64,000 nucleotides of DNA from Kutzneria buriramensis (GTDB lineage: Bacteria > Actinomycetota > Actinomycetes > Mycobacteriales > Pseudonocardiaceae), in NCBI RefSeq assembly GCF_003387475.1, contig NZ_QUNO01000007.1, forward strand, positions 372,001 to 436,000, in the 5' to 3' direction. The notes beneath the pieces are model-generated. The model was not told where the DNA came from. It did no database searches and saw only the letters and a program-made list of their open reading frames with translations. The first letter of the stretch is position 1. The number at the start of each line of letters is the position of its first letter. Below, in pieces: positions 1 through 64,000 of this stretch. Made by a program: the position numbers and the translations under genes.

Positions 1-495
1 GTACGCCTTCGTCGCCGCGTACACCGCCAAATAGAGGGCGGGTATGTAACCCCCGGTGCTGGCGATGTTGACGACGGCCCCGTGGCCGCGGGCGACCATC
101 GCGGGCATCAGGAGCGTGGTGAGCTCGGTCAACGCGTTGACGTTGATGTCGATCAGGGACCGGAACCGGGCCGGATCCCCGTCGAGCACCGGACCTCGCG
201 CGCTGACACCGGCGTTGTTGACCAGCATCTCCACCTCGATGCCCTCGTCAGCCAACGTCTTGGCCAGCCGCGTCGGCGCGTCGGCGGTGGCGAGATCGAG
301 TGGGAGGGTGCGCACTGTCACTCCGTGACGACGGCTCAGCCGCGCGGCCGCTTCGTCGAGCTTGTCGGCGCTGCGGGCGACCAGGACGAGGTGCGCGCCG
401 TGGGCGGCCAGCCGCTCCGCGATAGCCGCCCCGATGCCGGTGGAGGCGCCGGTGACGACGGCGAACTTGTCGCGCATCTGCGCTGCTGTGGTCAT
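1..495 (-). CDS. SDR-family oxidoreductase (3' end outside window)
   Basis: Short-chain dehydrogenase/reductase, an NAD(P)-dependent cytosolic oxidoreductase of unknown substrate. The reading frame is open from the ATG at 495 to base 1. It shows the nucleotide-binding VTGASTGIG at residues 14-22, an NNAG motif, the catalytic Ser near residue 146 and Tyr159/Lys163 of the YxxxK signature just before the edge. It is therefore a classical SDR missing only its C-terminal substrate-loop part here. It is transcribed divergently from the MerR regulator at 548, with a perfect inverted repeat between the two starts, so control by that MerR protein is likely (inference). Confidence 0.9.
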   Translation of the reverse strand, partial: MTTAAQMRDKFAVVTGASTGIGAAIAERLAAHGAHLVLVARSADKLDEAAARLSRRHGVTVRTLPLDLATADAPTRLAKTLADEGIEVEMLVNNAGVSARGPVLDGDPARFRSLIDINVNALTELTTLLMPAMVARGHGAVVNIASTGGYIPALYLAVYAATKAY

Positions 496-510
496 GGTCT
501 CGACGCTAAA

Positions 511-530
511 CCTTGACGTCGGTGTCAAGG
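511..530. promoter_or_regulatory. Inverted repeat between SDR and MerR genes
   Basis: CCTTGAC (511-517), 6-nt spacer, GTCAAGG (524-530), flanked by A and T that extend the symmetry. MerR-family operators are typically such palindromes built around a TTGAC -35 element. This one lies 15 bp from the SDR start and 17 bp from the regulator start, so it is the probable shared operator. Confidence 0.65.
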
Positions 531-547
531 TCAAGGTGAAGTGAGGC

Positions 548-925
548 ATGCCCATCGGCGAGTTGAGCAAGGCGACCGGCGTCAGCAGTCGGGCACTGCG
601 CTACTACGAGCAGCAGGGCCTGCTGCGCAGCGAGCGCCGGCCCAACGGGTACCGCGAGTACGCCCTCGAGTCGATCGAGGTCGTCGCGTTCGTCCAAGAC
701 CTGTTCCACGCCGGCCTTTCCTCCGACGTGGTCCGGGACATCCTGCCCTGCGCCCGGGATGAGCACCCGCGTGGCGACTGCGCCGAACTCCTCGCGCGCG
801 TCCGGCAGGTCCGCGACGAACTCGTGCGGCAGGAACACCACATCGCCGAGCGTCGCCAGCGACTGGACGCCTACCTCGCCGACGGCTATCTCGCCGACGG
901 CTACGAGGCGCGTCCCGCCCGTTGA
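548..925 (+). CDS. MerR-family transcriptional regulator
   Basis: 125-aa regulator with the N-terminal winged helix-turn-helix of the MerR family: IGELSKATGVSSRALRYYE at residues 3-21 and the RRPNGYREY wing at 30-38. A helical dimerisation segment follows. Cys68 and Cys78 could sense metal or redox state, but no clear metal-loop signature is present, so the effector is unknown. Length is typical of short MerR proteins. The tail repeats LADGY twice. Start chosen at ATG 548 with GAGG just upstream. It diverges from an SDR gene, a common actinobacterial arrangement in which the regulator controls both genes. Confidence 0.88.
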   Translation: MPIGELSKATGVSSRALRYYEQQGLLRSERRPNGYREYALESIEVVAFVQDLFHAGLSSDVVRDILPCARDEHPRGDCAELLARVRQVRDELVRQEHHIAERRQRLDAYLADGYLADGYEARPAR

Positions 926-929
926 CCGG

Positions 930-1539
<610 letters not shown>

Positions 1540-1587
1540 TGATCTGACCGAGGCGCGCGGTAGCGTGTGCGCACCACGGGAGGATCG

Positions 1588-2331
1588 ATGCATTCGGTGC
1601 CGCGCAGCACCAATTCCACGGCGGAGTCCCACCAGCGGCCGGGCTTCTGGGTCAGGCCGGTCATGGGAGTGCCGATGCGCTCCATGGTCGGTGTGGTGCT
1701 CGCGTTCGTGACCAGCGGCGTGATCGCGGTGGAGACACTGCCCTCGACCGTGTCCCCGAGCCCGCAGAACGTCGTGGTGGCCGCGGATGCGCCGGCGTCG
1801 CCTCCGGACAGTTCCTCAACCCGCCAGCAGGTGTCGCCGCCCGTGGCCATCACCACGACGAATACGACACAGGCCGTCACTTCGACGAATTCGACACACA
1901 CCGCCACATCTGGCACTGCGAGCACCGGCACGAGTGCAGCCGACAAGACGTCGCCGAGCCCTGCTGGTCAGACGTGCGGCGATTGCTCCGGCGGGGGTGG
2001 CACCACGACGAGTCCACGACCGCCGAGTGGCCCCGTCCATCTCGTGTCCTGCCCGGACGTCGCCTCGGCGTTGCCCACGGTCCCGCAGCAGGCCGCCGCG
2101 GAGGTGAACCAGAACCTGGCCGAGCTCGGTCAGCAGATCACCGACGCGGACAACGGGATCGCCGCCGCGCGGGCCCAGGGCCAGGGCATCGACTTCATCA
2201 ACAACACGGTTCTCGGCCCGCTCAAGGACCGGCGGGTCGCCACGATCGACCGCATAGCCATCGCGATCGGGCGGTACGCGCCGCAGCCGACCGGCCTCGA
2301 CCGCCTCGCACAGTGCGCACTCGCGTCGTAG
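1588..2331 (+). CDS. Ser/Thr/Pro-rich exported or anchored protein, unknown function
   Basis: 247 aa from ATG 1588, which has GGGAGG 5 nt upstream; an in-frame ATG at 1567 lacks this. A short basic N-terminus precedes one hydrophobic segment (MVGVVLAFVTSGVIAV, about residues 35-50), then about 110 residues rich in Thr/Ser/Pro, a Cys-x2-Cys-x-Gly patch and a more ordered C-terminal domain of about 90 residues. The C-terminal part is helical-looking, with repeated Ala/Gln and two further cysteines. Likely membrane-tethered with a wall-spanning linker. I do not recognise the C-terminal domain, and no neighbour suggests a job. Confidence 0.6.
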   Translation: MHSVPRSTNSTAESHQRPGFWVRPVMGVPMRSMVGVVLAFVTSGVIAVETLPSTVSPSPQNVVVAADAPASPPDSSSTRQQVSPPVAITTTNTTQAVTSTNSTHTATSGTASTGTSAADKTSPSPAGQTCGDCSGGGGTTTSPRPPSGPVHLVSCPDVASALPTVPQQAAAEVNQNLAELGQQITDADNGIAAARAQGQGIDFINNTVLGPLKDRRVATIDRIAIAIGRYAPQPTGLDRLAQCALAS

Positions 2332-2378
2332 TGAAGATCGAACTGCGGATGCCGTACCGCGGCGTAGCGTGTGCGGGC

Positions 2379-3083
2379 ATGCCGGGTCCTAGACGACGTT
2401 CCGTGTTGATCGCGCGGCTGGCGGGTGAGCACCCCGACAGCTCGCAGGCGGCGATCCTGGCCGAGCTGCGGCGGTGCCTGCTGGACGGCGGGGTGCCGCC
2501 GGGCACGCCGATTCCGCTGGACGAGGTGGCGATGGTGTTCGGGGTGAGTGCGATCCCGGTCCGGGAGTCGCTGAAGACGCTGGTCGGCGAGGGGCTCGTG
2601 GAGCACCGGCCGAATCTGGGCTACACGGTGGCGAAGCTGACGGTGGCGGAGCTGCGCGAGATGTACCTGGTGCGGGAGGTGCTGGAGACGGCGGCACTGA
2701 CCGCGGCCGTACGGGCGGCGGCCGCAGCCGACGACGAGGCGGTGGCGGCGGCGCACCGGGCGATGGAGTGCGCGGTCCGGGACGGCGACGCGCTGGCGTA
2801 TCACCGGGAGAGCCGGGGGTTCCATCTGGCACTCGTACGGCCGTGCGGAATGCGCCGCCTGCTGGGCATGTTCGAGTCCGCCTGGAACATCACGGAGCCG
2901 CTGCAGTCGATGACGCACCTGACGGCGACGGAACGGGCGACGCTGCAGCGGGATCACGACGAGATCGTGGCGGCCTTCGTGGCCCGGGACACCGAGGCGC
3001 TGCTGGCGGCGGCCCGGGCACATCACGGCCGACTGCGCAGCGCGCTGGACTCGCTGCCGAGCGACACGGGTTTGTTCGCCTAG
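2379..3083 (+). CDS. GntR/FadR-family transcriptional regulator
   Basis: About 234 aa. The N-terminal winged HTH (ILAELRRCLLDGGVPPGTPI, then VSAIPVRESLKTL and HRPNLGYTVAKLT) is followed by an all-helical FCD effector domain beginning at ELREMYLVREVLE. An in-frame ATG at 2349 would add 10 residues; neither start has a strong ribosome site. The gene lies directly upstream of an NCS1 permease and a hydantoin/allantoin racemase on the same strand. Two palindromes sit between it and the permease, so it probably represses uptake and turnover of a ureide or nucleobase until that ligand is present (inference). Confidence 0.85.
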   Translation: MPGPRRRSVLIARLAGEHPDSSQAAILAELRRCLLDGGVPPGTPIPLDEVAMVFGVSAIPVRESLKTLVGEGLVEHRPNLGYTVAKLTVAELREMYLVREVLETAALTAAVRAAAAADDEAVAAAHRAMECAVRDGDALAYHRESRGFHLALVRPCGMRRLLGMFESAWNITEPLQSMTHLTATERATLQRDHDEIVAAFVARDTEALLAAARAHHGRLRSALDSLPSDTGLFA

Positions 3084-3103
3084 AACACGCATTCAGGCCG
3101 GCG

Positions 3104-3122
3104 GGGAACATATATGGTTCCC
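3104..3122. promoter_or_regulatory. Palindrome upstream of NCS1 permease
   Basis: GGGAAC (3104-3109), 7-nt AT-rich centre, GTTCCC (3117-3122). It starts 20 bp after the GntR stop codon and lies about 65 bp before the permease start. A plausible operator for the adjacent FadR-type regulator, overlapping an AT-rich -10-like stretch. Confidence 0.5.
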
Positions 3123-3129
3123 GTCATAG

Positions 3130-3146
3130 CGCCGTAACACGGCGCT
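3130..3146. promoter_or_regulatory. Second inverted repeat upstream of NCS1 permease
   Basis: GCGCCG (3130-3135), TAACA, CGGCGC (3141-3146). It could act as an operator half of the same control region or form a 5'-UTR stem-loop. It lies 38 bp before the permease ATG. Confidence 0.4.
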
Positions 3147-3184
3147 CCTAGCGTTTCGCGCAACCGATCGCTCAGGAGCGCCCC

Positions 3185-4636
3185 ATGACCGACGTCCTGG
3201 CCCGTACCTCGGAAACCGCCGCCACCGAACTCGATCCCCGACTGGCCAACGACGATCTGAAGCCGTTGGCCGAACAGAGTTGGGGCGCCTACAACATCTT
3301 CGCGTTCTGGATGTCGGACGTGCACAGCGTCGGCGGTTACGTGACCGCCGGCAGCCTGTTCATGCTCGGCCTGAGCAGCTGGCAGGTGCTGGTCGCGCTG
3401 CTCGTCGGCATCGGCATCGTGCAGCTGTTCTGCAACCTGGTGGCGAAGCCGAGCCAGGCCGCGGCGGTGCCGTACCCGGTGATCTGCCGCAGCGCGTTCG
3501 GCGTGCTGGGCGCGAACATCCCGGCGGTGATCCGCGGTCTGATCGCGGTCGCCTGGTACGGCATCCAGACCTATCTCGCCTCGGCGGCACTGGATGTGCT
3601 GCTGCTCAAGGTGTTCCCGGGCCTTGCCCCGTTCGCGGACGTGCGGCAGCACGGCCTGCTCGGCCTGTCGCTGCTGGGCTGGGGCTCGTTCATGCTACTG
3701 TGGTTGTTGCAGGCGGCGGTGTTCTGGACCGGCATGAACACCATCCGCCGCTTCATCGACTTCTGCGGGCCCGCGGTGTACGTCGTGATGATCATGCTCG
3801 CCGGCTACCTGGTCTACCGCGGCGGCTGGGGTGCGATCGACCTGAACCTCGGCGCGGTGAAGTACTCCGGCCTCGACGTCGTCCCGGTGATGCTGGGCGC
3901 GATCGCGCTGGTGGTGTCGTACTTCTCCGGGCCGATGCTCAACTTCGGCGACTTCTCCCGCTACGGCAAGTCGTTCCGGGCCGTGAAGCGTGGCAACCTG
4001 CTCGGCCTGCCGGTGAACTTCCTGGCCTTCTCGGTGCTCGTGGTGGTGACGGCCTCGCTGACGGTGCCGGTGTTCGGGCAGCTGATCACCGACCCGGTGC
4101 AGACCGTGGCCCGCATCGACAGCACCACCGCGATCGTGTTGGGGGCGTTGACGTTCACCACCGCCACCATCGGCATCAACATCGTCGCCAACTTCATCTC
4201 GCCCGCGTTCGACTTCTCGAACCTGAGCCCGCAGCGCATCAGCTGGCGCGCCGGCGGCATGATCGCCGCGGTCGGCTCGGTGCTGATCACGCCGTGGAAC
4301 CTCTACGACAGCCCGGACGTCATCCACTACACCCTGGAGACGCTCGGCGCGTTCATCGGCCCGCTGTTCGGGGTGCTGATCGCCGACTTCTACCTGGTGC
4401 GCCGGCAGAAGATCGCCGTGGCCGACCTGTTCAGCATGTCCCCGTCGGGAACCTACTGGTACCGAGGCGGTTTCAACCCGCGGGCGATCATCGCCACCGT
4501 CATCGGCGCCGCCGTCGCCGTGACACCGGTGCTGTGGACGGCCGGGCCGGGCATGGCGACGGCGGCGCAGTACAGCTGGTTTATCGGCATGGGTCTGAGC
4601 CTGGCCGTGTACCGGGCGGTGTCGCCGAAGTGCTGA
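3185..4636 (+). CDS. NCS1-family nucleobase/allantoin:cation symporter
   Basis: 483-aa polytopic membrane protein of the nucleobase:cation symporter-1 family, usual length, about 12 transmembrane helices. Family features visible are the N-terminal DLKPLAEQSWGAYNIFAFWM (substrate/cation site in helix 1) and WYGIQTY in helix 3. NCS1 members import uracil, cytosine, allantoin or hydantoins with Na+ or H+. AGGAG at 3175-3179 fixes the ATG at 3185. The racemase start overlaps its stop, so the two are translationally coupled. Given the partner, allantoin or a 5-substituted hydantoin is the likeliest substrate (inference). Confidence 0.93.
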   Translation: MTDVLARTSETAATELDPRLANDDLKPLAEQSWGAYNIFAFWMSDVHSVGGYVTAGSLFMLGLSSWQVLVALLVGIGIVQLFCNLVAKPSQAAAVPYPVICRSAFGVLGANIPAVIRGLIAVAWYGIQTYLASAALDVLLLKVFPGLAPFADVRQHGLLGLSLLGWGSFMLLWLLQAAVFWTGMNTIRRFIDFCGPAVYVVMIMLAGYLVYRGGWGAIDLNLGAVKYSGLDVVPVMLGAIALVVSYFSGPMLNFGDFSRYGKSFRAVKRGNLLGLPVNFLAFSVLVVVTASLTVPVFGQLITDPVQTVARIDSTTAIVLGALTFTTATIGINIVANFISPAFDFSNLSPQRISWRAGGMIAAVGSVLITPWNLYDSPDVIHYTLETLGAFIGPLFGVLIADFYLVRRQKIAVADLFSMSPSGTYWYRGGFNPRAIIATVIGAAVAVTPVLWTAGPGMATAAQYSWFIGMGLSLAVYRAVSPKC

Positions 4637-5340
4637 TCAAGGTCGTCAACCCCAACACCACCGCCGCCATGACTGCCGTGATCGAACGGGCGGCCCGGGA
4701 CGTCGCCGGGCCCGGCACCACCGTGCGGGCCGTGACGTCCCGGATGGGGCCGGCGTCCATCGAGAGCCACTACGACGAGGCGCTGTCCGTGCCCGGGGTG
4801 CTCGCCGAGATCTCCGGCGCGGACGGCTACGTGATCGCCTGCTTCGGCGATCCCGGCCTGGACGCCGCCCGCGAGCTGGCCGAGGGCCCGGTCGTCGGCA
4901 TCGCCGAGGCCGCCATGCACGCCGCGGCCTTCCTCGGCCGGGGGTTCACCGTCGTGACCACCCTCGGCCGGACCGTCGGCCGGGCCTGGGACCTCGCCGA
5001 CCGCTACGGCATGGCTCGGCACTGCCGCCGGGTCCGTGCCTGTGAAGTGCCCGTTCTGGAGGTCGCCGTCGCCGAGAAGGCCATCGCCAAGGAGTGCCGG
5101 TCGGCGGCCGTCCAGGACGGCTGCGACGCCATTGTTCTCGGCTGCGCCGGGATGGCCGACCTGGCCGCCCGGCTCACCGCCGAGATCGGCCTCCCGGTGA
5201 TCGACGGCGTCGCCGCCGCCACCCTCCAGGTGCAGTCCCTAATCACCATGGGCCTGCGCACCGGTTCCCGCCAGGAATACGCCCCACCCCTGCCCAAGCC
5301 CTACACCGGCCCCCTGGCCCCCTTCGAAATCCCTGCGTAG
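4630..5340 (+). CDS. Hydantoin/allantoin racemase (Asp/Glu racemase superfamily)
   Basis: 236-aa cofactor-independent racemase that interconverts D/L hydantoins or allantoin by a two-cysteine mechanism. Both catalytic cysteines are present: Cys71 in ACFGDPG and Cys172 in LGCAGM. The N-terminus IKVVNPNTT is typical of the family. The GTG at 4630 overlaps the permease stop by 7 nt, which argues for this start over the much longer open frame upstream. No hydantoinase or carbamoylase is adjacent, so the hydrolytic steps must be encoded elsewhere. Confidence 0.9.
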   Translation: MLIKVVNPNTTAAMTAVIERAARDVAGPGTTVRAVTSRMGPASIESHYDEALSVPGVLAEISGADGYVIACFGDPGLDAARELAEGPVVGIAEAAMHAAAFLGRGFTVVTTLGRTVGRAWDLADRYGMARHCRRVRACEVPVLEVAVAEKAIAKECRSAAVQDGCDAIVLGCAGMADLAARLTAEIGLPVIDGVAAATLQVQSLITMGLRTGSRQEYAPPLPKPYTGPLAPFEIPA

Positions 5341-5882
5341 TCGTTTCCGGGCGCACGACGTCGTCGTGCGCCGGGACAAACCGTGTACCGTGCCAAAAGT
5401 CGATGCGTAGGCCGTGACCAGGTGTTTCGCCGGCCAGCTCAGGCAGTTCGCCGGTACTCGTTGATCACGCCGCCGAGGACCTTCCGGCGTGTGATCGGAG
5501 CGTCCAACGGGGGCGGGTCTCATGGCAACGACGGTCAACGGTGGCGGACGGTCGTTGGCTGAGTGCGGTTCGTGGGTGTTGTGGTCGGTTGGCGACGGTT
5601 GGCGGATCCACCTGGTCGGGTAGTGCGAACCGTGACCCCATAACGGTGTTACGTAAAAACTTGGAGGGGACCGCTCCTGTTTGGGGGCTGCGGCAGGGTA
5701 GGGGTCCACTGTGGATGATCGACTTAAGACTGTCGTCGGGTATGAGAAAGGCCGCGGCAGGCCACACGTCCTCGCCGGCGGGGGAGAACCGCCAAGCCTG
5801 ACGCGGCGAATCGGTGCGAACCGGACCGTCGCGGCGGCGCCGGTAGGTTGCCCGACCGGCCGACCCGATCCCGTGCCGGCCC
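5341..5882. other. Intergenic region with IS debris
   Basis: Apart from the transposase C-terminal scrap at 5439-5519, I see no gene. The segment contains several CAACG/CGGTTGG-type short repeats near 5525-5610 and the convergent 3' ends of the racemase and the LAL regulator. Confidence 0.5.
5439..5519 (-). pseudogene. Transposase C-terminal remnant
   Basis: Minus-strand reading gives DPPPLDAPITRRKVLGGVIN followed by EYRRTA and a stop. This is the conserved C-terminal tail of rve-type actinobacterial transposases; the element at 39.9 kb ends RLGGAIHEYSQ. An in-frame stop lies immediately upstream, so only about 26 codons survive. Confidence 0.65.
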
Positions 5883-8222
5883 TCACCGATCCCAGATTTC
5901 TCGTTGTTCGGTGACCCATGCCGCGAGCTGGGTGCGTTTGGTAAGGCCAAGCTTGGCCAAGATGTGTTCGACGTGGCCTTCGGCGGTGCGTTGGGCGATC
6001 ACCAACTGGGCGGCGATGTCCTTGTTGGACAGTCCCTTGGCAACGAGCTCGGCGACCTGCTGCTCCCGCTTGGTCAGGGGTGATCTCGCGGTGGGAGCCG
6101 GGGTAGGGGGTGCGGGTTTCTCGCCCAGGGCGTAGGCAATGGCCTGATCCAGGTCGAGCGCGGTGCCACGGCCGAACGCAGCCTGGAAGGCGCGGTCGCC
6201 GAGACGGTGGCGGGCCTGGCGCTCGCACGCCTCACGCGCGGCGCGGTGATGTTTGAAGTCGAGCGCGGCCGGGTCGCCAAACAGCGGCCAGAGCTGGTGC
6301 GCCGCGCCGAGCAGCACGGTGGCCCGTTCGCACTCGCCGGCCTCACTGGCGATCCAGGCCAGCCGCTCAATTTGCAGCGCCGTGCCGACAGGGTCGCGGA
6401 AGTTGCGCATGTCCCGGAGATTTTCCCGGGCGTGCGCGCCCGCCTGCGTCACCTCGCCTCGTGTCCATTCGGCGAGGGACAGGGTGCTGACCACATAGGA
6501 TCGGGCCCATTGCTCACCATGTCGCTCACACAGCGCCATGCCCTCGCCGCAGAGCTCGATGGCGCGGTCCGAGTCTCCCTGGAGAAGGACCACCGCGGCC
6601 AGCAGGGCATGGGCGAGGATCACGTTGGTGCTCAGTTCGCCCAGCACCTCGAAGCGTGCCAAAACATCCTCGACCAGCATCTGCGCGCGTGGCAGGTCGC
6701 CGTTGAGCCGTGCGAGAAGGCTCCGGGTGAACTGGGCGCAGGCAAGCGTGGTCTCCGCGCCCCGTGGTACGGCCCAGTCCCAGCACTCCTGTGCCATGGC
6801 TGTGGCGGCGGGGTAGTCCCCTTGCAGTGCGCTGATGTGGGCGGCGGCGCACAGGGCAGTGGCCCGCGGCTTGCTCGGCTCGGTGTCCAGGGCCAGCGCC
6901 CGGTCCAGCCAGTGGCGCCCCTCGGCCAGCAAGCCGCAGCAAAGCCAGTAGAACTGCAGAGCCGCGGCCATCCGGAGTCCGGTCTGGGACTCGCCGGGAG
7001 TGGTCAGGCAGTACTTCAGGGCGACGCGCAGATTGGGGTGTGCGGACCGGATGTGGGCGGACAACTCCAGCTGGTTGGGTCCGAACCACTCGGCCTCGCC
7101 CCGTTCGGCCAGCCCCAGGTAGTAGTCCCGATGCCGCCGACACAGCACCGCCTCCTGCCCACCCGCCCGCAGTCTGTCCCGCCCGTAGTGGCGAAGCGTG
7201 TTCAACAGCCGATACCGTGCCCAGGCGTGATCCTGGTTCTCCCGGATCAGGATCGACTTGTCCACCAGCCCGGTCAGCAGGTCAAGTACCTCTTCGCGGG
7301 CGATGCCGTCCCCGGCGCACACCGCTTCGGCCGCGTCCAAGTCGAACCCGCCGGCGAACACCGACGCCCGCGCCCACAGCGTCTGCTCCGCCGGCGAACA
7401 CAACTCGTAGCTCCAGTCCACCACCGCCCGCAACGTCTGATGCCGGGGCAACACCACATGGCTGCCCCCGCGCAGCAGACGGAAGCGGTCGTCCAGCCGA
7501 GCCAGGATCTGCTCCGGAGACAGCACCCGCACCCGCGCCGCGGCCAACTCGACCGCCAACGGCAGCCCGTCCAGCTGACGACAGATCCGGCCGACCGTCG
7601 CGCGGTTGTCGGCCGTGACCTCGAAGTCCGGTCGTACGAGCATGGCTCGCTCCGCGAACAGGTGGATCACGTCGTCGCCAACGGGTCTTCCCCGCAGCGG
7701 TGGGTGTTCCGGGTCCGGCAGCGGCAGCGGCAGCACCACAAGGAGTTGTTCGCCCGGCGCGGACAGCGCCTGTTGGCTGGTGGCCAGGATTCGCACTTCC
7801 GGCGCCGCGGCAAGCAGTTCGGCCGCCAAGTCCGCACAGTACTCCGCCACGTACTCGCAGTTGTCCAGCACCAACAACAGCTGCCTGTCCCGGAGATAGC
7901 CCACCAACACGTTCCGTGGCGACCGCGTGGTCCGATCCCGAATCCCCATGCTGTCCGCGACCGTCTGGTCCACCAGCATGTGATCCTGCAACGTGGCCAG
8001 CTCCACCAGCCACACCCCGTCGACGAACGCCCGCCGCACCCCTGCCGCCACCCGCAGCGCCAGCCGACTTTTGCCCACCCCACCCGCACCGGTCAACGTC
8101 AACAACCGGGCGACGGACAGCAGCCGTTTCGTCTCGGCGACCTCCCCCCGGCGGTCCACAAAACTGGTCACTTCAGCAGGAAGATTGCCACGCTGCCGCA
8201 ACTGGTGCCCGACCGCCATCAT
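5883..8222 (-). CDS. LAL-type LuxR regulator with NB-ARC-like ATPase
   Basis: 779-aa STAND regulator. Walker A GAGGVGKS is at residues 45-52 and Walker [10 protein letters not shown] near 117, followed by the [13 protein letters not shown] helical motif typical of AfsR-like ATPases, a TPR-like helical middle, and a LuxR helix-turn-helix in the last 65 residues ([20 protein letters not shown], then [16 protein letters not shown]). Such proteins bind ATP and an inducer, oligomerise and activate promoters. Two adjacent ATGs (8222, 8219) are possible starts. It is a close paralogue of the 41141-43432 gene in length, domain order and motif wording. Target unknown. Confidence 0.9.
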
Positions 8223-8461
8223 TCAGGCCGTGAGCGATACCGACAACGGCCACCCTGGGGTGGCTGTGATCGTCCGCGGGCACCGGACACACTTCCGTAG
8301 GTGACGAAGACCCCAGGCTGCCGACAAAACTCCACCTCCCGAATGTGGCAGCAGCCCGCCTGGTTGAGCGGTAGGACGTTGACGCAGTCTCGACAATGGC
8401 CATCAAACGCCAGCGAGACAGTGGGCCACTCGGTGCCGCCGGCGGGTGATGCCGGGCAGGT

Positions 8462-9005
8462 CCTGTACTACATTCCGAGGTCGAGTGGGAGTGGGTCGCC
8501 TCGTCGGCGGTAGTGGCTGATCATGGCTCTGGTCTGATGGACTTGGCGCCACACGGCACGGGCGATCGCGGCGGCGACGCCCACAGCATGTAGCAGTGTC
8601 GTCGCGGCCAATAGCCGACGGATCGCCGCGGTCGACGACGGGAGAACGGCCGACCTCGGCAGATCGCCTGACCCTCCCGGAGCGGTGCGTGTTTTCCCTG
8701 GCTGGCACGGGTCACCGCGAGAAGTGCCTGAGCCAGCATGCACATCGTGACGTGCCGATGCCACGGCACCCACTTGCGGACCTGGTAGGCGTCCATCCCG
8801 ACCTGGTCCTTGCCGGTCTTGTTGTCCTCCTCGACCGTCCAGCGCATACCCGCCGTGCGGGCGGTTGAACATCCAACTCAGGCGGTCGATCGGGGGCTGA
8901 AGGTCAGCGTCCCAGGCGGCGATGTCCCGGGCGGTTACCTGCTCCACGCCAACATCAACAACTGCTTACACGGGCACATTCCTTGATCTGGGAATGTAGT
9001 ACAGG
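8462..9005 (-). mobile_element. MITE-like deletion derivative of an IS701-type element
   Basis: Perfect 15-bp terminal inverted repeats, CCTGTACTACATTCC at 8462-8476 and its complement at 8991-9005, bound 544 bp. Inside, on the minus strand, are an N-terminal scrap (TARDIAAWDADLQPPIDRL) and a C-terminal scrap of an IS701-like DDE transposase. The catalytic centre has been deleted. I see no obvious target-site duplication. It could be mobilised only by a transposase acting in trans. Confidence 0.7.
8468..8947 (-). pseudogene. IS701-family transposase, internally deleted and frameshifted
   Basis: The first frame (ATG 8947) starts TARDIAAWDADLQPPIDRL, similar to the N-terminus of IS701 transposases. 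An overlapping frame (8847-8521) continues MRWTVEEDNKTGKDQVGMDA and YQVRKWVPWHRHVTMCMLAQ, the C-terminal region. Reading then returns to the first frame for SSTAAIRRLLAATTLLHAVG and SHYRRRG. About 250 central residues with the DDE residues are absent, and at least two frameshifts are needed, so it is non-functional. Confidence 0.7.
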
Positions 9006-9184
9006 TGTGCCAACCGATTCCGATTCCTGTCCGAACCGGAATTGGGCGTTGTGGTCATCGTTTTTTGCTGTGTGCGCTGAGCATCATGGTGGGCGTCGGC
9101 GCGGCCAGGCCCGGCACTCCAGCGTCCACGCCGCCTCTCGGCCGGGTGACCCGGTGCTGCGGCCATGCGCGGCCGGCTGGGGAG

Positions 9185-9778
9185 CTACGCCTCCAGTATT
9201 CGGCGGCCGGCGATGAGGGCGAGGACGGCGGCCGCGGCCTGCTCGGCGGTGTTGTCGACATTGGGGGAGGCGCTGTCGATCAATAGGGCGGCATGGCCGT
9301 GTGCGGTCGCGACGATGGCGGACGTGAGGCGCTGGGCGTGTGGCTCGGTGTCGCACAGCTCGCGCGCCGGTGCCAGGAACAGTTCGCCGACCTTCTGCGC
9401 GGTACGGTGGAGATCCGGGCGGCTCTTGTCCAGCCTGCCGCCGAACAGGGCCTTGAACAGGGGCTGTTGGTCGCCGGCGAATCGGACGTACTCGGCGGCC
9501 GCGGCGGCCAGGCGCTGGCTGGCAGTGCCGGTGGCGGTGACCTGGACCAGCCGCTCGTGCAACAGGTCACCGGCGTGCACGGCGATCGCGGCCAGCAGTT
9601 CGTCTCGGTCGGCGAAGTGCCGGTAGGGCGCGGCCTGGGCGACCCCGAGCCGACGGCTCACCTCGGCCATCGAGAAGCCCTCCAGGCCGCGCTCGGCGAG
9701 CAGTTCGATCGAACTGTCGATCAACGCGGCCCGCAGGGCGCCGTGGTGATAGCTCTCTCTTCTGGTGGTGTCCGGCAT
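9185..9778 (-). CDS. TetR-family transcriptional regulator
   Basis: 197 aa. The N-terminal TetR HTH reads HHGALRAALIDSSIELLAER and FSMAEVSRRLGVAQAAPYRH (residues about 10-55), followed by a helical ligand/dimer domain with ALFGG and HGHAALLID motifs seen in TetR_C WHG-type proteins. The ATG at 9778 fits the conserved start. It lies 21 bp downstream of, and in the same direction as, the SDR at 9800-10645, so the two may be co-transcribed, with the TetR regulating the SDR (inference). Confidence 0.88.
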   Translation of the reverse strand: MPDTTRRESYHHGALRAALIDSSIELLAERGLEGFSMAEVSRRLGVAQAAPYRHFADRDELLAAIAVHAGDLLHERLVQVTATGTASQRLAAAAAEYVRFAGDQQPLFKALFGGRLDKSRPDLHRTAQKVGELFLAPARELCDTEPHAQRLTSAIVATAHGHAALLIDSASPNVDNTAEQAAAAVLALIAGRRILEA

Positions 9779-9799
9779 GGCGACACAGTAGTTCGCCGC

Positions 9800-10645
9800 T
9801 CAGGACGCGGGCTGGTCGACGGGGAAGGGCACGATCCGGCGCATGACGGCGTCCCAGCCGCGGTCGCCGAGCAGCCGTCGCAGCGTCGGTGCCATGTGCG
9901 CCGGCGCGCCCACCTTGTAGCGGGGCTTTGGCCGCCGTGCGGTGATGGCTTTGACGATCACCTTGGCCACGTCCTCGGCGGTGGCTACGCCACCGCCCTG
10001 GCGATGGGCGCGTTCGGCCATCTTGTCGATGCTGGCCTTATACGCCGCGTAAGGTCCCCCGTCGATGACCGGTGTGTGCCGCTCGCTGTTGGCCATGAAC
10101 TCGGTGCGGACCGCTCCCGGTTCGATCAGTACAGTCCGCACACCGAACGGGGCGACCTCCAGCCGCAGCGTGTCGGCGAGCGCTTCCAACGCGTACTTGG
10201 ACATCGCGTACGGACAGCCCGTCGGCGGCGTCACCAGTCCGGCGGCCGAGCCGAGATTGACGATCGTGCCGTGGCGCGCGGCGCGCATGGCCGGTAGCAC
10301 GAGCTGACACATCCGGACCAGCCCGAACACGTTGGTCTCGAAGACGTCTCGCACGGACTCCAGCGGGATCTCCTCCACCGGTGCGCCGCCGCCGTGCCCG
10401 GCGTTGTTGACCAGCGCGCCGACCGCACCGTGCTCGGCCTCGACGGCCCGCACGGCGTCCACTCTCGACTGTTCGTCGGTGACGTCCAGGCGCAGCACCC
10501 GGCAACCGGCTTCCTCAAGTTCGACAAGGGTTTCCGGTCGTCGGGCGGTCGCCCACGTCGGCAGCCCCGCGCGGACGAGGGCCAGCGCCGTGGCCCGGCC
10601 GATCCCCGACGAGCACCCCGTGACCAGCACGGCCCGTGGCACCAT
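9800..10645 (-). CDS. SDR-family oxidoreductase
   Basis: 281-aa classical short-chain dehydrogenase. AVLVTGCSSGIGRATALALV carries the TGxxxGIG cofactor loop at residues 8-14; LVNNAGHGG, the catalytic Ser in NLGSAAG and YAMSKYALE (YxxxK) follow. An Arg after the first strand (ARRPE) suggests NADPH preference. Start at ATG 10645 is supported by GGAGG 8 nt upstream; a longer frame from 10669 is not. The substrate is not evident. Its promoter region (10650-10700) is AT-rich with repeated ATCACAT words. Confidence 0.9.
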   Translation of the reverse strand: MVPRAVLVTGCSSGIGRATALALVRAGLPTWATARRPETLVELEEAGCRVLRLDVTDEQSRVDAVRAVEAEHGAVGALVNNAGHGGGAPVEEIPLESVRDVFETNVFGLVRMCQLVLPAMRAARHGTIVNLGSAAGLVTPPTGCPYAMSKYALEALADTLRLEVAPFGVRTVLIEPGAVRTEFMANSERHTPVIDGGPYAAYKASIDKMAERAHRQGGGVATAEDVAKVIVKAITARRPKPRYKVGAPAHMAPTLRRLLGDRGWDAVMRRIVPFPVDQPAS

Positions 10646-10816
10646 CCGACACCTCCATGTATTAGGCAATCACATTGTGTATTCCTATCACATGCGAGGC
10701 GGGCCCGTCGAGAATCGGGCCCGTGTCCGCTGCCGCACGAGCCGCCTGCCGGAGGCGCGTTCCGCCCCTCGTACAGAGGAAAGCGCCGCCACCAATCTCC
10801 TGAGCCACCCGGGCGA

Positions 10817-11104
10817 TCACCAGTTCGACGCTGGTCTGGGGTACCGAGCGTCGATCATCCAAGCCTGAAAGTGTTCGATGTGGGCGCGGGTGACCTCGGT
10901 CGGGTTCTGCGCCGCGGCGTCGGCTTCGGGGTCGGGGGAGTACTCGGCGAGGTAGCGGGCGAGCTGGCTCGCGGCGAGTAGGTAGTTGTAGCGGGTGGTC
11001 TCCGGGCGGTTGGCGGCGCGGAGGGACCGGCCCCGGCCTCGCAGATAGCCGTCCCAGGTGTCGGGAAGCCCGTTGGTGATCTTGTCCAGCGCTTCGGCAC
11101 TCAC
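10817..11104 (-). pseudogene. Tyrosine recombinase N-terminal (SAM-like) fragment
   Basis: From a GTG at 11104 the frame reads SAEALDKITNGLPDTWDGYL, TTRYNYLLAASQLARYLAEY and EVTRAHIEHFQAWMID, the N-terminal core-binding domain of phage-type tyrosine integrases. It ends after about 95 residues with no catalytic R-H-R-Y domain, so it is a 3'-truncated integrase. It is one of several recombination scars in the window. Confidence 0.6.
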
Positions 11105-11193
11105 AGGGACAACGCCGCCGCCGCCGACATCCAGCCCGCCGGGCGGCGACCTTGGGCTGTGCGATGCGGTCACCGGCGTCGTACCCGGCGGCC

Positions 11194-14100
11194 TCAGGGC
11201 TTGAGGTGCTCGACCACCCAGCGGGTCATCGTGACCCGTGACCTGATTCCCAGTCGTGCGTACACCTTCTGCAGATGCGTTGTGACCGTGCGGGTGCTGA
11301 TGTAGAGCCGCTCGGCGATCTCCGGATTGGACAGTCCGGCCGCCACCAATCGCACGACTTCCTCCTCGCGCGGAGTCAACTCGGCCGTGCGGGCACGGCG
11401 CGCCGACGGCGACCCTGGCGTCCCGCCGTGATCGCGTAGCAGGCGCCTGGCGCGGTTCGCCCCCGCCTCGACGCCACGCTCGGAGAACACTCGAAGCGCC
11501 CGCTCCAGGAGTTCTCGCGCCGAGTGGGAACCGAGCCATTCCGGCTCGGGCCTGCCGTCATCGACCGGTCGGCAGCAGAGGGCGTCCAGCCAGGCATGAG
11601 CGGCCTGGACAACCATGCCAAGCCGGTCGAAGCCGTCCGCAGCGGCGGCGTACAGGCTCGCCGCGGTTTCTTGCTCGCCCTGCGCCGCGGCGACCTGAGC
11701 TTCCAGCCGATCGGCGAGTGCGGCCGTCAGGTCCCTCCCGCTGGACTGTGTCCGCAACTGGTCGAGCGCCGCGGTCGCCTCGGCCCAGCGGCCGTTACGG
11801 GTCAGCGCCTGGCCATACGCGCCGACCAGGAGCGCGCGCACTGCGGGCCGCCGCTGCAACGCGGCTCGTGCGGTCTTCTCGGCTTCGGACGCGTCCCCGT
11901 GGTCAAGCTGGACGAGCACCCTGGCGAGGTCCACGAACCCGAAGACACTGCGATCGGCTTCGGCCAGCTGGCCGAAGCGTTCCCCGACCTGGCCGAGCAA
12001 TGCCTCCGCCTCGGTCACCTGTCCGGTGCCGCGAGCGACGAACGCCAGTTGGGTCATGCCCATGGCGGTGGCGCGCTCCATGCCCGTCTGCTCGCCGATC
12101 TCGATCAGCCTGGCGGCCATCGCCGCCGCGTCCGAGAAGCGACCCTGTTGCAGCCGGACCATGCCCAGGTGCGCGATGTGCACCGTGGCCAGTGTCGGCG
12201 AGCCGAACTGGCGGGCCAGGACGATTCCCTCGTCGGCGCGCTCGGCGGCGGCGTCGAAGTCGCCATGGACCAGGAAAGCCTGGGTGAGCGAACGCAACAC
12301 CACTTCAGTGAGCTGCGGGTTGGCCAGCCGTCGGCTGAGGGACAGCAGACCGTCGACCCGCCCCAACGCGTCCGGGACCCGTCCGTCGTCCAGGTCCCGG
12401 ACCAGGTATGCGATCTCGAGAAGGGCTCGCGCCCGAACGATGCCGGTCCGCGCCGTGAGGTCGGCCAGGCGAGGCAGCGCCGCGTCGAGGACATCGCGCC
12501 GGTCGCCCTGTATGCCGTTGCGTATCTCCACCTCGGCGAGATAGACGTGCACCGGTCCGGCGGGGCGCTCGTCGATCAGATGGTGGGCATCTCGTAGGCA
12601 TCGTTCGGCCAGGTCGAAACGGCCCAGGTCCCAGGCGATACGCGCGGCGGCGCCCACGCGCTGTGCCCGTGCGAGCGGATGTCCGGCGCCGGCGGCGTCG
12701 AGCATGGCGGTCAGCGCCTCCTCGAGCCGGCCGGCCATCTGCGCCCCGTGGGCCAGTGCGGTCAGCAGCGCCGTTCGAGAGCCGGGCAGCCGGTGTTCGG
12801 ACATGAGGTCCAGACCTGCCTGGGCCAAGAGGACAGCGTGGTCGCCGGCACGACGGTGCAACGCCGTGGTCACCGCCTCGACCAGGGTTGCCAGTGTCGT
12901 GGCGGGTGCCACCAGCGCGCCGGCGCCGAGCAGGTGGTGAGCCAGCTGGAGGACGTCCGGCCGGCCTTCCTGTTCCAGCACCCGCGCGGTGGCGGCGTGC
13001 AGAGCCTGTCGCTGTTCGGTCGACAACGACCCCACGGCGACTTCGGCGAGCAGGGAATGCGACGGCCGGTACACAGTCGTTCGCCCCGCCGGTACTTCGT
13101 CGATCAGGCCGGATCGGCGTAGCCGTTCGAGTGCGTCGACGGCGTCGGTCGGGCTGGTCCCGGCGATCCTCGCGACCATAGGCGCGGTGGATTCCGGTGC
13201 CAGGCAGATGACGTCCATGACGCGGCGCGGAGCTGGTGCCAGGATGTCCAGACGGCGTTGGAGCAGGGTGCGGGCGACCTGCGGCACCGTGTGGGGCGCG
13301 GCGGACCGCAACACCCATCGTCCGGCCACCTGGGTCAAGGACTCCGTCTCGGACAGCGTCGAGAGCAACGCGTACACGAACAGCGGAACGCCGGCCGATC
13401 GAGCGGACAGGAGCGTGACCAGGGCGCGCGGCGCCACGCCACCGAGCAGGTCCGCCGCCAGCGCCGTCAGCGCCGACTCGTCCAACCCGGGCAGGGACAG
13501 CTCGGACAGCGACAGCCCTGGCGCGATTGCCGTGCCGACCGCGCTGCTGGCGACGGTCGGTACGCGGGCCGCCCATCGGAGCGTGTCCAGCAGCGGAATG
13601 TTCTCCGCCGGATCGCCCGGTTCGTCGTCCCGGCGGGTCAGCAGGAGCAGCAGCCGGCTGTCGGTGAGGCAGCGCGCGAGATAACCCAGCAGGCTCTGGC
13701 TGGCCCGATCGAGCCAGTGCACGTCGTCGACCAGCAACGCGATCGGCTGTGCCGCCGTGGCCCGGCGGACGAACTGCCGAACCGCCTCGTACAGCCGCGT
13801 GCGCTCCAGCCCCGGGTCGCCGAGATCGGGCGGCGGGTCGGGCCATTCCAGATCGACGAACAGCCGCCCGAGCTGCGGCAGCCCGGCGACCAGGTCCCTG
13901 CGCCGGGTGTCATCGTCCAGCAGTGGACGCAGGGCCCGGACCAGCGGCGCGTAGGACAGGTCCTGCTCCAGTGGCGCCGCCCCCGCGCTGAGCGTCAGGA
14001 AGCCCTGCGCGCGCGCCACCGCCAGCGCCTCCAACGCCAACCTGGTCTTGCCGATGCCGGCCACGCCACTGATCACCACGGCATGCGAGCGGCCGGCAAG

Positions 14101-14211
14101 CACGCTGGGCAGCGCCGCGGTCAGCGAGGCCAGTTCGGCGTCCCGCCCGACCAAAGTGGCCGCGGAGAACCTGAGCGCAGCACATGATGACGTCGGCAAC
14201 GGCCCGCTCAT
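11194..14211 (-). CDS. LAL-type LuxR regulator (large ATPase)
   Basis: 1005-aa LAL regulator. GVAGIGKT (Walker A, residues 49-56) and IALLVDDVHWLD (Walker B) form an AAA/STAND ATPase, followed by a long TPR-rich helical region and a C-terminal LuxR HTH (LTPREEEVVRLVAAGLSNPE, RTVTTHLQKVYARLGI). This is the MalT/PikD-type architecture common as cluster-situated activators. It is divergent from the P450-ferredoxin operon starting at 14494, which is its most probable target (inference). The 282-bp spacer carries one copy of the 37-bp repeat. Confidence 0.93.
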   Translation of the reverse strand: MSGPLPTSSCAALRFSAATLVGRDAELASLTAALPSVLAGRSHAVVISGVAGIGKTRLALEALAVARAQGFLTLSAGAAPLEQDLSYAPLVRALRPLLDDDTRRRDLVAGLPQLGRLFVDLEWPDPPPDLGDPGLERTRLYEAVRQFVRRATAAQPIALLVDDVHWLDRASQSLLGYLARCLTDSRLLLLLTRRDDEPGDPAENIPLLDTLRWAARVPTVASSAVGTAIAPGLSLSELSLPGLDESALTALAADLLGGVAPRALVTLLSARSAGVPLFVYALLSTLSETESLTQVAGRWVLRSAAPHTVPQVARTLLQRRLDILAPAPRRVMDVICLAPESTAPMVARIAGTSPTDAVDALERLRRSGLIDEVPAGRTTVYRPSHSLLAEVAVGSLSTEQRQALHAATARVLEQEGRPDVLQLAHHLLGAGALVAPATTLATLVEAVTTALHRRAGDHAVLLAQAGLDLMSEHRLPGSRTALLTALAHGAQMAGRLEEALTAMLDAAGAGHPLARAQRVGAAARIAWDLGRFDLAERCLRDAHHLIDERPAGPVHVYLAEVEIRNGIQGDRRDVLDAALPRLADLTARTGIVRARALLEIAYLVRDLDDGRVPDALGRVDGLLSLSRRLANPQLTEVVLRSLTQAFLVHGDFDAAAERADEGIVLARQFGSPTLATVHIAHLGMVRLQQGRFSDAAAMAARLIEIGEQTGMERATAMGMTQLAFVARGTGQVTEAEALLGQVGERFGQLAEADRSVFGFVDLARVLVQLDHGDASEAEKTARAALQRRPAVRALLVGAYGQALTRNGRWAEATAALDQLRTQSSGRDLTAALADRLEAQVAAAQGEQETAASLYAAAADGFDRLGMVVQAAHAWLDALCCRPVDDGRPEPEWLGSHSARELLERALRVFSERGVEAGANRARRLLRDHGGTPGSPSARRARTAELTPREEEVVRLVAAGLSNPEIAERLYISTRTVTTHLQKVYARLGIRSRVTMTRWVVEHLKP

Positions 14212-14351
14212 GCCACCCCGGTATGCGCCGATTCACAGGTGTGTCCGCATGCGGCCGGACAAGTTGCGATCTCACACAGCTGACTGCGGCGCAACCGTGT
14301 CTGGTAGGGGATCGCCCGCATCGGTCAAGTGTATGCCCGGCAGCTGCCAGG

Positions 14352-14388
14352 ATACGTAAATCGTCCGATCGTGCAGCGGATACGTACT
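14352..14388 (+). repeat. 37-bp direct repeat, copy 1
   Basis: Matches 21814-21850 at 36 of 37 positions in the same orientation. Each copy begins with ATACGTA and ends GATACGTACT or CATACGTACT, with CCGATCG in the middle. Weaker similarity extends about 40 bp upstream through a shared ATGCCCGGCAG. It lies between the LAL gene and the P450 operon. It could be a regulator site (paired TACGTA words 28 bp apart) or a recombination or IS-end scar. Confidence 0.8.
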
Positions 14389-14493
14389 GAGGGACTCTTG
14401 ATCGAACGGAGATGACCTCGGCGCCGGATTCCCCTTCCTGACAGAGGAACGCGTTCGAATCAGGCGCCCTGTACGTGACAATCGGGAGTAGAC

Positions 14494-15183
14494 ATGCCGC
14501 CCAACACGTCCGATCCGGCCACCGCCACCGCCACCGACCGGCAGCCCGGCGGACGGCTGCGGAGTCCGGTTGTGCGCGCGATGGCCAGCACGCTCTTCTA
14601 CGACATCGGTCTGTCGGTGATGGCGTACTTCGCCGCAGAACTGCTCGGGGCGAGCAACTTCCTCGCGCTGCTCGCCGGCACCCTGGTCTCCGGGTTGCGC
14701 ACGCTCTGGGTGGCGCTGCGGCACCGCAGGCTCGATCCGTTCGCGTTTTTCCTACTGGTCCTGTTCGCCGTGAGCCTCGCGCTGAGCTTCGTCACCGGCG
14801 ATCCCCGGTTCCTCCTGGTCAAGGACGCGGCGCAGTCCTGCACCGCGGGTCTGGTCTTCCTCGCCAGTTGCCTCGTCAAACGCCCGCTCGCCTACTACGC
14901 CGCCCTGCGGTTCGCCCGCTCGGCCGGCGACGCCGCGCACGGCCAGTTCCAGGCCGAGGCGGGGACCGCAGTCATGCGGGCCCGCTGGTTCCGCGTCTCC
15001 CTGGTCTGGGGGATCGGGCTCCTGGTCGAGACCGGTCTGCGGATCGTGGCCGTGTACCTGCTGCCGATCGCAGTGGCGGCGAACGTGTCGCAGGTGCTCG
15101 TGATCACCGTCTTCAGCCTGCTGTTCCTGTGGACCGTCGTGACGGCCAAGAGGGCGCAGCCCGCACCGCGGACCGCGTCGTGA
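14494..15183 (+). CDS. Polytopic membrane protein, VC0807-like family
   Basis: 229 aa with about 6 hydrophobic segments (FYDIGLSVMAYFAAELL, FLALLAGTLVSGLRTLWVAL, FAFFLLVLFAVSLALSF, further segments near 160-220). The pattern, including a charged RRLDPFAFF loop and the VKDAAQSC segment, resembles VC0807-type uncharacterised membrane proteins. GGGAG 6 nt upstream of ATG 14494 sets the start. It is first in a run with ferredoxin, reductase and P450. Its role in that operon is unknown; it could be transport or self-protection (inference). Confidence 0.75.
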   Translation: MPPNTSDPATATATDRQPGGRLRSPVVRAMASTLFYDIGLSVMAYFAAELLGASNFLALLAGTLVSGLRTLWVALRHRRLDPFAFFLLVLFAVSLALSFVTGDPRFLLVKDAAQSCTAGLVFLASCLVKRPLAYYAALRFARSAGDAAHGQFQAEAGTAVMRARWFRVSLVWGIGLLVETGLRIVAVYLLPIAVAANVSQVLVITVFSLLFLWTVVTAKRAQPAPRTAS

Positions 15184-15227
15184 CCAACCCGGTGCGTGGA
15201 ACGGACCGCACAGAAAGGAAAGGTGCC

Positions 15228-15446
15228 ATGCGGGTCCTCGTCGATCTGAACCGCTGCCAAAGCTACGGGCAATGCGTGTTCGCCGCGCCTGAGGTGTTCT
15301 GGTTCCGGGGAGCGGAGTCGCTGGAGTACGACCACGTGCCGGACGCGGAGTCCGACCGGGCCACGGAGCGGGCCGCGCGGGCCTGCCCGGTGCAGGCCAT
15401 CACCCTCGGCCCGGCAGTCGAGGCGATCGTCGGGGAGGCGGGGTGA
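15228..15446 (+). CDS. 3Fe-4S ferredoxin (P450 electron donor)
   Basis: 72-aa ferredoxin of the type partnering bacterial P450s. Cys10, Cys16 and Cys53 in CQSYGQC...ACP follow the single 3Fe-4S pattern, with the second cysteine position of 4Fe-4S proteins replaced. It starts at ATG 15228 behind AGGAAAGG. Its TGA overlaps the GTG of the reductase gene, so the two are translationally coupled. It should shuttle electrons from that reductase to the P450 encoded downstream. Confidence 0.93.
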   Translation: MRVLVDLNRCQSYGQCVFAAPEVFWFRGAESLEYDHVPDAESDRATERAARACPVQAITLGPAVEAIVGEAG

Positions 15447-16768
15447 CGCCCGGGCGAATCGTCGTCGTCGGCGCCTCGCTGGCCGGCCTGCGTTCCGCCG
15501 AGTCGTTGCGGGCCAACGGGTTCACCGGCGAGTTGGTGATCATCGGTGACGAGCGGCACGAACCCTACGATCGCCCGCCGCTGTCCAAGGCGGTGCTGTC
15601 CGGAAGGGTCGGCAGCGACCGGCTGCTGCTGCCGAGGACGGGGGAGTTGAACGCGCGTTGGCTGCTCGGAGCCCGCGCGACCGGATTGGACGTGTCCACC
15701 CGTGAGGTGCGCCTCGCCGACGGACGCGTCGTCGGCTTCGACGGACTCCTCGTCGCCACCGGCGCTCGGGCCCGGCCCTGGCCGGACGCCGGCGAGGCCG
15801 CGCTGCGCGGCGTGCATCTGTTGCGCACCCGCGACGACGCCGATCGGCTGCGCGGCGATCTCGTCCAGGAGCCACGCAGGGTGCTCGTCATCGGCGGCGG
15901 TTTCACCGGGTCGGAGGTGGCGTCGAGCTGTCATGACCTCGGTCTGTCGGTCACCGTCACCCAGCGCGGAAGCGCGCCGATGGCGACAGCGCTCGGCGGC
16001 GTGGTCGCAGCGGCCATCGGCGTACGGCAGCAGGCGTGCGGGATCGACCTGCGGGCGCGGACCACCGTCACCGCGCTCAACGGTGACGCCGAAGGCCGGC
16101 TGACGCGGGCGCGACTGTCCGATGGGGACGTTCTCGACGTCGACGTCGCCATAGTCGCCACAGGTTCGGTACCCAACACCGAATGGCTTGCGGACAGCGG
16201 ACTCGCCGCCGATGGCGGTGGCGTCGACTGCGACAGCGCGTGCCGGGCGCTCGACGTAACCGGGGCGGTGGTGGCAGGCGTGTACGTCGCGGGCGATGTG
16301 GCCCGCTGGCGGCATCCGCACTTCGACGCCGAGCCGCAGTCGTTCGAGCACTGGAGCAACGCCGTCGACCAAGCCGAGCTCGCAGCGCACAACCTCATCC
16401 ACGAGGCGACGGACGTGCGACACAACACGGCGCTGCCCGCCTTCTGGTCCGATCAGTTCGGCATGAACATCAAGTCCGTCGGCCTGCCGCAGGTGGCAGA
16501 CCAAGTCGTGCTCACCCAGGGCTCGTTCGCCCGGGGCCCGTTCGTCGCCGTCTACGGCCGTGACGGAATCACCGTCGGCGCGGTCGCGGTCAACTCGCCG
16601 CGCGTCATGGACGGCTACACGGCACTCGTCGCCGAGCGAGCCCCGTTTCCGCCTGCCATCAACGCCACCGATTCCCCGGCGTCGGTCGCCGTGCTCGACG
16701 CGGGCTTCGCCCGCACGACACCACATCGCGCACCCCTCACCCTGGCAGCCGACGGAGGACGGTCATGA
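15443..16768 (+). CDS. NAD(P)H-dependent ferredoxin reductase (FAD)
   Basis: 441-aa FAD/NAD(P)-binding oxidoreductase of the putidaredoxin-reductase type. The N-terminal GASLAGLRSAESLRANGF dinucleotide site, EPYDRPPLSK, a central NAD(P) site VLVIGGGFTGSEVAS and the FAD motif GVYVAGDVARW are all present, followed by the C-terminal interface domain. It begins with GTG at 15443, overlapping the ferredoxin stop, and its own stop overlaps the P450 start in ATGA. The three genes thus encode a complete class-I P450 electron chain. Confidence 0.93.
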   Translation: MTPGRIVVVGASLAGLRSAESLRANGFTGELVIIGDERHEPYDRPPLSKAVLSGRVGSDRLLLPRTGELNARWLLGARATGLDVSTREVRLADGRVVGFDGLLVATGARARPWPDAGEAALRGVHLLRTRDDADRLRGDLVQEPRRVLVIGGGFTGSEVASSCHDLGLSVTVTQRGSAPMATALGGVVAAAIGVRQQACGIDLRARTTVTALNGDAEGRLTRARLSDGDVLDVDVAIVATGSVPNTEWLADSGLAADGGGVDCDSACRALDVTGAVVAGVYVAGDVARWRHPHFDAEPQSFEHWSNAVDQAELAAHNLIHEATDVRHNTALPAFWSDQFGMNIKSVGLPQVADQVVLTQGSFARGPFVAVYGRDGITVGAVAVNSPRVMDGYTALVAERAPFPPAINATDSPASVAVLDAGFARTTPHRAPLTLAADGGRS

Positions 16769-17994
16769 CCAGCACCCATCCCCACCCCGCCGCGACCGCC
16801 TACGGCCGACTCCTCGACCACAGCAACCGCCACAACCCCTATCCGCACTTCGCCGAACTCGCCAAGGAACCCGTCCACCAGCTCGACGAGCACAACTGGC
16901 TGGTCACCCGGCATGCCGACATCACCGCGCTGCTGCGCGATCCCCGCCTCAGCGCGCAGAACCCCGCGCCGACCGACCCGGACGCCCCGCTCGGTTCGGA
17001 CGGCAAGCCGTTTCGGGGACCGTTGCTGATGCTGGATCCGCCGCACCACGACACGCTGCGGCAACGGACCATGGACCAGTTCGTGCCGCGGATCCTGGGC
17101 ATGCGTCCGCGCATCGAGGCCATGGTCGCCGACCTGCTCGACCGACACGTCGGCACGGGTTCCGGCGAGATCGACGTCGTCGCCGCGCTGGCCTACCCGC
17201 TGCCGGTGGGCGTGATCTGCGCGCTGCTGGGCGTGCCGCCGGAGGAGGAGCCGGTGTTCCACTCCTTCGCGGGCCGGCTCACCCGCGCGCTCGACCCGGT
17301 CGAGACCCTCACCGAGCAGGAGATCACCCAGCTGGCGGTGACCCAGCGGGACTGGCGTGCGTACCTGATGCCCATGATCGAGCAGCGGCGCGCCCAGCCG
17401 GGCACGGACTTGATCTCCGGGCTGCTCACGAAGGGCGATCCGGCGACCAGGATGAACACCGTCGAGCTCGCTGTCACGCTGGGCCTGTTGCTGATCGCCG
17501 GCCACGAGACCACGGTGAACCTCGTCGCCAACGGCACTCTTGCCCTGCTGCGCAACCCGGACGTGCTCGATCGGCTCCGCGCCGATCCCGACCTGGCGGC
17601 CGCCGTAGTCGAGGAGGTGCTGCGCTACGACCCGCCGGTGCAGATGAACGGCCGGCACACCACCGCGGACATCGTCGTCGCGGGCCAGGTCGTGCCCGCC
17701 GGCGACCACGTCCAGCTGCTGCTCGCCGCGGGCAACCGCGACCCGCGCCGGTTCGCCCATCCGGACCGGTTCTGGCCGGAACGGCCGGGCAACGCCCATC
17801 TCGCCTTCGGCGGCGGCGTGCACTACTGCCTCGGCGCGGCACTGGCGCGGATGGAAGGCCAGGCCGCGTTGACCGCGATCGCCAGCAGGCTGAGCAACCC
17901 GCGTCTGGTCGTCGACCCGCCGCCGTACCGGCCGAACATGCTGCTGCGCGGGCCGGAAGAAGTCCGGGTGGGCTACGACGCCGTGACGACCTGA
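16765..17994 (+). CDS. Cytochrome P450 (CYP)
   Basis: 409-aa soluble bacterial P450. I-helix oxygen-activation motif AGHETT, K-helix EEVLR (ExxR) and heme-ligand loop FGGGVHYCLGAALAR are intact, so it should be catalytic. Coupled by ATGA overlap to the ferredoxin reductase. It hydroxylates or otherwise oxidises an unknown substrate. No polyketide or peptide synthase is nearby, so it may act on an imported or externally supplied molecule, or belong to a small biosynthetic unit with the exported protein downstream (inference). Confidence 0.95.
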   Translation: MTSTHPHPAATAYGRLLDHSNRHNPYPHFAELAKEPVHQLDEHNWLVTRHADITALLRDPRLSAQNPAPTDPDAPLGSDGKPFRGPLLMLDPPHHDTLRQRTMDQFVPRILGMRPRIEAMVADLLDRHVGTGSGEIDVVAALAYPLPVGVICALLGVPPEEEPVFHSFAGRLTRALDPVETLTEQEITQLAVTQRDWRAYLMPMIEQRRAQPGTDLISGLLTKGDPATRMNTVELAVTLGLLLIAGHETTVNLVANGTLALLRNPDVLDRLRADPDLAAAVVEEVLRYDPPVQMNGRHTTADIVVAGQVVPAGDHVQLLLAAGNRDPRRFAHPDRFWPERPGNAHLAFGGGVHYCLGAALARMEGQAALTAIASRLSNPRLVVDPPPYRPNMLLRGPEEVRVGYDAVTT

Positions 17995-18041
17995 CCGAGC
18001 GACAGCCACGCGCCGGCAACCCGAAGAAGGGAATCATTGAC

Positions 18042-19307
18042 ATGCAGAACAGGCCGTCGGGTGGACGTTGGACCCTGACTCGTCGCCGGATGCTTGGTCT
18101 GTCCGGAATGACGGCCGGGCTGGTCGCCGCGGGGATCACGAGGTGCGCCCCCGGCGGTGACCACGCGACAGGCCCGCAGGGCACGACGCCCGCCGGCGCT
18201 ACGCCCGTCGGCGACACCCAGACGAGCCGGATCACCGCGCCGGCCGCGGCCGGCGTGTTGGGGGCAAACGTCAACCAGGACCTGGACACCCTGAACCTCG
18301 CCGAGCTGCATGCGGTCTCAGCGACCTGGCTGCAGGCTTTCTATCTCATGCAGAACGCCGATCGCGGCAACGTCGCCGACCAGCCCGGCATGCAGAAACT
18401 CACCACCGCCGTCGAGCAGGGTTACGGCACCGTGCTGAACCTGAGTTTCCCCTACGACAATGGAGTCCCGACCAGCGGCAGCGGCGCGATGCAGGTCGCG
18501 CTGCGACGCCTGGAGAAAGTCCTCGCCGTGGTCATGGGCAAGGTCGACGTCCTGGTCATCGGCAACGAACCCTTTTTCGAGTCGAGCCGACAGGACCGGG
18601 CCACCCCGGTGATCAACGAGTTCTACGAGACACTCGCCCAACACACCGTCCAATACCGACAACAACACCCTGAAGCAGGCAAGACCCAGATCTACATGGG
18701 CGCTCTCACCTCCCTGGAAAGCCTGCCCGCCGCGGAGGTCGCTCAGATCAACCGGTGGCTGGACTTCGCGAAGAACACCCCTGCCATCGCCGGGACGGAC
18801 TGCCATCCGCATGTGGCCTCGCTGACGGACGCTCAGCGCTACCCCAGCTACATCCTGCCGCGGCTGCGCCCGGACCAGAAATTCCTGGCCACCGAGTTCT
18901 CGCTGGTCAGGTTGTACGCGAAACATCTCAAGGACCCCGTGTCCACCACGTTCGCCGATCGCTACGGCATCCCGCCCGGCACCCTGGTGTGGCAGGTCGG
19001 CGCCAGCGCGACTCAACGCCCGTTCCCGCAGGCCGAATGGAACGACTTCCTCACCTCCAGCCCGTGGTTCGAGAACAACAAGAACTTCATGTCCGACACC
19101 ATGGCGTACTTCCGCGACACGGGCCGGTGCGCCATGGCCGGCTGGGGACTGTTCCAGGACGCGGGCGGGGCCAAGAACGTCGGCCCGGACACGCTGCCGT
19201 GGGTGTTCAACACCATGTTCTGCCCCTACACCTGTCAGCCGGGCGTGGACGGCCTACCAGGCCGGAACGTCACCTGGGCCGCCGAATTCCGGTCGCTCCA
19301 GAGGTGA
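18042..19307 (+). CDS. Tat-exported glycoside-hydrolase-like (TIM-barrel) protein
   Basis: 421 aa. TRRRMLGLSG at residues 13-22 followed by a hydrophobic stretch is a twin-arginine signal; a Cys soon after may be lipidated. The mature part resembles clan-A glycoside hydrolases: VIGNEPF (Glu about 175, acid/base position at a strand end) and ATEFSL (Glu about 285, nucleophile position), with GANVNQDLDTL at the barrel start. The exact family is not recognised. ATG 18042 follows GAAGGGA, 47 bp after the P450 stop, so it probably belongs to the P450 operon. An extracellular sugar-cleaving step linked to the P450 product is possible (inference). Confidence 0.75.
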   Translation: MQNRPSGGRWTLTRRRMLGLSGMTAGLVAAGITRCAPGGDHATGPQGTTPAGATPVGDTQTSRITAPAAAGVLGANVNQDLDTLNLAELHAVSATWLQAFYLMQNADRGNVADQPGMQKLTTAVEQGYGTVLNLSFPYDNGVPTSGSGAMQVALRRLEKVLAVVMGKVDVLVIGNEPFFESSRQDRATPVINEFYETLAQHTVQYRQQHPEAGKTQIYMGALTSLESLPAAEVAQINRWLDFAKNTPAIAGTDCHPHVASLTDAQRYPSYILPRLRPDQKFLATEFSLVRLYAKHLKDPVSTTFADRYGIPPGTLVWQVGASATQRPFPQAEWNDFLTSSPWFENNKNFMSDTMAYFRDTGRCAMAGWGLFQDAGGAKNVGPDTLPWVFNTMFCPYTCQPGVDGLPGRNVTWAAEFRSLQR

Positions 19308-19392
19308 ATCGCGCAGCTCGCCGCCCGCTGCCCACCCGTGTGCAGCCTGGCGATTTCCCGTTGGTTTCTGGCAATCCAACCGCTGTCGCGCC

Positions 19393-19866
19393 GTGCGTGC
19401 AGCGGTTAGCGTCCAACTCGTGCTGATTGTCGCTCCGATTCTCATCGGTATCGCTTATGTGATCGTCATGTCCCTGTTTCGTGAGCCCGTCAGGCGACGG
19501 TTCAATGCCATCATGGTCGCCGGCGCCGGCGCCGCCTACTTGAGCAGTGGCAGCTTCGGTCCATGGGAGTTCGTTTTCACCGCGGTTGTCACCTACTGCG
19601 CATACCGTGGGCTCGATTCGTACATGTGGATCGGCATCGCCTGGTTGCTCCACACCGCTTGGGACGTCCTGCACTTTCTGCGCGGAGCGCCGATCATTCC
19701 GTTTCTCTCGCACTCGTCGCTCGGCTGCGCGATCTGCGACCCCGTGATCGCCGTCTGGTGCCTGGGCGGCGGTCCGTCACTGCCCGATCTGGTCAGATCA
19801 TGGTTCGCGCGGCGCCCGTCGCGCCACCCGAACGGACTCGACCGCACGCTACCGTCGGCCGAGTAG
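19393..19866 (+). CDS. DUF6010-like small membrane protein
   Basis: About 157 aa with 3-4 hydrophobic helices. Conserved-looking motifs RRFNAIMVAGAGAAYLSSGS, WLLHTAWDVLHFL and CAICDPVIAVWC match what I recall of the DUF6010 family, whose function is unknown. GTG at 19393 is the outer start; an in-frame GTG at 19420 would remove nine residues and fits the hydrophobic start better. It stands 85 bp after the glycosidase-like gene on the same strand and could be its last operon partner. Confidence 0.75.
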   Translation: MRAAVSVQLVLIVAPILIGIAYVIVMSLFREPVRRRFNAIMVAGAGAAYLSSGSFGPWEFVFTAVVTYCAYRGLDSYMWIGIAWLLHTAWDVLHFLRGAPIIPFLSHSSLGCAICDPVIAVWCLGGGPSLPDLVRSWFARRPSRHPNGLDRTLPSAE

Positions 19867-19959
19867 GGGTGCAGGCGAGGGTCGGCCGCTTCACTGCACG
19901 GACGTATTCGTGGCCCCAGGCGGGAATTCCTCGATGCCGAGCACCCGGAGCAGCTCCAG

Positions 19960-20300
19960 CCGCTCACGGGTCCGTGCGTCCGCCGGGGTGCACGGTCGCC
20001 CAGTTGGCCATCGCGTGGGTGGCCGCGCGGGGCGAGGACATCGTGCCACTGGTCGGCTCGCGCACCCGCGAGCGGCTGGCCGAGGCGCTGCCCGCGATGG
20101 AACTGAATCTCACTGCGGGCGACCTCGCCGAGGTCGAGGAGGCGGTGCCGCTGGGAGCGGCGCGGCGACCAGTGCCCGACCGCATCCATGTCCAGTCTCG
20201 GCGTGGGGAACTGAGTCCGGTGCTCCGGGCTTCACGGACGCCTGGCGAGGCTCGACCACGCGGAACTTCCCGGCGCAGCCTCGTGAAGGCCGTCGAGTAG
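19960..20300 (+). pseudogene. Aldo/keto reductase C-terminal remnant
   Basis: The open frame reads GCTVAQLAIAWVAARGEDIV, PLVGSRTRERLAEALPAM and LTAGDLAEVEEAVPLGAA, the C-terminal barrel strand/helix and cofactor-loop region of aldo/keto reductases. The catalytic Asp-Tyr-Lys-His part is missing and no start codon or ribosome site precedes the fragment. The tail beyond DRIHV looks non-native. It is a 5'-truncated relic. Confidence 0.7.
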
Positions 20301-20309
20301 CGTCCCGGT

Positions 20310-20984
20310 ATGTATTCCCTGCCGAAAACGGCGCCCAGGGCCCGTTCCTGGATCGGATTGGTCTTCGTGATCGCCGTGCTTGCCGCCGTGTGCGCGTACT
20401 TCGTCGGGCCCGGACGGGTCGAGGACAGCGCACTGACGTTGTTCGGCGGCGTTCCGGGCCATGCCACCGTGAACGAGTGCAGTGGCGTCAAGGGCGGCCG
20501 GCGGTGCACCAGCACGTTCGTCTCGGATCCCGGGGCGCCGAGCGTGCGGATCAGCGGCGTCCTGATCGAGCCCGCCAGTGGTCTGCAGCCCGGCACAACA
20601 GTGGCAGGCCGCGTGGCCGGCGCGGAATCCACTCAGATGTACGCGGACGGGAGCCTGGTGCAGCTGATCCCGCTGACCATCTTCGGCGGCACACTGCTGG
20701 GCCTGATCGTCCTGCTCGTGCGGTTCCCCCTTCGGGCCGCGATTCACCTGTGGCGCCCCGACATCTGGCCGTATTCCGTGTGGCCGCCGCGGGTACCGCG
20801 CGCTGGGCGGATCGGGGCTACGGCAGCCAAGGTGAGCGCCACGCTGCTGGCCGCCGGTTTCGCGCTGGGCATCGCGAGCGGCGTCGGCGTCTGGTGGGCT
20901 ATTGGCCTGCTCGTGGTCATGCTCGCGATCGCGGCGACGGTAATCGTCCGCAAGGCACGTCATCGGGCTGCGGCGAGTCCCTGA
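20310..20984 (+). CDS. Membrane protein of unknown function
   Basis: 224 aa. One helix near residues 14-32, then an extracytoplasmic-looking domain of about 90 residues with two cysteines (NECSGVKGGRRC) that could form a disulfide, then three hydrophobic segments (about 115-135, 170-190, 192-210) and a basic tail. This resembles DUF3592-type layouts in outline only. The ATG at 20310 has weak upstream signal (GGTATG). No clear functional partner; upstream is an aldo/keto reductase relic, downstream IS debris. Confidence 0.55.
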   Translation: MYSLPKTAPRARSWIGLVFVIAVLAAVCAYFVGPGRVEDSALTLFGGVPGHATVNECSGVKGGRRCTSTFVSDPGAPSVRISGVLIEPASGLQPGTTVAGRVAGAESTQMYADGSLVQLIPLTIFGGTLLGLIVLLVRFPLRAAIHLWRPDIWPYSVWPPRVPRAGRIGATAAKVSATLLAAGFALGIASGVGVWWAIGLLVVMLAIAATVIVRKARHRAAASP

Positions 20985-21059
20985 ACAAGGCACGGATCGT
21001 GTACCTGCCACCTGGACGACGGCATCTCGCGCACGCGAATCTTGCGCCGCTTGGTCATG

Positions 21060-21190
21060 TGCGCGCGGACGGCGTCGTCGAGGGTCGCGACGGTGAGTCG
21101 AGGCGGCCGCCCGGTCAGGGTGGGCTTGCCGAGGTGATCGTCGTTCGTGACGTGGAGTGCCGTCAGAAGGGCGTTCAGGCCGGTCCTCAC
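21060..21190 (-). pseudogene. DDE transposase N-terminal remnant (IS4/IS982-like)
   Basis: From 21190 the minus strand reads LNALLTALHVTNDDHLGKPT then GRPPRLT, matching the start of actinobacterial IS transposases that begin LLTALYVxIDDHL...GRPPRLT. Homology ends within about 40 residues, and the rest of the open frame to 20960 is unrelated. It is an insertion-sequence scrap. Confidence 0.6.
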
Positions 21191-21296
21191 GAACTGATCT
21201 TGAACATCCTTCGTCCGCCTCCAGCTACTGCCCGGACTTCGGACCTACTCGTCCAATGGTTGTGGGACCGGGTTCCGGCCCCACAACGGTGTTGGA

Positions 21297-21521
21297 TCAG
21301 GCGCTCAGGATGGGCAGTGCGGTCTGGGCCACCGCCCGACTGGTGTTCGACGTGGCCTCGTCGTGGGCTACGGTCAGGTCCCTGGCCCCTCGCTGACAGC
21401 CGTTGTAGGCCGTGCGGATCCAGATGGTGAAGGGCGGCGAGCCCGGATCGCTGTCGGTGCCGTACAAGGTGCAGTCGGGCAGCAACGCGGTGACGAGCGT
21501 GGTGCCGCCCTGGATCAGCAC
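21297..21521 (-). CDS. Hypothetical protein, probably 5'-truncated
   Basis: 74 codons from GTG 21521 with consistent G/C third positions, so this frame has probably been coding. Two cysteines (DCTLYG, NGCQRG), an aromatic centre (PPFTIWIRTAYNG) and an alanine-rich end suggest the tail of a secreted protein. There is no signal peptide, and the upstream sequence is degenerate, so I suspect the 5' part was lost with the surrounding rearrangements. Function not recognised. Confidence 0.35.
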   Translation of the reverse strand: MLIQGGTTLVTALLPDCTLYGTDSDPGSPPFTIWIRTAYNGCQRGARDLTVAHDEATSNTSRAVAQTALPILSA

Positions 21522-21813
21522 GGAGTTCAGGGCACGGCCTGGTGAAAGCAGGTCAACGCACGACTGTCCCGGCGAGTGCCCCGCAGGCGACGCTCAGCCT
21601 TGAGCAGCCGACTGACGTACCGGGCATGAAGATCTTCTTTGGCGGGAGTTCTTCTCGTGAGATCACTTCAGCGACCTGTCGGTCGGCACCAACCTTGTGC
21701 AACACCCTTACGGTACTCGCGGATCTGGAACTGACCTCATGTGGTTGACCAGGCGGGACCGCGCCGTGTCGTGGATTGCCCCGCGTCGGTCCGGGGCATG
21801 CCCGGCAGTCGGA

Positions 21814-21850
21814 ATACGTAAATCGTCCGATCGTGCAGCGCATACGTACT
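21814..21850 (+). repeat. 37-bp direct repeat, copy 2
   Basis: Second copy of the repeat at 14352-14388, one mismatch, same orientation, 7.46 kb apart. Together the copies bracket the membrane protein-ferredoxin-reductase-P450-glycosidase unit. The nearest downstream gene is the crystallin-fold protein at 22095. Confidence 0.8.
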
Positions 21851-22094
21851 ACTGGATTATTGGGTGCGTGACGCCGCCGCAGAAGGGAGTCTGAATGGTC
21901 GTGTCACGCCGAGGCGGGCTGGGGCACCTTGAGTGGCGACCGGGCGGCGACTACTGCGATACCGCAGCCCGGAGAGTGAACACAGCGAGCCTTACGAACA
22001 CGCGGCAGGCAGCGAACGGGCTGGCTCCGTGGGGCGAGTTCGGCTTGGCTGGTTGTTCTGAATTCTGTTCTTGTGCTCACAGAGGAGATGTGTA

Positions 22095-22472
22095 ATGAAA
22101 GAATTTGCGAAACGAGTGGCTGGGGCCGTGCTGACGACCGCCGCGTTGGTGGCCTCCCTTACCGTTGGCGCGACCGCCGCCTCCGCCGCGCCCGCGATCA
22201 ATACCGTCCCGTGCGACCGGCCCGACTACCTGCAGCTCACCTTGCACCGGTCCGGCGGCTCGGAAATCTTGGAGTGTTTCGCCAACGGCGGAGAGTGGGA
22301 CTATCCCGGCAATCAGCCCTTGTGGGTGACCCGGATCTCGACCGGCAACAACCGTGTCCAGTGGCACGGGGACGGAGCGTGGCAGCCGGCTACCCCGATC
22401 GGCAAGAACACCGTCTTCACCTGGCCGCACTTCCCCGGCGGGGTCAGGATCGACGCGATCAGGATCGTCTGA
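22095..22472 (+). CDS. Secreted beta/gamma-crystallin-fold protein (killer-toxin-like family)
   Basis: 125 aa. A Sec signal peptide (basic MKEFAKR, hydrophobic core, ASAAPA cleavage region near residue 35) leads to a mature domain of about 90 residues with two cysteines and motifs FANGGEWDY, ISTGNNRVQWHGDG and FTWPHFPGGVRI. These match the Crystall_2 type of Streptomyces killer-toxin-like proteins. GAGGAG at 22082-22087 and ATG 22095 define the start. Exported beta-sandwich protein; toxin, inhibitor or wall-binding roles are all possible. A monocistronic unit. Confidence 0.8.
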   Translation: MKEFAKRVAGAVLTTAALVASLTVGATAASAAPAINTVPCDRPDYLQLTLHRSGGSEILECFANGGEWDYPGNQPLWVTRISTGNNRVQWHGDGAWQPATPIGKNTVFTWPHFPGGVRIDAIRIV

Positions 22473-22709
22473 ACCGGCGACGACAGCGACCGTTCGCCGT
22501 TTGTCGCTGTCGGGACGTGCTGGTGGCCAGTAGATAGGTGACGACGCCGTGTACCGAAGGGTCTTGCGGGCACGGGATGGGGGCGGTTCGGATCGCGCGA
22601 GCCGACCCTCGACCCGTTCATGCGCGCGGCCCAACTCCGTCAAAGCCACATCGACGACCACGGAGAATACGATCCACTGCGATCCGTCCAAGTGTCGTTG
22701 CAGTATTAA

Positions 22710-22760
22710 CACGGAACCGCGGCTGACGACCGATACGTCGGCGACAGCCGCGGTTCCGTG
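22710..22760. terminator. Long perfect stem-loop
   Basis: CACGGAACCGCGGCTG (22710-22725) pairs perfectly with 22745-22760. The 19-nt loop contains a further CGAC/GTCG pair. It stands 237 bp after the crystallin-fold gene with no intact gene nearby. It could be a U-less bidirectional terminator, a residual inverted repeat of an excised element, or a structured RNA. Confidence 0.5.
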
Positions 22761-23300
22761 CCGAGTGCGCCAGTACCGCACGTTGCCCATTTTGTGAGTA
22801 TGTCGGCGGGCCCCAGATGCTCGGTCGCATCTTCGCTCGCCGGCCATGACTTCGCAACTCGCCAGGATTCAGGTTGAACTGGTCGGCCGACTCGGAAGTC
22901 ATATCCGCCCGATTTTCGGCGAGTGCTACGGCGATCCTGTGGGTTTGCCTCCACGGCTTCCGAGGCCGGAAAGCACATCGCGGCCAGCGGCGCGCCGGCC
23001 TCGCCGGAGCGTACGGCCGGGACGTCAGAGGAGTAGTCAGCATGGTGACCGCATGCTGTGTTTGGTCAGGTTGGCACCCGGTGATTCGACGCCGCTGCGA
23101 CCGAGCTCGATGCGGGGGAGTCGAAGTCCCTCCGGAGGAAGATGCCGGCCGCGGCGTGGAGAGAACGTTCGACCTGGGGGCCTTGTAGTCCACAGATGGT
23201 CCGCAAGGCCATGGTCGCGTGATCTTGGCATGATCGATCTGAGATAGACGGGAGCCGCGCTGACCTGGCTTTCGGCTGGATCGGCGGGGCTCCGCTGACC

Positions 23301-23343
23301 GTCGGGACGACAGGATTTGAATCTGCGGCCCCTTGGCCCCCGG
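23301..23343 (-). tRNA. tRNA-Pro 3' half (attachment-site-like fragment)
   Basis: Minus-strand sequence starts GGGGGCCAAGGGGCCGCAG and continues with a TTCAAAT T-loop core, CCTGT and a CGTCCCGA-type acceptor end. This matches the 3' half of actinobacterial tRNA-Pro from the anticodon loop onward. The 5' half is absent and the T-stem has one mismatch, so it is not a working tRNA. 3' tRNA halves are classic integrase attachment sites; pSAM2-type elements use tRNA-Pro. Confidence 0.6.
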
Positions 23344-23694
23344 TTGAATCCAGTGACAACGGTGTGCTCGTGTCCGTTCTCCAGGCCCGGCTCCAAGTCT
23401 ACTTGTCACAGTAAAGGAGTCTGTGAATCTGCCTATTGATCACGGATGGGTGCGGGATGTGGGCGTTCATCTCAATACGTGGGCATCCGTGGGTGCCGGC
23501 ATGATCGGCCCCGCATGGGGGTCGGCCTGCTGAGACTGGGGCGTGGCCGACCCTGATGTAGTTCGCGGCAGGCGCAGTGCAGTCGCGGCGAGGTCATGCT
23601 GGTGCCTCGGTGTGGGTGTCCGTCGACGTCGGGATGGAAATGTGGGATTACGCGTCACTGGCGGTTTTGACGGATGAGAACACAATGGCGAAAG

Positions 23695-23727
23695 TTGTCC
23701 TGGACAATCTCATGTCAACCATTGACA
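23695..23727. promoter_or_regulatory. Two palindromes upstream of the GH84 gene
   Basis: TTGTCCTGGACAA (23695-23707) is a perfect odd palindrome. TGTCAA-CCA-TTGACA (23713-23727) is a second. They lie 137 and 117 bp before the ATG in an AT-richer region with a TTGACA promoter-like word. Probably operators for a sugar-responsive GntR or LacI regulator; the sequence does not match the DasR dre consensus closely. Confidence 0.5.
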
Positions 23728-23843
23728 ACAGCTTCCTGTAGTTGTGTCATTACTCTGCGTCAACCTGGTGTGGGTCGAGTGGCCCGAACCGCCGGCAGTC
23801 GCACGTACGACCTCTCGCCGACCTGACGACCCGGGGAGGACCG

Positions 23844-26800
23844 ATGTTCCGTCGTGGTGTGGATGCCTGGCTCGCGTTGTCGGCCGCACTGGCGGTCGGT
23901 CTGCTGGCCGCAGGCACGGCGGTGGCCGACCAGTCGGCGACCGATCCGGAGTCGCTGCCAGCGATTTACCCCGTGCCGCAGTCGATCCAGCGGCACGGCC
24001 AGCCCGTGCGCCTGGGACCGGCGGTGGCGGTGGTGAGCGGGGCACACACCGACGCGGCCGCGGTCGGTGTGGTGCTCGACCTGCTGCGTTCCGCCGGCGT
24101 CAGTCGGATCGACCAGACCGACGACACCGGCCGGATCCAACCCGGCGAACCGGTGGTCGACGTCGGCGGCGCCGAGGAGAATCCCGACAGCGACAGGACG
24201 CTCGCCGGTCTCGGTGTCACTGACGCCACCGGCCTGCCGGCCGAGGGCTATGTGGTGGCGGACGGCCGGGTCGGTGACCACCCCGTCGTCGTGCTCGCCG
24301 GCCACGACCCCGTCGGCACGTTCTACGCGGCCCAGACCCTGCGCCAGTCGGTCCAGGGGGCTACCGGCGTCGTGCCCGGCGTGGAGGTCCGGGACTGGCC
24401 GGCCTATCCGGTGCGCGGCGTGATCGAGGGGTTCTACGGCCCGCCATGGTCGGACCAGGCCAGGGCCGACCAGCTCGACTTCGACGGCCTGCACAAGCTG
24501 AACACCTACGTCTACTCGCCCAAGGACGATCCTTACCTGCGCGCCCAGTGGCGCGTCCCTTACCCGGCCGCGCGGCTGGCGCAGCTCACCACGCTGGTGG
24601 AGCGGGCCGGCGTCGACCACGTCCACTTCACCTACGCGCTCTCGCCCGGCCTTTCGGTCTGTTACAGCTCGACCGCCGACGAACAGGCGCTGGTCGCGAA
24701 GTTCCAGTCGCTGTGGGCCATCGGCGTCCGCGACTTCGCCATTCCGCTCGACGACATCAGCTACACGAGTTGGAATTGCCCGGAGGACCAGGCGGCGTTC
24801 GGCACCGGCGGCGCGGCGGCCGGCGCGGCCCAGGCGTATCTGGTCAACGAGGTGCAGCGCGACTTCATCGCCACGCATCCGGGCGCGGCGCGGCTGGAGA
24901 TGGTGCCGACCGAGTACTACGGCGTGGCCGCGAGCCCTTACAAGGACGTGCTGCGGACCCAGCTCGATCCGGCGGTCGTGGTGGAGTGGACCGGAGTCGG
25001 CGTGGTCACGCCGACGATCACCGCCGGCCAGGCGGCCGCCGCGCGATCGGTGTTCGGTCACGACATCCTGGTCTGGGACAACTACCCGGTCAACGACTAC
25101 GCCCCCAACCGGCTGCTGCTCGGCCCGTACGTCGGCCGCCAGGCGGGCATGTCAGGCTCGCTGGTCGGCCTCACTGCCAATCCGATGATCGAGCCGATGG
25201 CCTCCGACGTCGCCTTATCCGGGGTGGCCGACTTCACGTGGAACGACCGGGCCTACGACCCGCAGCGTTCGTGGCAGGCCGCGCTGGACGAGTTGGCCGG
25301 TCCGGACCCGCTGGCCCGGCGGGCGCTGGACGCGTTCGCCGACCTGGAGCACTACTCGCAGATCGATCCGGTGCAGGCGCCGGTCCTGGCGGGCAGGTTC
25401 GCCTCGTTCTGGCAGGCCTGGGAGAACGGCGACGATCGGGCGGCCGGCGCCCTCGACGACTACCTGCGACTGATCGAGGACATTCCCGCACTGCTCGACA
25501 GCCACATGCACAACCCCGAGTTCGTCGCGGAAATCCGGCCCTGGCTGGATGCGGCCGCGACCTGGGGCCAGGCGGACCGGGCCGCGCTGCGCATGCTGGT
25601 CGACGAACGCGCCAACCGGGGCTCGGCGGCCGCCGCGGACCGGGTTCAGGCCAGGACGCTGGCGACGAAGGGGGACGCGTACCTGCACCCGCGGTTGAGC
25701 GGCACCGTCACGGTCGGCGATGGCGTGGTGGACACGTTCGTCAACTCCGCGTTGGCCGAGAACGAGAGGTGGCTCGGACTGACCGGCCTGCGGCCCGTCG
25801 CTCAGACGTCGTTGTCGGCCTACCAGAACCACACGCCGGACAAGATGGTGGACGGCGACGTGGACACCTACTTCTGGAGCGACCGGCCGCCGTCGGACGG
25901 CGACGTCATCGGTGTCGACCTCGGCTTGGACCAGCCGATCGCCGGCGTGGCGGTGCACATGTCCAAACCGGACAGTCCGGATGACTACCTGCACCGCGGC
26001 GTGCTGGAGTACTCCAGCGACGGCCGCACCTGGACGGCGATCGGCACCTTCGCCGACACGCCCACGGTCATCGCGACCCCGCCAGCGGGTACCGTGGCTC
26101 GCTACGTTCGCTTGCGTGCCAACGGAAGCCAGGGCAACTGGGTGGTCGTCCGTGAGTTCACCGTGACCGGACCGAACATCGGCCCGATCACGGTCACCGG
26201 CGGGCCCACGCCCGCCGCCGGGTCGAGGCTGGCCGCGGCCGCCGACGGCGATCCGGACACCGCCTACACGGCGAGCACATCGCCCGCGCCTGGTGACGCG
26301 CTGGTTGTCGGACTGCCGGCGACTCGACCGGTTCGTTCGGTCGAGGTGGTCGGGCACGGCTCGGGCACCGTGCAGTTGCACGGCACGGATGGCTGGCACA
26401 CGATCGGAAAACTCGCCGACGGTTACACCGCCCTGACCGACGGCGGGGTGCGCGCCGACGCTATCCGCCTGCTGTGGACCCCGTACAGCGCACCGCCGGC
26501 GATCGACGAAGTTGTTCCGGTGTATGCCGACCGGCCCGCCGTCACACTGAGTCCGGTGCCGGCCCGACTCGATATCGAGGTGGGGCAGTCCACCGCAGTG
26601 ACCGTGGGGCTCACGGCCAACGGCCTGAGCGATGAGCATGGCGTGCTCCTGGCGAGGCCGGCGGCCGGTGCGCTGGTCACGCCGCCCGCAGCACCGGTGA
26701 CCGTGGATCGAGGCGCCCAACCCACGAGAACGCTGACCGTCGAAGGAATCGCGGTGGGCACTTACCGGATTCCGCTCAGCTTCCTGCCGGATGGTGGCGC

Positions 26801-27251
26801 TACGCCCACGACGGTAACCGTTAGCGTGCATCCGAAGACCAGCAAGAAAAACGTGGCCCTCACGTCTGCCGGCGCAGTGGCGAAGGCGTCCAGCGTCGAG
26901 GACGACCTGGCCCAGTTCACACCGGACCATGCCATCGACGGCAACCTGGCCACGCGCTGGTCGTCCGACTACACCGACGGCGAATGGTTACAGGTGCGGC
27001 TGGCCGCGCCGCAGCACGTCGGCGAGGTTGTGCTGTACTGGGAAACTGCGCACGCCAACGGTTATCAGATCCAGACCTCCGCCGACGGTCTCGCCTGGAC
27101 GACGGCGGCGTCCATTGCGGACAGTCAGGGCGGCACGGAGAGGGTCTGGTTGGACCAGGCCGACGTGCGATACCTGCGGATGCTCGGCGTCAGCCGCTCG
27201 ACCCAGTTCGGCTACTCGCTCCGTGAGCTCCAGGTGTACCCGGTCGGCTGA
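23844..27251 (+). CDS. Secreted beta-N-acetylglucosaminidase (GH84) with discoidin domains
   Basis: 1135-aa exported enzyme. A Sec signal peptide spans about residues 1-29, followed by a GH20b-like N-terminal domain, then the GH84 barrel with RGVIEGFYGPPWS (about 190-202), YSPKDDPYLR and the catalytic aspartate pair in IPLDDI (about 303-304). An all-helical region follows, then F5/8-type C (discoidin) domains near 650-770 and 1010-1130 with an Ig-like segment between them. It should release GlcNAc from O- or N-glycans or hyaluronan-like polymers by substrate-assisted catalysis. GGGGAGGA precedes ATG 23844. Single gene behind two palindromes. Confidence 0.92.
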   Translation: MFRRGVDAWLALSAALAVGLLAAGTAVADQSATDPESLPAIYPVPQSIQRHGQPVRLGPAVAVVSGAHTDAAAVGVVLDLLRSAGVSRIDQTDDTGRIQPGEPVVDVGGAEENPDSDRTLAGLGVTDATGLPAEGYVVADGRVGDHPVVVLAGHDPVGTFYAAQTLRQSVQGATGVVPGVEVRDWPAYPVRGVIEGFYGPPWSDQARADQLDFDGLHKLNTYVYSPKDDPYLRAQWRVPYPAARLAQLTTLVERAGVDHVHFTYALSPGLSVCYSSTADEQALVAKFQSLWAIGVRDFAIPLDDISYTSWNCPEDQAAFGTGGAAAGAAQAYLVNEVQRDFIATHPGAARLEMVPTEYYGVAASPYKDVLRTQLDPAVVVEWTGVGVVTPTITAGQAAAARSVFGHDILVWDNYPVNDYAPNRLLLGPYVGRQAGMSGSLVGLTANPMIEPMASDVALSGVADFTWNDRAYDPQRSWQAALDELAGPDPLARRALDAFADLEHYSQIDPVQAPVLAGRFASFWQAWENGDDRAAGALDDYLRLIEDIPALLDSHMHNPEFVAEIRPWLDAAATWGQADRAALRMLVDERANRGSAAAADRVQARTLATKGDAYLHPRLSGTVTVGDGVVDTFVNSALAENERWLGLTGLRPVAQTSLSAYQNHTPDKMVDGDVDTYFWSDRPPSDGDVIGVDLGLDQPIAGVAVHMSKPDSPDDYLHRGVLEYSSDGRTWTAIGTFADTPTVIATPPAGTVARYVRLRANGSQGNWVVVREFTVTGPNIGPITVTGGPTPAAGSRLAAAADGDPDTAYTASTSPAPGDALVVGLPATRPVRSVEVVGHGSGTVQLHGTDGWHTIGKLADGYTALTDGGVRADAIRLLWTPYSAPPAIDEVVPVYADRPAVTLSPVPARLDIEVGQSTAVTVGLTANGLSDEHGVLLARPAAGALVTPPAAPVTVDRGAQPTRTLTVEGIAVGTYRIPLSFLPDGGATPTTVTVSVHPKTSKKNVALTSAGAVAKASSVEDDLAQFTPDHAIDGNLATRWSSDYTDGEWLQVRLAAPQHVGEVVLYWETAHANGYQIQTSADGLAWTTAASIADSQGGTERVWLDQADVRYLRMLGVSRSTQFGYSLRELQVYPVG

Positions 27252-27709
27252 CGCCGGCCAGTTTCGACGCCTGTGGGGTTCCAAAAGTCGGTCCACGGGT
27301 CCGACCTGCGACAACGAGCACGTGACGGGCAGGGCAGGATCGCCAGCCATGGCGCTTCATGCCGGAGTACGGATGTTGGCGTGTCAGATGGGTCTGACCT
27401 GCACGGATGCAATATTCGGCACCTGCAGCGAGCAGCGCCCTGTCCTCGGGCCGCAAGCGCGGTCCGCTGATCGCCGAGTTGTCTCTGTAGGATCGTGAGT
27501 TGATGACGTAGGGTAAGGATCTCGACGTCCTTCTCGCGGTCGGTCATGCGGGATAGCCGTAGCGCGGCGACGGCGAGGCAGGCGAAGCGGATCAGCACGA
27601 GCCGTGATGTAGTGCTCAGCAGGTACAGGGTCGCAGAGGCTGGTCTGTCGCCTGTGCGGTTCCACGACCTGCGTCAAGGCCGGCTTGGTCGAGCACCCTA
27701 GCGCGGTGC
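27252..27709. other. Intergenic region with IS remnant
   Basis: Apart from the transposase remnant at 27430-27598, nothing coding is recognised. This segment separates the GH84 gene from the catabolic island and marks the left border of that island. Confidence 0.5.
27430..27598 (-). pseudogene. Transposase N-terminal remnant (rve-type IS)
   Basis: From ATG 27598 the frame reads MLIRFACLAVAALRLSRMTD then REKDVEILTLRHQLTILQRQ and LGDQRTALAARG, the N-terminus of another actinobacterial rve-type transposase. It drifts out of homology after about 55 residues; an overlapping frame (27677-27384) suggests frameshifting. Inactive remnant at the left edge of the 27.7-37 kb island. Confidence 0.65.
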
Positions 27710-28534
27710 TCAGACGCCTCCGAACTCGTTCGTGTGAGTTCGTTTTCTGCGCGCTGCCGCGGGGTCGTGCTCGAAGCGGGCGATCTCGCGGAGGGACTCG
27801 ACGGCCTGGCGCACTGAGGCATCCCAGAGCACCTCGCCGTAGGCCGGTGTCGCCTGCGTGGGGTCTCCGATGACGCCCGGGGTCCCGAAGTCGTTCGACA
27901 GCCAGCCAAAGCTCACGGGGCGCCCGTTGAATCCGATGTGCTGGAAGTCCGCCAGGTGCTCGGGCACCCAGCGCTCGGCACGCGAGAGGTCCACGAGGTC
28001 GGGGCGCAGGTGCAGGACGAGGGAGGTCTCCGCGGCGCCGCCGTGGATGCCGAGCTCCCGCTCGTCGAGCCCTTCGCCCGTGGGCGGGGCCGCGCGGACG
28101 AGCGAGGGCATGAGGAAGGTCCTGAGCCCGTAGCGCTTGCGGATCTCCCGCAGCGCGACCTGCAGGAGCGCGGTGTTTCCCCCGTGCCCGTTGACGAACA
28201 CCAGTGTGCCGGCTCCCATGAGCGCCACGGCCCGCCCGATCTCGACGACGGTGCGGAACAGGGTCTCGGCGTCGAGCCAGACCGTGCCGGGCGCCCAGCT
28301 GTGCTCGTCCGATTTCGTGTAGGCGAGCGTCGGCAGCTGCCAGACGTCGACGCCTGCGGACGCGGCCCGTTCGACCGCGGCGCCTGCCACCGCTTCGGCG
28401 AGCAGGGCGTCGGTGCTGAGCGGAAGGTGCGGCCCGTGGTGCTCGATCGCGCCCGTCGGGAGGACGACGATCGATTCCGTGCCGATCCGGTCCGCGAGGG
28501 ACGGGCCCGCGAGTTCGGCGATGATGCGGTTCAT
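27710..28534 (-). CDS. Creatininase-family amidohydrolase
   Basis: 274 aa. The creatininase fold is shown by VVLPTGAIEHHGPHLPLSTD (metal-binding Glu-His-His near residue 33), FVNGHGGNTALLQ and a conserved Glu in GIHGGAAETSL. Family members are metal-dependent amide hydrolases acting on creatinine, formamides (MftE-like) or pterin/flavin precursors. Start ATG 28534 overlaps the stop of the FAD oxidase gene (ATGA), so it is the last gene of a six-gene minus-strand operon. It probably opens a cyclic amide or cleaves an amide of the imported substrate (inference). Confidence 0.88.
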   Translation of the reverse strand: MNRIIAELAGPSLADRIGTESIVVLPTGAIEHHGPHLPLSTDALLAEAVAGAAVERAASAGVDVWQLPTLAYTKSDEHSWAPGTVWLDAETLFRTVVEIGRAVALMGAGTLVFVNGHGGNTALLQVALREIRKRYGLRTFLMPSLVRAAPPTGEGLDERELGIHGGAAETSLVLHLRPDLVDLSRAERWVPEHLADFQHIGFNGRPVSFGWLSNDFGTPGVIGDPTQATPAYGEVLWDASVRQAVESLREIARFEHDPAAARRKRTHTNEFGGV

Positions 28535-29871
28535 CCGGCCTCTTTCCAGAACTTGGACGGCGCGGGCAGTGTCACGGGCGCGCCGAGGTGGCCGGGGTTG
28601 AGCAGCCCGTCCGGGTCGGTGCGCTCCTTGAGCGCGACGAGCTCTTCGACTCCGTGGTCGACGTAGAACTGGTGCGGGCTGTGGACGCGCACACCGAGTT
28701 CGACGAGCTTCGCGTACCCCGCGTAGACGTCTGCCGCGCCCGTGTACTCCGCGGCGAGCATCCCGATGGGGAAACGGTGTGCCGCCTCGATGTGCAGCAT
28801 GCCGCCGGGGTACACGGCCTCCACTTCGTGAATGCGGTCGATCAGTGCCTCGCCGCCGACCTCGACGTGGAAGTAGTCCGTGCCGGGGCTGTTCTTCTTG
28901 AGCCACCAAATGGGGTGGTTGTAGGAGAGCATCGACACCTTGACCGTCTGCTGTGTACCTTCGCGCACGTCTTCGACCGAGCCACCGGCGGCGCAGACGA
29001 GTGACGACGCCGTGCCGAGCGCCGCCGCGTCGACGATCGCGCGCAGGCTCGCGCGCCCGGCGGGGATCGCCGGGTCCGCCGGGAGCCGTTCCGCGACGGC
29101 GGCCCGGTCCGCGCTCACGAGCCGGGGCAGCGGATCGATGGTGCGGAGCGTCCGCACCGCGCCGAGCGCCTCCTCGAAGGTGGGGAAGCTCGCGTAGACG
29201 GCGCGCCAGTCCTGGGCCGGTTCGAGCCGGACAGTGGCGCGGGCGATCACTCCCGCGGTGCCGTAGCTGTGCACGAAGGTCCGCGCGTCGTCGCCCTCGA
29301 CGTGGACAAGCGCCGGCTCGGTACCCGGAAGGGCGACGTCGAGCGCGACGACGAAGCCTTCCCAGTTCGAGCCGTGTGCGATCGACCCGGTGCCGCCGGA
29401 ACCGCCGGAGAGGAAGCCGCCCAGGGTGGACTGGGCGGTCGACGGATACATCCAGATCTGCTGGCCGCTCGCGTTGCCCGCGCGCTCCAGCAGCGCCATG
29501 GAGACGCCGGCTTCGGCGGTGATGACGCCGTCGCCCACCTCGACGATCGCGCGGGCCCGCGTCGTGTCGAGAACCAGGCCGCCGTGCAGCGGGATGCCCT
29601 GCCCGTAGTTGCCGGTGCCCTTGCCGCGAGCTGTGACGGGGACGCGGTGGCGGGTCGCGGCGGCCACGACCGCCGCGATCTGCTCCGCGTTCGCCGGGTA
29701 GGCCACGAGGTCGGCCAGGCCGAGCGGGAGCTGCTCGGAGAGGATGGGGCTCATCGTGGCCTCGTCGACCGAGGCGCGCTCGCGGGTCTTGAGGTCGGCG
29801 CTCACGCCGCGCTCGCCGAGCATCTCGACGAGTTCGGCGCGCAGCGCGTCGACGCTGTCAGGGGTGGTCAT
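28531..29871 (-). CDS. FAD-linked oxidase (GlcD/VAO-type)
   Basis: 446-aa FAD-dependent dehydrogenase of the vanillyl-alcohol-oxidase/glycolate-oxidase fold: FAD_binding_4 segment with VTARGKGTGNYGQGIPLHGG, TLGGFLSGGSGGTGSIAHGS and YGTAGVIARATV, and a C-terminal cap ending RTDPDGLLNPGHLG. It oxidises a hydroxy acid or similar group. I prefer ATG 29871 (GGGAG upstream) to GTG 29886, which would overlap the upstream stop. It sits between the ABC importer genes and the creatininase in one operon. Confidence 0.88.
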   Translation of the reverse strand: MTTPDSVDALRAELVEMLGERGVSADLKTRERASVDEATMSPILSEQLPLGLADLVAYPANAEQIAAVVAAATRHRVPVTARGKGTGNYGQGIPLHGGLVLDTTRARAIVEVGDGVITAEAGVSMALLERAGNASGQQIWMYPSTAQSTLGGFLSGGSGGTGSIAHGSNWEGFVVALDVALPGTEPALVHVEGDDARTFVHSYGTAGVIARATVRLEPAQDWRAVYASFPTFEEALGAVRTLRTIDPLPRLVSADRAAVAERLPADPAIPAGRASLRAIVDAAALGTASSLVCAAGGSVEDVREGTQQTVKVSMLSYNHPIWWLKKNSPGTDYFHVEVGGEALIDRIHEVEAVYPGGMLHIEAAHRFPIGMLAAEYTGAADVYAGYAKLVELGVRVHSPHQFYVDHGVEELVALKERTDPDGLLNPGHLGAPVTLPAPSKFWKEAG

Positions 29872-29882
29872 GCCGCTCCCGT

Positions 29883-31076
29883 TCACCAGCCGAGGCCGAT
29901 CTTCGGGTCGAGGAACTGGTTCGTGACCAGGTCGCCGGCGGCCAGGCCGGTCTTCACGTGCCCGCCCGACTTGCCGAAGATCGGCGCCGCGACCGTGATG
30001 AGTTCGGAGACGCGCTTGTCGTCCATCGCGCCGACGTGCCCGGTGCTGCCGTCGGTCGCGATCTTGAGCTCCTTCATCTGGGTCACGGCGGCCTTGCCCA
30101 CCTCGGCGTCGTACGTCCAGCCGTTGTTATAGGCCTGCACGAGCTTGACGATGAGGTCGTTGGTCGCCGCCGGATTCCTCATGAAGTCGACGTCGGCCTG
30201 CTGCATGACGGGCACCAGCTTCTTCAGACATGGCGAGAGCGAGGCCAGGTCGGCGGTGCGGACGGACATCGTCTCCGGGTACGGGGACCAGCCGGTGTCG
30301 GCGACGAGCTGGAACTTGAGCGGCTTGCCCCAGGCGGCGATCTCGTTCTGGTAGACGTACGGTTCGGCGGTCGCGAAGCCCTGCTGTGCGTCCTTGCCCT
30401 TGGCGGTCACGAACTTCGCCGGGGCGCCGTCGTAGCTCCCGTCGAGGACGCCGGCGGGCAGGTAGGCCGCCGCGGTGAGGTAGGACATGTAGGCGGCGCC
30501 GTTGAAGTACCGGACGACGCCGCCGTTTGCCTGGAGCTTGGCGCCGAGGTCCTTGATCGTGGCGACCCCCGGATAGGTCTTCGGGTCCCACATGATCATC
30601 ATGGGTGACTTGTCGTTCTCGGCGAACACGGCCGTGGTCGGCATGTTCCCGGAGAATTCGATGGCCTCGTCGGTGGAGACGTAGCCGAGGGTGATCGACT
30701 TGTCCTGGCTCATCTGCGCCGAGACGGTCGAGTAGCCGATCGCCGGGCCGCCGGCGCGGATCTGGAGCTTGACGCCGGTGGGTCTGCCGTTCGCGTAGAG
30801 ATCCCCGGTCACGGACTTCTGGCTGGCGTCGATCGAGGGGGAGGGGCCGAGCAGCTGGTACAGGTGCCCGTGGTCGGCCTCGGGATTCCAGTCGGTCTGG
30901 ACGACGACCGTCGACGGGCACACGTCGGACAGGCTGATGGCGGGGCCGGTCGCGGTGGACGGCGCCGGGGACGACCCGCCGGCTTCGGCCGATCCGCCCC
31001 CGCCGCAGGCGGCGAGGGAGGCCGCGAGCGCGGCGACGGACAGGGTGATGGCGGCGGTGCGGGGTCGGGTGCGCAT
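29883..31076 (-). CDS. ABC transporter substrate-binding lipoprotein (NMT1/SsuA-like)
   Basis: 397 aa. A lipoprotein signal ends in LAAC (Cys about 24), followed by a Gly/Ser linker and a periplasmic-binding-like domain of the nitrate/taurine/thiamine-precursor type (VVVQTDWNPEADHGHLYQLL, VFAENDKSPMMIMWDP, AEPYVYQNEIAAWGKPLKFQ). It captures a small organic compound for the permease and ATPase encoded upstream. The operon context with two amidohydrolases points to a nitrogen heterocycle or amide as ligand (inference). Confidence 0.92.
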   Translation of the reverse strand: MRTRPRTAAITLSVAALAASLAACGGGGSAEAGGSSPAPSTATGPAISLSDVCPSTVVVQTDWNPEADHGHLYQLLGPSPSIDASQKSVTGDLYANGRPTGVKLQIRAGGPAIGYSTVSAQMSQDKSITLGYVSTDEAIEFSGNMPTTAVFAENDKSPMMIMWDPKTYPGVATIKDLGAKLQANGGVVRYFNGAAYMSYLTAAAYLPAGVLDGSYDGAPAKFVTAKGKDAQQGFATAEPYVYQNEIAAWGKPLKFQLVADTGWSPYPETMSVRTADLASLSPCLKKLVPVMQQADVDFMRNPAATNDLIVKLVQAYNNGWTYDAEVGKAAVTQMKELKIATDGSTGHVGAMDDKRVSELITVAAPIFGKSGGHVKTGLAAGDLVTNQFLDPKIGLGW

Positions 31077-31103
31077 CGGGGCTCCGTTCGGGGGAGGGGC
31101 GGG

Positions 31104-31973
31104 TCAGCTGAAGTCGAACCAGCGGCCGACCGCGAGCCGGCCGATGAGTCCGAAGGCGAGGAAGACGGCGATGCCGTAGAGGGAGGCGATGATGATCGTC
31201 GCGTACAGCTCGGGGCCCATCAGCCGGGACGCGGTGACCTGGATGAGGACGCCGAGGCCGGGATCGCCGCGCTGGAAGAACTGGTCGCCCACGATCGCGC
31301 CGATCACGGACAGGCCCGCCGAGGTGCGCAGGCCGACGAAGATCGAGGGGAGCGCGGCCGGGATCTGCAGCTTGCGCAGCCGGGTCAGCCGGCCGGCGCC
31401 CTGGAGCTCGAAGAGCTCGCGTTGCGCACGGTCCACGGACTGCAGGCCGAAGAGGGTATTGGACACCATGGGGAACAGCGCGATCATGACGGTGACGATC
31501 ACGCGGGAGAGGGAGGCGTAGCCGAACAACGCCCCGATGAGCGGCACGAGCGCGAGGATCGGCACGCACTGGAGCACGACGGCGTACGGGTAGAGAGCCT
31601 TCTCGAGGCCCTTGGCCTGGGCCATCACGGTGGCCCACAGGACTCCGAGGACGATGGCGGCGGCGAGGCCGACGAGCGAGACGACCGTCGTGCGACCGAG
31701 CGCGGCCCACAACTCCGCGTTGAACCCGGTCGGGACGCCGTCGGGTCGCGTGTCGTGGACGATCGCCTGCAGCACGAGGTGTGGGTAGGGCACGAGGTAG
31801 GGCAGCTCGACCGTCTGGTCGTAATACGCGGCCACGGCATACCACAGCCCGACGAAGACGGCGAACGCGGCGACGGGCTGCCACCAGGACGCCCGCTTCC
31901 GGATGCGTCGGGGCCTCAGGGCGGAGCGGGCCACGGTGCTGCGACGTGCGGCGGTTTCCTGGAGCGTGGGCAT
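31104..31973 (-). CDS. ABC transporter permease (SsuC/TauC-like)
   Basis: 289 aa with about 6 transmembrane helices and the binding-protein-dependent permease (BPD_transp_1) domain; the EAA-like loop reads SVDRAQRELFELQGAGRLTR. A basic cytoplasmic N-terminus precedes helix 1. The ATG at 31973 overlaps the ATPase stop in ATGA, so the two are coupled. It is presumably a homodimer, since only one permease gene is present. Confidence 0.92.
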   Translation of the reverse strand: MPTLQETAARRSTVARSALRPRRIRKRASWWQPVAAFAVFVGLWYAVAAYYDQTVELPYLVPYPHLVLQAIVHDTRPDGVPTGFNAELWAALGRTTVVSLVGLAAAIVLGVLWATVMAQAKGLEKALYPYAVVLQCVPILALVPLIGALFGYASLSRVIVTVMIALFPMVSNTLFGLQSVDRAQRELFELQGAGRLTRLRKLQIPAALPSIFVGLRTSAGLSVIGAIVGDQFFQRGDPGLGVLIQVTASRLMGPELYATIIIASLYGIAVFLAFGLIGRLAVGRWFDFS

Positions 31974-32740
31974 CAGCGGTGCCCCTCCCTGAGCGCGTGC
32001 GAGACGTCGCCGACGAGCGCGGCGAACTCGGGTGTGAACCGGATGTCCGGGTCCCGGGGGAGCGGGAACGGCACGTCGAACCGCGCGACGATGGAGCCGG
32101 GTCGGCCGGACATGACGACGACCTTGGTCGAGAGGTAGACGGCCTCGGACACCGAGTGCGTGACGAACAGCCCGGCGAAGCGCTGCTCGGCGAACAGCCG
32201 CAGGAGCTCGTCGTTGAGCCGTTCGCGGGTGATCTCGTCGAGTGCCCCGAACGGCTCGTCGAACAGGAACAGCTCGGGGTCGAGCGTGAGCGACCGTGCG
32301 AGGGAGACGCGCATCTTCATGCCGCCCGAGAGCTGTTTCGGAAGGTGCTTCTCGAAGCCCGTGAGGCCGACGAGGCCGATCGCGGCGGCCGCCTTCGCGG
32401 CCCGGTCCGCCTTCCCCGCCCGGTGCAGCTCGGCGAGGAGTTCGACGTTGCCCTGCACCGACCGCCACGGAAGGAGCGTCGCGTCCTGGAAGACGTAGCC
32501 GATGCGGCTCGCGCTGACGTCGGCCGCTCCGCCCGACGCCGATTCGAGGCCCGACGCGATGCGCAGCAACGTCGACTTGCCGCATCCGCTCGGGCCCACG
32601 ATCGAGACGAATTCGCCGCGGTCCACGGTGAGGTCGACGCCGCCGAGCGCCGCCGTGCCGTCGGGGAAGACGAGGTCGACGTCGCGGAAGTCCAGCAGGG
32701 TCGAGCGAACGGCCGGCTCGGCCGTGGTCAGGGTGGACAT
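31973..32740 (-). CDS. ABC transporter ATP-binding protein (SsuB/TauB-like)
   Basis: 255-aa ATPase. Walker A GPSGCGKST, Q-loop FQDATLLPWRSV, signature LSGGMKMRVSLARSL and Walker B LFLFDEPFGALDE are all intact, followed by the H-loop THSVSEAV. It drives import with the adjacent permease and lipoprotein. It starts at ATG 32740, 11 bp after the amidohydrolase stop. Confidence 0.94.
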   Translation of the reverse strand: MSTLTTAEPAVRSTLLDFRDVDLVFPDGTAALGGVDLTVDRGEFVSIVGPSGCGKSTLLRIASGLESASGGAADVSASRIGYVFQDATLLPWRSVQGNVELLAELHRAGKADRAAKAAAAIGLVGLTGFEKHLPKQLSGGMKMRVSLARSLTLDPELFLFDEPFGALDEITRERLNDELLRLFAEQRFAGLFVTHSVSEAVYLSTKVVVMSGRPGSIVARFDVPFPLPRDPDIRFTPEFAALVGDVSHALREGHR

Positions 32741-32751
32741 GGCGACTCCTT

Positions 32752-34026
32752 TCAGGAGGCGGGGGCGAACGCGGGTGCGACGGACAGCGCCGGGAACTCG
32801 CGGCGTGTCTCGGTGATCGCGACGACGCGGCCGCGGTGGATGACGATGCGGTCGGCGGGCGCGCTGGCGATCGCGTCGACGAGGTTCACGGCCCGGATGG
32901 CGAGGAAGTCGGCCTGGGCGCCGGCCGCCGTCCCCGCCGGTGGCAGTCCCATGACGGATCGCGCTCCCGTGCTCACCAGCCCGTAGGCGTCCTCCGGGGA
33001 GAGATGGCCCGCCGTGACGAGAAGCGACGCGGTTTCGAGTGCGTCGCCACGGCCCACCGGGTTGAACGGATCGCGCACGTTGTCCGCCCCGGCACCGAGG
33101 CGGACCCCCGCGTCGAGTAGCTCCCACAACGGCGCGAGACCACGTGGGGTCGAGACGGGGTGCTCCCACCCCTGGAGATAGAGGTTCGTGATGGGCAGGG
33201 CGACTATGCCGACGTCCGAGGCCTTGACGTCCGCGATGATCGCGTCCCGACGCACGGCGTCGAGCGTGCCGAGCCGTACGCAATGGCCGGCCGTGCGTGG
33301 GCGGTCGGCCGGCCAGTCGCGGACCGCGCGGGCGTAGGCGTCGAGGGTGACGGGGCCGGAAAGGCTCTCGTCGACGTGGAGATCGGTGCCGATCCCGCGC
33401 CGTTCCGCGAGCATGAGCAGCCGCGTGAGGTCCGCTACGGGATCGGGAGCGAGGTGCGGAGCGCCGCCGACGAGGTCGACGCCGACGTCGAGGGCCGCTT
33501 CCACGTGGTGGTCGGGGCAGCGCGGCCCGGCGAGCGCCACGAGCTGGATGTCCATGAGGCCCGCGAGTTCGTCCCGGACCTGTGCGAGGGCACGGGCTCC
33601 GCGCGTCACGTCCTCGGTGCCCGCACAGTCGTCGCTGAGGACGTCGACATGGGAACGGATCGCCGTGGTGCCCGCGGCGAGCATGGCCAGGGCCTGCGCC
33701 CGGGCGCGCTCGACGATCGACTCGACGGTCATCGCCGAGGTGTGCAACCGCCACGCGTCGATCGCGGAGCCGAGATCGCCCGGAGACGGGGCGATGGCGT
33801 CGAAACTCCGAGCCTTGTCGAGATGCGCGTGGGGCTCGGCCGGTGCGGGAAGCAACAGCCAGCCACTCAGGTCGAGCGTGGCCTCGGGCATACGGGTGGG
33901 CCGGGTCCCGCCGGCGGCGGTGATGTCGCTGACCACGCCCGAGGCGATCGAGACGTCCACGACGCGCCCGTCGGGCAGCGTCGCGTTGCGCACCGCGGCG
34001 AGCGGGCGAGGCAGCGAGTTCGCCAT
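32752..34026 (-). CDS. Cytosine-deaminase-like metal-dependent amidohydrolase
   Basis: 424 aa. Amidohydrolase superfamily, cytosine deaminase branch: EPHAHLDKA (HxH metal pair and the branch-specific LDK), SHVDV, DLHVDES and GHC metal/catalytic His positions, and ADNVRDPFNP (catalytic Asp). Family members deaminate cytosine, isoguanine or related lactams, or hydrolyse cyclic ureides. First gene of the minus-strand operon; its promoter region faces the XRE-cupin regulator and contains a 19-bp palindrome. Confidence 0.9.
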   Translation of the reverse strand: MANSLPRPLAAVRNATLPDGRVVDVSIASGVVSDITAAGGTRPTRMPEATLDLSGWLLLPAPAEPHAHLDKARSFDAIAPSPGDLGSAIDAWRLHTSAMTVESIVERARAQALAMLAAGTTAIRSHVDVLSDDCAGTEDVTRGARALAQVRDELAGLMDIQLVALAGPRCPDHHVEAALDVGVDLVGGAPHLAPDPVADLTRLLMLAERRGIGTDLHVDESLSGPVTLDAYARAVRDWPADRPRTAGHCVRLGTLDAVRRDAIIADVKASDVGIVALPITNLYLQGWEHPVSTPRGLAPLWELLDAGVRLGAGADNVRDPFNPVGRGDALETASLLVTAGHLSPEDAYGLVSTGARSVMGLPPAGTAAGAQADFLAIRAVNLVDAIASAPADRIVIHRGRVVAITETRREFPALSVAPAFAPAS

Positions 34027-34072
34027 GTGTGTCTCCGGTCTCGGGTGTTGCGGAACCGCGGGGATGCTGCGA

Positions 34073-34091
34073 ATGTTGATCGCATCAACAT
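34073..34091. promoter_or_regulatory. Perfect 19-bp palindrome in divergent promoter
   Basis: ATGTTGAT (34073-34080), CGC, ATCAACAT (34084-34091). It lies between the divergent amidohydrolase/ABC operon (start 34026) and the regulator/reductase operon. Likely operator of the adjacent XRE-cupin regulator, controlling both directions. Confidence 0.65.
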
Positions 34092-34169
34092 CGCTGACGG
34101 TACGGAGCCGAGGTTTCCCATGTGTAAAGTCCCGTGCTCTTTGTGTTGCCCTCGTGGCTCGGCGGGGCG

Positions 34170-34787
34170 GTGGCGGTCACCGTGAAGGAAGCCGACCGCG
34201 CGTCCTCACGCGTCGTCGACGAGCAGGCCGAGCGGGTCGGCGCGCGCATCCGCGAGCTGCGCCGGTCCCGTGGCCTCACACTCGTCCAACTGGCCGGGCG
34301 TACGGGACTCTCGCACCCGTTCCTCAGCCAGTTGGAGCGCGGGCACACCCGGCCGAGCATGGTTTCGCTCGACCGCATCGCGAAGGCCCTCGGCACGACC
34401 CAGGTCGAGCTCATCGCCGCCGGTGCTCCGGGTCTGCCGGACGCCCAGATCGGGCGGCCCGACGTGCTCCGGGCCGGCGAGGGCGCCCGCAACCAGCTCC
34501 CCAACGGCGAGGTCAGGCTGCTCACGCGGGGCAGGCGGGCGTTCGACCCGATCGAGTGGACCGGGACCAACACCGAGTTCGGGGACTACTTCCGGCACGC
34601 CGAGGACGAGTTCGTCTACGTCGTGAGCGGGGCGCTCCTGCTGGACCTCGAGACGGACGGGACGGTCCGGCTCGGCGCGGGAGACTCCGTCTACTATCCG
34701 GGCGACACGGCACACCGGTGGTGCTCGCCCGACGGATCGCCGTTCCACCTCGTCGTGGTGAAGCAGAAGCCCCTGGACAACGCATGA
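34170..34787 (+). CDS. XRE-cupin transcriptional regulator
   Basis: About 205 aa. An N-terminal Cro/C1 HTH (RIRELRRSRGLTLVQLAGRT, SHPFLSQLERGHTRPSMVSL) is joined to a C-terminal cupin (HAEDEFVYVVSGALLLDLET, YYPGDTAHRW). The same layout is seen in PuuR-type regulators that sense small amines or acids. GTG 34134, 34170 and 34182 are all in frame with weak ribosome sites; 34170 gives the most usual N-terminal length. It is coupled by ATGA to the reductase gene and is the probable controller of the whole 27.7-37 kb island. Confidence 0.85.
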   Translation: MAVTVKEADRASSRVVDEQAERVGARIRELRRSRGLTLVQLAGRTGLSHPFLSQLERGHTRPSMVSLDRIAKALGTTQVELIAAGAPGLPDAQIGRPDVLRAGEGARNQLPNGEVRLLTRGRRAFDPIEWTGTNTEFGDYFRHAEDEFVYVVSGALLLDLETDGTVRLGAGDSVYYPGDTAHRWCSPDGSPFHLVVVKQKPLDNA

Positions 34788-35740
34788 CCACTCCGTCGCG
34801 CCACGCCGAGCACGACATCGTCGTCGCCGCGAAGACTCCGGCCGCGGACGGCGTCGTCGTCCTGGACCTCGTGGCCGCCGGCGGCGGCCGCCTGCCCGCG
34901 TGGCGGCCGGGAGCGCACATCGACCTCGTGCTCCCGACGGGGGATGAGCGCCAGTACTCGCTCTGCGGGGCGTTGGACGCCGACGCATGGCGGATCGCCG
35001 TGCGGCGTGCCGAGGCGGGCCGCGGGGGATCGGCATATGTCCACAATGTCCTTGAGACCGGGATGTCGCTGCGGGCCCGCGGACCGGTCAGCCACTTCGA
35101 GTTCCAGCCGGAGGTCCCCGCGCTCTTCATCGCCGGCGGCATCGGCATCACCCCGATCCTGCCCATGATCGAGTCGGCCGAGGCGAGCGGCACGCCGTGG
35201 CGGTTGGTGTACGCGGGGCGCACGCGGGTGTCGATGGCGTTCGCCGACGAACTCGTGCGGAGCCATCCCGGGAAGGTCGAGCTGCGGGTGAGTGCCGAGG
35301 GCTCCCGGCTCGACGCCGGCCGGCTCCTGGGCGTTCCCGCGGCGGGAACCGTCGTGTACTGCTGCGGGCCGACGGGGCTCGTGGATGCCGTCGAAGCGGC
35401 GATGCGGGCGTGGCCGCAGGGGTCCCTGCACGTCGAGCGCTTCGCGCCGAAGGTGGTTCCGGCGACGGCAGATGCCGGCTTCGAGGTGGAGCTCGCGCTG
35501 TCGGGGCAGACCCTGTCGGTGCCGCCGGGACGGTCCATTCTCGACGTCGTCGAGGACGCCGGGATTCTCGTGCTCTCCTCGTGCCGCGAGGGCACGTGCG
35601 GTACGTGCGAGACCGCGATCCTCGACGGCACGGCCGAGCACCGGGACACGATCCTGAGCGAGGACGAGCAGTCCGCGAACCGCACCATGATGATCTGTGT
35701 CTCGCGCTCGTGCGGTGACCGACTCGTTCTCGAGCTGTGA
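34784..35740 (+). CDS. PDR/VanB-type flavin and 2Fe-2S oxygenase reductase
   Basis: 318-aa reductase with, in order, a flavin domain (RQYSLCG), an NAD domain (FIAGGIGITPIL, YCCGPTGLVD) and a C-terminal plant-type 2Fe-2S domain with SSCREGTCGTCET and a distal Cys in MICVSRSC. Such enzymes pass electrons from NADH to a Rieske oxygenase (VanA, phthalate dioxygenase type). No Rieske alpha subunit or P450 lies within this island, so its partner is unlinked or lost. ATG 34784 overlaps the regulator stop. Confidence 0.92.
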   Translation: MTTPSRHAEHDIVVAAKTPAADGVVVLDLVAAGGGRLPAWRPGAHIDLVLPTGDERQYSLCGALDADAWRIAVRRAEAGRGGSAYVHNVLETGMSLRARGPVSHFEFQPEVPALFIAGGIGITPILPMIESAEASGTPWRLVYAGRTRVSMAFADELVRSHPGKVELRVSAEGSRLDAGRLLGVPAAGTVVYCCGPTGLVDAVEAAMRAWPQGSLHVERFAPKVVPATADAGFEVELALSGQTLSVPPGRSILDVVEDAGILVLSSCREGTCGTCETAILDGTAEHRDTILSEDEQSANRTMMICVSRSCGDRLVLEL

Positions 35741-35749
35741 AAGGGACCG

Positions 35750-37045
35750 ATGCTGACGATCAAGGGCGCCGATCGCATTCTCGTCGATTCGTCCACAGAG
35801 GACAGTGGGGATCTCACACTCGACGACGGTTCCCCGCACGACAGGGTGCTCGACGCCTCCGGATGCGTGGTGACGCCGGGACTCGTGAACGCCCACCACC
35901 ACCTCCTGCAGAGCGCGTTCCGCACATTGCCCGGAACGCGGGGCGTGCCGATGGCCGAGTGGCTACCCGCGATGGCCGCCGCCTACGGGCGAGTGGGCCA
36001 CGACCCGGAGGCCTACGCCATGGCCGCCTCGGTGGGCGCCGCCGAAAGTCTCCTGTGCGGGGTCACGACCATCGCGGACCACCATCTGAACTGGCCGCAC
36101 GGCGCCGCGATCGCGGACACGGTCGCCCTCGCGCGCGCGACGGCCGAGGCCGTCCGGTCTCTGGGCGCCCGGCTCGTCTTCGTGCGCGGTTCGGCGCGGG
36201 ACGATCCGGAGTGGGCGGGCGAGTCCGCCGAGGCCATCGTGACCGCGCTCGTTCCCGGGGGCGCCGGCGGGGTCTCGCCGGACGGCATGCTTCAGCTCGC
36301 GGTCGGTCCCGCCGGCGTCCATTCCGATGCGCGGGAGACCTTCGCGGCGCTCGGCGCGGTCGCGGCCCGCCACGGCCTGCGCCGCCGGACCCAGGCCAAC
36401 GAGCAGGTCGACACCGCGATCGCCATCGAGCGCTATGGGCGCAGGCCACTGCGACTCCTCGACGAATGGGGCTGGCTGGAACCGGACGTCACCGTGGCCC
36501 ACCTGTGTGACATCACGCCGGGAGAGATCCGCCTTCTCGCGCAGGCGGGGGTGACCGCGACGCACGCGCCGGGATGCGACCTGCCCATGGGCTGGGGCGT
36601 CGCGCCGGTGGCCGCGCTGATCGAGGCCGGCGTCGTCGTCGGCCTGGGGACGAGCGGCGGGGGAAGCAACGACGCCGGGCACCTGCTCGCCGATGCCCGG
36701 CTCGCCCTCCAGGTCTCCGGTCTTGTGGGGTCGCAGCTTCCCGCGCGCACCGTGCTCGGGATGGCCACTGCGGGTTCCGCCGTGGGGCTGGGACGACCCG
36801 AGCTCGGGCATCTGGGGGCGGGGTCGGCCGGAGACTTGTGCCTGTGGGACGTTTCCGGCGTCGCCGACGCCGGCGTGCACGATCCGATCGCGGGACTCCT
36901 GTGGGCTTCGCCGGGGCGACGGCCGAAACACGTGGTCGTCGGCGGGCGCGTCGTCGTGCGGGACTACCGGCTGGTCGCGGCCGACGAGGCGGAACTCGCG
37001 GCTCGCCTGCGCGAACGACTCGCCCGTACACCGCCCACGATCTGA
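35750..37045 (+). CDS. ATZ/TRZ-like amidohydrolase with atypical metal ligands
   Basis: 431 aa resembling 8-oxoguanine/hydroxyatrazine deaminases: GLVNAHHHLLQ (residues 45-55), ADHH, THAPGCDLPMGWGVAP and GSNDAGHLL. Two normally invariant metal ligands differ. The His of the usual THLAE is Gln215 (TQANE), and the Asp of the usual GxDG is Ser302 (LGTSGGG). His251 (VAHLCD) and the first HxH pair remain. It may be a metal-poor variant, a non-hydrolytic binder or a divergent subfamily. It follows the reductase gene by 9 bp and closes the plus-strand operon. Confidence 0.8.
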   Translation: MLTIKGADRILVDSSTEDSGDLTLDDGSPHDRVLDASGCVVTPGLVNAHHHLLQSAFRTLPGTRGVPMAEWLPAMAAAYGRVGHDPEAYAMAASVGAAESLLCGVTTIADHHLNWPHGAAIADTVALARATAEAVRSLGARLVFVRGSARDDPEWAGESAEAIVTALVPGGAGGVSPDGMLQLAVGPAGVHSDARETFAALGAVAARHGLRRRTQANEQVDTAIAIERYGRRPLRLLDEWGWLEPDVTVAHLCDITPGEIRLLAQAGVTATHAPGCDLPMGWGVAPVAALIEAGVVVGLGTSGGGSNDAGHLLADARLALQVSGLVGSQLPARTVLGMATAGSAVGLGRPELGHLGAGSAGDLCLWDVSGVADAGVHDPIAGLLWASPGRRPKHVVVGGRVVVRDYRLVAADEAELAARLRERLARTPPTI

Positions 37046-37828
37046 CCTCCCGGTCGGCCACAGCACGTGCCGCCCTGCCGCCACTCTCGGACGAGGCGGT
37101 GCCCACGTCAAAAACGACACGTACTGCGGCCCGATCCTTCAGCTCAGCAGTGAGGGCCGACGTAACGGCTTGTGTCGAAATAGCAGAAAAAGGGGATTTC
37201 CCCTGGGCGCGCCTTGGGGATAGTAAAAGCGGCCATTGGACCACATGACCAGCTTGCTACTCGGGCTTGGACAGGCGGATTCGAGGTGGGGTGAAGACGC
37301 GGGAACGCGTCGTCCCACCGCGATTCCACCTCGATCCGCCCCAACTCCTCCGGAGGCATGTCCGGCGGACCACCGGGCAGACTGCCAGTTGCCACGCCTC
37401 CAGCCCAACCGTGAGCACGACCAGCAGGCCAACGGCGAGAACCCATTCCCACCCGGTCGGTGCTGGGGCCGCCTCGTTGATCGCGATCGCCAAGCCGGCG
37501 CCAGCAGCGCGGACACCAGCGGATGGCAGAACCGAAAGCCCCGCCACCACTTCACCTGCATGTCCGCATGCGTCGCCAGATCCTTACGGATCGCTAGCCT
37601 GCAGGTGAAAGTATCCGGTGCCAGCCAGCCTCACGATTCCGCCGTTCGTCAACCCGGCGACCTTTGATGCGTTGGCATACAACGAAGCGTCCACGACACC
37701 GGCACCGGCGTGCGCAGCGACCCCGACCCCAGCACACGGTGCAGGTGATGTCGGTATGAAACTGCTGGTGATCGTTAACACTGGGGCCTCCTGACCAGCA
37801 AGGATGCCCCAGTGTCAGATCCAAATGC
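37046..37828. other. Intergenic region with gene debris
   Basis: Contains the possible frameshifted membrane-protein relic at 37340-37561, and otherwise no supported gene. A short inverted repeat AGGGGATTTCCCCT near 37191-37204 could be part of a terminator for the plus-strand operon. Confidence 0.4.
37340..37561 (-). pseudogene. Possible small membrane protein relic, frameshifted
   Basis: One frame from ATG 37561 reads MQVKWWRGFRFCHPLVSALL. The neighbouring frame then continues naturally with GAGLAIAINEAAPAP and a hydrophobic helix (WVLAVGLLVVLTVGLEAW), then WQLAVCPVVRR. A single indel near 37500 would join them. Looks like a disrupted small membrane protein of unknown family. Confidence 0.3.
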
Positions 37829-37864
37829 TTGATCGCGAGGTCCGTTGGCCGACCGTGTCGAGGG

Positions 37865-38310
37865 TTGATCGTCCTGCTCTACGCCCAACGCGTCGTGCAC
37901 ATCACGCAGCTGACAATCAAGCACGTCGCCATTACTGACGCTGGCGTGGAACTGCGTCTCGGCGAGGCACCGATCCTGCTTCCGACAGCGCTCGGAGAAC
38001 TGCTCAGGAGGCTGGTCGGGGACCGCCGCGTGCGCCGGCGACCGCTCCTGACGATGCTTGTCTGGCTCTATCCCGGCACCCGCCCCGAGCGGTCGATTGC
38101 CCGCAGTGACATGCCGACGCGACTGCTTGAGCTCGGCATCTCGCCCACCCTCGGCCGTAACACCGCGCTGATGGAGATGGCCGCCGAGATGCCCGCCCCG
38201 TCCTCACACGGATGCTCGGAATCAGCCTCGACCGCGCCACACGATGTACCCACGACGCCGGCAACACCCGGCCCGGCTAGGCAGCGGAGGTGGCACGACG
38301 TGGATCACGT
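37865..38310 (+). pseudogene. Recombinase/integrase-like C-terminal remnant
   Basis: Reads LIVLLYAQRVVHITQLTIKH, LGEAPILLPTALGELLRRLV, LVWLYPGTRPERSI and RLLELGISPTLGRNTALMEM, a common actinobacterial tyrosine-recombinase-like protein family. After MAAEMP the homology jumps to another frame (RMLGISLDRAT, AAEVARRG) and meets an in-frame stop. The N-terminal part is missing. It marks the right flank of the catabolic island. Confidence 0.65.
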
Positions 38311-38359
38311 TGTTGACGGAGTGTCGATGCCCGTGGCGGCGAGCACGGCTCGGGGACGT

Positions 38360-39331
38360 TCAGCCCTCCAGTGCCCAGCGCATGTGACGCAGCGCGGGCG
38401 CGAATCCGGCCTTCTCGTAGATCCCGAACGTCTCGACGGGGTTCTCATAGTCCACGCTCACGCGTACCTGGTCGAAGCCCTGATCGGCGGCAGCCCGCAG
38501 CGCGTGCCCGATCAACGCCCCGGCGACGCCCCGCCTCCGGTAGTCCCGGAGCGTGCCGATGAGGACGAAGCGCGCCTCGCGAACTCCGGTGATCACCACG
38601 TCGCCCTCCCAGTACTTGGTCAAAAGCATGCCCGCCGCAGCACCGTTCGCCACGTCCCGGAGCAGGAAGCTGACGTCGGGCTGGAACGCGTTATTGATCA
38701 TCCTGTTCTTCCAGTTGTCCACGGGCATCTCCGCCACCCCCGCGTCCTTGAACGCCTCGTTCCGGATCATCCGGAACTCCTCGTCGTTCTGCTCCGACCA
38801 AGGCTCGACCCGCAGTCCGTCGGGGACCGCCGAGTCGGGAATCGCAGCACCGAGCGGGTGCACCAAGTGCTGGGAGTAGAAGACCGGCGCGAAACCCCGG
38901 GAGCGGAACAACTCGGCAGCGCCCGTGATGTGTTCGGCCTTCTGGACGACGATCACGAGTTTCACCGTCGGGTGCTGCCGCGTGTGTTGTGCCTTCACCG
39001 CCGCCACCCCGGCTTGCATGAGTGCCGTGCCGATACCGCGGCGGCGGTAGTCGGGGTGGACCCCGCCCTCGATGAGGACCCGGTGGACTTCTTCCGTGGC
39101 CGGCTTGTAGCTCGCCTTCATGAAGCCGACCATCACGTCGCCGTCGAAGGCGGCGAGGCTCGCGCGCTCCAGGTCCAGGTAGGGGTCGACCAGCTCCTGG
39201 AAGGTGTCCTCCGCAAGGTAGAACTCGCCGAGTTTGTCGACGGTCTCCATAGCGTTGAGGAGGTCGGCCGACGTCTGCGCGTCCTCGGGGGTGAGCGGCC
39301 GCCACGTGAGGGAGCTGGAATCGCTGGTCAT
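38360..39331 (-). CDS. Double-domain GNAT acetyltransferase
   Basis: 323 aa with two GCN5-related N-acetyltransferase folds. The first has VHPDYRRRGIGTALMQAGV (acetyl-CoA loop, about residues 92-110) and the second RDYRRRGVAGALIGHALRAA (about 262-281) followed by VDYENPVETFGIYEKAGFAP. Tandem GNATs include mycothiol synthase and antibiotic acetyltransferases. The first R/Q-x-x-G-x-G/A loop is closest to consensus, so both may bind acetyl-CoA. Single gene; substrate unknown. Confidence 0.88.
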   Translation of the reverse strand: MTSDSSSLTWRPLTPEDAQTSADLLNAMETVDKLGEFYLAEDTFQELVDPYLDLERASLAAFDGDVMVGFMKASYKPATEEVHRVLIEGGVHPDYRRRGIGTALMQAGVAAVKAQHTRQHPTVKLVIVVQKAEHITGAAELFRSRGFAPVFYSQHLVHPLGAAIPDSAVPDGLRVEPWSEQNDEEFRMIRNEAFKDAGVAEMPVDNWKNRMINNAFQPDVSFLLRDVANGAAAGMLLTKYWEGDVVITGVREARFVLIGTLRDYRRRGVAGALIGHALRAAADQGFDQVRVSVDYENPVETFGIYEKAGFAPALRHMRWALEG

Positions 39332-39511
39332 GCGGCCGACAGTATGGATTCCCGGCGCAGGCTGTCACCTTGGTTTCCGCTGGAGCCATGTTTCCGGCAT
39401 CGGGCTTGCCCAGAGCAGAGCGACAGCAGGTCACGTGCGAGGGGTCTCAATTCCACACGTTCCAACTCCCGTGCCTACCAGTACATTGGGCGCACGTCCC
39501 CACGTGCCCGA

Positions 39512-39846
39512 TCAGCGACCGTCCTCGGGCGGCCCCAGCCCTGCCGATCGCGCCCACGCGATCGCCCAGGCCCGATCGGGCATACCGAGCTTGGCCAGCA
39601 CCGCTGAGACGCGGTTGCGGACAATCTTGACGCTCAGGTGGAGACGGCGAGCGATGTCGCTCGTGCCGCTGCCGGCCGCCGACAGGACCAGCACCTCGCG
39701 TTCTCGTAGGGACAAGCCGTGCTGCGTCGCGACATCGGCCCACGCCGCTGCGGCGATGATGTCCATCATCCGACCGGCCATCGCCGCGGCGAACACGGCG
39801 TCGCCGGCCGCGGCGGCCGGGATCGCGCCCTGTATCTCCTCGTAAC
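39512..39846 (-). pseudogene. NarL-type response regulator, 5'-truncated by an IS
   Basis: The readable part starts at the IS edge with EEIQGAIPAAAAGDAVFAAA, the linker typical of NarL/FixJ response regulators, then the LuxR HTH LSLREREVLVLSAAGSGTSD, IARRLHLSVKIVRNRVSAVL. The phospho-acceptor receiver domain is gone. The frame abuts the insertion sequence at 39847, and the sequence beyond the IS does not encode a receiver, so a deletion accompanied the insertion. A shortened 94-aa HTH peptide could start at ATG 39796. Confidence 0.75.
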
Positions 39847-40976
39847 CCTGTGGGTGCCGAAAAAGTGGCGCAACGCGTCTGAACTCGAAGAACGTCGAGC
39901 ACGCGGCCCGGCATGATCGTGTCTCATGGTGTTGCGCCTGCTGTACCTGATGCTCTGCCGGCTCGCGTCGTGGATCGCGCTACTCGCGATATCCGACGTG
40001 GACAAGAACATCGAGATACTCGTTCTGCGGCACGAGAACGCGGTCTTACGTCGAAGCACACCGCGACCGCCGCGCACGTGGGCGGATCGGGCCCTGCTGG
40101 CGGCACTCACTCGCCTGCTGTCCAAGACCAGACGTTCCCACCTGCCGGTCACTCCCGCGACGCTGCTGCGATGGCATCGCGATTTGGTCGCACGCCGCTG
40201 GACCCAGCCACGCCGCGCTGGACGCCCAGCCGTACGGCTCGCCCACGAGAACACGAATTGGGCCTATCGCGGGATCCACGGTGAGCTACACCGCCTGGGC
40301 TGTGCAGCGGCGCCGTCCACGGTGTGGGAGATCCTGAAGAAGGCCGGGATCGACCCCGCCCCGCGACGATCGGGCCCCACCTGGCGCGAGTTCCTCCGAG
40401 CTCAAGCCGCCGGGATCGTGGCACTGGACTTCTTCCACTGCGACACGATCACCACCGCCAGACTCTATGCCCTGGTCGCCATCGAGCACGTCACCCCGCC
40501 GCGTGTACCTGCTGGGCGTCACCGCACACCCCACCGCCGCCTGGACCGCCCAACAGGCTCGCAACCTGTTCATGGATCACGAGGAACTCGCCCAACGGAC
40601 CAGGTTCGTGCTGCGCGACCGGGACACGAAGTTCACCCGGGGCTTTGACGAGATCTTTCGCGCGCTGGGCGCCACGATCCTACTCGCACCGGTCCGGGCT
40701 CCTCGAGCAAACTCGATGATGGAACGCTGGGTCGGGTCATGTCGGCGCGCGTGCCTCGACAAACTCTTGATCTACAACGCCCCCACGCCGAGTACGTCGA
40801 CCACTACAACACCGCCCGCCCGCACTGTTCCCCGCACCAGATGGCCCCAGGTGATGCCACCGAACCTGAACGCGCCCCATCCAGTGCCAAGATCATCCGA
40901 GTCGATCGGCTCGGCGGTGCCATCCACGAATACTCCCAGCTCAAACCATGCGCCTGACATTTTCGGCACCCACAGG
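39847..40976 (+). mobile_element. Insertion sequence, 1130 bp, decayed transposase
   Basis: Terminal inverted repeats of 17 bp: CCTGTGGGTGCCGAAAA at 39847-39863 and its complement at 40960-40976. They bound one transposase reading region on the plus strand. No target-site duplication is evident. The left end interrupts a response regulator gene. Confidence 0.8.
39926..40957 (+). pseudogene. rve-type IS transposase with frameshifts
   Basis: The first frame (39926 to about 40500) covers the N-terminus and HTH (EILVLRHENAVLRR, PATLLRWHRDLVARRW, VWEILKKAGIDP) and the first catalytic Asp (GIVALDFFHCDT). The frame then shifts to RVYLLGVTAHPTAAW and RDRDTKFTRGFD (second Asp) and HAPRANS-like region, and again near 40750 to EYVDHYNTARPHCSPHQMAP. 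A deletion also removes residues before NTNWAYRGIHGEL. Two shifts plus a deletion make it inactive. Confidence 0.82.
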
Positions 40977-41140
40977 CTCAACCGACAACCTCGTTGAACC
41001 GGGACCGCGTTCAGTCACTGGCGGAAAACGACGTTGACGACAATGCGCCGTCACTTGTTGTTTCGCCGCGTGTCCGGCGTGGTCAGGATTTGCATCTGGT
41101 CGACGAAGTGAAGCTTCCAACTCGAAAGGCGTGACCGGTC

Positions 41141-43432
41141 ATGGGCGGATCCGGGTCGCGGGGCGCGGCCTGCCTTCCCGCGGAGACAACCAGTTTCGTG
41201 GGCCGGCGGCACGAGGTGGCGGAGGCGAAGCGGATTCTGTCGGTCAGCCGGCTGCTGACGCTGACCGGCGTCGGCGGGGTCGGCAAGACCCGGCTGGCGG
41301 TGCGTGTGGCGGAACAACTCCTGCGGGCTTTTGCCGACGGGGTGTGGCTGGTATCGCTGGCCCCGCTTCAGGACCAGGCGCTCGTGCCGTATGCGGTCGC
41401 CGACGTACTGGGGATCCGCGACGAGACGGACAGAGACCCGTTGGCTGTTCTCGTCGAGCACCTGCGGGAGCAGCAACTGCTGCTGGTGCTGGACAACTGC
41501 GAGCATCTGCTTGACGCCTGCGTGCGACTTGTGGGCACGGTCCTGACGCAGGCGGTAGAGGTACGAGTTGTGGCCACCAGCCGGCACCGACTGTGTCTGC
41601 TTGGGGAGTACCTGCTGGAGGTACAGCCCCTGCCAGTCCCGAAACGTGAGGAACTGGCCCGGGGCGTGGCCGCCGCCAAACGCTTCCCGGCCCTGGAACT
41701 GTTCGCCAATCGCGCGGCTGCCGTTGTCCCCGGCTTCGCGATCACCGCGGAGAACCTGGAGGCCGTGGCCCGGCTGTGCAGCCGGCTGGACGGACTGCCG
41801 CTCGCGATCGAGCTGGCCGCCGTGCAGATGCGGATCTTACAGGTCGACCAGCTGGTCGAGCGGCTGGACGACCGTTACCGGCTGCTCGCGGGCGGGAATC
41901 GCGCCGCGCTGCCCCGCCATCAGACGCTGCGTTCGACCGTGGACTGGAGTTACGACCTGTGCACCCCGCGGGAGCAGTTGGTCTGGGCGCTGCTCTCGGT
42001 GTTCGCCGGCAGCGCTGACCTGAGTGCGGCGGAAGCGGTGTGTGCTGGGGAGGATGTCGAGCGTGTTGACGTGCTCGATGTGGTCAGCGAACTGGTGGAC
42101 AAGTCCATACTGGTCGCGGTGGCTGATGGCAGCAGCATCCGGTATCGGCTGCTGAGCTCGCTGCGGGACTACGGTCTGGAGAAGCTGAACGAGCTCGGCA
42201 AGGCGCCCACTGTCCGTGGCCGGCTTCGGGACTACTATCTGCGCCTGGCCGAGGAGTACGAGAGGCAGTGGTTCGGCCCGCGCCAGCTGGAGATCATCGC
42301 CCATCTGCGGGCCGAGCAGGACAATCTCCGCGCGGCCTTCGACTTCTGTCTCACCACTCCCGGCGAGGCCCGGCTCGGCCTGAAGCTGGTCGGGACCCTG
42401 TGGTTCTACTGGAGCTGCTGCGTGCTGCGTTTTGAGGTACGGCACTGGCTGCGGAACCTGGCCCTGTGCGAAGGCGTGAAGCCGCGCGGCGCCCCGGCCA
42501 AGGCGCAGTGGGCGAGCGGTGTGGTATCGCTGATCCACAGCCGGTCGGCAGCCGTGCTCCAGGCCGATGACCGCTCCGGTCGACCGGTGCCCGAGCAGGC
42601 GGACCCGCCCGTCATCTCGCTCGCCGATATCGTGTCCGATCGGAGCGACCTGATGAGTTTCGCCGTGCTCGGCCGGGTCGAGCTCGCCTGCTCGCTCGTC
42701 TTCCGGAGCAGTCCCGAACGGGCCGTGCAGCTGTGCGCCGAGGCCCTCGCCGTCTGCGAGGCGTACGGCGAGCAGTGGGCCCGGTCGTACCTGCTGCGCA
42801 CACTCGCCATGGCGTATTGGGCGATGGGAGAATTCGACAGCGCCACCACACACGCCCGCGACTGCCTACGGCTCGAGTACGTAGTCCATTCACCGCAGGG
42901 ACTCAGCAGGACCCTCGACGTGCTGGCCGCGATCGCCATCGGCCAAGGCGCCGCCGAGCGCGCCGCCGTACTGCTGGGCGCGTCCGACAAGATCTGGCAC
43001 CGCATCAGCCGGGGTCAGTCGACAGCACAACAGCAGACGGGGCGGATCCGGGTGAGCGAGCGGCGGGCCCGCAAGACCCTGGGCGACCGCGGTTTCGAGC
43101 GGGCTTTCCAGCGCGGCCTCACACTCTCGACGGACGAGGCCGTCGCCTACTCTTTGCAGGAGCGGTCTGAGGCCCCATCTCGGGGCGCACCACAGGAGAC
43201 AACGGCCAGGGCGGCATCCAGTGGGCTGACGCCGCGCGAGAGGCAAGTCGCCGAGCTGGTCGCCCAGGGCCTGACGGACAAGCAGATCGCCAGCGCCCTC
43301 GTGATCGCGCAGCGCACCGCCGAGGGCCATGTGCAGCGCATCCTGGTCAAGCTGGGGTTGACCAACCGCACCCAGGTGGCCGTCTGGCTCACTTCGACAG
43401 ATCCGCCAGGCGAACGGCCACAGCCGCGGTAG
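41141..43432 (+). CDS. LAL-type LuxR regulator, paralogue of the 5.9-kb gene
   Basis: 763 aa. Walker A GVGGVGKT at residues 43-50, Walker [29 protein letters not shown], a TPR-like centre (WFGPRQLEIIAHLRAEQDNL) and a C-terminal LuxR HTH ([36 protein letters not shown]). Motif wording parallels the 5883-8222 gene almost throughout, so the two arose by duplication or share a recent ancestor. It starts at ATG 41141, 165 bp after the IS. It converges with the anti-sigma ATPase gene, overlapping it by 44 bp. Confidence 0.92.
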   Translation: MGGSGSRGAACLPAETTSFVGRRHEVAEAKRILSVSRLLTLTGVGGVGKTRLAVRVAEQLLRAFADGVWLVSLAPLQDQALVPYAVADVLGIRDETDRDPLAVLVEHLREQQLLLVLDNCEHLLDACVRLVGTVLTQAVEVRVVATSRHRLCLLGEYLLEVQPLPVPKREELARGVAAAKRFPALELFANRAAAVVPGFAITAENLEAVARLCSRLDGLPLAIELAAVQMRILQVDQLVERLDDRYRLLAGGNRAALPRHQTLRSTVDWSYDLCTPREQLVWALLSVFAGSADLSAAEAVCAGEDVERVDVLDVVSELVDKSILVAVADGSSIRYRLLSSLRDYGLEKLNELGKAPTVRGRLRDYYLRLAEEYERQWFGPRQLEIIAHLRAEQDNLRAAFDFCLTTPGEARLGLKLVGTLWFYWSCCVLRFEVRHWLRNLALCEGVKPRGAPAKAQWASGVVSLIHSRSAAVLQADDRSGRPVPEQADPPVISLADIVSDRSDLMSFAVLGRVELACSLVFRSSPERAVQLCAEALAVCEAYGEQWARSYLLRTLAMAYWAMGEFDSATTHARDCLRLEYVVHSPQGLSRTLDVLAAIAIGQGAAERAAVLLGASDKIWHRISRGQSTAQQQTGRIRVSERRARKTLGDRGFERAFQRGLTLSTDEAVAYSLQERSEAPSRGAPQETTARAASSGLTPRERQVAELVAQGLTDKQIASALVIAQRTAEGHVQRILVKLGLTNRTQVAVWLTSTDPPGERPQPR

Positions 43433-43784
43433 TGCCCCGGCCTCCGGGTCCGGGGCACAGTTCGAGCCGCCCGGTGAGCGCCTCGGCCAGCCGCAAGCCG
43501 TGGTTTCCTCCGGTGGGCGGGCCCTGTGACAGCAGGCGATGCGGGCCGGTGCTTTGGTCGGTGACCTCGCACCGCAGTGTCCCGTCCGCCAAGCGCACCA
43601 CGAGGTTGGCCGAGCCGCCACTCTGGATCACCGCGTTGCACGCGATCTCCAGCGCCGCCTGGAGAAACGTTCGCCGTACCCGTTCGTTCACCCCGACCCG
43701 CAACAGACACTCGGCCACCAGGAGCCGCATCAGCGGAAGATCGGCACGACCGAAGTCGAGGTGCAGGAGATGACCTTCGCTCAT
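43389..43784 (-). CDS. Anti-sigma-factor-like HATPase (RsbW/SpoIIAB family)
   Basis: 131-aa single-domain GHKL ATPase. The N-box ALEIACNAVIQSG, the EVTDQS (G1-like) and GGNHGLRLAEAL (G2-like) motifs are recognisable. RsbW-type kinases bind sigma factors and phosphorylate STAS antagonists. Its start overlaps the stop of the MEDS-STAS gene upstream (ATGA), so antagonist and kinase are made together. No sigma factor gene is adjacent. The 3' end overlaps that of the LAL gene on the other strand. Confidence 0.8.
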   Translation of the reverse strand: MSEGHLLHLDFGRADLPLMRLLVAECLLRVGVNERVRRTFLQAALEIACNAVIQSGGSANLVVRLADGTLRCEVTDQSTGPHRLLSQGPPTGGNHGLRLAEALTGRLELCPGPGGRGTTAAVAVRLADLSK

Positions 43785-44713
43785 TCAAATTCCTCCACCT
43801 TGAGCTCCAACTGCGACACGGTGTCGACGCCGAGTCCCCGAAGGACCAGTTCGACCAGCGGCCCGCAGCTGACGGTGACCTTGCTGCCCTCGGGCAGCGA
43901 GCCGGCGAGGTTGATCAGCTGCCAGGCGCAGTGCGCCTCCATGAAGGTCAGATCGGTCAGATCCAGCTCGAAATGGAAGGGGCCACGGCTTTCCGGTCGC
44001 TCCAGCGCCGCGCGCAGGGCTTCCGTGAACTTCTCACGGGTGGGCAGCTCCGCCGCACCGGCGATCCGTCCACCCTTCGTGGTCCGCACGACGTCGATCG
44101 CGTCGAGACGTTCCAACACTCGAAGCGGGTGGACCTCGCACGCCGCGGCCACCAGATAGTCGCTGAACCGCCGCTGGTCGTACCAGCAGATCGCGGTGAA
44201 GCGACCATCCGCGAACAACGACTCCACGGAGGATTCGTAGTCCACCACCTCATCGTCGCTCAGGCCCTGCTCCAGCACCCATCCCATGTCGCCCGCGTTT
44301 CGTAACCCCGACCAGCCCTCCTCACGGGCGCGCTCAATCTCCTTCTCAAAGGTTTTAGCCTGTCGCTGCTTGTCGAAACGGCCGTCCGGGAAGTCGAAGA
44401 AGGACGGACTGCGTGTCAACACCAGCTGGCCACTGTCCCAGGCGGCTTCCACACGGCCGGTGCCGCAGTCCATGCGTGCCACGACCTCGTCGTCGCTGAG
44501 ATCATGGGGGTCCAGGATGATCAGGACCTTCTCGCCCTCGGCCAGACCGGTCCGGGTGTAGGCGGTCAGTACCTGCCAGTGGGCCTCGTCGTCGGTGAAG
44601 GCCGTACACGAGTGATCACCTCTCTGCAACCGATCCACGGGAACAGTCCGCCTTGAGATCTCTGGTTGCTCGGTCACGTCGCGAGACCGTACGCGCTGGG
44701 AACCGGCCGGCAC
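43781..44713 (-). CDS. MEDS-domain sensor fused to STAS anti-sigma antagonist
   Basis: 310 aa. The N-terminal MEDS (DcmR-type sensory) domain is shown by GDHSCTAFTDDEAHWQVLTA, YTRTGLAEGEKVLIILD, a Lys-Glu helix, GDMGW and FTAICWYDQRRF. A C-terminal STAS domain follows from about residue 210 (FHFELDLTDLTFMEAHCAWQ) and ends near VSQLELKVEEF; the usual phospho-Ser position is not obvious (TFMEAHC). GTG 44677 (residue 13) is an alternative start. Coupled to the RsbW-like ATPase, it forms a partner-switch pair that could sense small C1/halogenated or redox ligands (inference). Confidence 0.85.
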   Translation of the reverse strand: MPAGSQRVRSRDVTEQPEISRRTVPVDRLQRGDHSCTAFTDDEAHWQVLTAYTRTGLAEGEKVLIILDPHDLSDDEVVARMDCGTGRVEAAWDSGQLVLTRSPSFFDFPDGRFDKQRQAKTFEKEIERAREEGWSGLRNAGDMGWVLEQGLSDDEVVDYESSVESLFADGRFTAICWYDQRRFSDYLVAAACEVHPLRVLERLDAIDVVRTTKGGRIAGAAELPTREKFTEALRAALERPESRGPFHFELDLTDLTFMEAHCAWQLINLAGSLPEGSKVTVSCGPLVELVLRGLGVDTVSQLELKVEEFE

Positions 44714-44737
44714 ACCTGCTGGGCACGACCACTAGTG

Positions 44738-44778
44738 GCCGGTGTCATATTTCGCTGGGAATTGTATTGACACCCGGC
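44738..44778. repeat. Imperfect inverted repeat upstream of MEDS gene
   Basis: GCCGGTGTCA (44738-44747) and TGACACCCGGC (44768-44778), 10-bp arms with one bulged C around a 20-nt AT-rich spacer. It lies just upstream of the MEDS-STAS start and could be its operator or an element boundary. Confidence 0.4.
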
Positions 44779-44939
44779 GGCGCGACCTTGCCGCCAGCGT
44801 CTCACCCTCTACGGCCTCGACGCCGCGCAGACCGCCCACCAGTTGAGCAAACCCCGCCCCGAGGTCGATGGTTTGGCCATGGCCGGCAGCACACGCACAC
44901 GACAGCCCGCGGGCCGCAGACCGGACGTACGCCGCGCGG

Positions 44940-45120
44940 GGCGTCATGTCCTCGCAGTCCAACACGTCCGGCACCACACGGTCCACATCGGACGCTTTCG
45001 GCGAGATGACGTCGCAGGGCACCCAGTCCTACACCTACGACGCCCTCGGCCGGGCGCTCACCGACACCGGTGCCACGTTCACCTACTCAGGCATCGGCAA
45101 CAATCCCGCCCTGGCCGGGC
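44940..45120 (+). pseudogene. RHS/YD-repeat protein fragment
   Basis: The frame reads DAFGEMTSQGTQSYTYDALG, RALTDTGATFTYSGIGNNPA, a YD-repeat unit of RHS-type wall or toxin proteins. No start, no shell repeats and no C-terminal toxin remain. The readable part ends inside the 42-bp direct repeat at 45110. Confidence 0.65.
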
Positions 45121-45151
45121 ATCGGTCGTACCGCCATTCGACAAGTAGCCG
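45110..45151 (+). repeat. 42-bp direct repeat, left copy
   Basis: Starts CCTGGCCGGGCATCGGTCGT and ends ACAAGTAGCCG. It is identical at 41 of 42 positions to 50610-50651 in the same orientation, 5.5 kb apart. Read on the minus strand both copies encode NGGTTDARPG, so the repeat derives from coding sequence. Confidence 0.85.
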
Positions 45152-45199
45152 AAGGGCGAAGGGCGAGCGGTCGACGGACACCGTCGCGAACGGAGGCCG

Positions 45200-45994
45200 T
45201 CAGTGGGTTTCGGTGGTGAATCCGCCGTCGATCGTCACGTTCGCGCCGGTGACGTTGCCAGCGACGTGGTCGCTGGCCAGGAACAGCGCGAGGTCGGCGA
45301 CCTCCTCAGGCCTGGTGAAACGGCCGGTGACCGCCTGGGCGGCCGCCGCGTCGGCGACCGAACCGGCGGTGGCGCCGGCGGTGGCGGCGATGGCCTCGGC
45401 CACGCCCCCGGCGCCCAGCCAGAGGTCGGTGGCGACCGGACCGGGGCTGATGGAGTTGACCCGGATGCCGTGCGGGCCGAACTCCTTGGACAGCGCCTTG
45501 GTGAGGTTGACCAGTGCGGCCTTCGCCGCGCCGTAGTCGATCACGGTGGGGTCGGGCAGGGTGGCGTTGACCGAGGCGGTGTTGACGACACTGCCCCGGC
45601 CGGCGGTCAGCATCGCCGGCAGCGCGGCACGGGTCGTGCGCACCGCGGCCAGGAAGTTGAGGGTGATCGAGTGTGCCCACTGGTCGTCGGTGACGAGCAG
45701 GAATCCGGTCGTTCTCGGCGTCACCGAGCCGACGTTGTTGATCAGGATGTCGATGCGGCCGCGGTCGGCCAGCGCCGCGTCCACGAGCCGCCCGGGGCCG
45801 TCGACGGTGCCGAGGTCGACAGCGACGGCGCGCGCCCTGCCGTCCTCGGTGAGCGCGTCCAGCTCCGGGCTGCTGGACCGGGCGCCGGCGATGACGTGGG
45901 CGCCCTCGGCGACGAGCGCGGCGGCGATGGCCAGGCCGATGCCCTTGCTGGCGCCGGTGACCACGGCGACCTTGCCGTCGAGTCCGAGATCCAT
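45200..45994 (-). CDS. SDR-family oxidoreductase (FabG-like)
   Basis: 264-aa classical SDR: VAVVTGASKGIGLAIAAALV (cofactor loop), NNVGS in place of NNAG, the catalytic Ser in NTASVNA, YGAAKAALV (YxxxK) and the VTGANVTIDGG end. The substitution NNVG is within family range. It follows the alpha/beta hydrolase gene by 9 bp on the same strand. The pair faces a LysR regulator, the usual arrangement for an inducible detoxification or catabolic unit. Confidence 0.92.
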   Translation of the reverse strand: MDLGLDGKVAVVTGASKGIGLAIAAALVAEGAHVIAGARSSSPELDALTEDGRARAVAVDLGTVDGPGRLVDAALADRGRIDILINNVGSVTPRTTGFLLVTDDQWAHSITLNFLAAVRTTRAALPAMLTAGRGSVVNTASVNATLPDPTVIDYGAAKAALVNLTKALSKEFGPHGIRVNSISPGPVATDLWLGAGGVAEAIAATAGATAGSVADAAAAQAVTGRFTRPEEVADLALFLASDHVAGNVTGANVTIDGGFTTETH

Positions 45995-46003
45995 GTGGTC
46001 TCC

Positions 46004-46804
46004 CTAGATGCCGTGGGTGTGCAGCCAGTCGAGGACGACGTCGGCGACGTCGCGCCAGCCGCTGTCGACCGTCAGGGAGTGGCCGCGGCCTTCGAACTGC
46101 GTGAACTCGGTGACCGCGGTGGAGTCCCGGTACTGCTTGAGCGTGGAGCGGGTGACGACGTCGGGCACGGTGTGGTCGGCGGTCCCGGAGATCAGCAGCA
46201 GCGGTCCGCGATCGGCGCGGCGGGTGTCGACCTGCGCCTGCGAGTGCAGCACGAAGTTCGCGGCCGCCGCCTGGAACAGCGGACGGGCCGGCGCCGGCAC
46301 GACCCACCGCCGGTAGATGCCGGCCGACTCCTGCTCGGTCAGCGCGTTGCCGAAGCCGAAGCGGAACTCCTGCTCGGTCAAGGTGACGGCTCGATGCAGG
46401 TTGGCCGGATTGCCCAGCGCCGGCAGCCCGGCGCGCAGCTGGGCCAGCGGCAGCGGGAGGACGCCCTTGATCTGGGCCGGGTCGATCGCGACGCCGGCGC
46501 GCCCGATGCCCTGGCCGAGCAGCTTCTCCGTGATCAGGCCACCGAAGGAGTGGCCGATGATCACCGGCGTCGCGTCGAGGCCGGCGATGATCGAGGCGAA
46601 GTGCTCGGTGGCCTGGTCGATGGTGGTGTCCGCGACCGCCTCCGGGTGTTCCCGGGCTCCTTCGACGGTATCGGGCTCGTGCGGCCAGCCCGGCGCGACG
46701 GCGGAGTAGCCGGCCGCGTCGAAGTGGTCGATCCAGGGCTGCCAGCTGGTCGCGTGCAGCCACAGGCCGTGGATGAACACGACCGGTGGTCTGTTGTCCG
46801 ACAT
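46004..46804 (-). CDS. Alpha/beta hydrolase
   Basis: 266 aa. FIHGLWLHATSW (oxyanion region), IIGHSFGGLITEK (nucleophile Ser in GxSxG), SGTADHTVP (acid Asp) and GRGHSL (catalytic His) complete the triad in order. Likely an esterase or lipase-like enzyme on small substrates. ATG 46804 is preceded by GGAG-type sequence. It is in an operon with the SDR and divergent from the LysR gene 142 bp away. Confidence 0.9.
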   Translation of the reverse strand: MSDNRPPVVFIHGLWLHATSWQPWIDHFDAAGYSAVAPGWPHEPDTVEGAREHPEAVADTTIDQATEHFASIIAGLDATPVIIGHSFGGLITEKLLGQGIGRAGVAIDPAQIKGVLPLPLAQLRAGLPALGNPANLHRAVTLTEQEFRFGFGNALTEQESAGIYRRWVVPAPARPLFQAAAANFVLHSQAQVDTRRADRGPLLLISGTADHTVPDVVTRSTLKQYRDSTAVTEFTQFEGRGHSLTVDSGWRDVADVVLDWLHTHGI

Positions 46805-46946
46805 GACGCTCCTCCGCTCCGCCGGGCTTGTTGGTGGGAAGACAACACCGGCGGCGGCCCGGCCGTCCAAGACCCGTTCCGCCGCGATCGATAACCGCCC
46901 TGGCATCGTTGCCGGTCCCGCCCTACGGTCATGCCGGGAGGACCGG

Positions 46947-47918
46947 ATGGATCTCGACCTCAGGCTGGTGCGCTACTTCGTCACGGTCGCCGACGAGCTG
47001 CACTTCGGCCGGGCCGCGGCCCGGCTGTTCATCAGCCAGCCGGCGTTGTCCAAGCAGATCCGCAAGCTGGAGGACCACCTCGGCGGTCAGCTGCTGCTGC
47101 GCGACAGCCGCCATGTCGCCCTCACGCGGCGGGGTGAGCACTTCCTGGAACAGGCCAGGCAGCTGCTGGCCCTCGCGGACCGGATGCAGCGCGGGCTGGA
47201 GCCCGATCGCGTGCGTATCGCCCACATCTTCAGCCTGGACAGCGGCCGCGTCATCGCGGACGCCTTTCGCGAGCGGTTCCCCGACGTGAGGGTCGTGGAG
47301 AGCTCGATGGACAGCACCCGGCAGTTGGCCGCGCTGCTGGCCGACCAGCTCGACGTCGCGATCATCCGGGTGACCGCGGCGATGAGAACCGACCACCCGA
47401 CGGGGTGGCGGCACGCGTTGCTCCGGCTGGAGCCGTTCTGGCTGGTGGGACGGCCCGGAGACTCACCCCGTCCCGCCGCCTCACTGCATGAGCGCCCCAT
47501 CGAGGTCTTCGGGGATCCACCCGGCTCGGCGCTCTACAACACGCACGGCCGCTACCTCAGCTCGCTGGAGCAGCACACCGGCCTGGTGTTGCGGTGGCTG
47601 GGCAACCCCGGCACCTTCGACCACTGTCACGCCGCTGTCGCCCGCGCCCGCGACGAGGCCTACGTGCTCGAATTCGACTCCTACGCCCACCGCTATGCGG
47701 GCATGGGCATGCCGATCCATCGGCCGGAGGAACTCCGGCCCGTGTATCCGTGGTCCCTTGCGTGGCGCGACGGTGAGCAGTCGGAAGCCGTCCAGCAGTT
47801 CCTCCACCTGGCCCGGGAAACGGCCGAACGCCGCCGTTGGCTCCAGCCCGAGCGGGACGGTGCCCCGCTGTGGGTGCCGCCGGAAGATCTGCTCGACGCC
47901 TCGGCGTTGACACCGTGA
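46947..47918 (+). CDS. LysR-family transcriptional regulator
   Basis: 323 aa. The winged HTH at residues 1-60 reads LRLVRYFVTVADELHFGRAA, ARLFISQPALSKQIRKLEDH, followed by the two-lobed effector domain (IAHIFSLDSGRVIADAFRER onward). GGGAGGA at 46936-46942 supports ATG 46947 rather than the longer frame. By position it should control the divergent hydrolase-SDR pair in response to a ligand of that pathway. Confidence 0.92.
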   Translation: MDLDLRLVRYFVTVADELHFGRAAARLFISQPALSKQIRKLEDHLGGQLLLRDSRHVALTRRGEHFLEQARQLLALADRMQRGLEPDRVRIAHIFSLDSGRVIADAFRERFPDVRVVESSMDSTRQLAALLADQLDVAIIRVTAAMRTDHPTGWRHALLRLEPFWLVGRPGDSPRPAASLHERPIEVFGDPPGSALYNTHGRYLSSLEQHTGLVLRWLGNPGTFDHCHAAVARARDEAYVLEFDSYAHRYAGMGMPIHRPEELRPVYPWSLAWRDGEQSEAVQQFLHLARETAERRRWLQPERDGAPLWVPPEDLLDASALTP

Positions 47919-48124
47919 CGGCACGAGTTCCGTCGTCACCGAGGAAGCAGTGGTGTGCTCGGCGATGTGGTCGACGGTCCAGTCATGCCCAGGGCCACCG
48001 CCGGGCGGGCTGCCCCACCTGATCGCTCATGCCTATTAGCAGGCCCGCGGACCGGAGCGGAGCCGTGCCGCGTTTCGTTGTGTCCGAGGCCGTCGTCTCC
48101 GTCAGCCAGGAGCCCGATCTGGCC

Positions 48125-48691
48125 TCACCTCAGGGCGTTCGCGGCGAGTCTCAGATCGGTGAAGGCCTGGTCGAGGTGGATGTGGAGATCGTCGGTGCGG
48201 TCGGCTCCCCACCGGCGGATCGCGATCGAATACGTGTCCATGCCGATCTGCGCGCACAACGCCGCGAGCTGCTCGGCGACACCGCGGGCGCGGAGGGCGT
48301 CGGTGAGCGCGTCGACCAGGGCCGCGTTCTTGGCCAGCGCCCGCTCCCGCAACGCCGGGGTCGCCGCGATGACCGGATGTCGTCGCTCGGTGATCGGCCG
48401 GTTGTGCTCGATCAGCGGCACGGCCTGGTGGAACGCGGCCCGCAGGGTGGGGAGCGGTTTGGTGCCGGCCGGCACCGCGGCGACCGCGGCGGTCAGCAGC
48501 TCGCACAGCTGGGTCTGGCCGTCGAAGAAGACCTCGCGCTTGTCGACGAAGTGGCGGAAGAAGGTCCGCTCGGTGACCCCGGCGCGGGCGGCGATGTCGC
48601 CGGCCGTGGTCTTGTCGTAGCCCTGATCCAGATACAGCTCAAGCGCGGCCTCCTGGAGCCGCAGCCGCACCTCGTCGGCATTGCGTGGCAC
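48125..48691 (-). CDS. TetR-family transcriptional regulator
   Basis: 188 aa. HTH LRLQEAALELYLDQGYDKTT, AGDIAARAGVTERTFFRHFV at residues 9-48, then a helical ligand domain. It diverges from the SDR-hydrolase pair at 48810-50554. The spacer contains four operator words at 23-bp steps, so it is almost certainly an autoregulating repressor of both directions. Confidence 0.92.
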   Translation of the reverse strand: MPRNADEVRLRLQEAALELYLDQGYDKTTAGDIAARAGVTERTFFRHFVDKREVFFDGQTQLCELLTAAVAAVPAGTKPLPTLRAAFHQAVPLIEHNRPITERRHPVIAATPALRERALAKNAALVDALTDALRARGVAEQLAALCAQIGMDTYSIAIRRWGADRTDDLHIHLDQAFTDLRLAANALR

Positions 48692-48710
48692 GAGCCCACC
48701 CTAGTCGATC

Positions 48711-48792
48711 GTCAGTGACTGACGCAATCTTGCGTCAGTCACTGACCCATCGTATCGTCAGTTACTGACACCTATTTGTGTCAGTAACTGAC
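48711..48792. promoter_or_regulatory. Four-copy TetR operator array, 23-bp period
   Basis: The 13-bp pseudo-palindrome GTCAGT-N-ACTGAC occurs at 48711-48723, 48734-48746, 48757-48769 and 48780-48792. Start-to-start spacing is exactly 23 bp each time, with 10-bp spacers, and the central base is G, C, T and A in turn. Copies 1-2 and 3-4 also form two larger perfect palindromes (48711-48746 and 48756-48793). It fills the whole promoter between the TetR and SDR genes. Confidence 0.92.
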
Positions 48793-48809
48793 GAAAAGAG
48801 AGTCATCTC

Positions 48810-49571
48810 ATGGAACAACGCTTCGCCGGCCGAACGGTCGTCGTCACCGGCGCCAGTTCCGGCATCGGCGACGGCATCACCCGGCGGTTCGCCGCCGAAG
48901 GGGCCAACCTCGTGCTCGCGGCCCGACGCCAGGACCGGCTCACAGCCCTGGCGGCCGAGCTCGGCACGGACCGAGCGCTCCCCGTCGCCACCGACGTCAC
49001 CAACCAGGACCAGGTCCAGGCGATGATCGACGCCGGCGCCGCCCGGTTCGGCGGCATCGACGTCCTGGTCTCCAACGCCGGCGTCGGACTCGGCAAGGAG
49101 TTCGCGGAGACCACCCTCGCCGACTGGCGGCTGATCATGAGCACCGACGTCGACAGCTGCTTCTTCGGCGCGCAAGCGGCCCTGCCGCACCTGAAAGCCA
49201 GCCGCGGCAGCATCGTGCAGATCGCCTCGGCCTCCGGGCTCGGCGGCGACCGGCGGCTCGCCGCCTACAACGCCGCCAAGGGCGCGGTCGTGAACCTCAC
49301 CCGCGGACTCGCCTTCGACCTCGGACAGTTCGGCATCCGGGTGAACACCGTCGCCCCCTCGCTGACCGGGCCGGCGGAACTCGCGACGACCCACTCGGAC
49401 CTGATCGAGCGCTTCAACCAGCGACGGGCGCTGCGCGGCTTCAGCACCCCGGCCGACATCGCCGCCGCGGTGAGCTTCCTGGCCTCCGACGAAGCGCGCT
49501 TCATCACCGGCACGATCCTGCCCGTCGACGGCGGCGTCACCGCCGGCAGCGGCCAGCCTTCCCTGTTCTGA
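48810..49571 (+). CDS. SDR-family oxidoreductase
   Basis: 253-aa classical SDR: VVVTGASSGIGDGITRRFAA, LVSNAGVGLG (SNAG variant of NNAG), the catalytic Ser in QIASASG, YNAAKGAVV (YxxxK) and the ITGTILPVDGG end. ARRQDR after the second strand suggests NADPH use. The ATG at 48810 lies 17 bp after the last operator copy, so repressor binding would block transcription directly. It is followed 11 bp later by an esterase gene. Confidence 0.93.
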   Translation: MEQRFAGRTVVVTGASSGIGDGITRRFAAEGANLVLAARRQDRLTALAAELGTDRALPVATDVTNQDQVQAMIDAGAARFGGIDVLVSNAGVGLGKEFAETTLADWRLIMSTDVDSCFFGAQAALPHLKASRGSIVQIASASGLGGDRRLAAYNAAKGAVVNLTRGLAFDLGQFGIRVNTVAPSLTGPAELATTHSDLIERFNQRRALRGFSTPADIAAAVSFLASDEARFITGTILPVDGGVTAGSGQPSLF

Positions 49572-49582
49572 AAGGACTTTCC

Positions 49583-50554
49583 ATGCCTGGCGCCACCGAC
49601 GCTCTCGATCCCGAACTCGCCGCCGCCTTCGCCGCGATGCCCAAGGCCGCGAACGGCACCCTGCTAGACCTCTCCGACATCCCCGGCCTGCGCGCACAAC
49701 TGCGGGCGGCGACCGCGCAGCGGCCCGCGACCCCGCCGGACCCCCGCATCGCTATCCAGACGCTGCGGATCCCACGGACCGACGGGACCGAACTCGAAGT
49801 CGTCCTGTACCGCCCGTCCGACGCCGACCGCACGCGCCCCGCCCTGCTCTGGTTCCATGCCGGGGCGCAGGTCCTCGGCGATGACGCCCACGGTGACGAC
49901 GCGTATCACACTGGACTGGCCCTGGAGCTCGACTGCGTCCTCGCCGCCGTCGTCTATCGGCTGGCGCCGGAGACCCCGGCACCCGGTGCCGCCGAGGACG
50001 GCTACCTCGCCTACACCCATCTCACCCGGCACGCGGCCGAGCACCGGATAGATCCGGACCGGATCGGGCTGGCCGGCGCCAGTGGCGGTGGGGCGCCGGC
50101 CGCGGCCACCGCGCTCATGGTGCGCGACCGGCACGATCCGCGGCCACGCCTGCTGTCGCTGCTCTATCCCATGCTCGACGACCGCATTCAGACGCCGTCG
50201 AGCACGGAGACCGCCGCCGAAGTGGTCTTCACGCGCCGGGATTGCCAGCTCGCCTGGGCCGCCGTGCTCGGCGACCGCCGCGGCACGCAGGACGTGCACC
50301 CGTACTGCGCACCTGGACGCGCCACCGACCTGGCCGGCCTGCCCGACACCTTCATCGCCGCCGCCCAACTCGACGTGCTGCGCGACGAGGGCATCGACTT
50401 CGCGCGCCGACTGCTCGCCGCCGGCGTCCCGGTCAACCTGCACCTCTACGCCCGAGCGTTCCATGCCTGGGACCGATTCGCGGCCACCTCGGCACTGGCC
50501 CGCTCATTCGAGCTGACCTGGCGTGACTTCCTCCGCCGGCACCTGCATGCCTGA
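49583..50554 (+). CDS. HSL-type alpha/beta hydrolase (esterase)
   Basis: 323 aa of the hormone-sensitive-lipase esterase family: YRLAPETPAPGAAEDGYLAY, nucleophile Ser in GASGGG, an Asp in QLDVLRDEG and His in FHAWDRF. The family's HGGG oxyanion motif is changed to HAGA (WFHAGAQVLG), and the nucleophile elbow lacks the usual GDSAGG Asp. AAAGGA precedes ATG 49583. Co-transcribed with the SDR under TetR control, probably for an ester or lactone and its alcohol/ketone product. Confidence 0.9.
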   Translation: MPGATDALDPELAAAFAAMPKAANGTLLDLSDIPGLRAQLRAATAQRPATPPDPRIAIQTLRIPRTDGTELEVVLYRPSDADRTRPALLWFHAGAQVLGDDAHGDDAYHTGLALELDCVLAAVVYRLAPETPAPGAAEDGYLAYTHLTRHAAEHRIDPDRIGLAGASGGGAPAAATALMVRDRHDPRPRLLSLLYPMLDDRIQTPSSTETAAEVVFTRRDCQLAWAAVLGDRRGTQDVHPYCAPGRATDLAGLPDTFIAAAQLDVLRDEGIDFARRLLAAGVPVNLHLYARAFHAWDRFAATSALARSFELTWRDFLRRHLHA

Positions 50555-50583
50555 TGCGGAGTCGTGTCCGCTCTGGCCGAATC

Positions 50584-50892
50584 TCACACAGCTACTATCT
50601 CGACCTTGCCTGGCCGGGCATCGGTCGTACCGCCATTCAACAAGTAGCCGCAGACCGCAAAGGCGAATGACCGGTCCAGTTGGCCGATCCGGGCTCGACA
50701 ATACCGCAGCACGATCGGCCTGATCGACTCCGGAACCCGTTGCGTGGCAACCAGGTCACGGCCTACGGCAGCGGCGACCAGCTGATCAAACTTCTCGTGG
50801 CGTGGGATGTATCGCTTCACCGGTTTCGGCGCTGGCGCCTTCTTGGGCGGCTTGATCGGCTGTGCTGCGGGTTCCTCGTCACGGACCAGCAC
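50584..50892 (-). CDS. Hypothetical protein containing the 42-bp repeat
   Basis: 102 codons from 50892. A Pro/Lys-rich start (IKPPKKAPAPKPVKRYIP) leads to a helical region (EKFDQLVAAAVGRDL, IRPIVLRYCRARIGQL) and ends FAFAVCGYLLNGGTTDARPG plus seven residues. The NGGTTDARPG part is encoded by the right copy of the direct repeat and is also present at 45.1 kb, so both repeats may derive from one gene family. Function unknown; could be a fragment. Confidence 0.4.
   Translation of the reverse strand: MLVRDEEPAAQPIKPPKKAPAPKPVKRYIPRHEKFDQLVAAAVGRDLVATQRVPESIRPIVLRYCRARIGQLDRSFAFAVCGYLLNGGTTDARPGKVEIVAV
50610..50651 (+). repeat. 42-bp direct repeat, right copy
   Basis: Partner of 45110-45151 with one mismatch. 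Together they bracket the LysR and TetR SDR/hydrolase modules. This copy lies 56 bp after the esterase stop. Confidence 0.85.
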
Positions 50893-50899
50893 CGCCAGC

Positions 50900-51302
50900 G
50901 CCGCGGTTTTGGTTCCGAGGCTGCCGGCAGGCCTTCGACGCGCTCGACATCAGCCTGGCCAATGACGACTTCGCGTACATACAGGGCCTCCGCTCCCAGG
51001 CGATGACCGAGGTGTACCGAGACGGACACGTGGTCGGTGCAAACCGTGCGTGGAGTGAGTGCATGCGGACCAAGGGCTATGCCTACCCTGGCCCGTTGGC
51101 GCCGGCGCGTGACAGGACATTGCTGGGACGAGGACTGCCCGTTCCTGCCGGCGCCGAACTGCCGCCGCCCTCGCCCGCCGAGAAGGACGCAGCAGTCAGC
51201 GACGTGAGGTGCAAGCTCACTGTGGGGTATCTACGGACTTGCGCCGTGGCCGCCGCCGGCTACCAGCGCCGCCTGATTGAACGCGAAGGTCAGCGGTTGT
51301 AG
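50900..51302 (+). pseudogene. Secreted-type hypothetical protein, 5'-truncated
   Basis: The frame reads AFDALDISLANDDFAYIQGL, NRAWSECMRTKGYAYPGPLA, then VSDVRCKLTVGYLRTCAVAA and a Leu-Ile-Glu-rich end. The WSECM...G-Y and DVRCK...Y-x2-RLIE pattern is typical of actinobacterial secreted proteins of unknown function that begin with a lipoprotein signal. Here no signal peptide or start remains and the 5' part overlaps another frame. Probably a remnant. Confidence 0.5.
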
Positions 51303-52022
51303 AAGGTGAGAGTGGACTGGCGGCACCTGCTCCACCGCGTCGACATGACTCTCAGCGACCAGCACTGATCTGTTGCGTCTCAGCCGGCAACGACCTGGGT
51401 GAGCCTTCACGACCACCACCCGCTGCTGCCGGCCAACTGCCGCCGGATCCAGCTGCAGGATCCACTGAACCGGGAATCAGCCCTCGAGTGCGCGGCGTGA
51501 ACCCCGGGTTTGGCCCCGGCGGGTAGTGCTTCATCACCATCGATGCAAGACTCCAGTCCACGCGGACCATTCAAGCGGGACGCGCTGTGGCGGATGACTG
51601 AGCTTGCGCGGCCTGGGTGATGGGCGAGGAGGAGGCGACGCCGTCGCCCGGCATGGAGATGTGCCGCTGGCGTCACAGCGGGCTGTGGGGCATCCGTCGC
51701 CAGGTGCCTACTGCGCAATCGCCAAGCGTGCCTATCCTCGAAGGCCTCCACCACCCGACGCCGACGTCGTACGCGCACTGCTGGCCGAGTGCCGGCCGGC
51801 GCCCGGGACCATGCCTACCCGTCGGGAACCGACCGCGTAGGAAGGGACAAGCTGACGGCACGTCCTCGGGTAGCGAGCTGTGTCCGCGCTCGTCCCGCGC
51901 CGGCCCGCTGGTCGTTCGCGCCGGGTGCGCGGGACGGCCCTGGTGTGTTCGTCCTCGGTGGACTGGACCGCCAGCGGGCGCGGCGAAGGGCAATTACCGG
52001 ACCGGTGAAGCGATACGAGCCA
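51303..52022. other. 720-bp stretch without recognised gene
   Basis: Several open frames exist on both strands but none shows a recognisable domain or a good start. A plus-strand frame ending at 51840 has a short protein-like stretch (DADVVRALLAECRPAPGT). Treated as non-coding or decayed. Confidence 0.4.
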
Positions 52023-53078
52023 CTAGCTCGCGGCGACGACCGGCAGCGGGGTGTGCGGCGGGCGCTTGTCGATCCGGGCGCGGTCCTCGTCGGAACCGAA
52101 GTGGTAGTCGATGGCACGAGTCGCGACGGCCCAGTCCCGACGGGTGTGGATGCTCCTGAGGGTGTCGAGCACGAAGGGATCGTCCCAGCGGGCGCGGGCC
52201 CGCCGCCAGAGGACGGCCGCGTCCTCCTCGAGCAAGTTTCCGACGATGCCCTCGTAGACGGGCATGGCCCGGACGCCGCCGTCGGGCTCGATCTCGAGCG
52301 GACGGTAGCTCGGGGTCTCGGAGATGAAGGTCGGATGGATCTGGACGCCGAAGTTCTCGGTGGTTTCGACCTCGACGGTGGCCGGGGCGGCGTGCTGTAG
52401 GCGGCTGCGCATCTCATCCGAGACCAGCTCGGCGACCTGGTCGTCGCTGGGGAGCTCGTGCTCGACGAACGACTCCGTGCTGGCCAGGCCGGAGGGAATG
52501 ACGGCGCCGAATTGCAGCGACTCGAGGTGCGGGAACCGGGGGGCCACCTCGGTGCAGAACTCCTCGAGGTGGTCGACGTTGCTGCGGATGACGACGCAGT
52601 CGATGCCGAACCGCAGGGGCTTCTCGCCGGCGTCGACGCGGCGTCCGGCCTCGGCGTCGATCATCGCGAGGGATTTCATCGCGCGGTCGAAGGACCCAGC
52701 CCGGCCGCGGATGGCGTCGTGCACCGCCGGATTCGGGCCGTCGACGCTGACGACGATCTTGGTGACCACGTCGGCGAGAGCGGAGAGCAGCGTTGGCTGG
52801 AGGTTCCAGCCGCTGGTGTAGACGAACACGTTCACCCCACCCTCGGCGAACCGCTCGGCGACCTCGGCGAGGTGTCGCAGCGCGGTCGGTTCGCCGCCGC
52901 ACAGCGAGATCATGTGCGGCTGGAGGGAAATGATCGCATCGGTGATGCGGAGCGCGTCGTCGCGACCGATGACCTGCGGAGCGCGTCGCCCCGACTCGGT
53001 GAAGCAATGGGTGCAGCGCAAGGGACATGCGTAGGTCATGTCCCAGACCATGACGTTCGGACCATCGATGAGTTCCAT
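52023..53078 (-). CDS. Radical SAM protein with cysteine-less SPASM-like tail
   Basis: 351 aa. The [4Fe-4S]/SAM site CPLRCTHC (Cys18, Cys22, Cys25) and GGEP (61-64) are intact, with the barrel continuing to about residue 215. The C-terminal part keeps the SPASM-type frame EPDGGVRAMPVYEGIVGN (264-281), but the position that normally carries cysteine (DGxVxPC) is Ala-Met and no auxiliary-cluster cysteines remain. Such enzymes modify peptides or small molecules by radical chemistry. Start ATG 53078; GTG 53087 is possible. Divergent from a 12-codon ORF and two ABC exporters, which suggests a peptide substrate (inference). Confidence 0.85.
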   Translation of the reverse strand: MELIDGPNVMVWDMTYACPLRCTHCFTESGRRAPQVIGRDDALRITDAIISLQPHMISLCGGEPTALRHLAEVAERFAEGGVNVFVYTSGWNLQPTLLSALADVVTKIVVSVDGPNPAVHDAIRGRAGSFDRAMKSLAMIDAEAGRRVDAGEKPLRFGIDCVVIRSNVDHLEEFCTEVAPRFPHLESLQFGAVIPSGLASTESFVEHELPSDDQVAELVSDEMRSRLQHAAPATVEVETTENFGVQIHPTFISETPSYRPLEIEPDGGVRAMPVYEGIVGNLLEEDAAVLWRRARARWDDPFVLDTLRSIHTRRDWAVATRAIDYHFGSDEDRARIDKRPPHTPLPVVAAS

Positions 53079-53277
53079 GACACGCACGGTAAGAACAGCA
53101 CGCCGCGCGTGCGTCGGTATGCGGGTACGCAAAGTCCGCGCTCGGTACGCACCGCGCGGGACGGCGTTGCGGCGGTCGGCTAGGTATTCCCGTCGGGCTT
53201 TGGGTAGTGCGGTACCGATGTCCGGTGGCCCGCGGCGGCCTAGCTTCGAAACGGGCGTGCTGTTCAGCGCCACGGAC

Positions 53278-53291
53278 GAAAGGTGGTGAGA
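53278..53291 (+). promoter_or_regulatory. Extended Shine-Dalgarno sequence of the 12-codon ORF
   Basis: GAAAGGTGGTGAGA matches the complement of the 16S rRNA 3' end (GAAAGGAGGTGATC) over nearly its full length, with one internal substitution in GAAAGGAGGTGA. It ends 4 nt before ATG 53296. Far stronger than needed for an ordinary gene here, and good evidence that the tiny ORF is translated. Confidence 0.7.
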
Positions 53292-53295
53292 CATC

Positions 53296-53334
53296 ATGGC
53301 TTTCCCTCCGACGACCCTCGGCGGCACCCGCTGA
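53296..53334 (+). CDS. 12-residue peptide ORF (candidate RiPP precursor or leader peptide)
   Basis: ATG to TGA encodes MAFPPTTLGGTR. An extended Shine-Dalgarno sequence precedes it. A 17-bp-arm hairpin begins 13 nt after the stop, followed by two ABC exporter genes on the same strand; a radical SAM gene diverges on the other side. As a precursor it would be among the smallest known, with no separate leader. As an attenuation leader, the FPPTT stretch could stall ribosomes and change the hairpin. An upstream 23-codon ORF (53218-53289) lacks a good ribosome site, and its stop lies inside this Shine-Dalgarno. Confidence 0.55.
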   Translation: MAFPPTTLGGTR

Positions 53335-53347
53335 TCGACAACCGGTG

Positions 53348-53388
53348 ACACGGTGGTCGCCTCCGACAGCGAGGCGACCACCGTGTCG
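53348..53388 (+). terminator. 17-bp-arm hairpin between tiny ORF and exporter genes
   Basis: GACACGGTGGTCGCCTC (53348-53364) pairs perfectly with 53372-53388 around a 7-nt loop. No U-tract follows. It stands 13 nt after the tiny ORF and 36 nt before the first exporter ATG. Likely a partial terminator, attenuator or mRNA-stabilising element giving more peptide than exporter message. Confidence 0.75.
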
Positions 53389-53424
53389 TCTGTGGACAGT
53401 CCGAGTCGATGAAACGGGTGGAGC

Positions 53425-55239
53425 ATGGCAACAAGCAGTGGCAGTGCGGTGTTGACGCTCGTCCGGCAGTTGCCGCGGATATCCGGCGGCCTCACGGCTG
53501 CGCTGATCATGCTCATCGCCGTGCAGGTCGCCGCGAGCGTGCTGCTCCCGCTGGCCGCCGGGCAGCTTGTGGCCGCGCTGACCGGCGGTGGGCCGTCCGC
53601 GATGCCGGGCGTGCTGCTCGGCCTCACGTTATTCTCCTGCGTGCTGCTGTCCGACGTCGTGTTCGATCCCATCCGGGCGATGACGTCCGCCCGATTGGGC
53701 ACCGCCGTCGACGGCGCGATGACCCAGCGGACGGTGGAGGGCGCGATGCGCCCGGCCGGCGTCGCGCACCTGGACGACTCCGCGGTGGCCGATCAGATCG
53801 AGCGCGCCCGCGCGATCGGGCTCGGCGGATACCCACCAGGGCAGGCGGTGATCGCACTGGCGGGGCTCGTGCCGCTGCGGTTGGGTGCGGTCGGGTCCGG
53901 TGTGGTTCTTGCCGTCGCCGGGCACTGGTGGATGTCGGTGGTGCTCGGTGCGGCCTGGGCGATCACCGGACACTGGCAGCAGCGTGAGGTCGAGCGCTCG
54001 GTGTCCGCGCACGGCGCGCAGACCGCTGAGCTCCGGCGCGCGGCCTACCTGCGCGACCTGGCGGTCACCGCGCCGGCGGCCAAGGAGGTGCGGCTGTTCG
54101 GGATGCACTCGTGGATCCTGGAACGGTTCACCGCCGCGTGGTGGGACGGCATGGTCCAGCTGCGCCGGGCCACGACGAACTGGCGCCTGCACAGCATCGC
54201 GATCCTGCTGGTGCTGATCGCCCACGCGGCTGTGCTGCTGCCGCTGGGCTTCGCCGCGGCCCACGGCGACCTGCCGGCCGACCAGCTCGCCGAGGCGTTG
54301 CAGGCGATGCTGGGGTTGTGGGCGTTCGGGTACACCGGCGACCTGGTCTGGATGCTGCACATCTCGAGCGCCTCCGTGCCCGCTGCGGTGGCGGTCTCCG
54401 GACTCGGCGTGGCGGCGACCGGCGGCTCGCGCGACGCCGAGGGATCGCCCCGCGCCGAGATCCGGTTCGAGCGGGTGCGGTTCGCCTATCCCGGCGACCG
54501 GCCCGCGGTGCTCGACGGGCTTGATCTGGTGATACCGGCGGGGTCGTCGCTGGCCATCGTCGGCGACAACGGCGCCGGCAAGAGCACGATCACCAAGCTG
54601 CTGGCCGGACTGTACACACCGGACAGCGGCCAGGTCCTGGTCGACGGATATCCGCTCGGCGACTACGAGCCGGCCTCCTGGCGGCGGCAGCTCGCCATGG
54701 TGTTCCAGGACTTCGTGCACTATCCGTTCTCGATCCGGGACAACATCGGTTTCGGCCGCGTCGAGGCGCCGCCCACCGACGAGCGGGTGGCCGAGGCGGC
54801 TCGACTCGGTGGCTTCCTCGGCGTGGAGGCCGACCTGGCCGACGGCTGGGACGCTCGGCTCAGCGCCGAATACACCGACGGCACGGAGCTGTCCGGTGGG
54901 CAGTGGCAGCGGCTCGCGTTGAGCCGCGCGCTGTTCGCTGTGCGCCAAGGCGCCCAGGTGCTCGTTCTCGACGAGCCGACCGCGCACCTGGATGTCCAGG
55001 CCGAGCACGACCTGTACGCCCGATTCCTGGAGATCACCGCAGGCATCACCACGATCCTGGTGTCCCACCGCTTCGCCACCGTCCGCCTCGCCGATCGGAT
55101 CGCCGTCGTGCGATCGGGACGGATCAGCGAGTACGGCACCCACGAGGAACTGCTGGCCGCGGGCGGCCGGTACGCGCGGATGTTCCGCATCCAGTCCGAG
55201 CCGTTCGCCGCGAAGGGAGGAACCCGCCGTGCGCACTAG
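53425..55239 (+). CDS. ABC exporter half-transporter 1 (fused TMD-NBD)
   Basis: 604 aa. An N-terminal membrane domain of about 6 helices (about residues 20-320) is joined to an ATPase with GDNGAGKST (Walker A), FQDFVHYPFSIRDNIGFGRV, the signature LSGGQWQRLALSRAL and LVLDEPTAHLD (Walker B). It is the type that pairs with a second half-transporter to export peptides, lipids or drugs. ATG 53425 follows GGTGGAGC. The next gene starts inside its 3' end, so both halves are made together as a probable heterodimer. Confidence 0.92.
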   Translation: MATSSGSAVLTLVRQLPRISGGLTAALIMLIAVQVAASVLLPLAAGQLVAALTGGGPSAMPGVLLGLTLFSCVLLSDVVFDPIRAMTSARLGTAVDGAMTQRTVEGAMRPAGVAHLDDSAVADQIERARAIGLGGYPPGQAVIALAGLVPLRLGAVGSGVVLAVAGHWWMSVVLGAAWAITGHWQQREVERSVSAHGAQTAELRRAAYLRDLAVTAPAAKEVRLFGMHSWILERFTAAWWDGMVQLRRATTNWRLHSIAILLVLIAHAAVLLPLGFAAAHGDLPADQLAEALQAMLGLWAFGYTGDLVWMLHISSASVPAAVAVSGLGVAATGGSRDAEGSPRAEIRFERVRFAYPGDRPAVLDGLDLVIPAGSSLAIVGDNGAGKSTITKLLAGLYTPDSGQVLVDGYPLGDYEPASWRRQLAMVFQDFVHYPFSIRDNIGFGRVEAPPTDERVAEAARLGGFLGVEADLADGWDARLSAEYTDGTELSGGQWQRLALSRALFAVRQGAQVLVLDEPTAHLDVQAEHDLYARFLEITAGITTILVSHRFATVRLADRIAVVRSGRISEYGTHEELLAAGGRYARMFRIQSEPFAAKGGTRRAH

Positions 55240-57130
55240 CCTCGCCGCCGTCCGGGTACTGGTGGGCACCGCGATTCGGGTGGATCCGCCGCGCGCGGTG
55301 CTGGTGCTCACGCTGACGCCGCTGATCAACATCCTCGCGGGCGGGCAGCCCATCGGCATTCAGTGGATGGTCGACGGCGCCACCGGGAGACAGCTCGGCC
55401 AGGCGGTCGCCGGCGCGTTGCTGCTCGTGGTGATCACCATTGCGGCGCACCAGATCACCAGCGTTGCCACGGACCTGCGGCTGGTGCTCGAGCAGCGGGT
55501 CGCGCTGGAGTTCGACCGGCGGCTGATCACCGTCTGCGCCGGCCGGGCGCACATCGATCACTTTCAGGACGCGGAGTTCCTCGATGCCGCCGAACTGGTC
55601 CGGCAGCGGCGCGGTCAGCTCGGCGGCGCGCTGTCCGCGTTCGTCGAGAACGTCAACCTGATGGCCAGGTTCGTCGGGTCCGCGGGGCTGCTGGCGCTGG
55701 CGAACCCGGTGCTCGCGCTGCTGCCGCTGTTCGTCGTGCCGCTCGCCTTCGCCATCCGGTGGCAGTCGCGGCTGGTCAGCACGGCCGAGCAGGCCGGCGC
55801 CGAGACCGACCGGCTGCGCCGGTCGATGTTCTCGCTCGCGACCGATCCGGCCGCCGCCCGAGAGTTGCGGCTGTACCGGCTGTCCGGCGAGATCGGCGCC
55901 CGGCATCGGGCCGCGTTCGCCGCGGCGAGTGGGCCGAGGGAGGCGGCGCGGCTGAAGGGTGCGCTCGCCGTCGCGGCCGGCTGGCTGCTGTACAGCATCG
56001 GCCTGGTCAGCGGACTGTTCCTGGTGGCCCGAGCGGTGATCGACGGCACCGCGTCCGCGGGGCAGGCGGTGCTCGTCGTGCTGCTCGGCACCCGGCTCGT
56101 CATCGCCACCACGGGTTTGGGTTGGCTGTTCGGCTGGCTTCGGCGCACGCTGGACACCATCGGGCTCTACCTGCGGCTGGTGCGGTACGCCGAGGATGCC
56201 GACGAAAGCAGGGAAACGGACCGTCCCAGCCGGGGTGATCTCGTGCTGCACGGGGTCAGCTTCAGCTACCCCGGTCGGCCGGTACCCGCGTTGGGGCCTA
56301 TCGACCTGAGGCTGCCGGCCGGCTCCACGGTCGCGGTGGTAGGCGACAACGGCGCCGGAAAGTCCACCCTGGTCGCACTGCTCGCCGGCCTGTACCCGCC
56401 GTCGTCCGGCTCGATCACCCTTGCCGGCCGGAATCTGGCCGACACCCCGCCGCAGCTGTGGCGGCGCGACATCGCCGCGTGCTTCCAGGACTTCTGCCGC
56501 TTCGAGTTCTCGGCCGGCGAGACGGTGGGTGTCGGCGACCTCACCAAGCTGGGCGACCCGGACGCGGTGGCCGGCGCCCTTGCCGCGGCCGGCGCAGCCG
56601 ACGTCGTCGCCGGCCTCCCGTCCGGTGTGGACACTCAGCTCGGGCGGACCCTGCCGGGTGGCACCGATCTGTCCGCCGGTCAGTGGCAGAAGCTGGCGCT
56701 GGCCCGAGCGCGGATGCGGACCGAACCCGCGCTCGTGCTGCTCGACGAGCCCGCGGCCAGCCTCGATCCGGACAGTGAGGCCGAGCTGTTGCGCCGGCTG
56801 CTCGCGGCCGGCCCGACCCGAGCAGTGATCACGGTGATCGTGTCGCACCGATTCACCACCGTGCGCGAGGCGGACCTGATCGTGTTGCTGGACAAGGGCG
56901 AGCTCGTCGAAGTCGGGACGCACGCCGAGCTCATCGCCCGGGACGGTCGGTACGCGCACATGTACGCGCTGCATGCCGCGGCGTACACGTCAGCGGCCGA
57001 AGGGGAGGTCGCGGCGGGAATGCACTCCGATCTTGTGGTAGATCCGCGACAAGTGGCTCTGCACGGTGCGGACGGAGATGTTCAGGCGGCGGGAGATCTC
57101 CCGGTCGGTCAGTCCGCTGCCGGCCAGTGA
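55229..57130 (+). CDS. ABC exporter half-transporter 2 (fused TMD-NBD)
   Basis: 633 aa from GTG 55229 (GAAGGGAGG upstream), overlapping the first exporter gene by 11 nt. Membrane domain with about 6 helices, then GDNGAGKST, CFQDFCRFEFSAGETVGVGD, a degenerate signature LSAGQWQKLALARA and LVLLDEPAASLDPD. LSAGQ in place of LSGGQ suggests an asymmetric ATPase site in the heterodimer. The last 47 codons run antisense to the end of the convergent LAL gene (141-bp overlap) and look non-conserved, as if the original stop was lost. Confidence 0.9.
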   Translation: MRTSLAAVRVLVGTAIRVDPPRAVLVLTLTPLINILAGGQPIGIQWMVDGATGRQLGQAVAGALLLVVITIAAHQITSVATDLRLVLEQRVALEFDRRLITVCAGRAHIDHFQDAEFLDAAELVRQRRGQLGGALSAFVENVNLMARFVGSAGLLALANPVLALLPLFVVPLAFAIRWQSRLVSTAEQAGAETDRLRRSMFSLATDPAAARELRLYRLSGEIGARHRAAFAAASGPREAARLKGALAVAAGWLLYSIGLVSGLFLVARAVIDGTASAGQAVLVVLLGTRLVIATTGLGWLFGWLRRTLDTIGLYLRLVRYAEDADESRETDRPSRGDLVLHGVSFSYPGRPVPALGPIDLRLPAGSTVAVVGDNGAGKSTLVALLAGLYPPSSGSITLAGRNLADTPPQLWRRDIAACFQDFCRFEFSAGETVGVGDLTKLGDPDAVAGALAAAGAADVVAGLPSGVDTQLGRTLPGGTDLSAGQWQKLALARARMRTEPALVLLDEPAASLDPDSEAELLRRLLAAGPTRAVITVIVSHRFTTVREADLIVLLDKGELVEVGTHAELIARDGRYAHMYALHAAAYTSAAEGEVAAGMHSDLVVDPRQVALHGADGDVQAAGDLPVGQSAAGQ

Positions 57131-59506
57131 GGCGACCTCGATTTCCCGCGCGGTGAGCTCGGCTGGCGCCGCGGCCGGCGCCGCGATCCGCCGTCGCAGG
57201 CGGCTGACCAGCGCTGCCGCCCGAGGACCGTCCGGCGCGGACGGTGCGGCCGGGTCGACCAGCTGCCAGGCCCGCCAGGGCAGGTCGAGCGCGTCGAGCC
57301 GGGTCGCGTGGTCGATCAGTTCCGCCGCATCGCCGCGGTGCAACGACAAGGCGGCCTCGGCGACCGCGACGAGGCGGGCCGCGTCGATGCCACGAGTGAC
57401 GGTGGCGAGCCGGTTGGTCACATGGCTCGGCGCCCGGTGGCGGGTGAGTTCCATGGTGTAGGCCAAGTACTCCGCCTCGATCGCCAGGCAGCCGGCTTCC
57501 CTTGCGTCGCGGGTCGCGTCCTCGATCGCCGTCAACGCGGCCTCCCGCTGGCCGCGGGCGACCGCGATCGCCGCCGCGGCACGGAAGGTCAGGCCGGGAA
57601 TGACGGCGACGCGATCGGGCCGGCCGGTGCCGAGCACCTGCGCGGCCGCATCCGGTTCACCGTACTCGGCGAGGCAGATGGCCAGCCAGCATCGGGCCTC
57701 GGTATGGAACAGGCGCTGCCCGCCGGACTGTTGGACCACCGCCTCGCGGAGCCGGGCGATGGCGCCCGCGCGGTCGCCACTGAGCCACCGCTGGTGGCCG
57801 GCGAGCAACGGCCAGTCGAACAGCGGACGCCCGGCGGTCCGCATCCCGACCGGCAGCTGGCCGGATCCCGGTGCGCTGTGCGGTATCGGCGCGTCGTGGT
57901 CGCGCCACTGGTCGATGAAGCCGAGCACGGCAGCGGCCGCGCCGGTCGCGTAAGCCACCTGGGAGCGCTGTTGCGTCCCAAGCTGGGCCAAGGTCGCCCG
58001 TGCGGCAGTGGTCTGTCCGGTCAGGGCGAGGGCGGCGCCCAGCGCCAGCCTGGCCGGCACGGACTCGGGCGAACCGGTCAGCACCTGCTCGGCGCGTCGC
58101 AGCGCGTGCGTGGTGTGCCTCCCGAACAGCAGCACTAGCGCGTCGAGCCCATCCAGCGCGGCCCGACCCGCGCGAGCTCTTGTCACGGCGCGCAGGCTTG
58201 TCAGGTCCTGGTGTGCGCCGGCTGGATCGCGGTCCACCCAGCATCGGTGCGCGGCCAGGGCGAGACTGACGCGAAGCCGGCCGCCCTGAGTGCCCGCCGC
58301 GTCACGCGCCTGCTCGAGCATCTGCCGGGCCCCGGCCGGATCGCCCAGTTCCACCAGCGCATTGGCGAGTGGCACGGCGGCGGCGTCGGAGTTCTCCATG
58401 GCGCGCCGAGCGAGCCGTTGGGCCAGCTCCGGATCGTCCTGGTAGCTCGCGTCGGCGGCGTGGATGAGCAGCCGGGTGTCGACCGGGCCGCCGGCGTCCA
58501 GTTGCCAGCGCGCCCTGGTCACCAGGTCGACCGCGGCCGGGTCGGTCACCGCGAGCAGGTGCGCGGCCAGTCGCCGGCGGCGTAGCCGGGGAAGGCGGCT
58601 GCGGAGCAACGCCGCGAACAGTGGTTGCTCCAGCCGCACCACGATCTCCCCGTTCAGATCGGTTGTGTGCAGCATGCCCTTGTCGTCCAACGCCTCTACC
58701 CCGTCGGAGGCCATGCTCTCCAGCGCTGTCAGGGAAAGCGGCTCGCCCAGCGCTACCGCGTCCAGCGCGTCGGTCTGCCCGTCGGGCACCTCGCGCAGGC
58801 GCCGGTCGAACAGCTCGACCAACCGGGGCGGCACGGCCAACGGGCCGCGCCACCACCACAGGCCGTCCCGCTGCACCAGTCGCCCGGTCGATTCGGCGAA
58901 TCGTATGAGCTCGGTCAGGTACAGCGGGTTGCCGCCGGTCCACTGGTGCAGCAGCTGCACCGTCGGCATGGCCACCTCGCCGCCGACCATCCCGCCCGCC
59001 AGTTCGGCGGTGCCGCCGACGTCGAACGCGGACAGGTCCAGCCGGCGGAGGTAGCCGTCCTTCCACAGCGCCACGACGGCATCCGGCATCGCCGCGTCCA
59101 GCCGGGCGGTGACCAGCAGCCGCACGCCCGGGTGGCTTGCCAGCGTCAGTGCCTTCGTCGCCGACCAGTTGTCGAGGTGATGCGCGTCGTCGACAACCAG
59201 CACTGGCGTCCGCGTGCCGGCCCGCCGGACGAGCTCCGGCAACAGCCGGTCCGGTCGGCCGTCGCCGTCGAACATGGCGCCGAAGACGCCGAACGGCAGC
59301 TCGCGGCCAGCTTCCGTGGCCACCATGCGGATCACGGCGTAGCGCGTCGGGTCGAGCCGGTCGGCTATGGCGGTCAACAATGCCGTCTTACCCACGCCGG
59401 TCGGGCCGACAATCGCCGCCCCCCGTCCGCTCACCACGGCGGCTGACGCACGCTCCTTTTCCCGATCCCTGGCCACGAACTGGGTGGGGATCACACCATG
59501 CGACAT
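56990..59506 (-). CDS. LAL-type LuxR regulator beside the peptide/exporter locus
   Basis: 838 aa. Walker A GPTGVGKT at residues 34-41, Walker B PVLVVDDAHHLD, a TPR-rich middle, and a C-terminal LuxR HTH (LTAREIEVASLAGSGLTDRE, RTVQSHLSRIYHKIGV). ATG 59506 with GAGGAG upstream is preferred to the open frame from 59866, whose extra 120 codons look non-coding. It converges on the exporter genes with a 141-bp overlap of coding ends. Probable activator of the 52-57 kb locus (inference). Confidence 0.9.
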   Translation of the reverse strand: MSHGVIPTQFVARDREKERASAAVVSGRGAAIVGPTGVGKTALLTAIADRLDPTRYAVIRMVATEAGRELPFGVFGAMFDGDGRPDRLLPELVRRAGTRTPVLVVDDAHHLDNWSATKALTLASHPGVRLLVTARLDAAMPDAVVALWKDGYLRRLDLSAFDVGGTAELAGGMVGGEVAMPTVQLLHQWTGGNPLYLTELIRFAESTGRLVQRDGLWWWRGPLAVPPRLVELFDRRLREVPDGQTDALDAVALGEPLSLTALESMASDGVEALDDKGMLHTTDLNGEIVVRLEQPLFAALLRSRLPRLRRRRLAAHLLAVTDPAAVDLVTRARWQLDAGGPVDTRLLIHAADASYQDDPELAQRLARRAMENSDAAAVPLANALVELGDPAGARQMLEQARDAAGTQGGRLRVSLALAAHRCWVDRDPAGAHQDLTSLRAVTRARAGRAALDGLDALVLLFGRHTTHALRRAEQVLTGSPESVPARLALGAALALTGQTTAARATLAQLGTQQRSQVAYATGAAAAVLGFIDQWRDHDAPIPHSAPGSGQLPVGMRTAGRPLFDWPLLAGHQRWLSGDRAGAIARLREAVVQQSGGQRLFHTEARCWLAICLAEYGEPDAAAQVLGTGRPDRVAVIPGLTFRAAAAIAVARGQREAALTAIEDATRDAREAGCLAIEAEYLAYTMELTRHRAPSHVTNRLATVTRGIDAARLVAVAEAALSLHRGDAAELIDHATRLDALDLPWRAWQLVDPAAPSAPDGPRAAALVSRLRRRIAAPAAAPAELTAREIEVASLAGSGLTDREISRRLNISVRTVQSHLSRIYHKIGVHSRRDLPFGR

Positions 59507-60002
59507 TCGTGCTCCTCTGCCCCCACGGCACGATCGGCTGATCGAAGTCGGTGAATTCGAGCCGGCCCGCAGTTTCCGCCGTCGACGGAATGGATTCCCG
59601 ATGATGCCGGCACCGATGGGTGCGGCGGGCCGGGCAGTGCCGGTGCCAGCAACCCTCAGCGGCCCGTCGCAATGCGCAGCGCCATGGCGCGTGGCTGGGC
59701 GATGGTGTCGGTCGGCCTGCCTGAGGGTCTGGAGACGGCCGCCGTGCCCGTGAGCATGACCGCAGCGGCGCCGGCACACAACAGGAATGTCATCGTCTGA
59801 TTCTGATCCAGGCGGGAACGTCTCGACACCGTTCGCGATGGAATACGCCCTTAGGGGCATCAGCATGCTGGCGGGTTCACCGTATTTCTATTCACCCGGT
59901 CAATGCAACGGCCCGTTCTGCGTGGTCCATTCCCGCACGTCGTCGACCCGCTGCGCCGGCCACCGCTCGCTCGTCGCCGCCCCGCCCGCATGGTCGGCGC
60001 CA
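59507..60002. other. Intergenic region between LAL regulator and chimeric gene
   Basis: Holds the LAL promoter and the possible 45-codon ORF at 59656-59793. I see no other gene here. The 3' end of the chimeric gene lies at 60003, so transcription on the minus strand could read through. Confidence 0.45.
59656..59793 (-). CDS. Possible small exported peptide (45 aa)
   Basis: ATG 59793 to TGA encodes a hydrophobic start MTFLLCAGAAAVMLTGTAAV, then a polar tail with several arginines. The start resembles a signal or membrane anchor. No good ribosome site precedes it and no family is recognised, so translation is uncertain. It lies in the otherwise empty segment upstream of the LAL gene. Confidence 0.25.
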   Translation of the reverse strand: MTFLLCAGAAAVMLTGTAAVSRPSGRPTDTIAQPRAMALRIATGR

Positions 60003-60938
60003 TCACCACGTCTTGAGCGACGTTCCGAGGTAGGAGACGAAGGCGGCGACGTTGGCGGACGCGCCGCCGGGTGGTTTGGGCCAGGATTCGGCGCAGTCGG
60101 CGAACAGCGGGCCGAGGCGATCGCCGAGCTTGGCGGCGAGGGCGGGCGCATGGCGGGCGACTGCGCGAGATCGCTTGCGGCCCAACGCGGATCGGGCGAC
60201 ACCGACTCGGTGGGCGTCGAAGTCCGGCGGCGGCTCGGTCAGCCCTACCAACGCTTCGGCCAGCCGGGCCTGCATCGCCGCCAGTTCCGACCGAACAGCC
60301 GGCGCGACGGACGGCTCCGGCCGCGACGGGAGGCGGACCAGGTTGCGCGGTAGGGCCGCGGGCGGACCGGTGTTGGGTGGCTCTCGGCCGGCGGCGGTTC
60401 TGATGGTGGCCAGTTCGGCGGAAAGCGTTGCGGCGGTGGGATAGTTGCCGTCGCGCTCCAGCATCACGGCGGGCAGCGACGTTCGGTGGGCGAGTTCGGT
60501 CAGCAGCGCCAGGATGGGTTCGGGCACCGGCGCGGTGTGCGTGTCGTGCCACACCCCGTCCCGTAACTCGCCGCCGGCTACGTGCACGTACGCGATCCGG
60601 TCCAGCGGCAGCGCGTCGAGCGCGGCGCTCGGATCGGCGCGGAAGTTGATGGCGGAGCTGACCAGGTTCGCGTCCAGTTCCGCCTGCTCGTGAAGGTAGT
60701 TCAGGAACGAGAACCGGCTCTGCGGGTTTCGCAGGGTCACCAGGTCCTTGAGGAACGACACCTGGCTGCGCACCCACTGCAGGAGCAGGCTTCGCTGCCA
60801 CTTGACGTCCGGACACTGCTCCAGCACCAGGGTGTTCGTGGCCAGCTCCGGCACCCCGGACTCCTCGATCGCGACGGCGAGCGCCAGGTTCGACGGTCCC
60901 GCACTGATCATCAGAACATCGACATCTTGCTTGATCAC
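60003..60938 (-). CDS. Chimera: N-monooxygenase N-terminus fused to DUF692 C-terminus
   Basis: 311 aa in one frame. Residues 1-85 (VDVLMISAGPSNLALAVAIE, QVSFLKDLVTLRNPQSRFSF) are the FAD-binding start of an L-ornithine/lysine N-monooxygenase, with Ser for the first Gly of GxGPxN. From about residue 88 it becomes the C-terminal part of a DUF692 multinuclear-iron oxygenase (ALDALPLDRIAYVHVAGG, GVWHDTHTAPV, VMLERDGNYP), plus that family's C-terminal helical extension. Neither enzyme is complete. A deletion joining two former neighbours in frame is the simplest origin. DUF692 enzymes modify RiPP cysteines. Confidence 0.75.
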   Translation of the reverse strand: MIKQDVDVLMISAGPSNLALAVAIEESGVPELATNTLVLEQCPDVKWQRSLLLQWVRSQVSFLKDLVTLRNPQSRFSFLNYLHEQAELDANLVSSAINFRADPSAALDALPLDRIAYVHVAGGELRDGVWHDTHTAPVPEPILALLTELAHRTSLPAVMLERDGNYPTAATLSAELATIRTAAGREPPNTGPPAALPRNLVRLPSRPEPSVAPAVRSELAAMQARLAEALVGLTEPPPDFDAHRVGVARSALGRKRSRAVARHAPALAAKLGDRLGPLFADCAESWPKPPGGASANVAAFVSYLGTSLKTW

Positions 60939-61031
60939 ATTTCCACCTGATTGTTAGGTCGGCTGGCTCGCCGAGATCCTTGTGGCTGTATGCCGAACGT
61001 CACTGGGCCGCGGTAGGCGCGGCGGCCGGAA

Positions 61032-61321
61032 TCAACTCTTCTCGCGGCCCGTCGCCCCGGTGATGCCGAGCGACAGCGCGAACGACGGCGTGCCGCCCAA
61101 CAGATAGGCACCCGCCGACTGCAGGATGCGGTCCTGCGCGACGACGTGCTGGCACATCGTGTGCGCAACATTTCGACCACGCTTGCCGGCAAACGCCGCT
61201 CGCGCTCGACCTCGGCCGCGTGCTCGCGCAGCAGCGGCGCGATGGCGTTTGCGCGGGCCAGGATTTCCGCTGCGGACGAGGCCGCTGCCACCGTGTCGGC
61301 ACCCGCGTCTGTGGCTGTCAT
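61032..61321 (-). pseudogene. Acyl-CoA-dehydrogenase-like flavoenzyme, deleted and frameshifted
   Basis: From ATG 61321 the frame reads ASSAAEILARANAIAPLLRE, HAAEVERERRLPASVVEMLR, the N-terminus of acyl-CoA-dehydrogenase-like flavin oxygenases of natural-product pathways. In another frame the C-terminal end follows directly (CQHVVAQDRILQSAGAYLLG and onward). About 300 central residues are missing and a frameshift is needed, so it is dead. It lies upstream of the chimeric gene on the same strand and was probably in its operon. Confidence 0.6.
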
Positions 61322-61874
61322 TCTTTTGTGTCCCCTCGGCTTCGCTGATGTCACCACGATTCAAGCCACCGCGATGGCTGGCCGAAAGCATTAATAGGCT
61401 TCTCGGGTCTCGCCATGACGGACTCTCTCCCCATACATCGACTCGACTACATCGCATACACCGCTGGATGCCCGCCGCGGCAGCCGCGGGGGCGTGTTGA
61501 CGCCGGTGTCGGCTTGTCGCCACCGATGCGGCGAAACTCCAGGTACACCAGAGTAAGGAGAGCCTTGCTCGGTTGGATCCTCACCGAGCGATCCCTGACC
61601 GAGCGAAGCGAGTACTGCGAGTAGCCGTGCGAGATCATGTGTCATGCGAATCCTGCGCCCCGTTGCATTTAGTGGGTGCCGTACCACGGTCGTGGTGTCG
61701 GCTTCCACGGCCCGACCGATCCCCTCCGCCAGTCGGGCCGCCGCCGGAACCACGATGCGCCGACACCCCTGACCACACCTTGGCGAGAACCTTGATGCGG
61801 CAGGTCAGGACCGCTGCGCCCACGACCAGGGCCCGGGGATACGCGGGAGTTGCATGACACCTAGGGAGCCGCCT
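61322..61874. other. Intergenic region upstream of AfsR/SARP gene
   Basis: No gene recognised. GCTCGGT (61567-61573) and ACCGAGC (61583-61589) form an inverted repeat, and ACCGAGC recurs at 61598-61604. This could be a small regulatory structure about 280 bp before the regulator start. Confidence 0.4.
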
Positions 61875-64000
61875 ATGGCGGAGGAGTTCCGAGTACTCGG
61901 CCCGGTGACGGCCTCCAGCGACGGCCGCCCCGTCGAGCTCGGTCCCGCGCAGCAGCGGTGCGTACTGGTCACGCTGCTGGTGCAAGCCAATCACCCCATG
62001 CCGGTCGAGCAGCTGGTGGACCGGGTCTGGGGGCACGACCCGCCGCAGCGCCACCGCGAGGTGCTCTACACCTACCTGTCCCGCCTCCGGAAAACCCTAG
62101 CCGGTACCGGGGTGACGATCACCCGCTGCGGCGGCGGCTACCTGCTGAGCGTCGACGAGGCAGCGGTGGACCTGCACCGTTTCCGCCACCTGGTCACCCG
62201 CGCCCGCGCGAGCCCGGACGACCAGCAAGCCCTGGCATTGTTTGACCAAGCCCTCGGCCTATGGCGGGCAGAGGCCTTCGCCGACCTGGACACCCCCTGG
62301 CTGGCAGGCCTCCGCGCGACCCTGGACGCCGAGCGGAGGGCCGCCGAACTCGACCACACCGACACCGCGCTGCGCTGCGGCCGGCACACCGAACTGCTGC
62401 CCGCACTGGCCACCCGCGCCGCGCAGCACCCACTGGATGAACGCCTGGCCGGCCAACTGATGCTCGCCCTGTACCGGTCCGGCCGGCAGGCCGACGCCCT
62501 GCAGCACTACCATCACAGCCGCCAACGACTAGCCGAGGAACTCGGTACCGATCCCAGCGCGCCACTACAACAGCTGTACCAACAGGTCCTGACCGCCGAC
62601 CCGCACCTGGCCAGCCCGACACACGGCACGGCCAGCCACCGCCGACCGCCGGTGCCGCACCAGTTGCCGGCGCCACCACGATGCTTCACCGGACGTACCA
62701 GCGAGCTGGCCGCGCTCACCCAAGCCCTGGACGCCGGCTCAGAGGCGGGGGCGACGGTAGTGATCTCCGCCATCGGTGGGGCGGGTGGGATCGGCAAGAC
62801 CGGGCTGGCTCTGCACTGGGCCCACCAGCACCTCGACCGGTTCCCCGACGGGCAGCTGTACGTGAACCTGCGCGGCTTCGACCCCACAGGCGAGCCGATG
62901 CCGACGGAGGCCGCGGTGCGCGGTCTCCTGGACGCCCTCGGCGTGGACTCCGGCGCGATGCCGGTCGACCTGGATGCTCAGGCCGCGTTGTACCGCAGCC
63001 TGGTGGCCGGCAAGCGGATGCTGATCCTGCTGGACAACGCCGTCGACGCCGCCCAGGTCGCCTCGCTGTTGCCTGGTAGCCCCACCTGCACGGTGGTGGT
63101 CACCAGCCGCAACCAGCTGACCGGTCTGATCTCCACCCACGGCGCCCGCCCCCTGCCCCTGGACGTGCTCGACGAGCCGACGGCTCGTGACCTGCTCGCG
63201 TACCGGCTGGGCGCGGATCGGCTGGCCGGCGAGCCGGAGGCCACCGCGGAGTTGCTGGCCTGCTGCGCAGGGCTACCGTTGGCGCTGAGCATCCTCGCCG
63301 GCCGCGCCCAAACCCACCCCGACTTTCCGCTGGCCGTGCTGGCCTCCGAGTTGCGTGATGCCAGTACCCGGCTGGGTGCCCTGGATGAGGACGTGCCGTC
63401 CGCCAGCCTGCCCGCGGTGCTGTCCTGGTCCTACCGAACCCTCACCACCGAGCAGGCGCGGGTCTTTGGGCTGCTGGGCATCGCCCCCGGCCCGGACATC
63501 AGCCTGCCCTCCGCCGCCAGCCTCACCACGCTGTCGCCCAACCAGGCCAGGGCCGCGCTGCGGGCCTTGGAGCGGGTCTCCCTGATCCAGCAACAGGTCC
63601 CGGGCCGCTACCGGATGCACGACCTAGTCCGCCTGTATGCCGCCGGCCAAGCCCACCACGACCAGCCCGAGGACGTGCGGGAGGCGGCGCTGCGACGGGT
63701 CCTCGATTTCTACATCCACACCGCCCACACCGCCGACCGCCTCCTGGATCCCCACCGACCGGGCATCCGGCTCGACCCGCCTGCCCCCGGCACCCACCCC
63801 CACCCCTTGCCCGACGCCCCGGCGGCGATGGCCTGGTTCGCCACTGAACACGCCAACCTGCTGGCCGCCCAAGAGACCGCCATCACTCACGCCTGGCACG
63901 GCGCGGTGTGGCAGCTGGCCTGGACCCTGACCAGCTTCCACCTCCGGCGGGGACGCCTCCACGACCAGTACGCCGTGTGCCGGGCTGCGGTGGACGCCGC
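61875..64000 (+). CDS. AfsR/SARP-family regulator (3' end outside window)
   Basis: Open from ATG 61875 to the window end, at least 708 codons. An OmpR-type winged HTH (EFRVLGPVTASSDGRPVELG) comes first, then the BTAD domain (VDLHRFRHLVTRARA to about residue 240), then an NB-ARC ATPase with GGAGGIGKTGLALHWA (Walker A), MLILLDNAVDAAQV (Walker B) and GLPLALSILAG, then the start of a TPR region. AGGGAG 6 nt upstream supports this ATG; ATG 61854 is an in-frame alternative. AfsR-type proteins integrate signals to activate antibiotic genes. It shares no operon with its neighbours here. Confidence 0.93.
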   Translation, partial: MAEEFRVLGPVTASSDGRPVELGPAQQRCVLVTLLVQANHPMPVEQLVDRVWGHDPPQRHREVLYTYLSRLRKTLAGTGVTITRCGGGYLLSVDEAAVDLHRFRHLVTRARASPDDQQALALFDQALGLWRAEAFADLDTPWLAGLRATLDAERRAAELDHTDTALRCGRHTELLPALATRAAQHPLDERLAGQLMLALYRSGRQADALQHYHHSRQRLAEELGTDPSAPLQQLYQQVLTADPHLASPTHGTASHRRPPVPHQLPAPPRCFTGRTSELAALTQALDAGSEAGATVVISAIGGAGGIGKTGLALHWAHQHLDRFPDGQLYVNLRGFDPTGEPMPTEAAVRGLLDALGVDSGAMPVDLDAQAALYRSLVAGKRMLILLDNAVDAAQVASLLPGSPTCTVVVTSRNQLTGLISTHGARPLPLDVLDEPTARDLLAYRLGADRLAGEPEATAELLACCAGLPLALSILAGRAQTHPDFPLAVLASELRDASTRLGALDEDVPSASLPAVLSWSYRTLTTEQARVFGLLGIAPGPDISLPSAASLTTLSPNQARAALRALERVSLIQQQVPGRYRMHDLVRLYAAGQAHHDQPEDVREAALRRVLDFYIHTAHTADRLLDPHRPGIRLDPPAPGTHPHPLPDAPAAMAWFATEHANLLAAQETAITHAWHGAVWQLAWTLTSFHLRRGRLHDQYAVCRAAVDA

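Follow-up and report, generated by a model that had tools for sequence, protein, structure and literature searches.

Organization of the locus

The 64-kb stretch of DNA analysed here (the window) contains a small group of genes arranged around a very short open reading frame. This tiny ORF has 12 codons, runs from ATG to TGA on the forward strand (53296–53334), and encodes MAFPPTTLGGTR, a 12-residue peptide without cysteine that we propose as a leaderless precursor. It is preceded by an extended Shine-Dalgarno sequence, AAAGGTGGTGA (53279–53289, forward strand), which is the only match to AAAGGWGGTGA on both strands of the window (0.01 expected); relatives carry sequences of the GGAGGAGGTGA or AGAGGAGGTGA type, and no sigma-70-like promoter was found in a scan of positions 53050–53450. 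A gene coding for a 351-residue radical SAM enzyme (reverse strand, 53078–52023; Pfam PF04055) diverges from the tiny ORF, and its product has the CxxxCxxC cysteines only, the SPASM-like C-terminal part being devoid of cysteines.

On the other side of the tiny ORF lies a perfect 17-bp hairpin with a 7-nt loop (53347–53387, forward strand; arms at 53347–53363 and 53371–53387), a possible terminator or attenuator. It is followed on the same strand by two ABC half-exporters with intact Walker A motifs: ABC1 (53425–55239, 604 aa), whose cassette orthologues are 60–69% identical, and ABC2 (55229–57130), which has the signature LSAGQ and orthologues that are 58–68% identical, and whose GTG start codon at 55229 overlaps the ABC1 end. 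Convergent with ABC2 is a gene for a LAL-type LuxR regulator with AAA, TPR and GerE HTH parts (reverse strand, 59506–56990); the open frame extends to 59866, but the start is set at the ATG at 59506 because similarity to relatives begins there. A first-pass annotation had described the ATG-TGA ORF with its near-perfect extended Shine-Dalgarno sequence, the divergent radical SAM gene and the overlapping fused ABC half-exporters behind a hairpin, all of which were found as described; the perfect 17-bp arms of the hairpin also stand, although the stem begins 12 nt after the stop codon of the tiny ORF and not 13 nt as it had stated.

Conservation of the tiny ORF and its neighbors

A total of 137 relatives of the radical SAM enzyme were confirmed, and the survey of its family covers the best 80 of them, at 76 distinct loci. 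A phylum-wide genome sample gave a match in only one of 396 genomes, the window's own, and a first scan of genome contigs with a single protein as the query returned none. The window's enzyme falls in a clade (tree support 100/100) in which all 14 rows, drawn from several genera of actinobacteria, show the same order of radical SAM gene, divergent tiny ORF, hairpin, ABC1 and ABC2. An orthologue of the LuxR gene lies at the same position in 13 of these, the contig of the fourteenth (L039) ending before that position, and in a comparison of 13 loci no further gene was shared between genera.

There are several notable features of the peptides. First, they are 9–14 residues long (MAFPPTTLGGTR, MAYPPTGLGR, MMYPPPTVGD and similar), each behind an extended Shine-Dalgarno sequence. 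Second, an aromatic residue stands ahead of proline in 14/14 clade rows and two or three prolines follow one another in 13; L043 reads YPD instead of YPP, and a paralogue, L029 (MALPKLDPRKTW), is without the motif. Third, codon positions 1, 2 and 3 differ 19, 26 and 53 times, respectively, in 112 codon pairs (four hand-aligned motif codons in eight chosen rows). Fourth, a Shine-Dalgarno sequence followed by MA[F/Y]PPT occurs only three times in 390 whole genomes of the family, every time inside the cassette, and ABC1 orthologues of at least 65% identity are present in four of these 390, the same genomes that have the cassette. Finally, the fetched loci (2.8 million strand-bases) gave 24 entries for short ORFs (9–15 codons with a Shine-Dalgarno match of at least 9/11), and 23 of these are adjacent to a radical SAM gene.

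ORFs of 12 codons are common in themselves, and one could lie ahead of the ABC genes by chance. The tiny ORF is nonetheless more than a chance ORF, because its amino acid sequence is kept in all 14 clade rows found; with change biased to the third codon position and the signal-plus-motif pattern confined to the cassette, a fortuitous origin is vanishingly improbable and we reject it. The first-pass annotation had proposed asking whether other genomes keep the tiny ORF, judged by its amino acid sequence, ahead of both ABC homologues and next to this radical SAM family, and this is what the 14 rows show; all have one of the marks of a RiPP, a gene-encoded candidate precursor conserved beside a putative modifying enzyme.

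The probable absence of a leader

An in-frame TGA lies two codons 5′ of the window ATG, so the window ORF has no longer version and there is no room for a leader. Among 20 tiny ORFs, eight have in-frame stops 2–5 codons upstream, including five of the 14 clade rows (the window among them), and it is in these eight that a hidden longer precursor is directly ruled out; in the remaining 12 longer upstream frames are open, up to 156 codons (L027). No peptidase C39 domain was found on the exporters, Pfam giving ATPase-type domains only for both ABC1 and ABC2, and double-glycine processing at LGG was discarded on this account. These upstream stops, the lack of a C39 match and the comparison with leader-bearing relatives described below support the term 'leaderless' that the first-pass annotation had used.

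The hairpin between the tiny ORF and the exporters

The inverted-repeat arms are kept in 13/13 aligned loci, and a 201-nt fold across the hairpin gives z = −3.2. The window hairpin was missing from the output of a terminator scan, and the T-run that follows the stem in three relatives (L018, L020 and the Streptomyces flavofungini locus L034) is not found behind it. The stem pattern occurs at two places in the window's genome and a reversed control has one match each way, which does not indicate a repeated genome element.

The position of this hairpin raises the question of whether the tiny peptide is no product at all and serves only in regulation, as a leader peptide at whose prolines ribosomes stall, thereby refolding the stem and attenuating the exporters. 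A short ORF with a strong Shine-Dalgarno sequence whose stop codon lies just ahead of a strong stem would suit such a device, as would the consecutive prolines and the T-runs. However, the stop-to-stem distance, as read by eye, ranges between about 6 and 18 nt, and the clade rows invariably keep the aromatic residue ahead of proline. Moreover, in a sister group an ORF of the same kind directly follows the radical SAM gene and is succeeded by other genes, and a related ABC pair in G233 (42% identity) has neither a radical SAM gene nor such an ORF in the 4.8 kb examined. Attenuation also fails to explain the same motif inside the cores of leader-bearing precursors beside the same enzyme family, and we regard it as quite unlikely.

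Relatives linked to lanthipeptide synthesis

Five sister-group loci of the same radical SAM family have their own ORFs of 11–12 residues (MAYWPPTKVSH and others) and a hairpin; no precursor was found in two sister-group loci (L044 and L045). A class III lanthipeptide synthetase (LanKC)-like gene, detected by tblastn, is present at 57 of 65 other loci and at none of 13 clade or six sister loci, nor is one found among the window's cassette genes; Pfam confirmed the assignment in 4/4 LanKC-like genes tested. Leader-bearing precursor candidates beside the related enzymes contain an aromatic-Pro core in 39 of 42 cases, many of the 42 being closely related and the leader rule that selects them postdating earlier, partly motif-aided finds, so that the count is not blind; among distinct candidates the figure is 37 of 40, against a shuffled mean of 7.2 and a shuffled maximum of 17. 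Some of these cores are nearly the tiny peptide itself (..AWPPPTACSCC), and others read, for example, AWPPPT or LWPCAN. The leader rule yields no precursor at 34 of the 65 loci, at some of which other rules did give one. The wider enzyme family and its lanthipeptide link had not been part of the first-pass annotation.

The radical SAM enzyme and its possible chemistry

The CxxxCxxC motif is present in 86/86 rows of the enzyme alignment, and no other cysteine is invariant there that could serve an auxiliary Fe-S cluster. No N-terminal recognition domain is visible in the AlphaFold2 model (pLDDT 94), which starts at the barrel. None of the best 25 of 55 NCBIfam matches is near its cut-off (the top match was mycofactocin maturase, with 90 of 265 bits), and no known enzyme name was assigned. 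The RiPP maturase SkfB (6efn) is the closest match both by Foldseek and by sequence, with SuiB next by fold.

The Foldseek neighbors also include the small-molecule enzymes BlsE, DesII and viperin, in keeping with an enzyme that acts on a small molecule or on some other protein, the tiny ORF having a different role in the cassette. The strict co-occurrence of the enzyme clade with the peptide motif, the family-wide linkage to aromatic-Pro precursors and the closer match to SkfB all speak against this, and make it very unlikely.

As to the reaction on the peptide, our tentative first guess is an oxidative link from the aromatic ring to a carbon of the residue two positions on (aromatic1-Pro2-X3). 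Cross-linking RiPP radical SAM enzymes known so far use auxiliary clusters, and the single set of CxxxCxxC cysteines therefore counts against it; some reaction of another kind is an equally tentative choice. The enzyme could instead be a peptide epimerase that converts the aromatic residue or one adjacent to it into the D-form, with no cross-link, for which auxiliary-cluster cysteines would not be needed and Cys175, present in 75/86 rows, could donate the hydrogen. But alanine, serine or valine replaces Cys175 in the other 11, including clade member L043 with its intact tiny ORF, which rejects this cysteine as an obligatory donor, and EpeE, an epimerase, is not met among the Foldseek matches before rank 49; epimerisation is an unlikely outcome.

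A proposed pathway

From these comparisons we conclude that the 12-codon ORF is a putative leaderless, ultrashort RiPP precursor, the aromatic-Pro core of which would be read directly by the radical SAM enzyme. The ORF would be translated at a high level, and the divergent enzyme would recognize the motif near the N-terminus (F-P-P here, Y-P-P-P in Streptomyces) and modify the peptide there. Export of the product would presumably fall to the ABC pair, and control of the cassette to the LAL-type LuxR protein, which may also act as a sensor of the product. Termination at the hairpin behind the stop codon, with some transcripts reading through, could make peptide mRNA abundant and exporter mRNA scarcer. 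The precursor would descend from the N-terminal core of a class III lanthipeptide precursor, or have a common ancestor with it, plausibly through loss of the leader and the lanthionine segment. We assign this proposal as a whole a probability of roughly 0.8.

We give about even odds to a broader view, in which the enzyme family reads a bare aromatic-Pro core without a leader or recognition domain, and lanthipeptide precursors could thus be stripped to a leaderless gene for 9–14 residues in the window clade and probably in the sister group too. These would form a new class of ultrashort radical SAM RiPPs with interchangeable exporters, in which an enzyme free of auxiliary clusters performs an undescribed reaction at aromatic-Pro-X. 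Standard gene callers and genome-mining routines easily overlook ORFs of 9–14 codons, and the combination of enzyme family, extended Shine-Dalgarno sequence and aromatic-Pro motif offers a means of finding them. If the leaderless substrate is confirmed, the enzyme could conveniently be applied to short synthetic peptides as a biocatalyst. How a RiPP pathway can lose its leader also becomes directly testable, since the related loci form a series that leads from lanthipeptide precursors with a leader to the bare core.

Comparison with known systems

Literature searches by peptide string returned no paper, and those by topic showed none recognisable as this family, in a collection without bioRxiv and most subscription papers; an earlier description may exist. 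Biarylitides (BytA/BytO, myxarylin) are similar in having a very short ribosomal precursor and a single enzyme acting on an aromatic residue, but they use a cytochrome P450, whereas the cassette has a radical SAM enzyme, an ABC pair, a LAL regulator and precursors of 9–14 residues. One account calls its 5-residue precursor the shortest reported and treats the first two of the five residues as a leader (PMC12951456). Neither a P450 nor a pentapeptide precursor is found among the genes of the window cassette (radical SAM, ABC, ABC and LuxR), the precursor of which has 12 residues.

Class III lanthipeptides (RamC/LanKC type) resemble the tiny peptides in the aromatic-Pro core that is frequent in precursors beside related radical SAM genes, but they have LanKC, a leader and cysteine; the window clade is without LanKC (13/13), and the window peptide has neither leader nor cysteine, and hence no Ser/Thr...Cys core. 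The window enzyme differs from maturases of the SkfB and SuiB type in having no auxiliary-cluster cysteines, no visible N-terminal recognition domain and a putatively leaderless substrate. Three-residue cyclophane formers, also radical SAM RiPP maturases, follow an aromatic1-X2-X3 rule that resembles the aromatic-Pro-X of the window peptide. Leaderless ribosomal peptides are reportedly cyclised by P450 enzymes in one study (bioRxiv 616194), to judge by its title, and these would share with the system proposed here a leaderless ribosomal substrate, although the enzymes are P450s rather than radical SAM proteins.

Organization of the locus

The locus centers on a 12-codon ORF, MAFPPTTLGGTR, read from the sequence at 53296–53334 on the forward strand and ending in TGA. 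The Shine-Dalgarno (SD) sequence AAAGGTGGTGA precedes it at 53279–53289 (forward strand), and a motif search finds AAAGGWGGTGA only at this site in the window; because an in-frame TGA lies two codons 5′ of the ATG, the frame is closed upstream. The first-pass annotation had described this ATG–TGA ORF at 53296 with its extended SD, followed by two overlapping ABC genes and flanked by a diverging radical SAM (rSAM) gene, and the coordinates bear this out: ABC1 (53425–55239) and ABC2 (55229–57130) overlap on the forward strand, and the rSAM gene (53078–52023, reverse strand) diverges from them and from the tiny ORF. A LAL-type LuxR regulator gene (59506–56990, reverse strand) is convergent to ABC2. 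The proposed hairpin is also present by sequence and fold (53347–53387, forward strand), with 17 perfectly matched base pairs enclosing a 7-nt loop, and begins 12 nt past the stop codon, not 13 as had been stated.

Conservation of the cassette

Matches to the rSAM protein are found in 13 of 390 whole family genomes, at 17 places in total (E ≤ 1e-50), and a 17-protein alignment searched against a species-level genome collection gave 137 confirmed matches, the top 80 of which yielded 76 loci. In the resulting tree of 86 rows, from which seven loci already present under another number were left out, the window's rSAM falls in a clade of 14 rows (support 100/100) whose named genera are Streptomyces, Plantactinospora and Actinorhabdospora; two rows with identical rSAMs, loci L038 and L039, are contigs of one strain. 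The annotation had proposed searching for the tiny ORF beside the rSAM family and upstream of both ABC homologues, and it is found there throughout this clade: in all 14 rows retrieved, the ORF is upstream of the rSAM and divergent from it, at a distance of 215–326 nt from where the rSAM match starts, with ABC1 and ABC2 orthologues on its 3′ side. The LuxR orthologue is present in 13 rows, and L039 ends at a contig end before reaching it. No more distant neighbor gene is common across genera in the 13 clade loci compared.

Besides MAFPPTTLGGTR, the clade peptides are MAYPPTGLGR (L018, and L020 with a GTG start), MAYPPTGVGR (L019), MRAYPPVDAS (L033), MMYPPPTVGD (L034), MMYPPPTVGTGR (L035, L038, L039), MMYPPPTVGDAS (L036), MMYPPPTTSGPRPS (L037), MMYPPPTTGGN (L040, L042) and MRKYPDVGA (L043). 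Codon positions 1, 2 and 3 differ in 19, 26 and 53 of 112 codon pairs, which are not independent and derive from four hand-aligned motif codons (aromatic, Pro, Pro/Asp, Thr/Val; one Pro of PPP rows omitted) in eight of the 14 rows.

The inverted-repeat arms of the hairpin are kept in all 13 aligned loci. A T-run follows the stem in L018, L020 and L034; the window stem has none and was not picked up by a terminator scan. The hairpin is most simply read as a terminator with read-through, and a protein-binding inverted repeat is possible.

Specificity of the pattern

The pattern GGTGA-N3-7-ATG-GCN-TWY-CCN-CCN-AC occurs in three of the 390 family genomes, each time inside the cassette, and a reversed control of the SD and tiny-ORF pattern occurs in none. 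A fourth cassette genome was missed by this ATG-based pattern because its ORF starts with GTG. ABC1 orthologues of at least 65% identity are found in the same four of 390 genomes; a fifth genome passes the ABC1 E-value limit at 42% identity, with neither an rSAM nor a tiny ORF within the 4.8 kb examined. Across 2.8 million strand-bases (the window and 90 loci), ORFs of 9–15 codons with an SD match of at least 9/11 give 24 entries. All but one, a stray at L070, are rSAM-adjacent; these 23 count one locus twice and contain three double entries from a second ATG. Aromatic-Pro stands within the first residues in 22 of the 24.

A sister group and a paralogue

In five sister loci an ORF of 11–12 residues, accompanied by an SD and a hairpin that are both strong, comes directly 3′ of the rSAM. 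The peptides are MAFWPPAKGTHA (L023), MAYWPPTTVSH (L025), MAYWPPTKVSH (L026) and MAWPSWPEGIR (L027, L028). Downstream are an MFS transporter and an M28 aminopeptidase (L025 and L026, which share an upstream SARP-type regulator), an M28 aminopeptidase (L023), or the MFS relative (L027, L028). These five loci, L029 and L044–L048 make up an 11-row group with modest support (82/83), which joins the window's clade with support that is likewise modest (82/70). L029 is a second rSAM in the window's own genome (G000:C14 9051–8056, reverse strand), about 50% identical, and is followed by a 12-codon ORF, MALPKLDPRKTW, with a strong SD; this peptide is without the aromatic-Pro motif, and no comparably strong hairpin was seen. 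Neither a precursor nor a class III lanthipeptide synthetase (LanKC) was found at L044 and L045.

Leader-bearing relatives

By tblastn, a LanKC-like stretch is present in 57 of the 65 other distinct loci of the set (51 of them above 250 bits), and in none of the 13 clade loci (the window aside) and none of the six sister-type loci. All four LanKC-like proteins tested (L047, L058, L064, L081) have RamC_N and LanC-like domains. Small ORFs with an SD and an acidic LQ/ALQ/ALD-type leader number 42 in 31 of the 65 loci, with no candidate in the other 34, and 39 of the 42 contain [WFYH]P past residue 12. Among distinct candidates the motif is present in 37 of 40, against a shuffled mean of 7.2 and maximum of 17 (1000 rounds); this enrichment is strong but not blind, since the leader rule was written once earlier candidates, partly motif-found, were known, and many candidates are near relatives. 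Of the three motif-less candidates, that of L069 has two motif-bearing siblings, and the L068 and L076 candidates resemble chance ORFs. Some leader-bearing cores are nearly equal to the tiny peptides (L046, ..SAWPPTTICLCCVQD; L047, ..GAWPPPTACSCCSTF), and L030 (..ALWPCNTSSTASGRLES) and L031 (..VAWPCLPL) have motif peptides outside the rule's catch.

An rSAM, a LanKC-like gene and a precursor with [WFYH]P[CPE] at the core start occur together in L046, L047, L048, L058, L065, L070, L077, L089, L096, L105, L106, L108 and others. These loci apparently represent a subfamily of lanthipeptides that has an rSAM of its own, and no description of it was found in the literature searched. L024 has three tandem, similar precursors of 27–29 aa ending LWPC[RQ][IV]TI (~7650–8000, reverse strand) with one rSAM alongside.

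Proposed role of the tiny ORF

We propose, with a probability of roughly 0.8 for the joint claim, that the tiny ORF encodes the precursor of a leaderless ultrashort RiPP and that this peptide is the rSAM substrate. The enzyme would act at aromatic-Pro-X, the ABC pair would export the modified peptide, and the LAL protein may regulate the cassette. The main rival, that the ORF is a stalling leader peptide, is improbable, weakened because the same motif recurs both in the cores of leader-bearing precursors and in cassettes whose downstream genes differ. Biarylitides are reported to have the shortest precursor known and rely on a P450 enzyme, in contrast to the rSAM-based system of the window (PMC12951456), and a lanthipeptide survey, in the part available, treats rSAM genes in clusters in general terms only (PMC7268733). 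The tiny peptide strings were not found in the literature searched, and we regard the system as a probable RiPP set apart by being leaderless, ultrashort and rSAM-based.

The radical SAM enzyme

Across the 86-row alignment the invariant cysteines are limited to Cys18, Cys22 and Cys25; Cys175, a possible hydrogen donor, is absent in 11 rows. The C-terminal part has a conserved EPDGxVRAM..YEGTVG stretch without cysteines that, from its residues, resembles SPASM domains. The AlphaFold2 model (pLDDT 94, pTM 0.91) has its first strand from residue 9, and Foldseek places SkfB first (E 9e-16, TM 0.66), with SuiB, BlsE, the sactipeptide maturase 5why and structures of viperin coming after it. A PDB profile search likewise has SkfB at the top.

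The family extends beyond Actinomycetota to a myxobacterium, Hyalangium versicolor (L098), where tblastn finds no LanKC-like gene and the precursor candidate, an upstream 30-aa ORF containing TYPN, is weak. L049 has no LanKC-like gene and no visible precursor; its rSAM adjoins a gene that by eye looks like a phage-tail-sheath-type protein. Two rSAM copies lie ~4.7 kb apart in L021, L074, L092 and L093; in L021 the two are separated by ABC genes.

Neighboring genes in the window

A SARP-type regulator (BTAD, NB-ARC) lies near the cassette at 61854–64000 (forward strand) and is absent from the gene families common to the 13 loci compared. A single ORF at 60003–60938 (reverse strand) combines an N-terminal fragment of a lysine/ornithine N-monooxygenase (profile 3–83 of 339) with a C-terminal fragment of an MbnB/TglH/ChrH-type RiPP enzyme (profile 169–261 of 263), and from these profile matches looks like a remnant or fusion.
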